DNA of 40,066 bases from positions 1-40,066 of IMG/VR virus record IMGVR_UViG_3300034236_000017. One strand, 5' to 3'. The DNA is from a virus. The position numbers were made by a program, and so were the translations under genes. How positions within the stretch are numbered: position 1 is the first letter of the stretch; every line of letters starts with the position of its first letter. Below, one piece after another: positions 1 through 40,066 of the stretch. The notes beneath the pieces were generated by a model. It saw nothing but the letters and a program-made list of their open reading frames with translations. It was not told the origin of the DNA and made no database searches.

Positions 1-1
1 C

Positions 2-472
2 ATGGCGAGTGCAGCATCCGACGTCGACGCCGCCTACGACCCTGGCAAGACGAACGTGCTCGTCGTGTCCGAGACCACCAACTCCGTCTTCGGCGACGGC
101 AAGACCGCAGCAGCGACGATCACCGACTATCTGACGTACATCAACGGCAGACTCGCAGCGCACCCCTGGGAGTACGTCGTGATGTTCGGGACCATCCCCC
201 GTGGCGGTCAGGCTGGGGACGCCACGAACAACGCGCGGCTGCTCGAGGTCGACGCGCTCGTTCAGGCCGACCTTGCTGCACACCACCTCGACGCGTTCTT
301 CGGCTTCCGCGACCTGTCGCCCTTCTATCAGGACGGCACCACCCGCGCCGGCTTCATGGCGAGCACCACGACCTGCTACGAATCGACCGCGCCCTACATC
401 CACCCCATCGGCACCGCCCGCGAACTCATGGCGTCACGTGTCGCCTACGGACTGCAGCGCATCCCCGTCTGA
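2..472 (+). CDS. SGNH-like hydrolase / tail protein, C-terminal part
   Basis: This is the C-terminal 156 codons of the gene that begins at GTG 39734 and runs off the right end. Joined through the 99-bp terminal repeat, the protein is about 234 aa. The ATG at base 2 is an internal Met, not a start. Visible SGNH/GDSL-like blocks are SETTNSVF (place of the G-x-N-D block), the strand WEYVVMF followed by PRGG, and IHPIGTARELMA near the end (place of the D-x-x-H block). The His is present but the Asp three residues before it is not (Pro there). Position at the end of the fibre cluster suggests a virion-borne esterase or carbohydrate-binding protein. The SGNH assignment is inference from motif order. 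Confidence 0.7.
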   Translation: MASAASDVDAAYDPGKTNVLVVSETTNSVFGDGKTAAATITDYLTYINGRLAAHPWEYVVMFGTIPRGGQAGDATNNARLLEVDALVQADLAAHHLDAFFGFRDLSPFYQDGTTRAGFMASTTTCYESTAPYIHPIGTARELMASRVAYGLQRIPV

Positions 473-491
473 CCCACCGCACCACCCGATC

Positions 492-523
492 GCGCCCGTC
501 ACCCTTGGTGGCGGGCGCTTTCG
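492..523 (+). terminator. Intrinsic terminator after the late operon
   Basis: A 12-bp stem (492-503 with 507-518, one G-T pair) closes a 3-nt loop and is followed by TTTCGTC. It lies 20 nt after the stop of the last rightward tail gene and just before the stop of the leftward gene ending at 537, so it separates two convergent transcripts. Confidence 0.75.
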
Positions 524-536
524 TCATGCCCCAGGG

Positions 537-1331
537 CTAGCGAACGACTTGAACGGTGACTACCGGCGACGTAGACCCGGCGAAGGTGTCACCGGCCTTC
601 GTCATCGCGCGGAACTTGAACTTCCCCGGGTCCGCGAATCGGACCTTGAAGACGCCCTTGCCCTGGGAGTCGGTGTAGGCGGTGTCCCACTTCACCCAGC
701 GAGTGCCCTTGCGATACTGAAGCGCGACCACCTCGTCCGCGAACGCGAAGGTCCCGGTCGATCGCTCGACCTTCAAGACGCTGACGAACTTCAGCGACTT
801 GCTCTTCGACATGTCGAAGGTCTTGGACGCTGGCTTCACCGTCGTGGTCGTCTTGGCTGCTCGCATCGAGAACGACTTCGTGAAAGCCACCGTCTGGCAG
901 TGCTGAGGACCAGTGGTCGGCGTGTAGTTCACCCAGCACCAGTACCCGGAGGCCTGGACCACGTAGGTCCCGGCTCCGTCGCAGCTGAAGAAGTCCCCGG
1001 TGTCATCGCCAATCTGGGTCTGGTCATCCGCACTTCGGTACACCGTGCGCGAAGAGGCCTCGGTCCCGTCCGGTCCGATCACCTTCAGGTCGACCTCGTA
1101 GTTGTAGGTCCCGTAGACGTTGCCCATCGCATGGGACTGCGCCGAGCCCCAATCGCTCAACGGCTTCAGACTGAAGGGGATGTCGTTGCAGGACTCATAG
1201 GTCACCCCGCTGGTGACCAGCAGCATGTTGGGGTCGGTCACGTCAGCGTGCGCAGGAGCAGCAAGCCCCACCGTGGCAATGACAGTTCCCGAGGCGCAGA
1301 GGACGAGGTGGCGAAGAAGTGAGCGAGGCAT
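537..1331 (-). CDS. Secreted Ig-like-domain protein, probable lysogenic-conversion gene
   Basis: 264 aa with a clear Sec signal peptide: basic N-terminus, hydrophobic stretch from about residue 8, and an AHA cleavage site near residue 29. The mature part has four or five Cys (for example SCDG, GYWCWV) compatible with disulfides. The C-terminal about 110 residues (from the TTTTVKPASK segment) look like a beta-sandwich Ig-like repeat of actinobacterial secreted proteins, with a VALQYRKGTRWVKW strand and a final TVQVV strand. It is transcribed against its rightward neighbours, stands alone, and lies next to attP, the usual place for a moron expressed from the prophage. No enzyme motif is visible. 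The role is unknown; a surface, adhesion or exclusion function is only a guess. Confidence 0.75.
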   Translation of the reverse strand: MPRSLLRHLVLCASGTVIATVGLAAPAHADVTDPNMLLVTSGVTYESCNDIPFSLKPLSDWGSAQSHAMGNVYGTYNYEVDLKVIGPDGTEASSRTVYRSADDQTQIGDDTGDFFSCDGAGTYVVQASGYWCWVNYTPTTGPQHCQTVAFTKSFSMRAAKTTTTVKPASKTFDMSKSKSLKFVSVLKVERSTGTFAFADEVVALQYRKGTRWVKWDTAYTDSQGKGVFKVRFADPGKFKFRAMTKAGDTFAGSTSPVVTVQVVR

Positions 1332-1387
1332 GCTGGTGACAGTAGTTCGCCTCGCGCCTACTGGCGAGGCTTTCAGGGAACCTCGCC
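1323..1387 (-). promoter_or_regulatory. Promoter/operator of the secreted-protein gene
   Basis: On the minus strand a TACTGT hexamer (1344-1339) lies 7 nt before the ATG at 1331, so the mRNA would be leaderless or nearly so. No good -35 is visible. The motif GCGAGG occurs four times around it: 1323-1328, inverted 1350-1355, 1364-1369, and inverted 1381-1386 (as CCTCGC). Two of these form the inverted repeat GCCTCGC/GCGAGGC (1349-1355 and 1364-1370). This looks like a regulator site overlapping the -35 region. Inference only. Confidence 0.4.
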
Positions 1388-1423
1388 ACCCCGTTGTCGG
1401 TGACGGGTCATAGCGTCCCCGCC

Positions 1424-1555
1424 ATGCCCACCGACACCAACCGCCGCCCAGGCCACGCCACCTGCGAGCCCTGCGGCTGCGTCACCTACAAGAGCGACCA
1501 CTGCCGCCACGACCACGACCCGTGGACCGCAGACAGCGCCAGGGCCGAGCAGTGA
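1424..1555 (+). CDS. Small Cys/His-rich protein (43 aa)
   Basis: ATG 1424 gives 43 aa with CEPCGC and a later CRHDHD, which could hold one zinc ion. The stop overlaps the next gene's GTG by 4 nt, so the two are translationally coupled. No clear Shine-Dalgarno sequence is visible. A TAGCGT hexamer 7 nt upstream would allow leaderless transcription. Function unknown. Confidence 0.5.
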   Translation: MPTDTNRRPGHATCEPCGCVTYKSDHCRHDHDPWTADSARAEQ

Positions 1556-1839
1556 GCACCCCGCTGTCGGTCCGCGACACGATGATGCTCGACTTCGAAC
1601 GCAGCTGGTGGAAGTACGCCGGCGCGAAGGACGAAGAGATCCGCGAGCAGTTCGGGCTCACCTCCGTGCGCTATTACGCCGTGCTGAACGGGCTGATCGA
1701 CCGGCCCGAGGCCATGGCGTACGACGCGATGGTCGTGCGCCGACTCCTACGGCTACGGGAGCGACGGGCCATGTTGCGTGTTGACGTATCAACATCGCGC
1801 CCGTATCGACCCGTTCTGAGCGGTCCCGAAACCCACTGA
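1552..1839 (+). CDS. DUF3263 family protein
   Basis: 95 aa from GTG 1552. The core FERSWWKYAGAKDEEIREQF, followed by RYYAVLNGLIDRPEA and RRLLRLRERR, is the hallmark of DUF3263, a small helical actinobacterial family common in phages and probably DNA-binding (HTH-like). GTG 1552 is preferred over an upstream GTG at 1522 because it overlaps the previous stop by 4 nt and begins just before the conserved part. The last 20 codons contain a candidate integrase arm site (1777-1788), so this gene's 3' end doubles as the left arm of attP. The function of the family is not established. Confidence 0.8.
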   Translation: MSTPLSVRDTMMLDFERSWWKYAGAKDEEIREQFGLTSVRYYAVLNGLIDRPEAMAYDAMVVRRLLRLRERRAMLRVDVSTSRPYRPVLSGPETH

Positions 1840-1977
1840 TCCAGGCTCAGTCGTACCTCGTTGCGCTCAGATAATGCGCGTTCAAGTCCCGTTACTCACC
1901 CCGAGTTGCAAGCCCCTGACCTGCGGAAACGCGGCTCAGGGGCTTGCTTCATTTCTTACGTCAACACGACGTCAACG
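1777..1977. other. attP: tRNA-3'-end core flanked by integrase arm sites
   Basis: The core lies at about 1880-1905. It reads like the T-loop, T-stem and acceptor 3' half of a tRNA (TTCAAGT, then CCCGT, then TACTCACC), but the upstream T-stem half does not pair, so this is a tRNA fragment and not a tRNA gene. The 12-mer TACGTCAACACG occurs at 1957-1968 and, inverted, at 1777-1788. A third copy, ACGTCAAC, lies at 1969-1976. Inverted left arm, core, and two direct right arms is the classic layout for a tyrosine-integrase attP, and the integrase gene follows at 2180. The host tRNA cannot be identified with confidence. Confidence 0.8.
1910..1954. terminator. Strong hairpin beside the att core
   Basis: A 10-bp perfect stem (AAGCCCCTGA with TCAGGGGCTT), one C-C mismatch, then five more pairs close a GAAA tetraloop. 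The hairpin spans 1910-1945 and is followed by GCTTCATTT. It sits a few bases after the tRNA-like core, where a host tRNA terminator would be. It may be part of the identity block shared with the host, or a terminator for the DUF3263 transcript. Confidence 0.7.
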
Positions 1978-1985
1978 AAACGGCG

Positions 1986-1991
1986 TATATT
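1986..1991 (+). promoter_or_regulatory. Candidate -10 for the integrase operon
   Basis: TATATT ends 6 nt before ATG 1998, the start of the small gene coupled to the integrase, so a leaderless transcript is likely. The CGTCAAC arm repeats at 1959-1976 occupy the -35/spacer zone, so bound integrase could repress its own promoter. The -35 is weak. Confidence 0.45.
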
Positions 1992-1997
1992 ACTCAC

Positions 1998-2180
1998 ATG
2001 AAAACCCCTGTCGCGCAGGCTCAGACCGACCATGCGGAGGCGCTCAAAAGGGTGCGCGCTCTAGCGGAACAGTGGAACGAAACGCCCGATTACACGCCCA
2101 GCGTCTACGACCAGGGGCGAGTTGACCAGCGTCACGACATGACGATGCAGCTTCTCGAGGCGTTGGGCGACCAGGCCTGA
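1998..2180 (+). CDS. Small protein co-transcribed with integrase (60 aa)
   Basis: 60 aa, mostly charged and helical, beginning MKTPVAQAQTDHAEAL. ATG 1998 is chosen because a -10 hexamer ends only 6 nt upstream; an earlier in-frame start would lie in the attP arm. The stop TGA shares its last base with the integrase ATG at 2180, so translation is coupled. It resembles small accessory proteins found before actinophage integrases, but I recognise no family. Confidence 0.6.
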   Translation: MKTPVAQAQTDHAEALKRVRALAEQWNETPDYTPSVYDQGRVDQRHDMTMQLLEALGDQA

Positions 2181-3379
2181 TGGCCTCCGTTCGCACCCGC
2201 CAGGCCAGGGACGGCTCCACGACGTACGCCGTCCTCTACCGCGTGGGCAAGAAGCAGTCGTCGCGCGCCTTCACCGACTCGAAGTCGGCCGAGAAGTTCA
2301 AGACGCTGTGCGACGTGCTCGGCCCGATGAAGGCCATCGCGACCATCGAGGCGGACGGGACCGGGGCGCTCACGCTCGACCAGCTCGCGGCCGAGTTCTT
2401 CGACTGGAAGAAGCGCGACGTCGAGCTCCGCACGATCAAGGACTATCGCCGCGACTACGCCAACTGGATCCAGCCGCGCCTGGGGCACCGCGTCGCTGAG
2501 ACGGTCGACGAGCTCGACGTGCAGCAGCTGGTCGACCACATGGCGACCCGCCTCGATGCGAAGTCGGTCGGCGACCGGCACATGATCCTGCACTCCATCT
2601 ACAAGTACGGCTCGGCCCGGTCCCGGCGCCTGGTCACGCACAACCCCTGCCTCGAGACGCAGATGCCGAAGCGGACGAAGAAGCCGCCGAAGGGCGTCCC
2701 GCTCCCAGCCTGGTTCGCGCTCCGTGCCCACGGTCGGGACATCGAGCCCGATGCGCTCGACCTCGCCGAGTTCATCGTCGCCACCGGCTGGCGCTGGTCC
2801 GAGGCCGCAGCCCTGACCATCGAGCATGTCGACTGCTATTTCGACGACGATGGCACGGACCTCACCGTCGCCACCATGGGCAACGTGATGCGCGCCGGCC
2901 AGGTGGTCCCGGGCGCCAAGTCGCGCGCAGGGTTCCGGGCCAGCAAGGTCCCGGAGCCCGCGGCGTCGATCGTGCGCCGGCGGATGGTCGGCAAGGGGCC
3001 GACCGATCTCATCTTCACCAACGACCAGGGCCGCAAGTGGTACCAGCAGAACTTCCTCAACCGGACATGGCCGCGGATCCTGCGCGCGGCCGGCCTGCCC
3101 GATGACCCGGGCACGCGCTACACCCCGCACCAGCTGCGCCACACCCAGCCGATGCTGCTCAACCGAGCTGGGGCGACGCCGGCCGAGATGCAGCGACGGA
3201 TGGGCCACGAGTCCATCACCACGACGCTGAACGTCTACGGCGGGATGATCGACGACATCCCCAACGACGTGCTGGCCAAGGTCTCCGCGCTGCTCTCGGA
3301 CGCCTCCCCCGTCATCGAGGGGTCCGTGGTGTCGGGCGAGCTGGTCTCCGGCGATACCACCGCTGCCACGCCTCGATGA
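2180..3379 (+). CDS. int: Tyrosine-type site-specific integrase
   Basis: 399 aa, normal for phage integrases. It inserts and, with an excisionase, removes the phage at a host tRNA gene. The N-terminal about 60 residues form an arm-binding-type domain, about 70-160 a SAM-like core-binding domain, and about 175-370 the catalytic domain. Catalytic residues visible: Arg205 in GWRWSEA, His317 and Arg320 in HQLRH, His343 in GHES, and the nucleophile Tyr353 in NVYGG. The attP it should use lies directly upstream. The 3' end overlaps the convergent ImmA-like gene by 68 bp. The last about 30 residues are a polar tail. Confidence 0.96.
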   Translation: MASVRTRQARDGSTTYAVLYRVGKKQSSRAFTDSKSAEKFKTLCDVLGPMKAIATIEADGTGALTLDQLAAEFFDWKKRDVELRTIKDYRRDYANWIQPRLGHRVAETVDELDVQQLVDHMATRLDAKSVGDRHMILHSIYKYGSARSRRLVTHNPCLETQMPKRTKKPPKGVPLPAWFALRAHGRDIEPDALDLAEFIVATGWRWSEAAALTIEHVDCYFDDDGTDLTVATMGNVMRAGQVVPGAKSRAGFRASKVPEPAASIVRRRMVGKGPTDLIFTNDQGRKWYQQNFLNRTWPRILRAAGLPDDPGTRYTPHQLRHTQPMLLNRAGATPAEMQRRMGHESITTTLNVYGGMIDDIPNDVLAKVSALLSDASPVIEGSVVSGELVSGDTTAATPR

Positions 3380-3713
3380 GGTGCGGCGTCACGCCCAGCT
3401 CGTCGGCGAGCGCGCCCGTGTGACAGCCCACTGCGCGCTCGGCGGCCTGGTAGGCCTTCACGTTGATGATGAGGCTGGCGCCGTATTCCGAGGCCCGACG
3501 CTCGGCCCGCGGGGTCGAGCAACGGTCTCCGAAGACTGCGTGACCCACCTCGTGGGCCAATGCCGCGGTGGCCTGCGCCCGGGTCAGGCGCCGGTTGAGC
3601 ACGATCGTTCGTGAGTCGTCGAGGTAGTGCCCTCGCCTCCGCTCCCCCAGGTCTGCCCACTCCACCTCGAGGTCGAGGTCAGCACAGTGGGCGTACAGCA
3701 GATCCATTCTCAC
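3312..3713 (-). CDS. ImmA/IrrE-type metallopeptidase
   Basis: 133 aa with the zinc-protease signature HEVGH in ALAHEVGHAVFGD, as in ImmA/IrrE (COG2856) peptidases that cleave or inactivate the partner phage repressor. It starts at GTG 3713, overlapping the repressor stop by 4 nt; ATG 3707 is a close alternative. The adjacent XRE repressor makes this an ImmR/ImmA-like pair, as in ICEBs1, which links induction to proteolysis of the repressor. Its 3' end is convergent with and overlaps the integrase end by 68 bp, so the two opposing transcripts could interfere. Confidence 0.9.
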   Translation of the reverse strand: MRMDLLYAHCADLDLEVEWADLGERRRGHYLDDSRTIVLNRRLTRAQATAALAHEVGHAVFGDRCSTPRAERRASEYGASLIINVKAYQAAERAVGCHTGALADELGVTPHLIEAWQRWYRRRPARPTPRTPR

Positions 3714-4288
3714 GGCTCGTTTCGCGACTCCTGTTCTCCGGCGATGTCGCCGTCCTCGTGAGCGGCGATTGCCTCTCGGACACTAGGTGTCCCCTCCGAC
3801 AGTGACGGGACGAGAGACAGGGGCCCGATCTCATCGAGTGCCTGATTGAGGGCGATCCAGTGTCGCTTCTCCGCCTCGCGGTCCAACGACTCGGCGTACT
3901 CCGTGTCCTCCGCGCGCGTCAGCAGCTCGCGCAAGAGCTCGGCGTTGGTGAACCGGGACAGCGACAGCCCGGAGTCCTCCTCGTTCAGCTGGGCGTTCGC
4001 CCGCCTGTTCGCCTCCTCGTAGCGACGGCGTTGGCGTTCGTCGACCTCGTGCTCGGCCACGTTCATGTTGGGTGAAAGTTTCAGGGCCTCGCGCACCTTC
4101 TCGACAGTGCCGGCCTGCGGCACCAGGTTGCCGCTCTCGAGGTTGCCCACCGACTTGAGGGACACCCCAGCCGCGTCGGCCAGGTCTTGCTGCGTCCAGT
4201 TCCAGACCTTGCGGGCCCTGATGATGAGCGGCACCCACTGAGCACGTTCGTCTCTGTCCATGCCGTCATGCTCTCGGTTCTTGCTCAT
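3710..4288 (-). CDS. XRE-family immunity repressor
   Basis: 192 aa from ATG 4288 (TTG 4297 and ATG 4261 are alternatives). An N-terminal helix-turn-helix covers about residues 16-75 (WTQQDLADAAGVSLKSVGNLESG). The C-terminal half is acidic and helical with no peptidase motif, so inactivation should depend on the ImmA-like partner encoded 4 nt overlapping downstream, not on LexA-like self-cleavage. It is transcribed away from the Cro-like gene at 4372 across an 83-bp control region. A role as the lysogeny repressor is inferred from family and position. Confidence 0.87.
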   Translation of the reverse strand: MSKNREHDGMDRDERAQWVPLIIRARKVWNWTQQDLADAAGVSLKSVGNLESGNLVPQAGTVEKVREALKLSPNMNVAEHEVDERQRRRYEEANRRANAQLNEEDSGLSLSRFTNAELLRELLTRAEDTEYAESLDREAEKRHWIALNQALDEIGPLSLVPSLSEGTPSVREAIAAHEDGDIAGEQESRNEP

Positions 4289-4371
4289 TACCTGCAAGCG
4301 TAGAGCAAAAAATCAGTAGTTCTACGTAGTAGCACTTGCCTTGATGAGCAAGAGCGTTTAATTTCTTACTC
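4289..4371. promoter_or_regulatory. Divergent immunity control region
   Basis: An AT-richer gap between repressor and Cro-like gene. It has the palindrome CTACGTAG (4322-4329) inside AGTAGTTCTACGTAGTAG, plus a related CGTAG half-site at 4300-4304, which are likely operators. The rightward promoter is probably CTTGCC (4335-4340), 16-bp spacer, TTTAAT (4357-4362), with the ATG of the Cro-like gene only 9 nt after the -10. The leftward promoter is not clear. Which protein binds which half-site cannot be read from sequence. Confidence 0.6.
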
Positions 4372-4599
4372 ATGGCAGCAAGAAGTAACACCAACGGCTT
4401 GGGCATCGCGATCCGCGCACTGCGCAAGACCGCAGGCCTGACCCTAGAGGACGTTTCCGCCATCGCTGGCGTCAGCACCAACTACCTGTCCCGCGCCGAG
4501 AACGGATTGGTCGAGCCTTCGGCCTCTTGGGTGGAGGTGGTCGTCACGGCCATGGGCGATCACATGGCAGCTGCTGAGATCCAGGCGCTGTCGGCATGA
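4372..4599 (+). CDS. Cro-like XRE helix-turn-helix protein
   Basis: 75 aa, nearly all one HTH_3 domain: IRALRKTAGLTLEDVSAIAG, then STNYLSRAENGLVEPSASWV. It is divergent from the repressor and probably acts as the lytic-side regulator on the shared operators. The ATG lies directly after the candidate -10, so the mRNA is leaderless. The stop overlaps the next start by 4 nt. Confidence 0.85.
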   Translation: MAARSNTNGLGIAIRALRKTAGLTLEDVSAIAGVSTNYLSRAENGLVEPSASWVEVVVTAMGDHMAAAEIQALSA

Positions 4600-4841
4600 C
4601 CGAGCTGCTGAGCGACCACGGGCTCGCCAAGGTCTTCGGCGGCGACGTCACGGAGCGGACGGTGGCCGACTGGCGCCGTCGCTACGACTGGCCGCACATC
4701 ACGGTCGGGCGCACGGTGCGCTACACCCCCGAGCACGTCGAGCAGATCCTCGCTCAGCACCAGACGACCACTGGCCCGGCGCTGACATCCATTCCGGGCC
4801 AGACCCGGCGCAGCGCCTCCCGGTCTCGAGCGACGGCATGA
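4596..4841 (+). CDS. Excisionase-like HTH (MerR/HTH_17-type) protein
   Basis: 81 aa. The first about 55 residues carry a winged-helix signature of small MerR-like or Xis proteins: KVFGGDVTERTVADWRRRY, then WPHITVGRTVRYTPEHVEQIL. The tail is basic and disordered. As the first early gene after Cro and with attP and integrase on the same arm, it is the best candidate for the recombination directionality factor. A plain transcription regulator is the alternative. Confidence 0.7.
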   Translation: MTELLSDHGLAKVFGGDVTERTVADWRRRYDWPHITVGRTVRYTPEHVEQILAQHQTTTGPALTSIPGQTRRSASRSRATA

Positions 4842-4954
4842 ACTGCGTCGCCGGGTGCATCTGCAACTGCGGACAGGGCGGCTGCGGCTGCCACGAGGGC
4901 CAGCGCCCGACGCTGCCCCCGCTCCCCCAGCGCAAGCCGAAGGCGAAGACATGA
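4838..4954 (+). CDS. Tiny Cys-rich protein (38 aa)
   Basis: 38 aa, overlapping neighbours by 4 nt at both ends (ATGA). Six Cys fall within its first 18 residues (CVAGCICNC, then CGCHEG), followed by a Pro/Lys-rich tail. Probably a metal-binding or disulfide-rich peptide. No family recognised; supported mainly by the tight coupling and by the many similar neighbours. Confidence 0.5.
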   Translation: MNCVAGCICNCGQGGCGCHEGQRPTLPPLPQRKPKAKT

Positions 4955-5082
4955 CCGAGACGCCACTACCCGGGCCGTCGTGCCGCATGTGCGCCGAGCT
5001 GGGCCGTCGCCAGAACAAGGAAGCGATCGTCCGCAAGGGCCGCGTTGTCGGCCTCTACTGCCCGACCTGCGACCGCCCCTGA
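4951..5082 (+). CDS. Zinc-ribbon mini-protein (43 aa)
   Basis: 43 aa with two CxxC knuckles, CRMC and CPTC, separated by 22 residues, the spacing of a zinc ribbon. ATGA overlap with the preceding gene. Likely a small nucleic-acid or protein-binding Zn protein. It closes the first early run; a hairpin-rich gap follows. Confidence 0.6.
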   Translation: MTETPLPGPSCRMCAELGRRQNKEAIVRKGRVVGLYCPTCDRP

Positions 5083-5084
5083 TC

Positions 5085-5169
5085 GTCACCTCTCGTCGTG
5101 ACCACCCATGGCGAGAGGTGACAACCCAGAACAGCACGAAACCCCCGCAACCGGCCAGGCCTCGGGGGT
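5085..5169 (+). promoter_or_regulatory. Two hairpins in an early leader
   Basis: The 116-bp gap holds a perfect 11-bp inverted repeat (5085-5095 with 5112-5122, 16-nt loop) and a second 7-bp stem ACCCCCG/CGGGGGT (5141-5147 with 5163-5169). The first arm can also pair with GTGAC at 5098-5102, giving a competing smaller hairpin. No T-run follows. It could be an attenuator, an RNA-processing site or a small RNA. Confidence 0.45.
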
Positions 5170-5198
5170 CTCGCAACAACTCACACGAAGGGTACGAC

Positions 5199-5357
5199 AT
5201 GAACCAGCAAGAGAGCATCCCGCAAGTAGGCGGCTGGGTCGGCATCGTCGACGGCCAGCTGCTCCTCGTCCGCACCTACGCCGACGAGACCGTGACCGTG
5301 GCCATCCGCAACGACGAGCGCTGGGGCCCCGAGGTCGAGCTCGAGGTGGCTCCATGA
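5199..5357 (+). CDS. Small hypothetical protein (52 aa)
   Basis: 52 aa starting MNQQESIPQVGGWVG, with predicted beta strands (LLLVRTY, TVTVAI). ATG 5199 follows CGAAGGG as a fair ribosome-binding site and stands 30 nt after the second leader hairpin. The stop overlaps the next ATG by 4 nt. It looks like a single small beta-barrel. No known family. Confidence 0.6.
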   Translation: MNQQESIPQVGGWVGIVDGQLLLVRTYADETVTVAIRNDERWGPEVELEVAP

Positions 5358-5545
5358 GCGCCTACGAGATCGCCGGCCTGACGCTCTGCGCCCTGATGCT
5401 CGCGTGGCTGGCTCTCGACGCCCGGGCCGCCGCGAAGCGCAAGGCGTTCCGCGCCCACGTCGACCAGGCCCTCGCTGCCCATGCCGCCGACGTCCGCAAG
5501 CGCGGCCTCGACGCCAACGCAAGCGGCCACAGGTGGCAGGGATGA
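5354..5545 (+). CDS. Single-span membrane protein (63 aa)
   Basis: 63 aa. Residues about 4-23 (IAGLTLCALMLAWLALDA) form one transmembrane helix, followed by a basic, helical cytoplasmic tail (AAAKRKAFRAHVDQAL). ATGA overlaps on both sides. Early small membrane proteins of this kind often act in host take-over or superinfection exclusion, but nothing here shows which. Confidence 0.6.
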   Translation: MSAYEIAGLTLCALMLAWLALDARAAAKRKAFRAHVDQALAAHAADVRKRGLDANASGHRWQG

Positions 5546-5715
5546 TCCCCGGCGGTTCGTTCGACCACATCACCTGTCGCGACTGCGGGGCGCCCGTCTG
5601 TGACGAGGCCTGCCCGTCCGCTCAGGCCGTCGACCACGAGCGGATCCTCGCCGAGATCGACGCCTACGAGGACCACATGGCCACCACCTATCCGGACGAG
5701 AGGTGGGCGGCATGA
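5542..5715 (+). CDS. Small Cys-rich protein (57 aa)
   Basis: 57 aa with CRDC and a second CDEAC pair eight residues later, so one zinc knuckle, then an acidic helix (ERILAEIDAYEDHM). Coupled by ATGA overlaps to both neighbours. Unknown function. Confidence 0.6.
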   Translation: MIPGGSFDHITCRDCGAPVCDEACPSAQAVDHERILAEIDAYEDHMATTYPDERWAA

Positions 5716-5957
5716 GCGGCCGACTGATCGCAATGCAGGGCTGGCCGCCCCTCGCGTGCCAGGAGGTTGTGGCAAAGGCCGCGACCCGGGACCAGCAGGC
5801 CACCGCCGACCTGATCCTCGACGTCGCCACCAAGGACGCCATCGCCGCACTCGCCAGCAAGGCAGGCACTCCCTCCTACCGGGTCGCTCGCGCCGAGCTG
5901 CTCCTCGCGAAGGCCGGAGCGTCCGCTGACCGCATCCTCGGAAGGGGTCCGCGATGA
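5712..5957 (+). CDS. Small helical hypothetical protein (81 aa)
   Basis: 81 aa, Ala-rich and helical, without Cys clusters or a membrane span. The C-terminal half (SYRVARAELLLAKAGASADRIL) looks amphipathic. ATG 5712 overlaps the previous stop by 4 nt, and the stop overlaps the next ATG. No family recognised. Confidence 0.6.
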   Translation: MSGRLIAMQGWPPLACQEVVAKAATRDQQATADLILDVATKDAIAALASKAGTPSYRVARAELLLAKAGASADRILGRGPR

Positions 5958-6121
5958 ACGAGCCCACCACGCCCGAAGTCCTCGCCGGACTCACCACTAC
6001 CCGCGAGACCGACCAGGCCAGCCGCCTCGCGCAGCTGCTCCTTGCTGCCAAGTACGTCGGCCTCTTCACCTTCGCCTCCTCCCCTCTCATCCTCGTGGTG
6101 GCCGTGGTGATGTCGCGATGA
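5954..6121 (+). CDS. Small C-terminally anchored membrane protein (55 aa)
   Basis: 55 aa. The first 35 residues are polar and helical; the last about 20 (LFTFASSPLILVVAVVMSR) form a likely tail-anchor membrane segment. ATGA overlaps with both neighbours. Second small membrane protein in the early run. Role unknown. Confidence 0.55.
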   Translation: MNEPTTPEVLAGLTTTRETDQASRLAQLLLAAKYVGLFTFASSPLILVVAVVMSR

Positions 6122-6219
6122 AGAGCGAGTGGGTGCCGAGCCTCGCCGAGCTGCTCGCGCGCCGTCCCGACCTCGTCGGCATCGGCCTCGCCACCGTCGC
6201 CCAAGAGGTGACCGCGTGA
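6118..6219 (+). CDS. Tiny hypothetical protein (33 aa)
   Basis: 33 aa (starts MKSEWVPSLAELLAR), helical. Supported only by its exact 4-nt overlap with the gene before it and its TGA overlapping the GTG of the nuclease gene. It may serve mainly to keep ribosomes coupled across the operon. Confidence 0.4.
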   Translation: MKSEWVPSLAELLARRPDLVGIGLATVAQEVTA

Positions 6220-6578
6220 GCCGCAACCGCAAGTCGGCCAAGAGCGCCGGGACCGCCTTCGAGACGCTGATCGCCGGCTACCTCGCCCTGCACGTCGATG
6301 ACCGCATCGAGCGCCGTCGTCTGTCTGGGTCCAAGGACCGCGGCGACCTCTCGGCCTGGCGCTTCGCCGGTCGCCGGATCGTCGCCGAGTGCAAGGACTA
6401 CGGCGGCCAGCTCAAGCCCGGCCCGTGGATCGGCGAGGCAGAGGTCCAGCGCCTCAACGACGACGCCCAGGTCGGGCTCGTCATCGCCAAGCGCCGCGGC
6501 ACCACCGACCCGGGCGACCAATTCGTCCTGATGACCCTTCGCGACTTGATCGCCCTCACGACCGGAGAACGCCCATGA
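6216..6578 (+). CDS. PD-(D/E)XK-type phage resolvase/nuclease
   Basis: 120 aa from GTG 6216. After a basic N-terminus comes FETLIAGYLA, then RRLSGSKDRGDLSAWRFAGRRIVAECKDY. The Asp in RGDL and the ECK triplet match the PD-(D/E)XK metal site, and the size fits the Holliday-junction-resolvase-like phage nucleases of actinophages. A likely role is resolving branched replication DNA before packaging. It directly precedes the cytosine methyltransferase with a 4-nt overlap, so a restriction-type partner role was considered, but it is small and carries no specificity domain. Confidence 0.75.
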   Translation: MSRNRKSAKSAGTAFETLIAGYLALHVDDRIERRRLSGSKDRGDLSAWRFAGRRIVAECKDYGGQLKPGPWIGEAEVQRLNDDAQVGLVIAKRRGTTDPGDQFVLMTLRDLIALTTGERP

Positions 6579-7975
6579 ATCACCTCATCGTTCCCGGCGA
6601 GGGCGGCCTCGCCGACGACCTCTTCGCCGGAGCGGGCGGCTGGGACCTTGCCGCTGCCCAGCTCGGCATCCACGCCCGCGGCATCGAGAACATGAAGGAG
6701 GCCCGCGCCACCCGTGACGCGGCTGGCCTCGAGACGATCCACGACGACGTCTGGACCTTCAGGCCGAAGTACGTCGCCAGGGGCGGGGCACTCGTGCCGA
6801 TTGCCTCGGGCCTGATCGCCTCCCCTCCTTGCCAGACGTTCTCGGCAGCGGGCAAGGGCTCGGGCCGCAAGGCGCTCGACGACGTACTGACAGTGCTGCC
6901 GCAGGTCAAGGACATGACCCTGGCCGAGCTGCGCAAGGCGGGCGAGGTCTTCGGCGACGACAGGACGGCGCTGGTCCTCACCCCGCTCTGGTTCGCCCTC
7001 CACCACGACTACGAGTGGTTGGCGTGGGAGCAGGTCCCGACCGTGCTGCCCGTCTGGCAGGCCTGCGCCGAGGCGCTGCGTGAGGCGGGCTGGTCCGTCT
7101 GGACAGGCAACCTGCAGGCCGAGATGTTCGGCGTCCCCCAGACCCGCAAGCGTGCCTTCCTGCTGGCATCCAAGACCGGCGAGGTCGCCCCGCCCACCCC
7201 GACCCACTCGCGCTACTACTCGCGCAGCCCCGCGAAGCTCGACGAGGGCGTCGCGAAGTGGGTCTCGATGGCCGAGGGCCTCGGCTGGGGACTCATCCAG
7301 CGCCCGTCCTTCACCATCACGGGCGGCTCGTCCCACGCCGCGTCAGGGATCGAGTGGGGCGGCGCCTCAGTTCGCGAGCAGCTGATCGACCTGGCGGCCA
7401 ATGACCCCGAGGCGTGGCGCGCGAAGGGTTGGGGCCTCACTGACCGGCCGTCGCCGACCATCACGGGAGGCGGGACCGAGACGGGTGGAGCCGAGCCCAT
7501 CGCCAAGCTCGACCGCTACACCAGCCGCGAGGATTGGCTGGCTAGTCCGTCTGGCATCACTGGCCCCTGTGTCCGCCCGCTAGATCATCCAGCGGCAACC
7601 GTGACGGGCACGCACAACTACTACGCCTTCACGGCCGAGGAGTGGGAGCGCCGGAACCCCGAGCGCGACCTGCCGGAGTGGGCGCACAAGCGCCCGGCTA
7701 CCACCGTCGTCGGCTCCTTCTGTCCTGACGTGATCGCGGCGCCTGGCTACCGAACCACCGTCTCGCGCCAGAACGCCCTCAACAGCGTGCGCGTCACCGT
7801 CGCCGAGGCCGGGATCTTGCAGAGCTTTCCCGCCGACTACCCGTGGCAAGGCACCAAGGGCAAGCAGTACCTGCAGGCGGGCAACGCCATCCCGCCGGGC
7901 CTCGCCCTGCACGCGCTGGCCTCTGCCGCGCGCATCGCACTCCACTCCTCCTCCGACATCCGAAAGGCCTCCTGA
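6575..7975 (+). CDS. DNA C5-cytosine methyltransferase
   Basis: 466 aa from ATG 6575. Motif I is DLFAGAGGWDLAAAQLG (residues about 14-30) and binds AdoMet. Motif IV is SPPCQTFSAAGKG with catalytic Cys86. Motif VIII is QTRKRAF and motif X GNAIPPGLA. Between VIII and X lies an unusual series of four RPSPTITGG-like segments. No restriction gene adjoins it, so it is an orphan phage methyltransferase that probably shields phage DNA from host restriction or marks it for timing. Target sequence unknown. Coupled to the nuclease before (4-nt overlap) and the HTH protein after (1-nt overlap). Confidence 0.93.
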   Translation: MNHLIVPGEGGLADDLFAGAGGWDLAAAQLGIHARGIENMKEARATRDAAGLETIHDDVWTFRPKYVARGGALVPIASGLIASPPCQTFSAAGKGSGRKALDDVLTVLPQVKDMTLAELRKAGEVFGDDRTALVLTPLWFALHHDYEWLAWEQVPTVLPVWQACAEALREAGWSVWTGNLQAEMFGVPQTRKRAFLLASKTGEVAPPTPTHSRYYSRSPAKLDEGVAKWVSMAEGLGWGLIQRPSFTITGGSSHAASGIEWGGASVREQLIDLAANDPEAWRAKGWGLTDRPSPTITGGGTETGGAEPIAKLDRYTSREDWLASPSGITGPCVRPLDHPAATVTGTHNYYAFTAEEWERRNPERDLPEWAHKRPATTVVGSFCPDVIAAPGYRTTVSRQNALNSVRVTVAEAGILQSFPADYPWQGTKGKQYLQAGNAIPPGLALHALASAARIALHSSSDIRKAS

Positions 7976-8400
7976 TGATGACCGCGCCCCACCCGCCCGA
8001 GGTCCGCGAGAGCGCCATCGAGCTCTACCAGCAGGGCCTGACCGCCCGCGCCGTGGCCGACCTCAAGGGCCTGAACGAGAAGACCGTCCAGAACTGGGTC
8101 ACCAAGGCGGGCGTCGCCCGTCCCCGCGGTGGCTCCTCCTCCTCCAATCGTGTCGCTGCTGAGGCCAAGGCCGCAGCCTTGGCCGACCTGAAGCTCAGCG
8201 GACAGCCGCTGGAACGAGTGGCCAAGCGACACAAGGTCTCACCCTCGGCCCTACGCGACTGGCGCAGCCGGGAGCGCGAGGCCGCCCTGGATGTCGGCTG
8301 GGTGCGCGTCGGCATGACCTGGCGCGCTGCCCCCCGGCGCGGCCTGTCCCGCGTGCCGGCCAGCGCCGGCCACGTCGCCGACGAGGACGTGGCGGCATGA
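7975..8400 (+). CDS. Double helix-turn-helix protein
   Basis: 141 aa from ATG 7975 (a second ATG follows at once). It has two HTH units of the transposase/sigma-4 kind: ESAIELYQQGLTARAVADL with TVQNWVTKAG (about 11-47), and LERVAKRHKVSPSALRDWRSR (about 79-100). A basic linker GGSSSSNR joins them; the tail is Arg-rich. There is no catalytic domain, so it is not a transposase. It may be a DNA-binding regulator of the replication genes or a plasmid-like partition or origin-binding factor. Confidence 0.7.
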   Translation: MMTAPHPPEVRESAIELYQQGLTARAVADLKGLNEKTVQNWVTKAGVARPRGGSSSSNRVAAEAKAAALADLKLSGQPLERVAKRHKVSPSALRDWRSREREAALDVGWVRVGMTWRAAPRRGLSRVPASAGHVADEDVAA

Positions 8401-8693
8401 AGGCGGGAACGCGCATCACCGTCCCCGACGCGCCCACCAAGAACCAGTACGGCACGCCAGCCGTCCAGCCCGGATTGCCGGGTCGCTGGACCGTCTGGTC
8501 GGGCCATGACGACTGCCCCGGAGCGCACGCGGTCGTCCCCTCCGACGACGAGGCCCGCGCCACCGGCATCAAGTGGGCCGTCGTCCGCATCACGCAGGCC
8601 AAGACCGCCTCAGTCCCCTTCGTCCAGCTGCGCCGAACCGAGCCAGCCCACCTCATGCCCGCAGTGCGGGAGACCCAAGGGGCTCCGAAGTGA
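8397..8693 (+). CDS. Hypothetical protein (98 aa)
   Basis: 98 aa, starts MKAGTRITVPDAPTK. Contains GRWTVWSG, DDCPGAHAVV and KWAVVRI strands, suggesting a small beta-rich fold. ATGA overlap with the HTH gene and GTGA overlap with the next. No recognised family. Confidence 0.65.
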   Translation: MKAGTRITVPDAPTKNQYGTPAVQPGLPGRWTVWSGHDDCPGAHAVVPSDDEARATGIKWAVVRITQAKTASVPFVQLRRTEPAHLMPAVRETQGAPK

Positions 8694-8854
8694 AGCGCCT
8701 AGTCGCAGCGCTCATGCGCTGCAGCCATCACCACTGCAGGACCAGCCTGTCCGAAGAGATGGCCACCTACTGCCCGCACGACCTCCCCTTCTGCGAGGGC
8801 TGCACCTGGGAAGACGCCTGCGGAGACTGCGACCGATTGGCGGCGAGCGCATGA
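8690..8854 (+). CDS. Cys/His-rich mini-protein (54 aa)
   Basis: 54 aa from GTG 8690. Cys/His clusters CSHHHC, CPHD, CEGC and CGDC give enough ligands for two zinc ions. Overlaps both neighbours by 4 nt. Probably a small zinc-finger protein of the early cluster; partner unknown. Confidence 0.6.
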   Translation: MKRLVAALMRCSHHHCRTSLSEEMATYCPHDLPFCEGCTWEDACGDCDRLAASA

Positions 8855-8982
8855 CCGTCGAGCAGCTCATCGCCCTGTTGCAGGAGCAGCCCGGACACCA
8901 CCTCGTCATGGTCAACGGCGAACTGGCCCGCGAGGTCATCGCTGGCGCCTACCGCAACGTTCCCGCGGCCGTGATCGCATGA
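8851..8982 (+). CDS. Small hypothetical protein (43 aa)
   Basis: 43 aa: a helix (TVEQLIALLQEQP) then strands (HHLVMVNGELAREVIAG). ATGA overlaps on both sides with the zinc protein and the exonuclease. The helix followed by an HxLVM strand resembles short actinophage proteins of unknown role. Confidence 0.55.
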   Translation: MTVEQLIALLQEQPGHHLVMVNGELAREVIAGAYRNVPAAVIA

Positions 8983-9947
8983 GCGCCTCGACATGGGTCA
9001 TCGGGCCCGACCCGGTCATGGAGGCCGAGGCGCGCCAGCTCGCGGTGGATGGCGCTGCACTCGTCAAGCACCACATCGCTCAGATGGAGCGCTTGCCGGC
9101 CGAGCTCGAGCGCCTCGACGCCAACCCCGGCGAGCTCAAGGACGAGCTGCTGGGCCTGATGCGCCGGGCGATCGAGTACCACCCCCGCTCGCTGCAGATC
9201 GCCATAGGGCCCAGCGAGGTCGGGCACCCCTGCGCACGTCGACTCGGCTACAAGCTCCTGGGCTACGAGGAGAAGGCGGGCGAGCCCAACTGGAAGGCCA
9301 CCGTCGGCACGGCGATCCACTCCTGGCTAGAGGAGGTCATGCTCGAGGACAACCCCCGCCAGGAGGCTCGCCGGGCTGCTGACGCCTCGCGCTGGATCGT
9401 CGAGGCGACCGTCTCCGTGGGTCAGATCGGCGGCCATGAGATCGACGGCCATTGCGACCTCTTCGATCGGGTGACCGGGACAGTCGTCGACTGGAAGACG
9501 TGCGGGCCGACCCAGCTCAAGAAGTACCGCGCCAAGGGCCCCGGCTCGCAGTACCGGGCCCAGGCGCACCTCTACGGCCGCGGCTGGGTTCGGCGCGGGC
9601 AGGACGTCCGTACCGTCGCCGTGATGTTCCTGCCACGCAATGGCGAGCTCCGCGAGGCCGTCTGGTGGTCCGAGCCGTACGACGAGCAGATCGCCCTCGA
9701 TGCGCTCGCCCGCGCTGACGGGATCCACACCCTCACTGCAGCCCTGGGGCATGAGTCCCTGCCGCTGCTCGGCACCGCGGACGCCTTCTGCCGCATGTGC
9801 CCCTACTACCTCGCCGGGTCCACGGACCTGACGCAGGGCTGTCCGGGTGACCCCGGCAGCGCTCGACCCCCAGCGCCTCCCGCGCTGAGGTTCGCCGATT
9901 CCCAATCAGCGATCACTCCCAACAACACAGACAAGGCGACCACATGA
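8979..9947 (+). CDS. RecB/Cas4-like PD-(D/E)XK exonuclease with Fe-S cysteines
   Basis: 322 aa. The nuclease core shows TAIHSWLEE (motif I His), DGHCDLFD then VVDWKT (the D...DxK metal site), and YRAQAHLYGRGW (QxxxY motif). Cys85, Cys271, Cys274 and Cys288 bracket the core exactly as the four 4Fe-4S ligands do in Cas4 and AddB. The likely role is end resection for phage recombination or replication, paired with the probable ssDNA-binding protein whose ATG overlaps its stop by 4 nt. The last about 30 residues are disordered. There is no CRISPR array here, so a Cas4 spacer role has no support. Confidence 0.85.
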   Translation: MSASTWVIGPDPVMEAEARQLAVDGAALVKHHIAQMERLPAELERLDANPGELKDELLGLMRRAIEYHPRSLQIAIGPSEVGHPCARRLGYKLLGYEEKAGEPNWKATVGTAIHSWLEEVMLEDNPRQEARRAADASRWIVEATVSVGQIGGHEIDGHCDLFDRVTGTVVDWKTCGPTQLKKYRAKGPGSQYRAQAHLYGRGWVRRGQDVRTVAVMFLPRNGELREAVWWSEPYDEQIALDALARADGIHTLTAALGHESLPLLGTADAFCRMCPYYLAGSTDLTQGCPGDPGSARPPAPPALRFADSQSAITPNNTDKATT

Positions 9948-10666
9948 CGACCACTCCATCCGGAGGCTTCAGCCTCGGCGGCAACACCGGCAGCTCGTTC
10001 TCCTTCGGCCCCCAGGGCGCCCAGCCCGGGGCCAGCATTACCGGGACCATCCTCGACATGGCGGAGGTCCAGAGGACGAACATCAACACCAAGGAGCTCG
10101 AGTTCTGGGACAACGGCGACCCGAAGATGCAGTACCGGGTCACCCTGCAGACCACGCTCCGCGACCCGGCCAACCCGCACGACGACGGCAAGAGGGACCT
10201 CTACCTCGACGGCCGGCGCAAGCTCAACGACAACGGGACGAGGTCGCGACTCTTCGCCGTGCTCGAGGCCGTGCGCCAGGCTACCGGGGGTCAGGACATC
10301 CACCCCGGCGCGACACTGACCGTCACATGGGTCTCGGGAATGGGCTTCGTCGGCGACCCGCGCAACTACGAGGCGTCGTACGTCCCGCCGGCGATGAACC
10401 TGGGGGGCCAGCAGGCTCCCCCGGTTCAGCAGCAGCAGGCGCCGACTGTGCAGCAGGTTGTGCAGCAACAGCAGGCGCAGGGCCAGCAGCCGCCGGTCTT
10501 CGCTCAGCCGCCCGCGGCTCAGCAGGCGGCCCCGGTCGTCCAGGCGGCCCCGGTCGTCCAGCAGCACGACCCGCAGGGAGCGCAGCAGCTCCTCCCGCCG
10601 GGCGTCGTGATGACGCCCGAGCTGCAGGCGGCGCTGCAGGCCGCCAACACCCAGCCCCAGGGCTAG
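9944..10666 (+). CDS. Probable ssDNA-binding/replication accessory protein
   Basis: 240 aa. Residues about 25-150 look like an OB-type beta barrel (ASITGTILDM, MQYRVTLQTTL, GATLTVTWVSGM). Residues about 155-240 are a Gln/Pro/Ala-rich flexible tail containing AAPVVQ twice. An OB core plus disordered tail and the position just after the exonuclease match phage SSB-like proteins. The assignment is by architecture, without a diagnostic motif. A strong hairpin follows the stop. Confidence 0.6.
   Translation: MTTTPSGGFSLGGNTGSSFSFGPQGAQPGASITGTILDMAEVQRTNINTKELEFWDNGDPKMQYRVTLQTTLRDPANPHDDGKRDLYLDGRRKLNDNGTRSRLFAVLEAVRQATGGQDIHPGATLTVTWVSGMGFVGDPRNYEASYVPPAMNLGGQQAPPVQQQQAPTVQQVVQQQQAQGQQPPVFAQPPAAQQAAPVVQAAPVVQQHDPQGAQQLLPPGVVMTPELQAALQAANTQPQG
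10523..10558 (+). repeat. 18-bp tandem duplication in the SSB-like tail
   Basis: Two identical 18-bp units in frame (CAGGCGGCCCCGGTCGTC, twice) encode the repeated QAAPVV in the disordered tail. The exact nucleotide identity suggests recent slippage. Confidence 0.9.
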
Positions 10667-10678
10667 GTCGCTGGACCT

Positions 10679-10718
10679 GTGGCCCAGGGGGTGACTCCCT
10701 TCCAGTCCCCTGGGCCAC
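10679..10718 (+). terminator. 12-bp GC-rich hairpin after the SSB-like gene
   Basis: A perfect stem GTGGCCCAGGGG (10679-10690) with CCCCTGGGCCAC (10707-10718) and a 16-nt loop, in the 110-bp gap before the methyltransferase. There is no T-run, so it may be an attenuator, an RNA-stability element or a U-less actinobacterial terminator. Confidence 0.6.
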
Positions 10719-10776
10719 GGATCGAGCAGACCTCGCCCCACCTCACTGACCCGCACGACGACGACAGGACGAAGAC

Positions 10777-12108
10777 ATGAGCATGACCAGTTACCACGGC
10801 GGGCGAGTTGTGGTGTGGGGCGGCGACTGCCTCACCCTCATGGCCGCGATGGCGCCCGACAGTGTCGACTCGATCGTCACCGATCCCCCGTACGGCCTCG
10901 GCTTCATGGGCAAGAAGTGGGACGACCTGCCGCCCGGGAAGGAGTGGGCCGAGGCCTGCTTCCGAGTGCTGAAGCCGGGCGGGCATCTCCTCGCCTTCGG
11001 TGGCACCCGCACCTGGCACCGCCTTGCGGTTGCCGTCGAGGACGGCGGCTTCGAGATCCGCGACTCCCTCGCCTGGCTCTACGGGTCGGGCTTCCCGAAG
11101 TCGATGGACGTGTCCAAGGCGATCGACAAAGCGGCCGGAGTGACCCGCGAAGTCGTCGGCGTGACGTCGACCCATGATGGTCGACCGCGCAGCTTGGCGC
11201 CCCGCGAGACGGGCGTGCATGAAGGACGCCAGTCGCATGGCGGCGTTGGACTCGACATCACCGCCCCCGCCACCTCCGAGGCCGAGCGGTGGCAGGGCTG
11301 GGGCACGGCGCTGAAGCCTGCCTTCGAGCCCATCGTTGTCGGTCGCAAGCCCCTCGCCGAGAAGACCGTCGCCGCGAACGTGCTCGCGCACGGGACCGGG
11401 GCGCTGAACATCGACGCGACCAGGACGGCGACGACTGACAAGCTCGGAGGCGGCGCCGAGAAGATCACCACCGCAGGACAGAAGGGCGACGAGGGCTGGA
11501 CGAGGCCGTGGATGTCTGACGCCGAGGCACAGGAAGCGCACGCGGAGAGAGTCCGAGCCAACGTCGCCAAGGCCGAAGATCTCGGCCGTTGGCCGGCTAA
11601 CGTCATCCTCGACGAGTCCCAGGCTGCGGTCCTTGACCAGCAGGCGCCCAACACTGGCGGATCCGGCAAGGCCTCGGGCCCGTCCCTGCGAGGACAGACC
11701 GACGCCGGGGTGGCCTACGGGGCTCGCAACGGGCTCGACGGCGAGCCCGCCTTCTACGGGGACAGGGGTGGCGCGTCCCGGTTCTTCTACGTCGCCAAGG
11801 CTCCCAAGTCGGAGCGGCCGATCGTCGAGCTGGCTGACGGGGCGAAGCTGGCCCACCCCACCGTGAAGCCGGTCGCGATCATGCGCTGGCTGGTCAGGCT
11901 GGTGACGCCTCCCGGCGGGCTGGTGCTCGACACCTTCGCCGGCACCGGCACCACCGGAGAAGCCTGCGTCCTCGAGGGCTTCCAGTGCCTCCTGGCCGAA
12001 GACCCGGCCAAGGGCGAGCAGGACTATCTGCCGCTGATCGATCAGCGCATTACCCGGGCACTGCTCACCCTTCCCTCTGCCGACGACGACGAGAAGGCGA
12101 GCGCGTGA
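10777..12108 (+). CDS. Beta-class DNA amino-methyltransferase (m6A or m4C)
   Basis: 443 aa. The catalytic motif DPPYGLGF (from residue 36) comes before the AdoMet site LDTFAGTGTTGEA (about 383-395), the beta-class order. The long middle (about 110-330) would hold target recognition. DPPY favours N6-adenine methylation, but N4-cytosine cannot be excluded. No cognate restriction enzyme is present. With the cytosine enzyme at 6575, the phage carries two orphan methyltransferases in one replication block, consistent with anti-restriction. The start follows AGGACGAAG as a ribosome-binding site, and the stop overlaps the primase GTG by 4 nt. Confidence 0.92.
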   Translation: MSMTSYHGGRVVVWGGDCLTLMAAMAPDSVDSIVTDPPYGLGFMGKKWDDLPPGKEWAEACFRVLKPGGHLLAFGGTRTWHRLAVAVEDGGFEIRDSLAWLYGSGFPKSMDVSKAIDKAAGVTREVVGVTSTHDGRPRSLAPRETGVHEGRQSHGGVGLDITAPATSEAERWQGWGTALKPAFEPIVVGRKPLAEKTVAANVLAHGTGALNIDATRTATTDKLGGGAEKITTAGQKGDEGWTRPWMSDAEAQEAHAERVRANVAKAEDLGRWPANVILDESQAAVLDQQAPNTGGSGKASGPSLRGQTDAGVAYGARNGLDGEPAFYGDRGGASRFFYVAKAPKSERPIVELADGAKLAHPTVKPVAIMRWLVRLVTPPGGLVLDTFAGTGTTGEACVLEGFQCLLAEDPAKGEQDYLPLIDQRITRALLTLPSADDDEKASA

Positions 12109-14627
12109 CTCTCCTGCAAGCAGCCCTCGACCTCGCAGCCCATGGCTGCTCCGTCATCCCCGTCAACAACGACGGATCCAAGCGACCCCTCATCGCGTGG
12201 AAGCAGTTCCAGACCGAGGCGGCCGACGCGGCCACCATCAACGGCTGGTTCTCCACCAACGCGATCGAGGGCGTCGGCGTCATCACTGGCGCAGTCTCGG
12301 GCAACCTCGAGCTGCTCGAGGTGGAGGGCCGCGCGATCGACCTCGTGCCTCCGCTCGGCGCGCTGCTCACTGACTCAGGCATGGGCGAGCTCTGGGCCCG
12401 CATCTGCTCCGGCTGGCTCGTCCAGTCCCCCTCGGGCGGGCTGCACTTTCTCTACCGGATCGAGGGCGCGGTCGCTGGCAACACCAAGCTGGCCCGGCGG
12501 CCCAACCCCGACAATGACCAGCTGGTCGACGTGCTGATCGAGACCAGGGGCGAGGGCGGCTACCTCGTCACCGCTCCCTCCGGCGGCTCGGTCCACCCGA
12601 CCGGCAAGAGCTGGGTCGTTATCGCCGGCGGACCTGCCACCTGCCCAGTCCTGACCGTGGACGAGCGCGACGCCCTGCACCTCGCCGCCTCCACCTTCGA
12701 CGCCATGCCCGCCCGCGACGTCTACCCCGAGCCCTCGGCGCACAAGGCGACCTTCGACTCAGGTGCCGACGGGCTGCGCCCCGGCGACGACTACAACAAC
12801 CGGGCGAGCTGGGACGACCTGCTCACGCCCCTGGGCTGGCAGCGCATCAAGAAGATGGGCAACGGCTACGGGTGGGTTCGCCCCGGCAAGGACACCCGCG
12901 ACGGGATCTCAGCCACTACGGGCACCGCTCACGACGGCGTCGACCGGCTCTACGTCTTCAGCTCCTCGACCGAGTTCGAGACCGAGCGGCCTTACTCCAA
13001 GTTCGCGGCGTACGCCCTGCTCGAGCATCACGGGGACATGGCAGCGGCTGCCTCCGCACTGCGGAAGCAGGGGTACGGCACCGAACGGCCGGAGGCGAAG
13101 CTGACCCTCGTCGGCGGGCCTGAGCGACCCACGCCCGGAGCGCCGTACGCCGCAGCAGGCCAGCAGGCCCAAGCCGCAACCGACGGCGCCGCTGTGCTGC
13201 AGCTGCGGCCAGCACCCGAGAGCACCGTCTCCGACTCCGAGGACGCCCACGCGCAGCGGCTGATCGTGGCGTACGGCGACCTGATCCGCTACTGCCCCCA
13301 GCGCGAGAAGTGGCTGACCTGGTCGGGCACGCGGTGGGTCTGGCAGCCGAAGGGAGGTGGGCTGGTCCGTGAGTACGCCAAGAGGGTCGCTCGCGGGCTG
13401 ACCGAGAGCGAGGCCCAGCTGGCCCAGCGACGCAAGGCACTGTCGTCGGCAGGCATCTCGGGCTGCCTCAAGCAGGCCGAGACCGACGAGCGGATCCTCG
13501 TCGACATGGGGGCGCTCGACGCCGACGGGTGGACGCTCAACTCCCCCGCCGGGCCGATCGACCTGCGCACGGGCGAGCTCCTGGCGCCCGACCCGGCCGC
13601 GCTCTGCACCAAGTCGACGACCGTGGCGCCCAACCGCGAGGACGATGCAGCCGCCGAGCTCTGGGCGACCTTCCTCGCCGACACCTTCGGCGACGACATC
13701 GAGCTACGCGACTACGTGCAGCGCCTGGTCGGCGTGACCCTCATCGGCGAGGTCCGCGAGCAGCTGCTGGCCTTCCTGCACGGCCTCGGAGCCAACGGCA
13801 AGTCCACGCTCGCCGAGGCCCTCATGCACGCGCTGGGAGTCGGTGAGGCTGGCTACGCCATCGCGGCACCCTCGGAGATGCTGATGATCCGCAAGCACTC
13901 CGAGCACCCGGCCGAGCTCGCCCAACTCGCCGGCGCCCGCATGGTGGTCTGCTCCGAGCTGGACGACGGCCAGAAGTTCGCCGAGGCGCGGATCAAGCAG
14001 CTGACCGGCCGGGACAGCGTGAACGCGCGATTCCTCTACGGGAACCCCTTCACCTTCACCCCGACCCATACGCTCTGGCTGCTCGGCAACCATCGGCCCC
14101 AGGCGGCAACGGGTGGGCTGGCGTTCTGGCGCCGGGTGAAGCTGCTTGAGTTCGCCCACGTCGTGCCCGTCGAACATCGCGACCCGGCGCTGGGCGACAA
14201 GCTCAACGCCGCGGCCGGGACCATCCTGGCGTGGGCGATCGACGGCTGCGTCGACTATCTCGCTCGGGGCATCCGCGAGCCCCGAGCAGTCTCCGAGGCG
14301 GTGGCTGCGTACGCCGCTGACCAGGACACGGTCGGGCGCTTCGTCGAAGACATGTGCCACCGCGCCGACTCCACTCTGGTCAGGGTCAAGACGCGAGACC
14401 TGCGCAACGCCTACGAGTCCTGGTGTGGCGACGTGGGCGAGGCTGCCGTCTCTCCCAAGCGATTCGGCCAGGAGCTCCGAGAGCGCTTCAACGTCACCGA
14501 GGCCAAGTCCAACGGGCAGCGGTTCTACGCCCGGATCATGCTCACGGAGACCGAGGCGGAAGAGCCGGCGCCGGCCGCTCCGCCGGCCGCAGACGAGCCC
14601 CAGGCGACCTTGGGATTCGTCCGATGA
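12105..14627 (+). CDS. Bifunctional primase-polymerase / SF3 helicase
   Basis: 840 aa from GTG 12105. The N-terminal about 230 residues are a prim-pol domain (HGCSVIPVN, WFSTN, GVITG, then LELLEVEG with an ExE-like pair instead of the usual DxD/E, and SGGLHFLYR). The middle resembles the D5/P4 N-terminal helical region. The C-terminal half is a P4-type superfamily 3 helicase: Walker A GLGANGKST from residue 560, the Walker B-like segment VVCSELDDGQ, and the sensor LWLLGNHRP. It should initiate and drive phage replication. The iteron cluster begins 5 nt after its stop, a typical initiator-origin arrangement. The C-terminal WSWCGDV-like domain may bind DNA. Confidence 0.92.
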   Translation: MTLLQAALDLAAHGCSVIPVNNDGSKRPLIAWKQFQTEAADAATINGWFSTNAIEGVGVITGAVSGNLELLEVEGRAIDLVPPLGALLTDSGMGELWARICSGWLVQSPSGGLHFLYRIEGAVAGNTKLARRPNPDNDQLVDVLIETRGEGGYLVTAPSGGSVHPTGKSWVVIAGGPATCPVLTVDERDALHLAASTFDAMPARDVYPEPSAHKATFDSGADGLRPGDDYNNRASWDDLLTPLGWQRIKKMGNGYGWVRPGKDTRDGISATTGTAHDGVDRLYVFSSSTEFETERPYSKFAAYALLEHHGDMAAAASALRKQGYGTERPEAKLTLVGGPERPTPGAPYAAAGQQAQAATDGAAVLQLRPAPESTVSDSEDAHAQRLIVAYGDLIRYCPQREKWLTWSGTRWVWQPKGGGLVREYAKRVARGLTESEAQLAQRRKALSSAGISGCLKQAETDERILVDMGALDADGWTLNSPAGPIDLRTGELLAPDPAALCTKSTTVAPNREDDAAAELWATFLADTFGDDIELRDYVQRLVGVTLIGEVREQLLAFLHGLGANGKSTLAEALMHALGVGEAGYAIAAPSEMLMIRKHSEHPAELAQLAGARMVVCSELDDGQKFAEARIKQLTGRDSVNARFLYGNPFTFTPTHTLWLLGNHRPQAATGGLAFWRRVKLLEFAHVVPVEHRDPALGDKLNAAAGTILAWAIDGCVDYLARGIREPRAVSEAVAAYAADQDTVGRFVEDMCHRADSTLVRVKTRDLRNAYESWCGDVGEAAVSPKRFGQELRERFNVTEAKSNGQRFYARIMLTETEAEEPAPAAPPAADEPQATLGFVR

Positions 14628-14914
14628 GGCAGGGCGGGTTGCTCCGAAACCTCGCGCAAAACAGGGTCGGTTACTCCGAACTTCCAGCAGAAACGTCCAA
14701 AAAGGCAGTTATCCACAGGGTCGGATGCTCCGAAACCTCGGCCCAAAACCCTCTGACCTGCGCAAACGCAAAACAGGGCGGGGAGGGCGTGGTAATCCGA
14801 ACCTTTTCATATATACGTACCCCTACGCGGGCGCACACACATACCGTGCAGGTGGCCCAGGTTTCGGATCACCCCGCCCTACCCGCCCTGTCTGACCTGG
14901 GCGGTCGACGATGA
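14624..14914 (+). CDS. Possible 96-aa ORF across the iteron region (doubtful)
   Basis: An ATG overlaps the helicase stop by 4 nt, and its TGA overlaps the next gene's ATG by 4 nt, so the reading frame fits the operon exactly. The codon use, however, is unlike the neighbours (many third-position A and T, Arg AGG/CGA), and the sequence consists largely of the repeated TCCGAA motif. It gives repeats such as the Arg-Val-Gly-x-Ser-Glu pattern rather than a fold. It is more likely an origin that happens to be open, possibly translated only for coupling. Confidence 0.25.
   Translation: MRQGGLLRNLAQNRVGYSELPAETSKKAVIHRVGCSETSAQNPLTCANAKQGGEGVVIRTFSYIRTPTRAHTHTVQVAQVSDHPALPALSDLGGRR
14632..14879. other. 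Candidate replication origin: iterons and DnaA box
   Basis: Five related about 23-bp repeats with core TCCGAA: 14632-14654, 14664-14686, 14718-14740, 14785-14807 (all direct), and 14856-14879 (inverted). Consensus is about GGGYSGGTTRCTCCGAAACCTCG. A perfect DnaA box, TTATCCACA, lies at 14709-14717, and the 12-mer CGCAAAACAGGG occurs at 14655-14666 and 14767-14778. Between the last direct and the inverted iteron is the AT-rich TTTTCATATATACGTA (14804-14819), a possible unwinding element. Its position directly behind the primase-helicase supports an origin. Confidence 0.7.
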
Positions 14915-15390
14915 AGGGTAGCCAGACGGCTCTCGCCAGCCTCTTCGAGCAGGGCTCATCCTCACCCGCCGGAGCTCCCGAGTCGTGGCTGCTCGACCGG
15001 CTCATCCGAGCTGGCAGCCTGACCGAGACGGGCCTGTCTCGGCGTGCCCGACCGCGGCCCTGCCCGGAGTGCAGGGCCTGGACCATCACCGGGCTCGATG
15101 CCGACGTGATGGCCTTCGAGGCGGCCTGCGACCCCGAGCCGCTGACCATGCTTGGAGAGGTGTCCGCGCTCGCCGCCGGCCGACGGACGCTCAACCTGGT
15201 GCAGCGAGCCGGGCGCTTCGAGCTCGATCAGCGATGGGCCGAGCACATTGACGCCGGCAGGTCACGCCTCGACGTCCTCGCCTCCCACCTCTGCGGCCGA
15301 CCGATCGTCGGCGACGGGCTCACCCGCCCGAGCACCTTCACCCCGCTTGCCAGCTCCACCCTCCCGCCCAACAGCCCCGCACCGTTCTGA
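14911..15390 (+). CDS. Hypothetical replication-region protein with CxxC
   Basis: 159 aa. A single CPEC knuckle near residue 51 in RPRPCPECRAWTI, followed by a mostly helical middle and a Pro/Ser-rich tail. The layout resembles small actinophage proteins found behind the primase, function unknown. ATG 14911 abuts the iteron region; GAAGGG just inside makes the ribosome-binding site unclear. Confidence 0.7.
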   Translation: MKGSQTALASLFEQGSSSPAGAPESWLLDRLIRAGSLTETGLSRRARPRPCPECRAWTITGLDADVMAFEAACDPEPLTMLGEVSALAAGRRTLNLVQRAGRFELDQRWAEHIDAGRSRLDVLASHLCGRPIVGDGLTRPSTFTPLASSTLPPNSPAPF

Positions 15391-15401
15391 GAGGACCGGC
15401 C

Positions 15402-15740
15402 ATGACCACGATCGCCCCCACTGCCCGACCCAACGGGAAGCTCTACCGCCCCAGGAAGCCGCTGAGGACTCACGCCGTCTCGTGGAACGAGGACTGCACG
15501 GTGGTGCTGGTCTACGGGACGCACGACGCCGATCTCGCCCACGACCTCGCTCAGGCCGAGTGGTGCAGGGAGGTGGACGGTCGCGAAGGCAACGACAGCA
15601 CCCTGCCCGAGCCACAGCGGATCTGGACCAAGCTCGTCCCCTGGGACGCTCTTGGCTACGGCTATGACCGCACCATCCTTCAGGTCAGCGGCGATACCAA
15701 GGGCTCCACTCCGACTCTGCAGTACGGAGGCCACCTGTGA
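15402..15740 (+). CDS. Hypothetical protein (112 aa)
   Basis: 112 aa, starting MTTIAPTARPNGKLYRPRKP after a good GAGAGGA ribosome-binding site 11 nt downstream of the previous stop. A beta-alpha core is suggested by CTVVLVYGTHDADLAHDLA. No family recognised. The stop overlaps the next GTG by 4 nt. Confidence 0.7.
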   Translation: MTTIAPTARPNGKLYRPRKPLRTHAVSWNEDCTVVLVYGTHDADLAHDLAQAEWCREVDGREGNDSTLPEPQRIWTKLVPWDALGYGYDRTILQVSGDTKGSTPTLQYGGHL

Positions 15741-16741
15741 ACTGCACATGGAACGGCCGCGAGAACCCTCGGCTGCTGGTCGGGCGTCACCTCGACGACT
15801 GCCAGGGCGAGCCGTGCAAGGGCTGCCAGCCCTGCACCGAGGGCCACTGCCGCATCTGCCGGCTGGCCCACGCCGACGGCACTTGCCCCGAGTGCGTTGC
15901 CTTGACCCGGGAGGCCCTGCACGAGATCGGCCGACTCTGCGACTCCCTGCCCGAGGAGGTCGAGCACCGGGGCATCGACGGCGAGGCCATGATGCTGCTC
16001 GGGCCAGCAGCCGACCCAGAGGCCCGCGGCTGGGTCGAGGCGTCGTACCTCGCCGGTCGACTCCCCGAGGGCTGGATCGAGGCCGCCCACGGCAACGAGT
16101 GCCCGCTGCTCTCGAACGAAGCCTGCACGGGCTGCGCCGGCGGTGAGCTTCACCCGTACACCGTGCTTGGCACCTGGGACATGGCTTGGCGTGACGCCTT
16201 GGAGCACGACGAGCCGACCGGCGGAAGGCTGGCGCTCGCCGACGCGATCGACTATCTCGATCGGCAGCTGACCTACATGGCCGGCTTCGCCCACCTGCCC
16301 TTCGAGGACTTCGCCGCCAATCTGCGAGCCTGCCGGGCCTACATGGAGCGCGTGCTCCACGACGGGGAGCAGCACGACACGGGAGCGCCCTGCCTCGAGT
16401 GCGGCGTACGCCAGGAGCGCGAGTGGGGCAAGCTCATCACCGCGGACGGCTGGCGCTGCCCGAAGTGCAAGACGTTCTCGACCGAGGCCCAGTACCGCCT
16501 CGCCGTCGGCGCCGAGCACCTCGCCAAGGCTGAGTGGCTGACCGCTGCCGACCTCGCCGCCTGGCTGCTCGAGCAGGCCGTCGAGACCGAGGGCGCCGTG
16601 GTGCCGGTCAGCGCGGGCACCATCCGCTCGTGGGCGAGCAAGGGCAGGATCCACAAGCGCCGCGACTCAGGGCGCACGGTCTACAACCGCGCGGACGTGC
16701 TCGAGGTGGCCACCGTCGAGGTCGCCGAGGCGATGGTGTGA
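15737..16741 (+). CDS. Multi-zinc-ribbon protein with C-terminal HTH
   Basis: 334 aa from GTG 15737. The N-terminal 60 residues carry a run of Cys/His pairs (CKGCQPC, CRICRLAH, CPEC), a second pair set CTGC near 130, and a third zinc ribbon CLECG...CPKCK around 225-250. Residues about 265-320 form a MerR/HTH_17-like winged helix (WLTAADLAAWL, then GTIRSWASKGRIHKRRDSG and YNRADVLEVA). It resembles actinophage HTH proteins and could be the late-gene activator, since it ends the early block shortly before the packaging genes. That role is inference. Confidence 0.72.
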   Translation: MNCTWNGRENPRLLVGRHLDDCQGEPCKGCQPCTEGHCRICRLAHADGTCPECVALTREALHEIGRLCDSLPEEVEHRGIDGEAMMLLGPAADPEARGWVEASYLAGRLPEGWIEAAHGNECPLLSNEACTGCAGGELHPYTVLGTWDMAWRDALEHDEPTGGRLALADAIDYLDRQLTYMAGFAHLPFEDFAANLRACRAYMERVLHDGEQHDTGAPCLECGVRQEREWGKLITADGWRCPKCKTFSTEAQYRLAVGAEHLAKAEWLTAADLAAWLLEQAVETEGAVVPVSAGTIRSWASKGRIHKRRDSGRTVYNRADVLEVATVEVAEAMV

Positions 16742-16869
16742 CACGCCGAGAGGCTTAGCGTTGGCCCTGCTGACAACCTGTGGGAACATTGCCGGTGGAG
16801 AGCTATCTCCTCACGCCCCAGCCCTTCGAGGTCCGGGGCGTTTCCCATTCCCGGGGTCAGGGGGCAGAG
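16742..16869. promoter_or_regulatory. Intergenic region between early and late blocks
   Basis: A 128-bp gap without a clear gene. It holds the hairpin listed at 16813-16845 and the only sizeable space in which a promoter for the small zinc-finger, HNH and terminase genes could lie. I see no convincing -35/-10 pair, which would fit activation by a phage protein. Confidence 0.3.
16813..16845 (+). terminator. Hairpin ending the early transcript
   Basis: Stem ACGCCCC (16813-16819) with GGGGCGT (16835-16841), with an inner CCT/AGG stem capping a TCG loop, followed by TTCCC. It stands 70 nt after the HTH gene and before the packaging block. Confidence 0.55.
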
Positions 16870-16977
16870 ATGCCAGCCACCCGATGCATCTGCCTGGGTG
16901 AGTTCATCCGCTGCAGGTGGACCATCCTCGTGCCGGACCCGGACTGTCGGGCTGTGCATGCCGAGGCCAAGGTGTGA
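16870..16977 (+). CDS. Small Cys-containing protein (35 aa)
   Basis: 35 aa with CIC, CRW and DCRAVH, preceded by GGGGCAGAG. The stop overlaps the GTG of the next ORF by 4 nt, and the His-containing end (AVHAEAK) suggests a degenerate zinc finger. Short, so tentative. Confidence 0.4.
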   Translation: MPATRCICLGEFIRCRWTILVPDPDCRAVHAEAKV

Positions 16978-17096
16978 CCGACCACTTCCGTTGCAAGGTG
17001 TGCGAGGTCGAGCACGTCGTGCCCAGTCTGGCGCGTGACTGCGAGGCAAGGCATGAGGGTCTGCGCCCAGCCCGGTTGTCCAGCCCTGCAGGCTGA
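16974..17096 (+). CDS. C2H2-like zinc-finger mini-protein (40 aa)
   Basis: 40 aa from GTG 16974: FRCKVC, then RDCEARH after 12 residues, a C-x2-C...C-x3-H pattern. It overlaps the HNH gene by 44 nt in another frame; the C-terminal part after the finger may be unconstrained. Supported by the 4-nt coupling upstream and the intact zinc ligands. Confidence 0.45.
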   Translation: MTDHFRCKVCEVEHVVPSLARDCEARHEGLRPARLSSPAG

Positions 17097-17388
17097 GTCC
17101 CGTTGTCCAGCTCACCGACGTACACGTGAGCAGGCACGAGGCACGAGGCAGCAGCGTGGCTACGATGCCACCTACGATGCACGACGTAGGGCTGACGTGA
17201 AGGCCCTTGAGGCCGGCACTGTGCTCAGCTGCTGGCGATGCAGGGCCGCCGTACTGCCCCACGACTACTCGCTCGGCCACTGCGACGATGATCGTTCGGT
17301 CATCCATGGCCCCGAGCACCTGGCATGCAACCTCGCCAACACCCGCGGCCGCTGCCCGCACCCCTCGCATATATCACCAGACGCATAG
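17053..17388 (+). CDS. HNH endonuclease (packaging-associated)
   Basis: 111 aa. Zinc-binding pairs CAQPGC and CPAH at the N-terminus, and CWRC before the beta-beta-alpha-metal core, DYSLGHCDDD...HGPEHLACNLANTRGR, which carries the H, N and H positions. A stand-alone HNH gene directly before the small terminase is typical of cos-type phages of the HK97 kind, where the nuclease works with the terminase in cleavage or maturation. Start ATG 17053. A candidate cos region with a direct repeat begins inside its stop. Confidence 0.88.
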   Translation: MRVCAQPGCPALQAESRCPAHRRTREQARGTRQQRGYDATYDARRRADVKALEAGTVLSCWRCRAAVLPHDYSLGHCDDDRSVIHGPEHLACNLANTRGRCPHPSHISPDA

Positions 17389-17492
17389 GGGTGGCGGGGG
17401 ACCCCCAAGGGCCCACGCGAGGAGGACCGCGGGAGAGGTCTTTCCGGGGTCGAGCGGGTTCAGACTTCCCAGACATACCACCAGACGCATAG
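17371..17492. other. Candidate cos/terminase-binding region
   Basis: A 151-bp gap lies between HNH and small terminase. ATAYCACCAGACGCATAG occurs at 17371-17388 (over the HNH stop) and again at 17475-17492, with one mismatch. Between them lie the palindrome GGGGGACCCCC (17396-17406) and an adjacent GGGCCC. Repeats flanking a GC-rich palindrome upstream of the terminase suit a cos site with binding sequences. No cut position can be read. Confidence 0.5.
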
Positions 17493-17539
17493 CGCAAGGC
17501 TGTGCGTCACCGACGCGGCGCAAGGCCGTCGAGGGAGTG

Positions 17540-18082
17540 ATGACCATGCCCAGCGGCGGAGCTCGCAATCGATCCGGCCCCCAGAAGGACCCCAACTCGC
17601 TGCGCAGCGCGAAGGCTGGCGCCACGGCGACGATGCTCCCGGGCGCCGGCCACGACGGCACCGCCCCCGACTTCCCGCTGATGGGCTTCCGGGTCTACCG
17701 CTGGGAGTTCGAGGACAAGCGCCGCTTCCAGGTGCTCGACGTCGAGCAGACCGAAGCCTTCGCCGAGCGCGAGCGCGACCTGTGGGCCGAGGTCTGGACC
17801 TATCCGCAGGCCAAGGCGTGGGAGCGGGAGCCCTGGCGTTGGCAGCCGATCGCCATGTGGGTCCGTACCGCCGTCGTGTGCGAGTCCAGCGAGGCAACCG
17901 CCGCAGACAAGGGCGCGATCCACCGCTTCGCCGACCAGATCGGCCTGACGCCAGCTGGCCTCAAGGAGAACGGCTGGGTCATCGCCCACGACGTGGTGAA
18001 GGACCAGCGCGAGGCCAAGAGCTCGACCAAGAAGTCGAGCGCGCGAGACCGCCTGACGGTCCTCGATGGCAACGGAGGCTGA
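17540..18082 (+). CDS. Terminase small subunit
   Basis: 180 aa, ATG 17540 after GAGGGAG (ATG 17546 is possible). Typical small terminase: disordered N-terminus (PSGGARNRSGPQKDPNS), a helical middle about 60-140, and a Ser/Lys-rich tail. It should recognise cos and dock the large subunit. The reading frame overlaps the large-subunit ATG by 17 nt. Family assignment rests on length, composition (GPQKDPNSLRSAK start) and place. Confidence 0.85.
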   Translation: MTMPSGGARNRSGPQKDPNSLRSAKAGATATMLPGAGHDGTAPDFPLMGFRVYRWEFEDKRRFQVLDVEQTEAFAERERDLWAEVWTYPQAKAWEREPWRWQPIAMWVRTAVVCESSEATAADKGAIHRFADQIGLTPAGLKENGWVIAHDVVKDQREAKSSTKKSSARDRLTVLDGNGG

Positions 18083-19715
18083 CGAGTCCGTCGTCGACTT
18101 CCCAACACTCTGGGTCGCGATCGACTGGACCGAGGCCCACTGCGTCATCCCCGACCGGGACGCCAAGGGTCAGCCGTTCGAGCACTACGACTGGCAGCTC
18201 TGGTTCTCGGTCAACTGGTACAGGGTCAAGCCCGACGCCGAGCAGGGCCAGCTCGCGACCGCTTTCCACTACCGTCGCGCCCAGCTCGTCGGCCCCCAGA
18301 AGTACGGCAAGGGCCCCGGCGCCGCCGCCCTGGTTGTCGCCCAGGCTCGAGGCCCCGTGGTCTTCGACGGCTGGGCACAAGGTGGCGAGGTCTACGACTG
18401 CGCCGACCACGGCTGCGGCTGCGGCTGGATCTACGACTACGAGGCCGGCGAGCCCATGGCCCGCCCGTGGGCCACTCCCTTGCTGCAGCTGACCGGCACC
18501 AGCGACGACGCCATCGACACGAACGCCTACGGCTACGTCAAGGCGATGCTGCGCTACGGCCCGCTTGCTGACCAGGTCACCGTGGGCGAGGAGTTCACCC
18601 GCCTACCCAACGACGGCAAGATCGAGACCGTCACCAGTTCGGCGATGTCCCGGCTCGGCAACCCGATCATCTTCGCCCTGCAAGACGAGACCGGCACCTA
18701 CACGGACTCCAACAAGCTCCGCAAGGTCGCTGAGACCCAGCGCCGCGGCGCCGCCGGCATGGGCGGCCGGACGATCGAGACCACCAACACCTGGGATCCG
18801 TCCGAGGACTCAGTCGCCCAGCGCACCCAGCAGTCGGACAGGCCGGACATCTTCAAGTTCTGGCGCAATCCGGACGAGGCGCCTCACCTGCGCCATGCGG
18901 ACGGGACGCGCTACAAGTTCACCATCGCTCGCGAGCGCCGGAAGATCCTGCAGTACGTCTACGCCGGAACGCCGCACGTCGACCTTGACGGCATCGAGGC
19001 CGAGGCGCTCGAGCTGATGGAGAAGGACCCGGGCCAGGCCGAGAGGTTCTACGGCAACCGGGTGGTGGCTGGCCTCGGCACGTGGATCTCCCGAGACGCC
19101 TGGGACGTCCGCGAGAAGCCCCAGCTCGTCCCCACCGGCACCGCGATCGTGGTCGGCTTCGACGGCTCGGACATCGACGATTGGACCGGGTTCCGCTGCG
19201 AGACCCGCGACGGCTACCAGTTCACCCCGTCATTCCCCGACGGCCGCCCCATGATCTGGAATCCGGCCGACTATCCCGGCCATCAGGTTCCCCGGCTCGA
19301 GGTCTCCGCCGGCCTCGACCACATCGCCTCGACCTACGACATGGTGCGCTGCTACGCCGATCCGCCGTACTGGACGACGGAGATCGACTCCTGGGCTGAG
19401 AAGTACGGCGACAAGGTCGTGATCCGTTGGTACACCCAGCGGGACAAGCCGATGCACGCCGCGGCCGAGCGGCTGGTGGTCGATGTGGCCAAGGCCGACT
19501 CGACCTTCACGCATGACGGCTGCGAGGTCACCGGCCAGCACATCGCCAACGCTCGGAAGTCCCCGCGGCTCAGTGGCCGCTACGTCCTGAGCAAGCCAGG
19601 CGACGGTCGCAAGATCGACATGGCCATTCCCTCCATCCTTGCCCACGAAGCAGCGGGCGACGTCACTGCGGCCGGCTGGCCCGAGGTGGCCGACAACTTC
19701 GTCTACTTCGTCTGA
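18066..19715 (+). CDS. terL: Terminase large subunit
   Basis: 549 aa, the ATPase-nuclease that packages DNA into the prohead. ATPase domain: a Walker A-like GPQKYGKGPGAA at about 75-86, and LQDETG near 205 as the Walker B region. Nuclease domain: GFDGSDIDD near 365 and a late DGRKIDMAI, giving acidic metal ligands of the RNase H-like fold. Start ATG 18066 lies inside the small-subunit end. The Walker A differs from the common GxGKS form, as is normal in actinophage terminases. Confidence 0.95.
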   Translation: MATEADESVVDFPTLWVAIDWTEAHCVIPDRDAKGQPFEHYDWQLWFSVNWYRVKPDAEQGQLATAFHYRRAQLVGPQKYGKGPGAAALVVAQARGPVVFDGWAQGGEVYDCADHGCGCGWIYDYEAGEPMARPWATPLLQLTGTSDDAIDTNAYGYVKAMLRYGPLADQVTVGEEFTRLPNDGKIETVTSSAMSRLGNPIIFALQDETGTYTDSNKLRKVAETQRRGAAGMGGRTIETTNTWDPSEDSVAQRTQQSDRPDIFKFWRNPDEAPHLRHADGTRYKFTIARERRKILQYVYAGTPHVDLDGIEAEALELMEKDPGQAERFYGNRVVAGLGTWISRDAWDVREKPQLVPTGTAIVVGFDGSDIDDWTGFRCETRDGYQFTPSFPDGRPMIWNPADYPGHQVPRLEVSAGLDHIASTYDMVRCYADPPYWTTEIDSWAEKYGDKVVIRWYTQRDKPMHAAAERLVVDVAKADSTFTHDGCEVTGQHIANARKSPRLSGRYVLSKPGDGRKIDMAIPSILAHEAAGDVTAAGWPEVADNFVYFV

Positions 19716-19724
19716 GGAGGGCCC

Positions 19725-21206
19725 GTGGCAATCACCGCCGAGCAAGCTCTCTTCTGGGTGAACAAGCTCTACACGCAGCTGTCGAGTCGCCGCGCGGGCA
19801 TCGAGAAGGCCTTCGAGTACCTCGACGGGAAGCAGCCCTTGGAGTACGCATCGAAGGAGTGGTCGGCGTTCCACAAGGACCGCTACAAGGACTTCTCGGA
19901 CAACTGGTGCGACATCGTCGCCCAGGCGCCCATCGACCGGCTACGCCTCGACGGCATCCGCATCGGCGACGAGCCGGATGCGTTCTCCGTTGAGGAGAAG
20001 CTGCTCTGGGACGACTGGAAGCGCAACGAGATGGAGGCGCAGTCAGCTCAGGGCTTCCTCGCCTCTGTGGTCGCCAAGCGCTCCGCGGTGCTGGTCTGGG
20101 CCGACGAGGACACACAGGAGCCCACCTCGACGTGGGAGCACCCGGCGCAGGTGATCGTGGCCTACGCGCCTGGGACGAACAACCGCGTGCGCCTCGCCGC
20201 CTTGAAGGCGTGGGTCGACGACGACACCGAGCTGGCGACGCTCTACCTGCCGGACGGTGTCTACAAGTTCAAGCGGTCCTCAGCCACCACCGTCACCAAC
20301 GGCCGGACGCCCAGCGGGATCCACGTCGTGGGCGCCGCGCTGGCGAACGGCCTCGGCTGGGAGCCCCGCGAGGTTGACGGCGAAGAGTGGCCCCTGGCCA
20401 ACCCCTTCGGCGAGGTGCCCGTCGTCGAGTTCCTGAACCGCCCTCGCCTCGGCGCGGACCCGATCTCGGACATCGAAGGCACGATGGCCATGCAGGACGC
20501 CATTAACCTGATGTGGGGCTACCTCTTCAACGCTGCCGACCATGCCTCGATGCCGGCCCGGGTCGTCATCGGCGCCGAGCCCCCGAAGGTGCCGATCCTC
20601 GACGAGGCCGGCCAGGTCATCGGCTCGCGGCCCGCCAAGATGGGAGACCTCGCCAAGGGGCGCATGCTCTTCCTGCCGGGCGCGCAAGGCATCTCCCAGT
20701 GGGATGCGGCGAAGCTCGACGTCTTTACGGGCGTCATCACCCAGGCGATCGGCCACGTTGCGGCGCAGACCCGCACCCCGGGCCACTACATGCTGACGAA
20801 CGAGAAGTTCGCCAACCTCAACGGCGACGCCCTCGTCGCCGCCGAGGTGCCGCTGGCCAAGAAGGTCGAGGCCGAGCAGACCGCGTTCACCCCGCCGGCC
20901 CGCGACGTCTTCCGGCTCTACGCCAAGGCGCGCAACAACGACGGGCTCGCACAGCAGGTCCGCCTTGCTGCCATGCAGTGGAAGGGTGCGGAGACGCACA
21001 CCCTCTCCCAGACGCGCGATGCCGCCGTCAAGGACAAGGCTGTCGGCCTCCCCCTCGCTTACATCCTCGAGAAGACCTACGGCCTCAGCCAGCCCGAGAT
21101 CCAGCGCGTGCTGGACATGCGCGAGTCCGAGCTGCTCGACCCGTTGACCCGACAGGTCATGGCTGGCCTCGATGCCGACCCAGACGCAACCGCGCAGCGC
21201 AGCTAA
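19725..21206 (+). CDS. Portal protein (SPP1 gp6 type)
   Basis: 493 aa from GTG 19725 after GAGGAGG. The N-terminal WVNKLYTQLSSRRAGIEKAFEYLDGKQPL and the central MAMQDAINLMWGYLF region match the Phage_prot_Gp6 portal family. It forms the dodecameric DNA entrance of the head. The 3' end overlaps the MuF gene by 35 bp in another frame. Confidence 0.93.
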   Translation: MAITAEQALFWVNKLYTQLSSRRAGIEKAFEYLDGKQPLEYASKEWSAFHKDRYKDFSDNWCDIVAQAPIDRLRLDGIRIGDEPDAFSVEEKLLWDDWKRNEMEAQSAQGFLASVVAKRSAVLVWADEDTQEPTSTWEHPAQVIVAYAPGTNNRVRLAALKAWVDDDTELATLYLPDGVYKFKRSSATTVTNGRTPSGIHVVGAALANGLGWEPREVDGEEWPLANPFGEVPVVEFLNRPRLGADPISDIEGTMAMQDAINLMWGYLFNAADHASMPARVVIGAEPPKVPILDEAGQVIGSRPAKMGDLAKGRMLFLPGAQGISQWDAAKLDVFTGVITQAIGHVAAQTRTPGHYMLTNEKFANLNGDALVAAEVPLAKKVEAEQTAFTPPARDVFRLYAKARNNDGLAQQVRLAAMQWKGAETHTLSQTRDAAVKDKAVGLPLAYILEKTYGLSQPEIQRVLDMRESELLDPLTRQVMAGLDADPDATAQRS

Positions 21207-21951
21207 GCACTACGCCCTCTCGGCGCTCATTGCCCGGAGAGCTGCGCGCGAGGCCAGGAGGGTCGCCAAGGGGGCTCCCCTTGCGAACGTGGCCGCGGTG
21301 GCGACCGTTGTTGCGACGCACCAGATCGTGACCGCCCGGGCATCACAGCTCGCGGTCGCCGAGATGCTTGCCGAGCAGGAGATAGACAGCATCGCCGACG
21401 CGATGTTGAACCTGCTCGCCTTCACCACCGAGCCGCAGGCACTGACCAGGATGGTCGCTGCCACGGACACCGATGCCGAGTTCGAGCGGATGGTCGAGTC
21501 GATCGTCCAGGACGCCGCCCGGGCCGCGGAGAGCGTGTCCGTTACGGTCCGGCCCGACATCTGGCACATCCGCTACGTCAACCCGCCCTGCTGTTCGCGG
21601 TGCGCCGTCCTCGCTGGCCGCGTCTACCGCTTCTCCGACGGCTTCGACCGGCACCCGAACTGCGACTGCTCGATGATCCCAACGACCGTCGCGGCACCCT
21701 TCGCGCAGAGCCCCAGCGACCTGGTCGAGCAGGGACTGGTCACCGACCTGTCGAAGGCTGACCGGAAGGCCATCCAGGACGGCGCGGACATCAGCCAGGT
21801 GGTCAACGTGCGTCGCCGCGCTGCCGGCCTGCGCGAGCCGGGCCGTGTGCTGGCTCGAGGGGGCCGGCCAACGCCGGAGGGGATCTACCGCATGACCGCC
21901 GATCGCGTGGAGGCCGTGTCCCTGCTGCGGAAGTTCGGCTACATCACCTGA
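21172..21951 (+). CDS. MuF-like minor capsid protein
   Basis: 259 aa. The C-terminal part has the Mu-F signature: WHIRYVNPPCCSRCAVLAG followed by HPNCDCSMIP, so four Cys and a His that could bind zinc. The N-terminal half is helical. Gene order portal, MuF, scaffold is standard, and MuF proteins are head-interior proteins delivered with DNA or used in head assembly. No extra toxin domain follows the MuF part; the tail about 200-259 is short. Confidence 0.87.
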   Translation: MPTQTQPRSAAKHYALSALIARRAAREARRVAKGAPLANVAAVATVVATHQIVTARASQLAVAEMLAEQEIDSIADAMLNLLAFTTEPQALTRMVAATDTDAEFERMVESIVQDAARAAESVSVTVRPDIWHIRYVNPPCCSRCAVLAGRVYRFSDGFDRHPNCDCSMIPTTVAAPFAQSPSDLVEQGLVTDLSKADRKAIQDGADISQVVNVRRRAAGLREPGRVLARGGRPTPEGIYRMTADRVEAVSLLRKFGYIT

Positions 21952-21955
21952 TTCT

Positions 21956-21994
21956 CCCCGGCGCAAGGCCGGGGCCAACCTCTCGCAAGGAGAG
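21956..21994 (+). promoter_or_regulatory. Two hairpins sharing a GCAAG loop; scaffold RBS in the second
   Basis: Stem CCCCGGC/GCCGGGG (21956-21974) and stem CTCTC/GAGAG (21980-21994) both close the loop GCAAG. The second buries the AAGGAGAG ribosome-binding site of the scaffold gene that starts 4 nt later. It could tune scaffold translation. Confidence 0.5.
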
Positions 21995-21997
21995 ACC

Positions 21998-22651
21998 ATG
22001 CCGGACCCGAAGGACGACCCGCAGAACGAGCCCGACCCGATCGACCCGGACGCCCAGGATCCCGACGACGTCGACCCTGATGACGCGGACCCCGATGCCG
22101 ACCTCGGCGACAAGGGCAAGCAAGCCATCGACCGGATGAAGGCGCAGCGCAACGCGGCGCGCGACCAGCTCAAGGAGTACAAGGCCCTCGGCCTGTCTCC
22201 CGAGCAGATCAAGGCCCTGCAGAAGGGCGACGCGAAAGCGGACGATCAGCCCGACGTCGACCAGATCCGCGAGCAGGCTCGCGCGGAGGTCCGCGCCGAA
22301 GCGGCCAAGGAGCGCGTGCTCGACAAGATCGAGGCGAAGGCAGCTCGCGGGTTCGCGGACGCCGAGGACGCCGTAGCGATCCTGCTCCGCACGCACGACC
22401 CCGAAGACTTCCTCGACGACGGCAAGATCGACGTCGAGGCCATCCAGGATGCTCTCGACGAGCTCCTGGACAAGAAGCCCCACCTCGCCGCGCAAGGCGG
22501 CAAGAGGTTCCAGGGCACCCCCGATGGCGGCACGCGCAAGGCGGCCCGGCCGGGACAGCTCAAGCAGGCCGACCTGGCCCGCATGAGCCCGCAGGAGATC
22601 GTGAAGGCCAAGGCCGAAGGCCGCCTGAACGACCTCCTCGGTTCCAAGTGA
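21998..22651 (+). CDS. Capsid scaffolding protein
   Basis: 217 aa, very acidic N-terminus (a run of Asp/Pro, residues 1-45), a coiled-coil middle (KQAIDRMKAQRNAARDQLKEY, and IREQARAEVRAEAAKERVLDKIE), and a basic C-terminus (RKAARPGQLKQADLARM). That charge layout and the place before the coat gene are classic for scaffolds that bind coat through a basic helix-turn-helix tail. No protease motif, so no self-cleavage is apparent. Confidence 0.9.
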   Translation: MPDPKDDPQNEPDPIDPDAQDPDDVDPDDADPDADLGDKGKQAIDRMKAQRNAARDQLKEYKALGLSPEQIKALQKGDAKADDQPDVDQIREQARAEVRAEAAKERVLDKIEAKAARGFADAEDAVAILLRTHDPEDFLDDGKIDVEAIQDALDELLDKKPHLAAQGGKRFQGTPDGGTRKAARPGQLKQADLARMSPQEIVKAKAEGRLNDLLGSK

Positions 22652-22678
22652 CACCCCCACTGAGAGGAGTCTCCGGCC

Positions 22679-23554
22679 ATGGCCGTTGACACGTTCATCC
22701 CAGAGGTGTGGTCGGCCGAGCTGCTGACGACCCTCGACGAGAACTACGTTCTCGCTGCGCCCGACGCGATCAACACCGACTACGAAGGCGAGATCGCCAA
22801 CCAGGGCGACACCGTCCACATCGGCTCGCTCGCGGACCCGACCGTCTCCACCTACACCAAGAACGTCACGGTCATCAGTCCGCAGACGCTCTCCACCACG
22901 GACCAGTCGCTCCTGATCGACCAGTCGAAGTACTTCGCCTTCGAGGTGGACGACGTCGACAAGCGCCAGGCCCAGAACGGTGGGAAGCTCCTCACGACCG
23001 CCGCCCAGCGCGCGGCCGTGAAGCTGCAGGAGCTCGCCGACACCTACGTCGGCACCCTGATGACTGCCGGCGCCGGCACGGTCCTGACCGCTGCCGACGT
23101 GGCCACCCCGGCCGCGGCGTTCTCGGTCCTGATCCGCCTCAAGGTGGCCCTCGACCGGGCCAACGTCCCGCAGGCCGGCCGCTGGGTCGCCGTCTCGCCG
23201 GAGTTCTACGGACTCCTGCTCGCCGACGCCCGCTTCTCCGACGCCTCTGCCTACGGCACGGGCGGCGTCGTCGCCAACGGCATCGTGGGTCGGGCCCTGG
23301 GCTTCACCGTCAAGGTGTCGACCAACCTCCCCGCCGGCACCGCCGGCACCAACCCCGAGGTCTCGAGCTTCATCATCGCTGGCCACCGCATGGCGACCAC
23401 CTTCGCCACGCAGATCAGCAAGACCGAGGCCTACCGCCCGCAGGACTCGTTCTCGGACGCGATCAAGGGGCTGCACCTCTACGGCGCCAAGGTCGTGCGC
23501 CCCGAGGCCCTGGCCGTCATCGACGTGGACGTCACCGTCCCCGCGAGCCTCTGA
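22679..23554 (+). CDS. Major capsid protein (P22 gp5-like, HK97 fold)
   Basis: 291 aa after AGAGGAG. Begins MAVDTFIPEVWSAELL, and has the GDTVHIGSL segment and DQSKYFAFEVDDVDKRQA, as in the P22-coat gp5-like family of actinophages. The long middle (RWVAVSPEFYGLLLADARF) and C-terminal beta strands fit the HK97 fold. Lacks the N-terminal delta domain of true HK97 coat, in agreement with the separate scaffold gene. Confidence 0.9.
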   Translation: MAVDTFIPEVWSAELLTTLDENYVLAAPDAINTDYEGEIANQGDTVHIGSLADPTVSTYTKNVTVISPQTLSTTDQSLLIDQSKYFAFEVDDVDKRQAQNGGKLLTTAAQRAAVKLQELADTYVGTLMTAGAGTVLTAADVATPAAAFSVLIRLKVALDRANVPQAGRWVAVSPEFYGLLLADARFSDASAYGTGGVVANGIVGRALGFTVKVSTNLPAGTAGTNPEVSSFIIAGHRMATTFATQISKTEAYRPQDSFSDAIKGLHLYGAKVVRPEALAVIDVDVTVPASL

Positions 23555-23570
23555 GAAAGGACTGACTGAC

Positions 23571-24032
23571 ATGGACAGCATCAGCGTTCGCAACGAGTCG
23601 GGCCAGGTCGTGAGCATGAGCTTCACGAGCGACCAGGACCCGCGCAAGATCATCGTCGAGCAGCGCATCGCGCGCGGCGAGCTCGAGAAGGTCTCCAAGG
23701 GGACCAAGTCCGACGCGGCCGAGGCCATCAACCGCCGGGCCGTCGAGGACTACCACACGGGCCTCAAGGACGAGCGGGGCGACCTGCTCAAGTCCGTGCA
23801 CGGCGGGGGCATCGACCCCGACGCGCAGGGCGACGTGCTGGGCCAGCCCAGCGGCTCGGAGCACACCGAGGGCGCCCTGGTCGTCGAAGGGAAGCTGCCG
23901 ATCGGTGACAGCCACCCGGACGCGGCCGTGGACGCTCCGAACGAGCCTCTCGCGGTGTCGGCTTCGGAGGTGGAGGCGGAGAAGTCCAACACCACCACCG
24001 CCGCCAAGAAGACCGCCGCAGCCAAGAAGTAG
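23571..24032 (+). CDS. Head-associated hypothetical protein with Lys/Ala tail
   Basis: 153 aa. N-terminal domain (MDSISVRNESGQVVSM, then EQRIARGELEKVSKG), an acidic middle, and a tail of AAKKTAAAKK. Directly behind the coat gene, a frequent position of head decoration or completion proteins. No motif fixes its role. Confidence 0.6.
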   Translation: MDSISVRNESGQVVSMSFTSDQDPRKIIVEQRIARGELEKVSKGTKSDAAEAINRRAVEDYHTGLKDERGDLLKSVHGGGIDPDAQGDVLGQPSGSEHTEGALVVEGKLPIGDSHPDAAVDAPNEPLAVSASEVEAEKSNTTTAAKKTAAAKK

Positions 24033-24061
24033 CTCCACCAACGCTCGAAGAGAGGTCCGCC

Positions 24062-24619
24062 ATGGCTCACGCACCACTCGCCACCGTGGCGGACCTCTCC
24101 CAGCGGGACATCTCCGGCAGCCAGCTCGAGGTCGCTCTCGACGTCGCCTCGGCCAAGGTTCGCGAGGCGGCAGATGCCGTCATCAGCCAGACGACGTCCA
24201 CGCTGACGCTCAACCCCCACAACTTCTCCTTCCTGCCGCTCCCGGGCCCCGTCACGGCAGTCTCCGCGGTCACGCTGGCCGGAGCGCCCGTGACGGCCTA
24301 CGAGCTCGAGAGCGACGGTCTCTACCTCGCCAGCGGCTGGGGCCGCGGAGCCATCTCCGTCACCTTCACCCACGGCCTCGTCGAGGTCCCCTCTGACATC
24401 GTGGACCTGACCTGCAACCTCGCCAAGGCGTGGCTCGACCACCAGGCCGAAGGCGGCGGCTCGACAGCTGGCCTGACCTCCGTGCGTCTCGACGACGCTG
24501 CCGAGGGCTACTCCGACGAGTCCGCCGGCCAGGTTGACCCCGTCTACATTCCCGAGATCACCCGCCGCCACCTCCGCGCTCGCTTCGGCGGAGGAGCCAC
24601 GGTGGTGGGGACCCGATGA
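24062..24619 (+). CDS. Head-tail connector (gp6/gp15-like adaptor)
   Basis: 185 aa. Helical start (LEVALDVASAKVREAADAVISQ), then beta strands (LPGPVTAVSAVTLAG, ISVTFTHG), then a helical end (PSDIVDLTCNLAKAWLDHQ), the pattern of phage gp6-like adaptors that bind the portal. ATG 24062 follows AGAGAGGTC. Stop overlaps the next ATG by 4 nt. Confidence 0.8.
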   Translation: MAHAPLATVADLSQRDISGSQLEVALDVASAKVREAADAVISQTTSTLTLNPHNFSFLPLPGPVTAVSAVTLAGAPVTAYELESDGLYLASGWGRGAISVTFTHGLVEVPSDIVDLTCNLAKAWLDHQAEGGGSTAGLTSVRLDDAAEGYSDESAGQVDPVYIPEITRRHLRARFGGGATVVGTR

Positions 24620-25023
24620 GGGCGCCCTCGCGTCTTCCGGCCATGCGAGCTCGCGCCGAGTCCCGCATGGCCTCTACGGCGACCGTACGGCGCCCGGGTG
24701 GCACCACCACGAACGCCGGCGGCTTCAAGGTCGACGCTTGGACTGATGTGCACACCGACATCCCCTTCCGCCTCGGCGGCAAGGCGCAGTTTTCGGGCGA
24801 GACTCGTTCGGTCACGGTTGGCGACGTCGAGCTGACGCTGGCCGTTCGTGTCGGGCACTTCGCGGCCGACACCACCGGCCTGGCCGACGGCGACATGATC
24901 GAGGTCACCGGAGGCGAGAACGCGGGCGCGTTCCTGCGCATCGTCGAGGCTTCCTGGCAGGACCAGGCAACCGCTCGTCGGGTGCCTGTGGTCGAGGCGC
25001 AGCGCCCGGGGGGCTGGACATGA
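24616..25023 (+). CDS. Head closure / stopper-like protein
   Basis: 135 aa, starts MRAPSRLPAMRARAESRMAS. Beta-rich core (STATVRRPGG, TDIPFRLGG, LTLAVRVG, GDMIEVTGGENAG). The layout resembles the DUF6093/stopper-like small beta-barrel of actinophages that plugs the connector. ATGA-coupled to both neighbours. Assignment by fold and place. Confidence 0.72.
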   Translation: MRAPSRLPAMRARAESRMASTATVRRPGGTTTNAGGFKVDAWTDVHTDIPFRLGGKAQFSGETRSVTVGDVELTLAVRVGHFAADTTGLADGDMIEVTGGENAGAFLRIVEASWQDQATARRVPVVEAQRPGGWT

Positions 25024-25391
25024 AGGTCCGGGTCCGCCATCAGATCGACCGTCTCGCCGAGGACCAGCGCGAGATCGCCCGCACGGCGCGGTCGGGCATG
25101 GCGCGCATCGTCCGCGACAACGCCGACTTCGGCCGCGATCTGGCGAAGGCGCTCGCCCGGCAGTCGGCCGGCGCCCATGGCAAGCACTACCACCGCGCTA
25201 TCACCTCCGAGGCGACCGGCGTGCTCGAAGCTGAGTACGGACCCGACTCGGCAAGGCCGCAGGGCGGCATGTCCTTCGAGCGCGGCTCGCGCAACCAGCC
25301 GCCCCACAACGACCTCGCGCAGTCCGCGGACAAGATAGTCCCGGCCATGGCCGCAGACGTGCGCAAGCTCCTGGCGAAGTTGTTCGCATGA
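25020..25391 (+). CDS. HK97 gp10-like tail-connector protein
   Basis: 123 aa. N-terminal helix (IDRLAEDQREIARTARSGMARIV), then the fixed-order core AHGKHYHRAITSE, GVLEAEYGPDS, and FERGSRNQPPHNDLA seen in gp10-like head-tail completion proteins. Between stopper and terminator as expected. Overlaps both neighbours by 4 nt. Confidence 0.8.
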   Translation: MKVRVRHQIDRLAEDQREIARTARSGMARIVRDNADFGRDLAKALARQSAGAHGKHYHRAITSEATGVLEAEYGPDSARPQGGMSFERGSRNQPPHNDLAQSADKIVPAMAADVRKLLAKLFA

Positions 25392-25771
25392 GCACCGACG
25401 GGCACGCCGAGGCGCTCAAGACCTACCTCGCGACGCAGACCCAAGCGCCCGTCTACGACCACGACGAGGCCCAGGCGCTCGGTTCGGCACTGCCGGACGA
25501 CTACACCGTGATCTACCTCTCCCGCCGCTTCGGCGGCCCGGAGCGTGGCGAGACTCGCGACACGAACCTCCGTCGCCTGCAAACGCGGGTGAACGCCAAG
25601 AAGGTCGCGAACGCCCGATTGCTCGAGGACCGCATCGCGATGGCGTTCGAGCACAAGACGGTCAGCCTCGGCGACACCTTCGCCCACTTCGCCTACGAGG
25701 CGGGCGGCGGCGTCTATGAGTTCGACGAGGGCTACTACACCGACCTGACCGACTGGACCTTCGCGGTCTGA
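25388..25771 (+). CDS. Tail terminator protein
   Basis: 127 aa with DDYTVIYLSRRFGG, then a helix (LQTRVNAKKVANARLLEDRIAM) and a final FDEGYYTDLTDWTF, matching the alpha/beta tail-terminator fold (gp11/U-like) that caps the tail tube. It precedes the tube protein with one small gene between. Confidence 0.78.
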   Translation: MSTDGHAEALKTYLATQTQAPVYDHDEAQALGSALPDDYTVIYLSRRFGGPERGETRDTNLRRLQTRVNAKKVANARLLEDRIAMAFEHKTVSLGDTFAHFAYEAGGGVYEFDEGYYTDLTDWTFAV

Positions 25772-25813
25772 CCCGCATCACCTCGCCCACCAGCCCACCA
25801 AGGGAGATCAGCC

Positions 25814-26008
25814 ATGCGCGAATACGTCCGCGTGAAGGACAAGTCCACCGGCCACCACTACTCGGTCCTGGCGCAGGAGGCGGAGAACAACCCCGACGCC
25901 TACCAGGTGCTCAAGCAGCCCGCCGTCAACGAGCTCGGCGACCCGCTTCCGGGGGAGATTCCCTCGGAGACCACCGGCCAGTCGGCCGCCACCCCGAAGG
26001 AGAAGTGA
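25814..26008 (+). CDS. Conserved small tail-region protein (64 aa)
   Basis: 64 aa, starts MREYVRVKDKSTGHHYSV, a short beta motif, then an acidic, disordered Pro/Glu-rich end (PSETTGQSAATPKEK). Good ribosome-binding site AGGGAGATC. Small proteins like this sit before the tube gene in many actinophages. Function not known. Confidence 0.65.
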   Translation: MREYVRVKDKSTGHHYSVLAQEAENNPDAYQVLKQPAVNELGDPLPGEIPSETTGQSAATPKEK

Positions 26009-26009
26009 C

Positions 26010-26543
26010 ATGGCCGCACCGGTCCGTCCCACAGGAACCAAGGCTTATCTGCGAGACAAGTGGGTCTTCGTGCCCACTGGCTCCTACGCCCCCGACGCGC
26101 CCTCGCTGGCGATCCTCAACGCCGCCTCGGCGCTCGACGTGTCCAAGATGTTCTTCGCATCGTCGGCGCTGCCGACGCAGTCGACGAACCTGGCTCGCGC
26201 TCCCAAGCGCATCGGGGACGCGGAGACCTACGAGTTCGTGGGTGAAACCAACCCGTCCTTCGGTGAGGCGCGCTACGCCTTCAACCCCCAGGGCGCGGCC
26301 CTCTCCGACGGCGTCAAGGCCTACGAGAAGTTCCCCGCCGGCACCACCGGCTACATGGTCAACCGTCTCGGCATCGACCGCGACACCGACCTGGCTACCG
26401 GCCAGTTCGTCACGTCCTACCCGGTCGAGTTCGGACCGCAGCAGGAAGTCCGCGAGGGCGACGCCGAGGGCGCCGAGGTCGGCATCGTGCAGACGATCGC
26501 CCAGACCGGCCCGAAGTCGCTGAAGAAGGCCATCGTCGCCTGA
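26010..26543 (+). CDS. Major tail (tube) protein
   Basis: 177 aa after GAAGGAG. Alternating beta strands (KAYLRDKWVFVPTGSY, TYEFVGETNPSFGEARY, VTSYPVEFG) and the length fit tail tube proteins. A perfect GC-rich terminator follows, usual for the most strongly expressed tail gene, and the chaperone pair comes next. Confidence 0.87.
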   Translation: MAAPVRPTGTKAYLRDKWVFVPTGSYAPDAPSLAILNAASALDVSKMFFASSALPTQSTNLARAPKRIGDAETYEFVGETNPSFGEARYAFNPQGAALSDGVKAYEKFPAGTTGYMVNRLGIDRDTDLATGQFVTSYPVEFGPQQEVREGDAEGAEVGIVQTIAQTGPKSLKKAIVA

Positions 26544-26555
26544 TTCCGAGACCGG

Positions 26556-26586
26556 CGCGGGGGCGGGTTCGACAGCCGCCCCCGCG
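26556..26586 (+). terminator. Terminator after the tube gene
   Basis: Perfect 11-bp stem CGCGGGGGCGG (26556-26566) with CCGCCCCCGCG (26576-26586), 9-nt loop GTTCGACAG, no strong T-run. It could reduce transcription of downstream genes relative to the tube gene. Confidence 0.7.
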
Positions 26587-26596
26587 TCGCTCATCT

Positions 26597-26620
26597 CTGT
26601 CGAACTGTCGAACTGTCGAA
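26597..26620 (+). repeat. CTGTCGAA tandem repeat before the chaperone gene
   Basis: Three exact copies of CTGTCGAA in a row. The third runs into the AAAGGA ribosome-binding site of the chaperone ATG 26631. The stretch CATCTCTGTCG just before and within it (26592-26602) recurs at 27661-27671 before the tape measure. Confidence 0.85.
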
Positions 26621-26630
26621 AGGAATCACC

Positions 26631-27158
26631 ATGCCCATCCCCCAGCGCACTGACGAGGTCGTTCTCTTCCAGGACGACGATCAGCACGAGCTCCGCGCCC
26701 TCGGCAAGGCCGTCGAGGCCGCGGCGACCTCGTCGGACTCCCCACGTCGCCTCGGAGACGATGACGACGTTCTGGCCGCAGCCAAGGCCTACGACGAGTT
26801 CCTCGAGCAGGCCGCCGAGCGGGGCACGAAGGTCGCCATCAAGGCCATTCCGGGGAAGAAGTGGCGCGAGCACGTGGCCGCACATCCTCCCCGCGAGAAG
26901 AACGAGGACGACGCCGAGTGGGGCTTCAACCACCTCACGCTCGGCGACGCCGTGGTGCCTGAGTGCGTGACCAGCATCGACGGACAGCCGGCGTCCCAGG
27001 ACGACCTCGACAACCTCAACGACGGCGACTACTCCAAGATCTACGCTGCGGTACTGCGCCTGAACACGGGGCGTGGTCCGGACCCAAAAGCCTCGATCTC
27101 GGCGACACTCCGGCGGACCTCGCCCGAGACCTCCGAGTCTCCCGAGCGCTTGGGCTGA
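26631..27158 (+). CDS. Tail assembly chaperone (G-type frame)
   Basis: 175 aa. Mostly helical and acidic (VLAAAKAYDEFLEQAAERGTK, then KKWREHVAAHPPREKNEDD), normal for lambda G-like chaperones that load the tape measure. Its last part overlaps the T-like frame with a canonical -1 slip site at 27083-27089. Terminating at 27158 in frame 0, or slipping to give a GT fusion of about 291 aa, are the two expected products. Strong ribosome-binding site AAAGGA. Confidence 0.88.
   Translation: MPIPQRTDEVVLFQDDDQHELRALGKAVEAAATSSDSPRRLGDDDDVLAAAKAYDEFLEQAAERGTKVAIKAIPGKKWREHVAAHPPREKNEDDAEWGFNHLTLGDAVVPECVTSIDGQPASQDDLDNLNDGDYSKIYAAVLRLNTGRGPDPKASISATLRRTSPETSESPERLG
27083..27089 (+). other. -1 programmed frameshift site CCCAAAA
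   Basis: CCCAAAA fits X-XXY-YYZ with CCA and AAA as the frame-0 codons (CCA begins at 27084, in register with ATG 26631). A -1 slip joins frame 0 to the frame that runs to 27505. The site is 70 nt before the frame-0 stop. Confidence 0.9.
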
Positions 27159-27505
27159 CGCTCGCCCAACTGGACGCCCTGCCTGTCGCCGAGCGCCTCC
27201 TGCGCTACGCCGAGGACGACCGCGATCGCCTGAAATGCACGTCGTGCGGTGGCTCCGTCGAGGACTGCTCTGACCCGGATCGGGAATGGTTCCCGCAGCG
27301 CACGATCTGCTACAAGGCGATGGACCGAGCGGCAGCCAATGCGCGGTACGACAGCCTTCACGAGGAGCTCCCGTATCACGACGGGTCCTTCGAGGACTGG
27401 GTCAAGGAGCGCTCGGCCAGTCACCCCTACGCGAGCCGAGACGGCGTCACGATCTGGGTCCACGACGTCGATCTGGACCCCCAGGACGACTTCCTCGGCG
27501 GCTGA
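27089..27505 (+). CDS. Tail assembly chaperone, frameshifted T-type extension
   Basis: 138 residues reached by the -1 slip, beginning SLDLGDTPAD. It contains ALGLTLAQLDALPVAERLLRYAEDDRDRL and a C-terminal zinc-like pair (CTSCGGSVEDC). No good independent start lies near its beginning, as expected when only the fusion is made. The GT product should bridge chaperone and tape measure in tail assembly. Confidence 0.85.
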   Translation, partial: SLDLGDTPADLARDLRVSRALGLTLAQLDALPVAERLLRYAEDDRDRLKCTSCGGSVEDCSDPDREWFPQRTICYKAMDRAAANARYDSLHEELPYHDGSFEDWVKERSASHPYASRDGVTIWVHDVDLDPQDDFLGG

Positions 27506-27510
27506 TCGGA

Positions 27511-27645
27511 CTAGCCGGCGCCGCTCATCTGCCGGAGTGCCATCACGGCCACGACTGCGATCACGACCCAGCCCCAGATGTAGAGGCCCGTCTTAACGAC
27601 GTGCTTGGCGGTGTTGTACACCGGATCTTCTCTCTTGCTCCCCAT
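27511..27645 (-). CDS. Small leftward single-span membrane protein
   Basis: 44 aa from ATG 27645 (50 aa from ATG 27663), on the opposite strand in the gap between chaperones and tape measure. Polar N-terminus (MGSKREDPVYNTAKHVVKTG), then one strongly hydrophobic helix (LYIWGWVVIAVVAVMAL) and a short tail. Minus-strand TACGCT lies 6 nt before the ATG, so a leaderless promoter is possible. It stops 5 nt from the chaperone stop (convergent). It behaves like a lysogen-expressed moron; superinfection exclusion is a reasonable but unproven guess. The remaining open frame upstream on this strand is only antisense to the tape measure. Confidence 0.6.
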   Translation of the reverse strand: MGSKREDPVYNTAKHVVKTGLYIWGWVVIAVVAVMALRQMSGAG

Positions 27646-27696
27646 CTGGTGAGCGTAGGTCATCTCTGTCGGAACCACCATGAAAAGGGGTGACCA

Positions 27697-30441
27697 GTGG
27701 CTACACGCCGCGAGCGGGTGATCCTCGACCTGCAGGACGACTTCACCCCAGGCATGGCGCGCGCGGCTGCTGCCACCGCACTGCTGAACCGCGAGCTCAA
27801 CTCGCTGTCGACGAACAGCGTCCAGGCGTCGAGGTCGTCGCAGGCGTTCGTGCGCGACGTGCAGAGCATCAACAAGGAGGCCGACGGCGCTGGCCGGACC
27901 ATCGACCGCCTTTCTGGCCGCGTGGGCATCCTCGCGGACCTGCTCCTGACGTTGGGCCCTGCGGCCATCCCGATCGGTGCGGTCGCCGTCCCAGCCCTCA
28001 CGATGCTGACGGCCGGCCTTGGCGTCGCGGTGATCGCGGCCGGGTCGGCGGTCATTGCCTTCCAGGGGGTCGGCGAGGCGCTCGACGACCTGAACAAGGC
28101 GCAGCTCGACCCCACGACTGCGAACCTCGAGGCCGCCGCTGCGTCCATGAAGCGGCTCTCGCCCATCGCCCGGGACATGGTCAAGCAGCTGGACTCCCTC
28201 GGCGGCCTGCGCAAGCAGCTGACCGAGGCCGGTGCCGACGCGCTGTTCCCCGACCTCATCAAGGCTCTCGACGTCATCGTGGAGCGCGGTCCAGAGGTCG
28301 AGGCGATCGTCCGCGCCATCAACACCGAGCTGGGCGACATTGCGCTCGACACCGCCAACTCGCTGAACTCGAAGCGCTGGGACGACTTCTTCCGCATGGT
28401 GGAGACCCGGGGCCCCGGGGCGCTTGACGGCATGGCCGACGCCCTCGGCAACGTTGTTCACGGCCTTTCCGAGATCATCGAGGCCTTCATACCGTTGAAC
28501 AAGGACGGCATGGAGTGGCTGATCGACGCCACGGAGGGCTTCGACAAGTGGGCCAAGGGGCTCAAGAAGACCGACGACTTCAAGGAGTTTGCGCGCTACA
28601 TCCGCGACAACGGTCCCGAGCTGGCCGAAACGCTGGGTTCCGTCTCGGACGCGCTCGTGGACATTATTGTCGCCGCATCCCCGATGAGCGGCCCGGCCCT
28701 TGACGCAATTCAGGCGTTCGCCGAGGCGGTGTCGGCCGTCGCCGAGTCGGACTTCGCCACCCCGCTCCTGGTGGCCATCACCGCGATGCGGACCATCAAC
28801 CGGCTGGCCCCGGTCACTGCCGCGTCGATGGCCATCCTGAGTGGCAGCGCGGCCGGCGGCAAGGGCAAGGGCAAGGGCAAGGGCAAGGGCGGCAAGGCTC
28901 CCAAGGGCGGCGGCCTCGGGCCCAACGCGGCTCTCATCGGCGCCGCGGTGGGCATCCCATTGCTCGATGACCTCGCTAAGGACAACTCGATCCTCGATGG
29001 CGTCGGGAACGCGGGCAAGAAGTTGGGTGACAAGCTCGGCCTGCCGGACTACTTCGCGGTGAAGGTCGACGCTGACACGAAGCTCGCCGAGAACAAGATC
29101 GACTTCATCCGCAAGGAGCTCCGTCGCCTCAACGGCGAGAAGGGCAAGCCTTCGGTCGACCTGGACGACGCGCGCGCGAAGCAAAAGCAGCGCGAGGCGG
29201 ATGACTGGATCCTCGGGTGGGGCCGCAAGAACGCCTCGGCCAAGACCGGCATCCTCGACACCGACCGCCGCCAGAAGTCCAAGGCGGCCGACGACTGGAT
29301 CTCGGCCTGGGGCAAGAAGAACGAGAGCGCGACTGCTGACGCCAACAACGCCCCCGCGATGAGTGCGATCGCCGCCGTCCGCGCAGCCCTGGCTGGCCTC
29401 GACGGCGACACCGCGACGACCTACGTCCGCACCGTCAACCTGGGCGGGATGGGACCGCAGGGCGACTTCGCCTCCGGTGGCTTCACCGGCCGAGGCGGCA
29501 AGTACGAACCCGCGGGCGTTGTTCACCGCGGAGAGGTCGTCATCCCGCAGGATCTGGTCAAGCGCGACTGGGGCCACCTGTCCTCGCGCTACGGTCACCT
29601 CCCTGGCTTCGCTGACGGCGGCCAGGTCGGCGGAGCAGGCGGCGGCCGCCACGGGCTTGCCGACGCCTCTGTGCTCAAGCTGATTCGCCAGCTCGGGGGC
29701 CTCGAGAGCGCACTCAAGCGCTACGACAAGGCCGTGACCCGCCAAGAGCGGGCGATCGACAAGCAGGGGCGCGTAGTAGTCGACAAGGCCACCTCTGACC
29801 GCGACACCGTGCTCGGCAAGATCGCGACCATCGCTGACGCGACGACCTCGGGCTTCCGTACCGGGCTGTTCGACACGCAGGACGTCGAGGCCGACTCGGT
29901 CTGGATGCCCGGCGCGCGCGGCCCTCGCAAGACGGGCGGCCCGTTCGACAACCTCTCGACCGACATCGCTGGGCTGCAGAAGCGAGCCGAGCTGCAGGCG
30001 CAGCTATCCCTCGCCGGCCTCGACGGCAATGCGTTCGAGAGCGCCATCTCGCAGGGCACGAACGACGACCTCGCCGCACTGCTGGCCGGCGGCCAGATCC
30101 AGCGCTTCGAGGACCAGTTCAACCAGCGCGAGGCGCTCCTGGCCTCGACCGGCGCTGCTGCCGGTCAGAGGCGCTACGGCGGAGAGCTCGCCGGCACGCA
30201 GGCCACGCTGGACAAGGCCGTGATGCATCTCGCCGAGTTGACCACGGAGAACCGCGAGATCAAGGCCGAGCTCCGGGCGCTCAACCAGGAGGAGCGCCAC
30301 CGTGACCGCGAGCGAGAGAAGGCGGCCGACGCTCGGGCCGACCGGCAGGCGGACCGCACATCCAACGGGGTCGGTGCGGCCCTCGACGGCAAGGCGGCAG
30401 ACGCTGCCCGCACCGGCCTGCGACCACGGAGGAACAACTAG
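27697..30441 (+). CDS. Tape measure protein
   Basis: 914 aa from GTG 27697, after AAAAGGGG. N-terminal coiled-coil (ALLNRELNSLSTNSVQASRSSQAF), hydrophobic spans about 85-130 (IPIGAVAVPALTMLTAGLG, VAVIAAGSAVIAF) and helical repeats, as expected for the length-determining protein that also channels DNA. A Gly-Lys tract encoded by (GGCAAG)5 near residue 388 and the C-terminal helices (LAELTTENREIKAELRAL) are notable. Length implies a tail of moderate size. No lysozyme or peptidase domain is apparent, unlike some tape measures. Confidence 0.93.
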   Translation: MATRRERVILDLQDDFTPGMARAAAATALLNRELNSLSTNSVQASRSSQAFVRDVQSINKEADGAGRTIDRLSGRVGILADLLLTLGPAAIPIGAVAVPALTMLTAGLGVAVIAAGSAVIAFQGVGEALDDLNKAQLDPTTANLEAAAASMKRLSPIARDMVKQLDSLGGLRKQLTEAGADALFPDLIKALDVIVERGPEVEAIVRAINTELGDIALDTANSLNSKRWDDFFRMVETRGPGALDGMADALGNVVHGLSEIIEAFIPLNKDGMEWLIDATEGFDKWAKGLKKTDDFKEFARYIRDNGPELAETLGSVSDALVDIIVAASPMSGPALDAIQAFAEAVSAVAESDFATPLLVAITAMRTINRLAPVTAASMAILSGSAAGGKGKGKGKGKGGKAPKGGGLGPNAALIGAAVGIPLLDDLAKDNSILDGVGNAGKKLGDKLGLPDYFAVKVDADTKLAENKIDFIRKELRRLNGEKGKPSVDLDDARAKQKQREADDWILGWGRKNASAKTGILDTDRRQKSKAADDWISAWGKKNESATADANNAPAMSAIAAVRAALAGLDGDTATTYVRTVNLGGMGPQGDFASGGFTGRGGKYEPAGVVHRGEVVIPQDLVKRDWGHLSSRYGHLPGFADGGQVGGAGGGRHGLADASVLKLIRQLGGLESALKRYDKAVTRQERAIDKQGRVVVDKATSDRDTVLGKIATIADATTSGFRTGLFDTQDVEADSVWMPGARGPRKTGGPFDNLSTDIAGLQKRAELQAQLSLAGLDGNAFESAISQGTNDDLAALLAGGQIQRFEDQFNQREALLASTGAAAGQRRYGGELAGTQATLDKAVMHLAELTTENREIKAELRALNQEERHRDREREKAADARADRQADRTSNGVGAALDGKAADAARTGLRPRRNN
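28858..28887 (+). repeat. (GGCAAG)5 tract in the tape measure
   Basis: Five perfect hexanucleotide units give GKGKGKGKGK. A contraction-prone microsatellite that could change tape-measure length by two residues per unit. Confidence 0.9.
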
Positions 30442-30443
30442 CG

Positions 30444-32201
30444 ATGGCAACCATCACCCAGTCCTCCCACAGCATCGCCCTCGGGGGCCTGACGCTCATG
30501 TCGAACGGGAAGCCCCACCTGCACCCGGAGGGCTTCACGACGGAGGTCAGCGCGGACGGCACCACCTGGGGAAACCCGGAGCAGGTCGTCGCCTCGCTGA
30601 TTTCTGCGATCGCCGACGGCGATATGCAGTCGCTGGTGAGGTACGGCAACCGCCAGCCGGTCCTACACGTCCGGATCTCTGGCAACCTGGCCACCCAACT
30701 CCCTGCCGGAGAGAAGGCCCTCGCAGCTGTCGTCGGTCAACCCGCCGAGCTGGTGTGGGCGAACCCCGACCCCGCGGCCCCGACGACCGTCTTCGACGTC
30801 GTCATGTCGCGCATGGACTGGACATACAACGACCGCGACGAGATGCGCGGCCATCACGACCACGTAGTCACGATGTCCGCGCTGCCCTGGGGTCGCTCGG
30901 ACGCGCTGACCGTCACCCCCGCGGTGGGCACGAGCGCGACGACGTCCGTCTCCACGGGAGCATCCGCCACCGGCTGGTCGGTCAACGGCTACACGGGCCG
31001 CGTCGCGACCGCCGTCGTGGGTCCGCCGACGACGGTGCGGTCCAGCTACAACTCGGCGGTGGCCGACGACACCGGCACCTTCTTCGGTACGAACCTGCGG
31101 CACACCGTCGCGGTGGACACCACCACGAAGAAGTATCTGCTGGTGACGTGGAAGACCTCGCTCCCTTCGATCATCGGTGTCGGGACGAACGCGTCCGGCA
31201 ACCTGACCGAAGTGCGCCGACAGGCGTCCGCGACCGCCGGCTACACCGACTCCTACTTCGAGGTCCCAGCCGGTGTCAACGCGCTGACCTGGTACCAGTT
31301 CGGGATCATCCACCCGGCCAACACGGGCACGCAGACCCTCGACATCGACCGGGTCGACATCACCAATCAGCTGCCCTTCTCCGGCACCACCCGACAGAAG
31401 GCCGCGACGCTGATCCCCGGTGGCTCCGCGCCCACCGAGGGGTCCATCCACGTCTCCCACGCCTCGTCCGGCCTGGGTTCGGTGCTGGTCTACAGCAGCA
31501 AGTCGGGGCTCGGCTACCAGCCCTTCCTGCGACCGTGGCGCAACTCCGGCACCGAGACCCCCACTGCCGACGCCACTCGAATCTCTGGCTTCCGCGAGCT
31601 CATCACGACGGGTGTCGACTTCCTCATCCCCGCCGCGACCGTCCCGCCCGGGCGGTACCAGCTCTGGGCGCACCTCGGGAACTCCGCGGCCGGCACCTAC
31701 CCCGTGACCTACTCCTCGCGGTCCTCGATGGCGACGATGGGCGGCCAGTTCGACCCCGACCAGGCCGGGTCCACGCTCGTCAACTGGGCGACCGCCAGCA
31801 CCTACGTGACGGTGCCGATCGCCGAACTCGTCCTGCCCACCTCCCGCATGGGTGCCGACGGTCAGGTCCGCATCGCGCTCAACGCGGGCGGCTACGTCGG
31901 GATGTACTTCGACGAGGCGTGGCTGTTCAACATGGACCAAGGCTCGATCACCGCAGTGGAGGTCGGCACCGCCAAGCACCTGTGGATCGACGCCCCCACC
32001 GTGGACGACCCCACGGGCGGCCTGTTCATCGGGCAGGACGCCGACAGGTCTGACCAGATCTGGCCCCCGAACGCCATCGTCCCTATGAACCACACCTTCG
32101 ACCCGGACGGGTCCTACATCGTGACCATCACCTCCGGGGCCCTCGACGCTGCCACCGAGCTGACCCACTACAAGCGGTGGCACAGCAATGCCGCGTCGTA
32201 G
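30444..32201 (+). CDS. Distal tail / minor tail protein with beta-sandwich domains
   Basis: 585 aa. N-terminal about 150 residues (GGLTLMSNGKPHLHPEGF, then TVFDVVMSRMDWTYNDRDEM) look like the Dit-like ring protein behind the tape measure. About 155-330 and 340-530 look like carbohydrate-binding jelly-roll modules (for example WSVNGYTGRVATAVVG and TWYQFGIIHPANTG). This suggests a baseplate protein that also contacts the host wall. Assignment by position and visible modules; the stop overlaps the next start by 14 nt. Confidence 0.82.
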   Translation: MATITQSSHSIALGGLTLMSNGKPHLHPEGFTTEVSADGTTWGNPEQVVASLISAIADGDMQSLVRYGNRQPVLHVRISGNLATQLPAGEKALAAVVGQPAELVWANPDPAAPTTVFDVVMSRMDWTYNDRDEMRGHHDHVVTMSALPWGRSDALTVTPAVGTSATTSVSTGASATGWSVNGYTGRVATAVVGPPTTVRSSYNSAVADDTGTFFGTNLRHTVAVDTTTKKYLLVTWKTSLPSIIGVGTNASGNLTEVRRQASATAGYTDSYFEVPAGVNALTWYQFGIIHPANTGTQTLDIDRVDITNQLPFSGTTRQKAATLIPGGSAPTEGSIHVSHASSGLGSVLVYSSKSGLGYQPFLRPWRNSGTETPTADATRISGFRELITTGVDFLIPAATVPPGRYQLWAHLGNSAAGTYPVTYSSRSSMATMGGQFDPDQAGSTLVNWATASTYVTVPIAELVLPTSRMGADGQVRIALNAGGYVGMYFDEAWLFNMDQGSITAVEVGTAKHLWIDAPTVDDPTGGLFIGQDADRSDQIWPPNAIVPMNHTFDPDGSYIVTITSGALDAATELTHYKRWHSNAAS

Positions 32202-33249
32202 CCTCGAGGTCCGCCTCGCGGGGAACCGCTGGCTGAAGAAGCTGGCGTCCTACGGCCCGGTGACGATCAGCCACGAGTGGCCCCACGGGTCCGAACAGGC
32301 GTCGTGGGACATGAACCCCGACTTCCGCCACCCGCTCCTCAAGGGCGGCACCCTCGTGGAGGTCTTCTCCGGCGGGGTCTGCATCTGGCGTGGGTTCCTC
32401 ATCGAGCCGAAGTCGGACGGGAGGATCAGCGCCCTCGGGCTCTGGTATGAGGCGCACACTGCCCCCCTGCTCGACTCGTCCAACGTGGGCACCCTGATCC
32501 CGACCACTGCCGTCTTCGGCGCGCGTTTCCGCGGCGACGTCCGCTGGGGCCAGCCGGCCGGGTCCGGTCTGTCGACGACGCCCTGGTCGACCCAGCCGGC
32601 GCTCGACATCACGATGGCCGACTTCCTCGACCAGTACACCGCCAGCAACGCCCAACGCTGGTGGATCAACCCCCTCACCGGGGACATCGAGGTCAAGGTC
32701 GACCCCACCGTCCACCAGTGGGTCGTGCCGAACGCTGTCGCCGGGATGGGCCTCACCCCGGCCGAGGACACCTTCTACAGCCACCTCGTCGGCGTCTACT
32801 ACAACACCGGCGGCGACGTGGCGTGGACTGCGCCGGTCGGGTCCGCTGACGCGGCGGCTGCGTTCCGGCGCCGCACTCACATCGTGGACCTCCGCGAGCT
32901 CGGCAACATCAGCCAGGCCACGGCCGAGGCGGACTTGGCCAACAGGTTCCTGCTCGTGGGCGCCCGGATGGGGTGGGCCGAGACGTTGCAGCTCTCGCAC
33001 GGCCAGATCTTCACCGCAGGCGGTGTCCCGGCCCCGCTGGGTATGGTCCGCGCCGGGCAGATGGTCCGCCTCGCCGGAGTCTTCGACATGTCGCGAGCCA
33101 ACAAGGTCGCGGGGTCGACGGACATCGTCATCGCCGGGTCCACCTACACCGACGGAGAGCCGACCATCTCCCTGCGACCGCTCGGCAAGGCGGTCCGCAA
33201 CATGGACGACCTGCTCAGGGTGGCTGCTGGCGGGGGGTATGCCGCATGA
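32188..33249 (+). CDS. Tail hub / minor tail protein (Tal-like)
   Basis: 353 aa, starts MPRRSLEVRLAGNRW. Beta-rich front (VTISHEWPHGSEQASW), GGVCIWRGFLIEPK, then the hub-like LDITMADFLDQYTASNAQRWW and repeating strand motifs to DGEPTISLRPLGKAV. Follows the Dit-like gene and precedes the small tail gene, as in Tal/gp27-type hubs. No peptidase end is apparent. Confidence 0.8.
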   Translation: MPRRSLEVRLAGNRWLKKLASYGPVTISHEWPHGSEQASWDMNPDFRHPLLKGGTLVEVFSGGVCIWRGFLIEPKSDGRISALGLWYEAHTAPLLDSSNVGTLIPTTAVFGARFRGDVRWGQPAGSGLSTTPWSTQPALDITMADFLDQYTASNAQRWWINPLTGDIEVKVDPTVHQWVVPNAVAGMGLTPAEDTFYSHLVGVYYNTGGDVAWTAPVGSADAAAAFRRRTHIVDLRELGNISQATAEADLANRFLLVGARMGWAETLQLSHGQIFTAGGVPAPLGMVRAGQMVRLAGVFDMSRANKVAGSTDIVIAGSTYTDGEPTISLRPLGKAVRNMDDLLRVAAGGGYAA

Positions 33250-33575
33250 TCCCCACCGACGCCTGGCCCGCTGGCGACCTCCTCGAGTGGGGCGACGACG
33301 AGACCCGCATCCACCACGACTTCTTCAACGAGACCGTCCGGCCCTACACGGACGAGGAAAACGCTGCGGCCGACGAGCGGGCCGTCGAAGCGACCCTGCA
33401 GGCCAACGACGCCGCGCTGCGAGCCCAGGCCATTGCCGCCCTCGCGACCAATCGAGCATTCCTTGCCCTGAGCGCACCCACGAACGTGCAAACCCTCGCG
33501 CAGGTCAGACACCTGACGAAGGTGGTCAACGCGCTTGGTCGGCTTCAGCTCGGCGACCTGACCGGCACGGACTGA
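33246..33575 (+). CDS. Small minor tail protein (109 aa)
   Basis: 109 aa with MIPTDAWPAGDLLEWGDDETRI, then a helical middle (VEATLQANDAALRAQAIAALATN). The last 20 residues (VRHLTKVVNALGRLQLGDLTG) match a motif common at the end of actinophage baseplate proteins. ATGA overlap with the hub gene, so it belongs to the tail operon. A hairpin follows. Confidence 0.72.
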   Translation: MIPTDAWPAGDLLEWGDDETRIHHDFFNETVRPYTDEENAAADERAVEATLQANDAALRAQAIAALATNRAFLALSAPTNVQTLAQVRHLTKVVNALGRLQLGDLTGTD

Positions 33576-33709
33576 CAGGCGGGGCGCCGGCCGCATCGAC
33601 CGACGCCCCTACCCCCACGACGAGGCGGCTACCAAGTCGTGGGGATCGACGGAACCTACCCCCGTCCCGCACATCTCCCGCATCGAGAGATCAAGAGAAG
33701 GGGCCCCTC
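33576..33709 (+). promoter_or_regulatory. Intergenic region at the tail/lysis boundary
   Basis: 134 bp with GGGGCG/CGCCCC pairing and the 9-bp hairpin below. GAGAGATCAAGAGAAGGGG supplies the ribosome-binding site for GTG 33710. I see no clear promoter. Confidence 0.35.
33613..33644 (+). terminator. Hairpin at the tail/lysis boundary
   Basis: CCCCACGAC (33613-33621) pairs perfectly with GTCGTGGGG (33636-33644), 14-nt loop, no T-run. Confidence 0.55.
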
Positions 33710-34126
33710 GTGCCTGCATTCACGGCGCTCTTCCCCGGCTATAGACCGACCGCACTCATCCTGTTCTCCCTGATCTGGTTCTCCGTCGGGCTGGGCCTGA
33801 TGACGCGGCCCATGCAGATCACGGCTGAGCACAGGCTCCCGCTCGAGTACCTGCCGCTCGAGGTGCGCGTGGCGCTCTGGTGGATCCCGGCCCTGGCTGG
33901 GCTCGTCAACGCCTTCTGGCCGCCCGGTCAGGACAAGTGGGGGTGGGCGCTGCTCTCGCTGCCGGCGACCTTCCGCGTCGTTTCGTACTTCATCGCCGCA
34001 GTCTTCGGATGGCTCGACGCGACCTACTTCATCTCGTGGGCCGTCATCATCGGGATCCTCACGCTGCTGGCGTTCTGGCCCGAGCCGGCGCGTGCGCCCC
34101 TCCCTCCGAACGAGGTCGCACCATGA
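33710..34126 (+). CDS. Four-span membrane protein of the lysis region
   Basis: 138 aa from GTG 33710 with about four hydrophobic helices near residues 12-28, 54-70, 82-103 and 108-126 (LILFSLIWFSVGLGLM, WALLSLPATFRVVSYFIA, WAVIIGILTLLAFW). It lies just before the endolysin, so it may be a holin or pre-holin, but four spans and the length exceed many holins. A virion-assembly membrane protein is the alternative. Confidence 0.65.
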   Translation: MPAFTALFPGYRPTALILFSLIWFSVGLGLMTRPMQITAEHRLPLEYLPLEVRVALWWIPALAGLVNAFWPPGQDKWGWALLSLPATFRVVSYFIAAVFGWLDATYFISWAVIIGILTLLAFWPEPARAPLPPNEVAP

Positions 34127-34542
34127 CCGCCGTGGAGCAGATCCAAGCACTGGCGTCCGTCCTTGCCATCGTGATGAGCGGCGCGACCGCTTACCTCGTC
34201 TACAGGGGCAGCGACAAGGCTTCTCAGCGCACCCAAGCGGCGCAGACGGAGCAGAACACCACGGATCGCTTCGACCGACTTACCCAGCGCCAGGACGACG
34301 CGCTCGAGCGTGAGTACGAACGCGCGCAGGCCGCCGACGAGCGAGCTCGCGCTGCTGAGGAGTACGCACGAGCAGCGAAGCGATCCGCCGACGAGGCGCA
34401 GCGCATCGCGGAGGCGTGCCAACTGCAGCAGGCCGCCACGGTCGAGGCGTATCGCGAGCTCCGCCAGTGGGCGGCGTTGCCGTGTCCCCACCCCCAGCCG
34501 CCGCCGCAGCCGCCACTCCGGCTCGCGTTCTTCGACAACTGA
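34123..34542 (+). CDS. Membrane-anchored coiled-coil protein
   Basis: 139 aa. One N-terminal hydrophobic helix (about 8-28, LASVLAIVMSGATAYLVY), then a long coiled coil rich in Arg, Glu and Ala (about 45-110), and a Pro-rich end. Overlaps the previous stop by 4 nt. The anchor-plus-coil shape is typical of spanins or of phage lysis accessory proteins in Gram-positive hosts. Function not shown. Confidence 0.65.
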   Translation: MTAVEQIQALASVLAIVMSGATAYLVYRGSDKASQRTQAAQTEQNTTDRFDRLTQRQDDALEREYERAQAADERARAAEEYARAAKRSADEAQRIAEACQLQQAATVEAYRELRQWAALPCPHPQPPPQPPLRLAFFDN

Positions 34543-34550
34543 GCACCGCC

Positions 34551-34571
34551 CTTCACTCGGGCCGAGTGAAG
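34551..34571. repeat. Near-perfect palindrome before the endolysin
   Basis: CTTCACTCGG and CCGAGTGAAG flank a single central G, a 10-bp inverted repeat 27 nt before the endolysin ATG. It could be an operator or a terminator-like hairpin. Confidence 0.7.
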
Positions 34572-34597
34572 CCATCTCCTCATGTCCAGGAGGCACC

Positions 34598-35239
34598 ATG
34601 CCCACCTTCACCCGTGACCAGTGGGGCGCGCGGCCAGCTCGCAGGGGGCCCGGCTTCCTTGACCCGGCCCAGGTGAGATCGGTCGTGTTCCACTGGCCGG
34701 CGATGTCCCGGCCACTGCGCGGCGTCGAGGCCGTGAAGGCTGCTCTTCGCGCCTGGCAGGACTACCACATGGACGGCCACGGCTGGTCCGACATCGCCTA
34801 TCAGGAGGCCTACGACCAGGCCGGGAACACCTACATCCTGCGCGGGCTCACCATCACCCCGGGAGCGAACGGCGACACCGCGGCCAACGCCACCAACGGC
34901 GCCCTGCTGCTGATCCTCGCCCCGGGCGAGGAGCCCACCGACGAGATGATCGCAGCCGTCCGCGATGGCGTACGACGCCACCGAGCGCTGTTCCCCCGGT
35001 CGACGGCGGCGAAGGGCCACAGTGAGGTGCGCCCGGAGCCGACGGCGTGCCCGGGCCCGATCGTGATGCGACTGCTCGGCGAGGGCGCGTTCGAGCCGAC
35101 GCCCCCGCGGCCAGCGATCAGCCCGACACTGCGGAAGATCACAGACGCGATCCGCCAGGCGCGCAAGGACGGGTACACCGAGCTGGCCGACCGACTCAAG
35201 CGGGCGCGCGAGGCTGCACGAGGTCGGCACGGACAATGA
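34598..35239 (+). CDS. Endolysin: N-acetylmuramoyl-L-alanine amidase
   Basis: 213 aa after AGGAGG. Amidase_2/PGRP fold: DQWGARPARRG, VVFHWPA with the first zinc His, WSDIAYQE, and GHSEVRPEPTACPG with the second His and the Cys zinc ligand. It cuts the lactyl-peptide bond of peptidoglycan at release. The C-terminal about 50 residues (helical, basic KITDAIRQARKDG) may bind the wall. The stop overlaps the EEP gene by 4 nt. Confidence 0.92.
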   Translation: MPTFTRDQWGARPARRGPGFLDPAQVRSVVFHWPAMSRPLRGVEAVKAALRAWQDYHMDGHGWSDIAYQEAYDQAGNTYILRGLTITPGANGDTAANATNGALLLILAPGEEPTDEMIAAVRDGVRRHRALFPRSTAAKGHSEVRPEPTACPGPIVMRLLGEGAFEPTPPRPAISPTLRKITDAIRQARKDGYTELADRLKRAREAARGRHGQ

Positions 35240-35850
35240 TGCGCGTCCTCGCGTGGAACGTGGGCCCGCGTCCGTGGCGGGAGATCCTTCGCTCGCTGGG
35301 CCAGCTCATGGGCGAGCATGAAGCACGGGTGACGGGGCTCTTCGAGGCCTCCAATCCGCTGCTCGTCGCCGCCCTGCGCGTCCGCTACCCCGGGCACCGC
35401 GTCATCTGCCGGCGTTCCGACGTCGTCGCCCTGGTCCCCCGCCGCGTTGCTCGCCCCCGGGTGAACGTCATCGGCCATGACGTCGCCTGGCGCGGCCCGA
35501 AGCTGGGCAACGCCAAAGCAGGCCGCCGCTGGCTGATGCTGAGCTGGGACGACGAGACGATCCTGCTCGTCCACCGCGTGACCCCGATCGGCAACGTCAA
35601 CGCTTGGGACGCCGAGACGGAGCTGCTCCGCGAGGTGGCCAAGCGCTGGGACATCGAACGGCTGGCCATCATTGGCGACCACAACGGGACGCACGACCGG
35701 CTACGTCCCCAGTACGCACGGCTGGGCCTGTCGCTGCTGCCCGTCCACGCCAAGGTCGACCACTGCGCCGTACGTGACTTCCTCGGCGGAGGCACCAGGC
35801 TCGGCAACTACGACTCCGACCACGTCGCGATCCTGTGGCGGCTGCGATGA
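35236..35850 (+). CDS. EEP-fold hydrolase (endonuclease/exonuclease/phosphatase)
   Basis: 204 aa. Catalytic blocks in order: VLAWNVG near residue 4, GLFEASN with the Mg-binding Glu near 34, IGDHNGTHDR (GDxN block) near 142, and DSDHVAIL near the end (SDH block). This is the EEP superfamily (DNase I, sphingomyelinase, inositol phosphatases). The N block His-Asn and the Asp-His end are intact, so activity is likely. Substrate unknown: DNA or a cell-envelope phosphoester. Encoded 4 nt overlapping the endolysin and ATGA with a small membrane gene. Confidence 0.82.
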   Translation: MMRVLAWNVGPRPWREILRSLGQLMGEHEARVTGLFEASNPLLVAALRVRYPGHRVICRRSDVVALVPRRVARPRVNVIGHDVAWRGPKLGNAKAGRRWLMLSWDDETILLVHRVTPIGNVNAWDAETELLREVAKRWDIERLAIIGDHNGTHDRLRPQYARLGLSLLPVHAKVDHCAVRDFLGGGTRLGNYDSDHVAILWRLR

Positions 35851-36071
35851 CGCCCGCACGCTTCTGGACCGCGTTCGCGATCGTCGGCCTGGGGGTCGAG
35901 GCGTGGGGGCTGTCTCGCGCCGAGCGCAACGACTGGACCGCGTCACCCAACATCCGCGCAGCGTGCCGGGCCGAGACGCCCCTGGGCCGCGCGATCCTCA
36001 CGACCGGCATCGGAGCCGGAGCCACCTGGCTGTCCCACCACCTGCTCACCGTCACCCCCGAGGAGTCCTGA
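35847..36071 (+). CDS. Small holin-like membrane protein (74 aa)
   Basis: 74 aa. Hydrophobic helix at about 6-22 (WTAFAIVGLGVEAWGL) and a second at about 53-68 (AILTTGIGAGATWLSHH) joined by a polar loop, so two spans, a class II holin shape. Neighbours are the EEP gene (4-nt overlap) and the next membrane gene (1-nt overlap). Confidence 0.65.
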   Translation: MTPARFWTAFAIVGLGVEAWGLSRAERNDWTASPNIRAACRAETPLGRAILTTGIGAGATWLSHHLLTVTPEES

Positions 36072-36409
36072 TGCCCACCATCAACATCCCCGCGAAGGTC
36101 CGCTTCGCGCTCTACGTCCTCGCCGCGCTGGCCTCACTCGGCGTGGCGTACGCCGTCAACAAGTCTTGGGCCGGCGAGGCGGAGGTGCAGCTCGTGCAGG
36201 GCCTCGTCGCTCTCGTCGCCATCCTGTCGGCCGCCAACACCAACACCTCGGGCGGCGTCGTGCTCGAGGGCACCGTCGAGTCGACCGGACCCGGCTCCGC
36301 TGACGTGCAGCTGCACGAGCCTGAGGGCGAGGGCGGCTACTACGACCCGTCGAAGAGTTCGAAGATCCTCGGCAAGGGCGTCATGTCCGACCCGCGCAAG
36401 AACCTCTGA
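36071..36409 (+). CDS. Holin-like membrane protein (112 aa)
   Basis: 112 aa. Two hydrophobic helices at about 10-27 (FALYVLAALASLGVAYAV) and 36-52 (LVQGLVALVAILSA), then a polar, Gly-rich C-terminus with DPRKNL. Likely holin partner of the amidase or an antiholin to the 74-aa protein. Its place after endolysin and EEP is common in actinophages. Confidence 0.7.
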   Translation: MPTINIPAKVRFALYVLAALASLGVAYAVNKSWAGEAEVQLVQGLVALVAILSAANTNTSGGVVLEGTVESTGPGSADVQLHEPEGEGGYYDPSKSSKILGKGVMSDPRKNL

Positions 36410-36448
36410 TCCACACCGCATCTCGGACAACTCGAAAGGGGCACGGCT

Positions 36449-36817
36449 ATGCCCGGTCTGACCAGCACTGAAGCGCAGGCAACGCTCGACGCACGCTTTC
36501 CCACCACGGGCGGCACCGATCACATCGCCTACTCCGTCAACGGGACCAGCGAGTTCGCCGGTCTCGCCCGCACCCCCGTCGGAGCGACCGGCTGGGCGGG
36601 GGCCACGGCCGCCGACCCGTCGGTGAAGGGCAACGGCAGCGTGTTGCTCAGCGCCGCAGCCACCGCGGCCGGCGCCGTGTCTCACTACTGCGTGATGTCG
36701 GCCCTCACGGCTGGCGCGCAGCGGACGGACTGGCAGGCCTTCGACACTCCCCGAACCGTCGCCATCGGGGACAAGCTCGAGCACGCCGTCCAGGCCATCA
36801 AGATCACGCTCACGTAG
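36449..36817 (+). CDS. Tail fibre/receptor-region protein (122 aa)
   Basis: 122 aa, ATG 36449 after GAAAGGGG. N-terminal MPGLTSTEAQATLDARFPTT helix is of the sort found at the trimerising start of fibre proteins. A beta region (SGTSEF-like and HYCVMSAL) follows. Opens the fibre cluster after lysis. No family beyond that. Confidence 0.62.
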   Translation: MPGLTSTEAQATLDARFPTTGGTDHIAYSVNGTSEFAGLARTPVGATGWAGATAADPSVKGNGSVLLSAAATAAGAVSHYCVMSALTAGAQRTDWQAFDTPRTVAIGDKLEHAVQAIKITLT

Positions 36818-36819
36818 CC

Positions 36820-37287
36820 ATGGGGCTCCTCGCTGGCAAGGCGTACGACCCGGCCACCGCAGTGTCGAAGGCGACGACCGCGGCCCTGGCCATGACGGCG
36901 CTCGACACCACGAACCTGCGCCTGGCGTTCACCGTGCCCGCCAACGGCTCCGTGATGGTGCGACTGCAGGGCACGCTCCACGGCGGCACGGCGACCCCGT
37001 GGCACCCCCAGATCATGCTGGGCGTGCTCGAAGGGACGACCGTCCGCGGACGCCTCGTGCCGGCTGGCCTCCCCAACAACGTCGTGGGCTCGGCGACTGC
37101 GTTCCTGACCGTCGAGGCGCTCTTCCTGGTCACCGGCCTGACGCCCGGCGCGGCCCTGACGTGGGACGCCGCCTACGGCGTGGAGGGCATCGTCGCCGGG
37201 TCCGGGCTCAAGTACGGCGGCCCCAACGACGCGACAGTGAACAACGCCTTCGGCGCGTTCCTGTTCGAGGTCTGGACGACGGCCTAG
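36820..37287 (+). CDS. Beta-rich tail/receptor-binding candidate (155 aa)
   Basis: 155 aa. Repeated strands (LRLAFTVPANGSVMVRL, ALTWDAAYGVEG, FGAFLFEVW) give a jelly-roll-like impression, as in small receptor-binding phage proteins. Starts 2 nt after the previous stop and ends 3 nt before the repeat-fibre gene. No catalytic motif. Confidence 0.65.
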   Translation: MGLLAGKAYDPATAVSKATTAALAMTALDTTNLRLAFTVPANGSVMVRLQGTLHGGTATPWHPQIMLGVLEGTTVRGRLVPAGLPNNVVGSATAFLTVEALFLVTGLTPGAALTWDAAYGVEGIVAGSGLKYGGPNDATVNNAFGAFLFEVWTTA

Positions 37288-37290
37288 CCC

Positions 37291-38262
37291 ATGGCCGCGT
37301 CGTCGAGGCTGGTCCTCTACCTGACCGAGATCAGCAACGCCTCCCCGGGCGTCACTCACCAGGTGGGTGGCACCACCGTCGCCAGCGCCGCATCGTCGGG
37401 CTCCTTGGCCTTGCGCGCAGTCGCCGCCGCCGCTGCCGTGGCGGTCCTGTCCGCCTCGTCAGGCACCGTCACTGCCCAGCTCGCAGCGTCAGGCGCGACG
37501 GCCGCTTCCAGCTCGACATCCGGGTCGGCGACCGTCGTCTCGGGCTCGAGTACGCACCAGGCCAGCGGCACGACTGCGGCCGTCTCCGCCGGCTCAGGCG
37601 CTGCGACCCTCCGGCTGCCAGCCGCCGGGACGACGGTCGTCCTCAGTTCGTCCACCGGCTCGGCCACTCGGCGCCTTCCAGCCACCGGAACGACCTCCTC
37701 GACGTCCACCACGGCCGGGCTGACCGCGGCACGCCTGGCGGCTACGGGAATCACGGCGGCCACCAGCAATGCCTCGGGCTCAGCGACGGCGCGGCTGTCA
37801 GCTGCTGGGACGACGATGGTTGCGTCGAGCGCTACCGGCGCCGTCACGAGCGTGCTGGCTGCGAGGGGCAGCACGCCGATCTCTTCAGGCACCACGGGGT
37901 CTGCCGTGGTCGTGTCGCCCGCCGTCGTCACTCACGCAGCCTCAGGCGCCACCGCCGCCAGGTCGGAGACAGCAGGCGCGACCGTGGCCATCCTCCGCGC
38001 AGGGGGCGCCTCGACCGTCGTCAGCACCAGCCATGGTGCCGCGACCGTCGTGCCGCGCTCCATCCCGGCCACGATGCCCGCTGATCTCACCGCCAGGTCT
38101 GCACCAACCCGGCACGCGGTCGCGAACGCCCCGGCACGCGGCCAGGTCTCCTCGACGCGCACCACTTCCATCGCCCCCGCGCCGGTCCGCTCCAAGGTCA
38201 CATCGACGCGCGCCTCAATTGCCGTCGCATCATCCAGCCTCAACACCAGGAGCGCCCCGTGA
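37291..38262 (+). CDS. Repetitive shaft-like tail fibre protein
   Basis: 323 aa, dominated by Ala, Ser, Thr, Gly and Val. From about residue 93 there are 20-residue repeats beginning G-x-T, five of them uninterrupted (93-192) with two further degenerate copies and one 6-residue insert. Repeats contain S/T-rich turns and alternating hydrophobic positions, suggesting a beta-solenoid or triple-stranded shaft. The C-terminal 60 residues are Arg/Ser-rich. There is no CRISPR or collagen (no Gly-X-Y). The GTG of the next gene overlaps its stop by 4 nt. Confidence 0.75.
   Translation: MAASSRLVLYLTEISNASPGVTHQVGGTTVASAASSGSLALRAVAAAAAVAVLSASSGTVTAQLAASGATAASSSTSGSATVVSGSSTHQASGTTAAVSAGSGAATLRLPAAGTTVVLSSSTGSATRRLPATGTTSSTSTTAGLTAARLAATGITAATSNASGSATARLSAAGTTMVASSATGAVTSVLAARGSTPISSGTTGSAVVVSPAVVTHAASGATAARSETAGATVAILRAGGASTVVSTSHGAATVVPRSIPATMPADLTARSAPTRHAVANAPARGQVSSTRTTSIAPAPVRSKVTSTRASIAVASSSLNTRSAP
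37567..37866 (+). repeat. Five 60-bp coding repeats in the fibre gene
   Basis: Five consecutive 60-bp units, in frame, encode 20-residue repeats of consensus GTT-x5-SGSAT-x-RL-x-A. They are divergent in DNA, so old duplications under protein-level selection. Confidence 0.8.
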
Positions 38263-39737
38263 GCACCAGCCTGCCGATCCTGACCGCCTTCGCCGACGAC
38301 CCCGACGCCTTCGTCGAGCGGGAGATCGCCGCTGACGGCACCGCGCTGACCTTCGAGCCCATGCTGGCGGTCAACGACGGGGCCTTCGACATCACCGGGA
38401 CCTGGCAGGGCGAGGTCTCCGAGCGTCGCATCCTGCGCATCCCGGTCGGCGACCTCGCTGTCGGCAACTACAAGCTCTATCTACGGATCCCCGGCGGGAA
38501 CGACCTCGACCTGGGCTGGGTCGTCATCGCGTTGCGCACGCCCAGTGCGACTCCCCCGATCGTCACTCCCGGGGTGGACTACGTCACGCAGGCCGAGCTC
38601 GACGCCGCACTCGCCGCTGGCGCTGAACCCGCCCCGACCGGATTGACCGTCATCGCGGGCGGCACCGTCGACCTCGACAACACGAAGCCCAATGGTTACC
38701 TGATCGGCTACCGGGTGACCGCCACGGCCACCATCGAGACCGGCACCTTTCTTCCCGGCTCCTACATCTTCGAGCGCGACACCACCGCCCCGCTCGGCTG
38801 GACCTTCCGCACCCTCGCGGCCAGCACCCCAGTTGCGGTCGCCGACATTCCTGTCACCCCGACCGCGCCGTCGTTCACCAACGGGACGAACACCATCACG
38901 ATCCCCGCCGTGACAGGTGTCATGTACTCCAAGGACGGTTCGACCCTCGCCGCTGGCGCGCACCCCGGCTACGCGGCCGGCGCCGCGCTGGTCGTCGCTA
39001 CCGCCGCTCCTGGGTATGTCCTTGTCGGCGGCACCTATCAGTGGGGCCACACCTTCGGAGCACTCGACCCGACACCCATCGCACCGACCGGCCTCACGGA
39101 CCTATTGCTCTGGTACGACGCCTCGGCGACGGGTGCAATCACCATCACGGGCAGCGGCGTCTCCGCGCTCCGCAACGACGGCTCGCTGACGACCTCGCAC
39201 AACCTCGTGCAAGCCACTGACGGCAACCGTCCTGGGACCACCACAGTCAACAGTAAGACCGCGATCCAGTTCGACGCCAACACCGACGACCTTCGCAAGC
39301 TCAGCATGTCCTCACCCGCAAACACGACCGACGTCACCGTCTGGGCCGTGCTGCGCATGGACGCCACCGCGCCCACCCAGAACGGCACCATGTTCGGGAC
39401 CATCAAGACCAACGACGCGGGCCAGGTGTCTCTGCCCCGCAACATCCGCATTGGTGAGTTCGACCCGCAGGAGGTCACCTTCACCAATGCCTGGTCAGCC
39501 ACCGGGCAGGTCCTCTTCATCGCCTACACGATCCCCGCATCGGGCGCCGCCAAGCTGTGGGTTGGCAACTCGTCGGTCTCGGGCACCATCTCGATGTCAG
39601 CACTCTCCCACCTGATCGTGGGCAACAGTTCCGCCCGGTTCACGTTCTGCGAGGGCGGCCTCTACGACGGCATCAAGACCGACGCGAACATGGCCGGCCT
39701 GCACTCCCACCTCAAGACGAAGTGGGGCACGCTGTGA
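38259..39737 (+). CDS. Fibre/receptor-binding protein with LamG-like C-terminus
   Basis: 492 aa from GTG 38259. N-terminal about 100 residues (DPDAFVEREIAADG, SERRILRIPVGDLAVG, LYLRIPGGNDLDLGW) resemble the BppU-type upper baseplate Ig fold. A linker with trimer-like VDYVTQAELDAALAAG precedes a middle beta domain. The C-terminal about 210 residues (LTDLLLWYDASATGAITI, VTVWAVLRMD, LSHLIVGNSSARFT) are a concanavalin/LamG-like jelly roll, likely the glycan-binding tip. Stop overlaps the SGNH-like GTG by 4 nt. Confidence 0.8.
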   Translation: MSTSLPILTAFADDPDAFVEREIAADGTALTFEPMLAVNDGAFDITGTWQGEVSERRILRIPVGDLAVGNYKLYLRIPGGNDLDLGWVVIALRTPSATPPIVTPGVDYVTQAELDAALAAGAEPAPTGLTVIAGGTVDLDNTKPNGYLIGYRVTATATIETGTFLPGSYIFERDTTAPLGWTFRTLAASTPVAVADIPVTPTAPSFTNGTNTITIPAVTGVMYSKDGSTLAAGAHPGYAAGAALVVATAAPGYVLVGGTYQWGHTFGALDPTPIAPTGLTDLLLWYDASATGAITITGSGVSALRNDGSLTTSHNLVQATDGNRPGTTTVNSKTAIQFDANTDDLRKLSMSSPANTTDVTVWAVLRMDATAPTQNGTMFGTIKTNDAGQVSLPRNIRIGEFDPQEVTFTNAWSATGQVLFIAYTIPASGAAKLWVGNSSVSGTISMSALSHLIVGNSSARFTFCEGGLYDGIKTDANMAGLHSHLKTKWGTL

Positions 39738-40066
39738 GCCTGCTCGGACTCCTGGCTGCCAGCAGCGGTGCCGCAGAAGAGGTCCCCGCCTACCTCACGC
39801 TCGACAGCACCGTCCACGTCCACATGGACGCCAACTCCATCTGGGCCAACTGGGGTGTCTACGTGCCCGACAAGGGCATGCACCAGCTCACCCCGTTGGT
39901 GTCGCTCGCCACCGCCACCGGCATCACCTACTCCAACACGTCCATCACCGGACAGTCGTGGGCGGGGATGGCGAGTGCAGCATCCGACGTCGACGCCGCC
40001 TACGACCCTGGCAAGACGAACGTGCTCGTCGTGTCCGAGACCACCAACTCCGTCTTCGGCGACGGC
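39734..40066 (+). CDS. SGNH-like hydrolase / tail protein, N-terminal part
   Basis: Begins at GTG 39734, with 4-nt overlap to the fibre gene, and runs off the window end. It continues at 2-472, which gives about 234 aa in total. The N-terminal block reads HMDANSIWANWG where active enzymes have the GDS nucleophile motif, so the usual Ser position is Ala (a Ser follows two residues later). SNTSITGQSWAGM fits the second (Gly) block. It may be an inactive, binding-only SGNH fold. The split is caused by the cut in a circular genome and is not a real truncation. Confidence 0.7.
   Translation, partial: MSLLGLLAASSGAAEEVPAYLTLDSTVHVHMDANSIWANWGVYVPDKGMHQLTPLVSLATATGITYSNTSITGQSWAGMASAASDVDAAYDPGKTNVLVVSETTNSVFGDG
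39968..40066. repeat. 99-bp terminal repeat (assembly overlap)
   Basis: Identical to bases 2-100 (base 1 is C where 39967 is G). The reading frame continues across the join, so the window ends are adjacent on one circular molecule. The most likely cause is a graph-assembly overlap of a circular or concatemeric genome, and not a biological terminal repeat, since it lies inside a gene. Confidence 0.9.

Follow-up and report, generated by a model that had tools for sequence, protein, structure and literature searches.

The window, by which we mean the whole stretch of DNA analysed, is a 40,066-bp virus record with the gene content of a temperate tailed phage. It encodes an integrase, an excisionase-like protein, a RusA-like resolvase, a Cas4-related family exonuclease, a primase-helicase, and an HNH-like protein. 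Structural and packaging genes are those for the major head protein, scaffold, protease, portal, and terminase large subunit. A tRNA search of the window gave no hit. The primase-helicase gene occupies 11985-14627 on the plus strand, and a set of repeats sits between its stop codon (14625-14627) and the next ATG at 14911. The protein matched Pfam Prim-Pol, D5_N, and DUF5906 and PHROG DNA primase families and scored 258.8 bits against the P4-family primase model TIGR01613 (cut-off, 108.7), identifying it as an SF3-type primase-helicase with a primase of the Prim-Pol type (PF09250). Pox_D5 matched 4 of 15 family members, with 22.4 bits against 21.4 for the window protein.

In the AF2 model of this protein (mean pLDDT 72, with 85-95 over residues 281-350 and low values in part of the ATPase), the predicted C-terminal half resembles the helicases of SaPI5 PriRep, poxvirus D5, and ASFV PrimPol. 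Comparison with the SaPI5 primase-helicase gave a Z score of 20.6 and an rmsd of 4.5 over 308 aligned residues. Model residues 283-355, encoded at 14331-14549 on the plus strand, resembled the DNA-binding domain of RFX (1dp7; Z 9.8, rmsd 1.8, 71 aligned), and we propose this C-terminal winged helix as the reader of the iterons. The model thus predicts a D5/SF3 initiator with a C-terminal winged helix, as expected for a SaPI/PICI-type origin.

TCCGAA occurs on the plus strand at 14643, 14675, 14729, and 14796 and as an inverted copy at 14863. Five copies in 264 bp compare with 0.07 expected (P(≥5) = 1.6e-8), and the rest of the contig holds 11. Every letter named in the original prediction, namely the five TCCGAA (four direct, one inverted), TTATCCACA, and a repeated 12-mer, was found in place. 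The true repeat unit is the 18-mer AGGGYSKGDTRMTCCGAA, which starts with AGGG, ends with TCCGAA, and is present in four direct copies and one inverted copy. Iteron 1 (AGGGCGGGTTGCTCCGAA, 14631-14648) starts 3 nt past the primase-helicase stop codon, and iterons 2 (AGGGTCGGTTACTCCGAA, 14663-14680) and 3 (AGGGTCGGATGCTCCGAA, 14717-14734) follow on the same plus strand. The 12-mer CGCAAAACAGGG lies at 14655 and 14767; each copy overlaps the start of an iteron or half-site by its final four letters.

Iteron 4 and the inverted iteron are each accompanied, at 9 bp, by an additional AGGG half-site. The left central tandem pair (14775-14801, plus strand) consists of a half-site at 14775-14783 and iteron 4 at 14784-14801, with a 9-bp period, and the right pair (14863-14889, minus strand) consists of an iteron at 14863-14880 and a half-site at 14881-14889. 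The two pairs face each other as 29-bp inverted arms, 90% complementary, that enclose 61 nt. This inverted repeat scored 20, versus at most 10 among 20 shuffles, and the hairpin z score was -6.65, with values of -5.3 to -12.7 across six origins. The long hairpin may have a role as in pRN1, or it may be a mere by-product of mirrored binding sites. Successive iteron spacings in the window are 32, 54, 58, and 9, and a distance of 67 separates iteron 3, the last one upstream, from the second member of the central pair. GC skew in the window showed no sign change at the repeat site.

The upstream iterons are followed, ahead of the central pair, by a separate 18-mer, CTCTGACCTGCGCAAACG (14751-14768, plus strand), which is widespread in actinobacterial mobile elements; a second copy with two mismatches lies at 1914-1931. 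Its consensus, CTCTGACCTGCG[C/G]AAACG, was found in at least 119 IMG/VR stretches and in 58 of 296 class-mate genomes, and the reversed control gave no match. It occurs near the right ends of several actinophages and, in at least four Streptomyces/Kitasatospora plasmids, no more than about 1.5 kb from the record ends, which may not be physical ends. It also adjoins apparent tRNA genes (by eye) and other iteron sets, and its flanks are A-rich on the 5' side and pyrimidine on the 3' side (141 sites). Among the literature matches listed for its 10-base core, none looked related.

The centre between the arms (14802-14862, 61 nt) had been described as containing an AT-rich stretch. It is 43% AT, compared with 28% further downstream, and 14802-14822 is only mildly AT-rich, holding at most 13 A/T per 20 nt, a value matched by 56 twenty-nucleotide windows in the contig. 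Across relatives, AT-richness found no clear support as a shared central feature: AT content ranged from 0.27 to 0.46 in 18 loops, none of which reached 50%, and 11 were moderately richer than downstream DNA (by at least 0.06) and 7 were not. The window centre contains alternating purine-pyrimidine runs at 14808-14820 (13 nt) and 14831-14844, the latter being the sole strictly alternating run of at least 14 nt in the contig. The run was longer than in loop shuffles in 17 of the 18 loops (p ≤ 0.013; the exception, L183, gave p 0.077), and the best inverted repeat enclosed the longest alternating run in 22 of 27 loci. Within 400 nt past the gene, the longest run was unmatched by the other 400-nt windows tested in the same locus in 23 of 27 higher-scoring homologues, versus 3 of 26 distant ones; among those 23, L162 was scored on a different run, its true tract lying beyond 400 nt, and the 27 include near-duplicates. 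No long alternating run was found in the cluster K phages (8 and 9 nt), so not every origin carries the tract. The centre appears better described as an alternating purine-pyrimidine tract than as AT-rich.

The same arrangement lies directly 3' of the primase gene in L002 and L003, two viral contigs with primases 61-63% identical to that of the window (L002, the longest match, 63%). Further relatives, with primases 40-47% identical, mostly keep the layout with different repeat sequences. Their iterons include ATGACGC, ATGACAG, AGTGACAGC, AGTGCCCGC, AGTACCCCCT, AGTGACACA, AGCGACCGAT, and AGGCGGGGT; the tandem period is mostly 9 bp (range, 7-10 bp), and the repeat spacing is often about 67 bp. 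The layout begins about 300 nt further downstream in L159 and L162. The cluster K mycobacteriophages CrimD and MacnCheese, whose helicase part is about 40% identical, carry GGCACAGAT iterons at successive spacings of 32, 9, 10, 66, and 9; the spacing of 32 is common to these phages and the window, and the 66 of CrimD is measured up to the first member of its central pair.

These loci were collected with a profile of five primases, which yielded 17 viral and 5 genome loci (L156 and L172 duplicate L002 and L003). The same profile had matches in 29 of 394 class-mate genomes, and at 30 of 35 places the locus was available and the DNA 3' of the primase was read. The 27-locus set excludes L041 (no repeats found), L181 (the L173 locus again), and the rest of the distant homologues; it contains the near-duplicates L040/L161, L159/L162, and L166/L167. 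The gene end of L168 differs between analyses because one reading crosses a stop codon. In 24 of the 27 loci the best inverted repeat scored above every one of 20 shuffles, and in 21 it also bracketed the alternating tract. The iteron patterns used for the tandem periods were picked by eye, and a lag test on shared 6-mers served as a sequence-blind check. Lag 9 was found in 17 of 24 origins (shuffle mean 1.8, maximum 6), lag 67 in 10 (mean 1.5, maximum 5), and lag 87 in 11 (mean 1.3, maximum 5).

The clearest exception to the layout among full-length relatives is the Arthrobacter phage Shambre1 (L041; primase 43-45% identical), in which no iteron-like family was found in the 430 nt past the gene and no inverted repeat scoring at least 12 in the 10.5 kb examined. 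Alternating runs of 12-13 nt occur elsewhere in those 10.5 kb. No such region was seen by eye in the 380-420 nt read in the distant homologues L177, L185-L195, and L202-L206. Absence of the iterons from relatives with the same primase had been named as the observation that would count against an iteron-type origin beside the primase-helicase. Most relatives retain the layout 3' of the same gene, Shambre1 and several distant families being the exceptions, and the proposal is supported. At the level of sequence comparison, the features that hold are the placement past the initiator gene and the symmetric tandem iterons, whose spacing recurs and whose letters change.

We investigated which part of the protein varies with the iterons. 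The L169 and L170 primases come from contigs that share an IMG genome id. Over 12 of 14 alignment blocks they are 92% identical (84-98% each); the last two blocks agree at 45/60 and 26/50 positions, so that the C-terminal domains differ, and the iterons are unrelated. The two look as if incompatible replicons had diverged. L166/L167 and L169/L180 are pairs with a common iteron type, and their last full block agrees at 54/56 and 41/53 positions, respectively. Across 19 origins, iteron similarity correlated with C-terminal similarity when the helicase core was partialled out (0.37, permutation p 2e-4) and with helicase core similarity when the C-terminus was partialled out (0.24, p 0.012); L164, L175, L178, L180, and L182, in which no bracketing inverted repeat was found, and the near-duplicates L161, L159, and L167 had been dropped from this set. 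Since the helicase core also correlates with the iterons, shared descent is not fully separated. There are also counter-cases in which the iteron type is the same but the C-terminus has diverged: window/L002 (core 0.76, C-terminus 0.44), L163/L173 (0.77 and 0.48), and L169/L158, whose C-terminal similarity of 0.45 is below that of L169/L170 (0.56). Iteron sequence and the initiator C-terminal domain appear to be statistically linked, which is short of proof.

The DnaA-box-like TTATCCACA (14709-14717, plus strand), whose last A is shared with iteron 3, was described as a perfect DnaA box, and helicase loading by host DnaA was one of two suggestions drawn from the region. The box is present as a single copy in 40 kb on both strands, and strict TTRTCCACA boxes occur in 3 of 27 origins (the window, L003, which has two, and L164), versus 0.095 expected under a Markov model (0/1000 simulations reach 3). 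The box abuts the iteron alike in the window and L003, although in both the ACAGGG on the 5' side of the iteron already makes up part of the box. A DnaA-dependent iteron origin, in which the host helicase would be loaded by host DnaA bound to TTATCCACA, as happens at many iteron plasmids, draws on the uniqueness of the box, its excess over chance, and this shared abutment, but we consider it unlikely: the other 24 origins, L002 among them, have no strict box in the 450 nt examined, so that the conserved boxes of DnaA-dependent iteron plasmid origins are not seen here, and the phage encodes its own SF3-type helicase. DnaA loading lacks support as a general mechanism; an accessory role for DnaA in this phage is possible. 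The suggestion that the phage is also kept as an episome was not supported. An integrated prophage is favoured by the genes for a tyrosine integrase and an excisionase-like protein on the contig; repA and parABS were not found among the window proteins scanned, a subset of the ORFs. Satellites such as SaPIs also replicate via iterons, and iterons alone are therefore no sign of a plasmid prophage.

The repeats might instead be TerS-binding sites within a cos or other packaging site, as several actinophages carry the 18-mer of 14751-14768 near their right genome end too (in Sbash, for example, at a distance of about 60 nt). This reading is very improbable and was dropped, because the HNH-like gene (17035-17388) and the TerS-like gene (about 17540-18082) lie elsewhere in the window, where a cos would be expected, and the repeats, which do not adjoin these genes, accompany the primase gene from relative to relative; Constance, for instance, has its HNH gene at the genome end, about 3.3 kb away from the repeats linked to its primase. 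The protein at 17540-18079 (MTMPSGGARNRSGPQ...) is matched by a PHROG named minor tail protein (phrog_226); we read it as TerS because its gene precedes that of the large terminase and on account of its N-terminal motif. The gap between the HNH-like and TerS-like genes (17389-17542), together with the end of the HNH gene, contains a repeated CACCAGACGCATAG (by eye) and is a candidate cos or TerS site. An operator or transcription-termination region ending the primase gene would fit the intergenic position between two same-strand genes and the strong hairpin (z -6.65). There is, however, no T-run after the hairpin, and a terminator would need less than these mirrored tandem pairs, whose periods are 7-10 bp and whose spacing of about 67 bp recurs over unrelated iterons, which leaves this explanation with hardly any likelihood.

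The origin reading was compared with known systems. PICI origins lie 3' of the initiator gene (PMC6092414, PMC7581432), and the iterons that SaPI Rep and Cch2 recognise, via the C-terminal domain, lie downstream of the respective gene (PMC7581432). The SaPI/PICI pri-rep-ori, such as that of SaPI5 PriRep, resembles the window in the origin immediately 3' of the primase-initiator gene, the two iteron sets flanking a central region, and the D5/SF3 helicase with a C-terminal DNA-binding domain (PMC6092414, PMC7581432). In contrast to these satellites, which depend on a helper phage, the window origin belongs to a phage that has terminase, portal, and capsid genes of its own (including protease, scaffold, and major head protein), and the window and its relatives have inverted tandem pairs, a spacing of about 67 bp, and an alternating tract at the centre. 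The pRN1 replicon (ORF904) and phage BIP-1 likewise combine Prim-Pol, SF3, and winged-helix domains with a stem-loop directly downstream of the gene, the stem sequence varying and its structure being kept (PMC4234260). The pRN1 origin is without iterons, and no specific binding was found (PMC4234260), whereas the stem arms of the window are themselves tandem iterons. The P4 alpha protein also unites initiator, helicase, and primase in one protein and binds origin repeats through a winged helix, but its primase is of the Toprim type, in contrast to the Prim-Pol of the window (PMC4234260). Extrachromosomal mycobacterial prophages, whose origins are likewise actinophage replication origins, carry parABS in place of the integration cassette, whereas the window encodes an integrase (PMC7157519).

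The conserved layout with changing iterons and the contrast between L169 and L170 together support an initiator-read origin of the SaPI/PICI, P4, and pRN1 kind. We consider it highly probable that 14631-14889 is the replication origin of a temperate actinobacterial phage, read by the primase-helicase encoded immediately upstream, with the C-terminal winged helix on the iterons, opposed hexamers, and an opening centre. From the arrangement of the locus and its known counterparts, we infer origin function, iteron binding, melting in the centre, and double-hexamer loading. The C-terminal winged helix would bind the 18-bp iterons, and the two inverted tandem pairs would seat two opposed SF3 hexamers flanking the central tract. 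The tract would then open, the helicases would unwind outward, and the Prim-Pol domain would lay primers for the host replisome. The self-loading step proposed here is modelled on SaPI Rep and Cch2 (PMC7581432) and pRN1 (PMC4234260). More tentatively, the unwinding element of these GC-rich phages may be a 12-29 nt alternating purine-pyrimidine tract of CG, CA, and TA steps, prone to Z-DNA, between mirrored iteron pairs, and not an AT-rich stretch, with the geometry kept and initiator-iteron specificity switching via the C-terminal domain; this is somewhat doubtful. A search of open-licence papers on alternating tracts or Z-DNA at origins found nothing relevant. No description of a similar origin in actinophages was found in the open-licence literature, which is weak evidence of novelty; in the available portion of the cluster K paper, "origin of" was absent and "primase" appeared once.

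The alternating tract prompts one to ask how an origin rich in GC is opened, and naturally differing initiator-iteron pairs such as L169/L170 permit a direct test of DNA reading by D5-family initiators. With this layout as a rule, replication origins could be searched for in many actinobacterial phages, among them sequenced phages of M. smegmatis and Arthrobacter (CrimD, MacnCheese, Constance), and an origin organisation described as unique to PICIs would thereby be extended to full-size phages.

Follow-up and report, generated by a model that had tools for sequence, protein, structure and literature searches.

What a short leftward reading frame is doing inside a rightward tail operon, and whether it is a gene at all, is the question raised by the junction between the tail assembly chaperones (TAC) and the tape measure protein (TMP) in the window, i.e., the whole 40,066-nt stretch of viral DNA that was analyzed. 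Positions 27511-27663 of its minus strand translate without a stop as MTYAHQMGSKREDPVYNTAKHVVKTGLYIWGWVVIAVVAVMALRQMSGAG, between the rightward TAC and TMP genes, and the 191-bp gap that holds this frame contains no rightward gene (Table 1). The phage is temperate, since it encodes a tyrosine integrase, in agreement with the prophage setting in which the preliminary description had placed the frame. The slippery heptamer in TAC1 would move translation by -1 into the TAC2 frame, as in the canonical programmed frameshift of tail chaperones. Elsewhere, the early region of the window encodes two DNA methyltransferases (6389-7975 and 10777-12108; C5-cytosine and N6/N4), and these are adjoined by a primase-polymerase/D5 helicase region (11985-14627).

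Table 1. Coordinates of features discussed in the text, by position in the window
Feature	Position	Strand	Basis or remark
Tyrosine integrase	2180..3379	+	PF00589 E=3e-14; phrog_1 E=9e-45
TAC1, tail assembly chaperone, first frame	26631..27158	+	tblastn against annotated tail assembly chaperones of Arthrobacter phages
Slippery heptamer C_CCA_AAA in TAC1 frame	27083..27089	+	Read from the sequence
TAC2, tail assembly chaperone, second frame	27090..27505	+	66-68% identity to L052/L053, same order
Insert (moron) of 191 bp, TAC stop to TMP start	27506..27696	.	Not present in L052/L053
Leftward gene for a single-pass membrane protein of 44 aa (leaderless start at 27645 most likely)	27511..27645	-	Translation; codon-position GC, codon usage and shuffles; AlphaFold2 helix
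Additional N-terminal residues in the 50-aa form (first ATG, 27663), more likely promoter region	27646..27663	-	ATG-nnC-TAC-nnT-6 nt-ATG also in L151 and L156
-10-like hexamer TACGCT	27652..27657	-	6-nt spacing to the ATG at 27645; a convincing -35 is lacking
Tape measure protein (TMP)	27697..30441	+	PHROG tape measure matches; tblastn

Coding signature and start of the leftward gene

The open frame alone proves nothing, because the antisense frame that holds it stays open for 744 aa, back to position 29745. GC content at the three codon positions of the ORF is 0.58/0.42/0.87, compared to 0.66/0.49/0.90 in the genes of this phage, and codon usage favors the ORF frame (+0.12 per codon, the best of the other five frames scoring -0.34). 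In addition, 50,000 dinucleotide-shuffled versions of the 191-bp gap yielded no minus-strand ORF of at least 40 aa with a 19-residue hydropathy of at least 2.1. Codon-position GC, codon usage, and shuffles all support a frame that is coding, leftward, and equipped with one transmembrane helix. Both hydropathy and AlphaFold2 describe the product as a small protein with a single transmembrane helix, which in the AlphaFold2 model of the 50-aa form spans residues 14-46 (pLDDT averaging 91-92 over residues 21-40).

The hexamer TACGCT lies inside the longer, 50-aa frame, exactly 6 nt upstream of the ATG at 27645. TANNNT is the dominant -10 motif of actinobacteria, in which a conserved -35 is usually missing; it is found at 73% of primary start sites in M. 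tuberculosis, with no conserved -35 (PMC3898074). The 6-nt spacing is that expected for a transcript beginning at the A of the ATG. The same ATG-nnC-TAC-nnT-6 nt-ATG arrangement within a slightly longer frame recurs in two unrelated genes of the corresponding TAC-TMP slot (L151, ATGCCCTACAATTGCGGGATG; L156, ATGCCGTACCCTGACGGAATG; window, ATGACCTACGCTCACCAGATG), which, together with the position of TACGCT, favors the shorter form. Thus, the most likely product is the 44-aa protein MGSKREDPVYNTAKHVVKTGLYIWGWVVIAVVAVMALRQMSGAG, starting at the second ATG. A sigma-70 consensus scan returned no promoter in this region; actinobacterial TANNNT promoters fall outside the pattern used by that scan.

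The preliminary description had reported a leftward single-helix gene at 27511-27663 between the chaperones and the tape measure, with a candidate leaderless promoter. The gene is borne out by the translation, the coding signature, and the AlphaFold2 helix, and the promoter by a leaderless-type geometry that recurs in unrelated slot genes. With respect to the 44-50-aa product first given, the frame proved real, and the TACGCT-6 nt-ATG geometry corrects the start to 27645 (44 aa).

The assignment of this protein to no described family likewise stands, since searches of Pfam, PHROGs, PADLOC, and NCBIfam returned nothing significant, and this includes the PADLOC models of known anti-phage defense systems. 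No homologue was detected by tblastn in phages, nor in the genome contigs and six cellular genomes searched; among viral contigs, one other copy was found, identical and on another contig. Two candidate relationships were rejected: a Sie-like superinfection exclusion profile (phrog_8545, E=0.037) matched the hydrophobic part only and was not significant, and the BLAST alignment to HK97 gp15 covered only 16 hydrophobic residues (6/16).

Recurrence of the chaperone-tape measure slot

In the closest relatives of the window phage, L052 and L053, gene order is the same (MTP, 49% identity; TAC1, 59%; TAC2, 66-68%; TMP, 45%) and the slot is empty, TAC2 running without a gap into the start of TMP, which it overlaps. 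Relative to these two, the window has 191 bp more, comprising a gene and its candidate promoter. Elsewhere, the slot is occupied by other genes. Small leftward membrane genes lie between TAC and TMP in the Arthrobacter phages Judy, Hestia, TripleJ, Faja, Persistence, Seahorse, Auxilium, and Gorpy, as well as in Microbacterium phage Footloose. Where annotated (Judy gp18, Hestia gp18, Persistence gp17, Seahorse gp19, Auxilium gp18, TripleJ gp17, and Footloose gp15), they are labeled only as "hypothetical" or "membrane protein". In Arthrobacter phage Isolde, the GenBank record leaves the gap unannotated, and a 59-aa leftward membrane gene with TACAAT-6 nt-ATG was found there (L136, 3333-3512, minus strand). 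The slot is also occupied in a prophage-like locus on a contig of a cellular genome (L131) and in environmental contigs (L016, L022, L028, L049, L063, L148, L151, L155-L157, L160, L161, L164, L167, L173, L177, and L178). The stop codons of these genes adjoin that of TAC or overlap with it, in many cases by 4 nt.

Judged by eye and from searches, the slot genes form ~12 groups without mutual similarity, a number that reflects judgment rather than clustering. These other leftward membrane genes, combined with the empty slot in L052 and L053, mark the window gene as an accessory insert (moron) rather than an artifact or false gene. The preliminary description had taken loss of the frame from relatives that keep the flanking genes as a sign against it; such loss is indeed seen in L052 and L053, and, read with the recurrent slot genes, it points to an accessory moron. 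Presence and absence alternate in the Arthrobacter-type TAC clade as well, because 10 of its loci (L158, L159, L162, L163, L165, L166, L168, L169, L171, and L172) have empty slots of ~15-35 nt with a ribosome-binding site. The slot is likewise empty in most capsid-based relatives, so the presence of a slot gene does not go with capsid type; the automatic codon filter of that survey overlooked L063, which has an occupied slot and low GC3. An order-wide search with a chaperone profile gave six matches in 396 genomes, one with an occupied slot (L131). The survey as a whole was driven by chaperone and capsid searches, and its counts describe the loci so found, not a frequency across all actinobacteriophages.

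The promoter geometry recurs along with the position; all promoter and topology assignments are computational. In the first set, 6 of 14 slot genes have TANNNT exactly 6 nt upstream of the ATG (expected, 0.13; 0 of 20,000 shuffles), and when genes whose start was chosen by the analyst are left out, 4 of 11 have this spacing (again 0 of 20,000 shuffles). The loci fetched later gave 10 of 12, several of them being relatives of one another and of the Arthrobacter genes. A different arrangement, TATGAT 28-32 nt upstream and a G-rich leader, is seen in Hestia, Persistence, Seahorse, and Auxilium. Protein-level constraint is indicated by dN/dS values of 0.13-0.69, mostly <0.5, in the Hestia-type and Judy-type families, some pairs being saturated at synonymous sites; these values describe Arthrobacter slot families and not the window gene, whose single other copy is identical. 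An integrase is encoded by all four carriers checked (Judy, which also has a repressor and an excise gene, Hestia, Footloose, and Persistence).

Several occupied slots have features of their own. The L016 slot contains two leftward membrane genes in tandem (4860-5410), each having the TANNNT-6 nt-ATG arrangement, with a second copy of the TAC 3′ end between them (ggaagatttgtcgcc...cttcttgggctag); the cargo unit looks to have been duplicated with its borders and then to have diverged. In L049, the closest capsid relative, the slot holds a leftward lipoprotein gene (~14124-14540, minus strand) with lipobox LSAC (MMKRTVALAACLAALSAC|SSEEE...) and TAGGCT-6 nt-ATG. The minus-strand genes of L028 (3607-3885) and L178 (4404-4733) have in common a soluble stretch, FDGxPxVT...GYxLxxQ..., beyond an N-terminal helix, and their products are possibly one family with an outside domain. 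Four unrelated slot proteins (L016, 4893-5081; L022, 4904-5041; L131; and Judy gp18) match the Pfam family DUF3040 weakly, below the cut-off (E 0.014-0.075); perhaps these four were borrowed from host membrane proteins, or perhaps a common composition is all that is seen. Neither these sub-threshold matches nor that to phrog_8545 was counted as evidence.

No description of this slot pattern was found in the open-licence papers that the literature search reached. Taken singly, the window gene is a modest finding; the interest lies in the recurrence of the slot.

Possible roles of the product

The reading tentatively preferred here, at somewhat less than an even chance, is that the window gene encodes an exclusion peptide expressed in the lysogen and acting at DNA entry, perhaps via the tape measure. 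According to this model, promoter and leftward gene would have been dropped between TAC and TMP as one accessory unit. Host RNA polymerase would read the gene from its own leaderless -10-type promoter, against a silent late operon, making prophage expression possible. The 44-aa product would sit in the cytoplasmic membrane with its positive N-terminus inside, one helix across, and a C-terminal tail of ~7 residues outside, where it could hinder an incoming siphovirus from injecting its DNA, perhaps through contact with the tape measure as it enters or with the membrane proteins that the tape measure uses, as HK97 gp15 reportedly does. Linkage to the TMP gene would keep the exclusion gene with the tail type on which it acts. 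Exclusion at DNA entry is taken as the most likely role because the gene has its own promoter-like element opposing the late operon, the carriers are temperate, and the peptide is dispensable, fast-changing, and membrane-anchored, and because HK97 gp15, Tab, and SNIPE (see below) offer precedents. Against it, neither profile search nor BLAST found meaningful homology between the window protein and any exclusion protein. The lack of a recognizable -35 in the window promoter and the seemingly near-constant presence of the slot gene in the Arthrobacter carriers also count against it.

Identical anatomy and the same prophage promoter geometry would also be expected of a lysogenic-conversion peptide with another job, such as altering the host surface or membrane physiology or serving as a triggered, membrane-depolarizing effector of abortive infection. 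The chemical variety of slot products, which include the lipoprotein of L049 and the larger soluble domains of L028 and L178, fits such a role in that their targets need not coincide. Lysogenic conversion of this kind nevertheless appears unlikely, since it leaves unexplained the constant position beside the tape measure, which HK97 gp15 also occupies.

A role in the lytic cycle of the phage itself, as a small membrane protein for DNA entry or for holin/antiholin-like modulation of lysis, is improbable. A small protein with one transmembrane helix would suit it, as would the seemingly near-constant presence of the slot gene in the Arthrobacter carriers. However, the gene is dispensable, the slot being empty in close relatives and in the 10 loci of the Arthrobacter-type TAC clade, and a separate leaderless promoter opposing the late operon fits late expression poorly. 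Moreover, Judy has a lysin and a membrane-protein gene, and Footloose an endolysin and several such genes, downstream of the tail genes. A holin as such was rejected for the window gene, which lies in the tail operon and not in a lysis cassette beside an endolysin, the carriers Judy and Footloose having lysis cassettes of their own.

The leftward promoter might alternatively serve mainly to produce an antisense RNA by which TAC and other tail genes are silenced in the lysogen, in which case the peptide would be incidental. Leftward transcripts would enter TAC because the stops abut or overlap, yet the protein-level constraint in slot families, the coding signature in the window, and the persistence of membrane anchoring across unrelated sequences make this reading very unlikely. 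The absence of any gene, i.e., a chance open frame in GC-rich DNA, is extremely unlikely: it would agree with the 744-aa antisense frame and with the identity of the sole other known copy, whereas the coding signature and shuffle result in the window, the empty slot in L052 and L053, the dN/dS constraint, and the recurrent TANNNT-6 nt-ATG geometry all oppose it.

Comparison with known systems

In phage HK97, gp15 (~60 aa) is located between TAC (gp14) and TMP (gp16/H). It is reportedly a superinfection-exclusion moron with a single transmembrane segment, whose target is linked to the tail tube or tape measure. HK97 gp15 and the window gene are alike in occupying the TAC-TMP slot and in being small, accessory, and provided with one transmembrane helix. 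They differ in that gp15 is rightward and the window gene leftward, the helix is N-terminal in gp15 and C-terminal in the window protein, and one phage is enterobacterial and the other actinobacterial; the two proteins have no homology beyond the hydrophobic stretch.

The orientation of the window gene has a counterpart in Tab of Pseudomonas phage JBD26, a small minus-strand moron in the late operon whose own promoter is active in the prophage and whose defense is linked to the TMP (PMC10884400). Tab thus demonstrates that a minus-strand gene of a late operon with its own promoter can be a tape-measure-linked prophage defense. The window gene has the same orientation and, judged from its sequence, a promoter-like geometry. 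In contrast, Tab lies between terminase genes, has 83 aa, acts on tail assembly rather than entry, and is accompanied by an anti-Tab gene (PMC10884400). SNIPE indicates that a membrane-bound defense can meet a siphovirus tape measure at the injection site (PMC13190303). Among actinobacteriophages, gp30/31 of mycobacteriophage Sbash form a two-gene, RexAB-like system of prophage-mediated defense that adjoins a likely tail gene (PMC6426596); a prophage-expressed defense with a membrane component is also what is proposed for the window, although the Sbash system differs in gene number, position, and size.

Further counterparts are the Arthrobacter and Microbacterium slot genes, which occupy the identical slot, are leftward, encode membrane proteins, and in several cases have the promoter geometry of the window gene; their products have no sequence similarity to the window protein, and most are 56-84 aa long with two helices. 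Somewhat more tentatively than the role of the window gene itself, we suggest that the TAC-TMP junction of temperate actinobacteriophages may be a dedicated, previously undescribed slot whose cargo consists of exclusion genes that are leftward, leaderless, and membrane-anchored, turn over quickly, and are paired with the neighboring tape measure. The 44-aa ORF supplies a rule for such genes, namely a membrane gene with TANNNT-6 nt-ATG on the opposite strand in the gap between tail chaperone and tape measure of temperate actinobacteriophages. If slot proteins are exclusion proteins, the slot would be a source of new anti-phage genes, with the neighboring tape measure as the likely target of each, and would account for several genes of Arthrobacter and Microbacterium phages that are annotated as "hypothetical" or "membrane protein", as well as for the gene missed in Isolde. 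Each phage would then shield its lysogen against tails of the type that it makes itself, and in HK97 gp15 this solution would have arisen independently, on the opposite strand.
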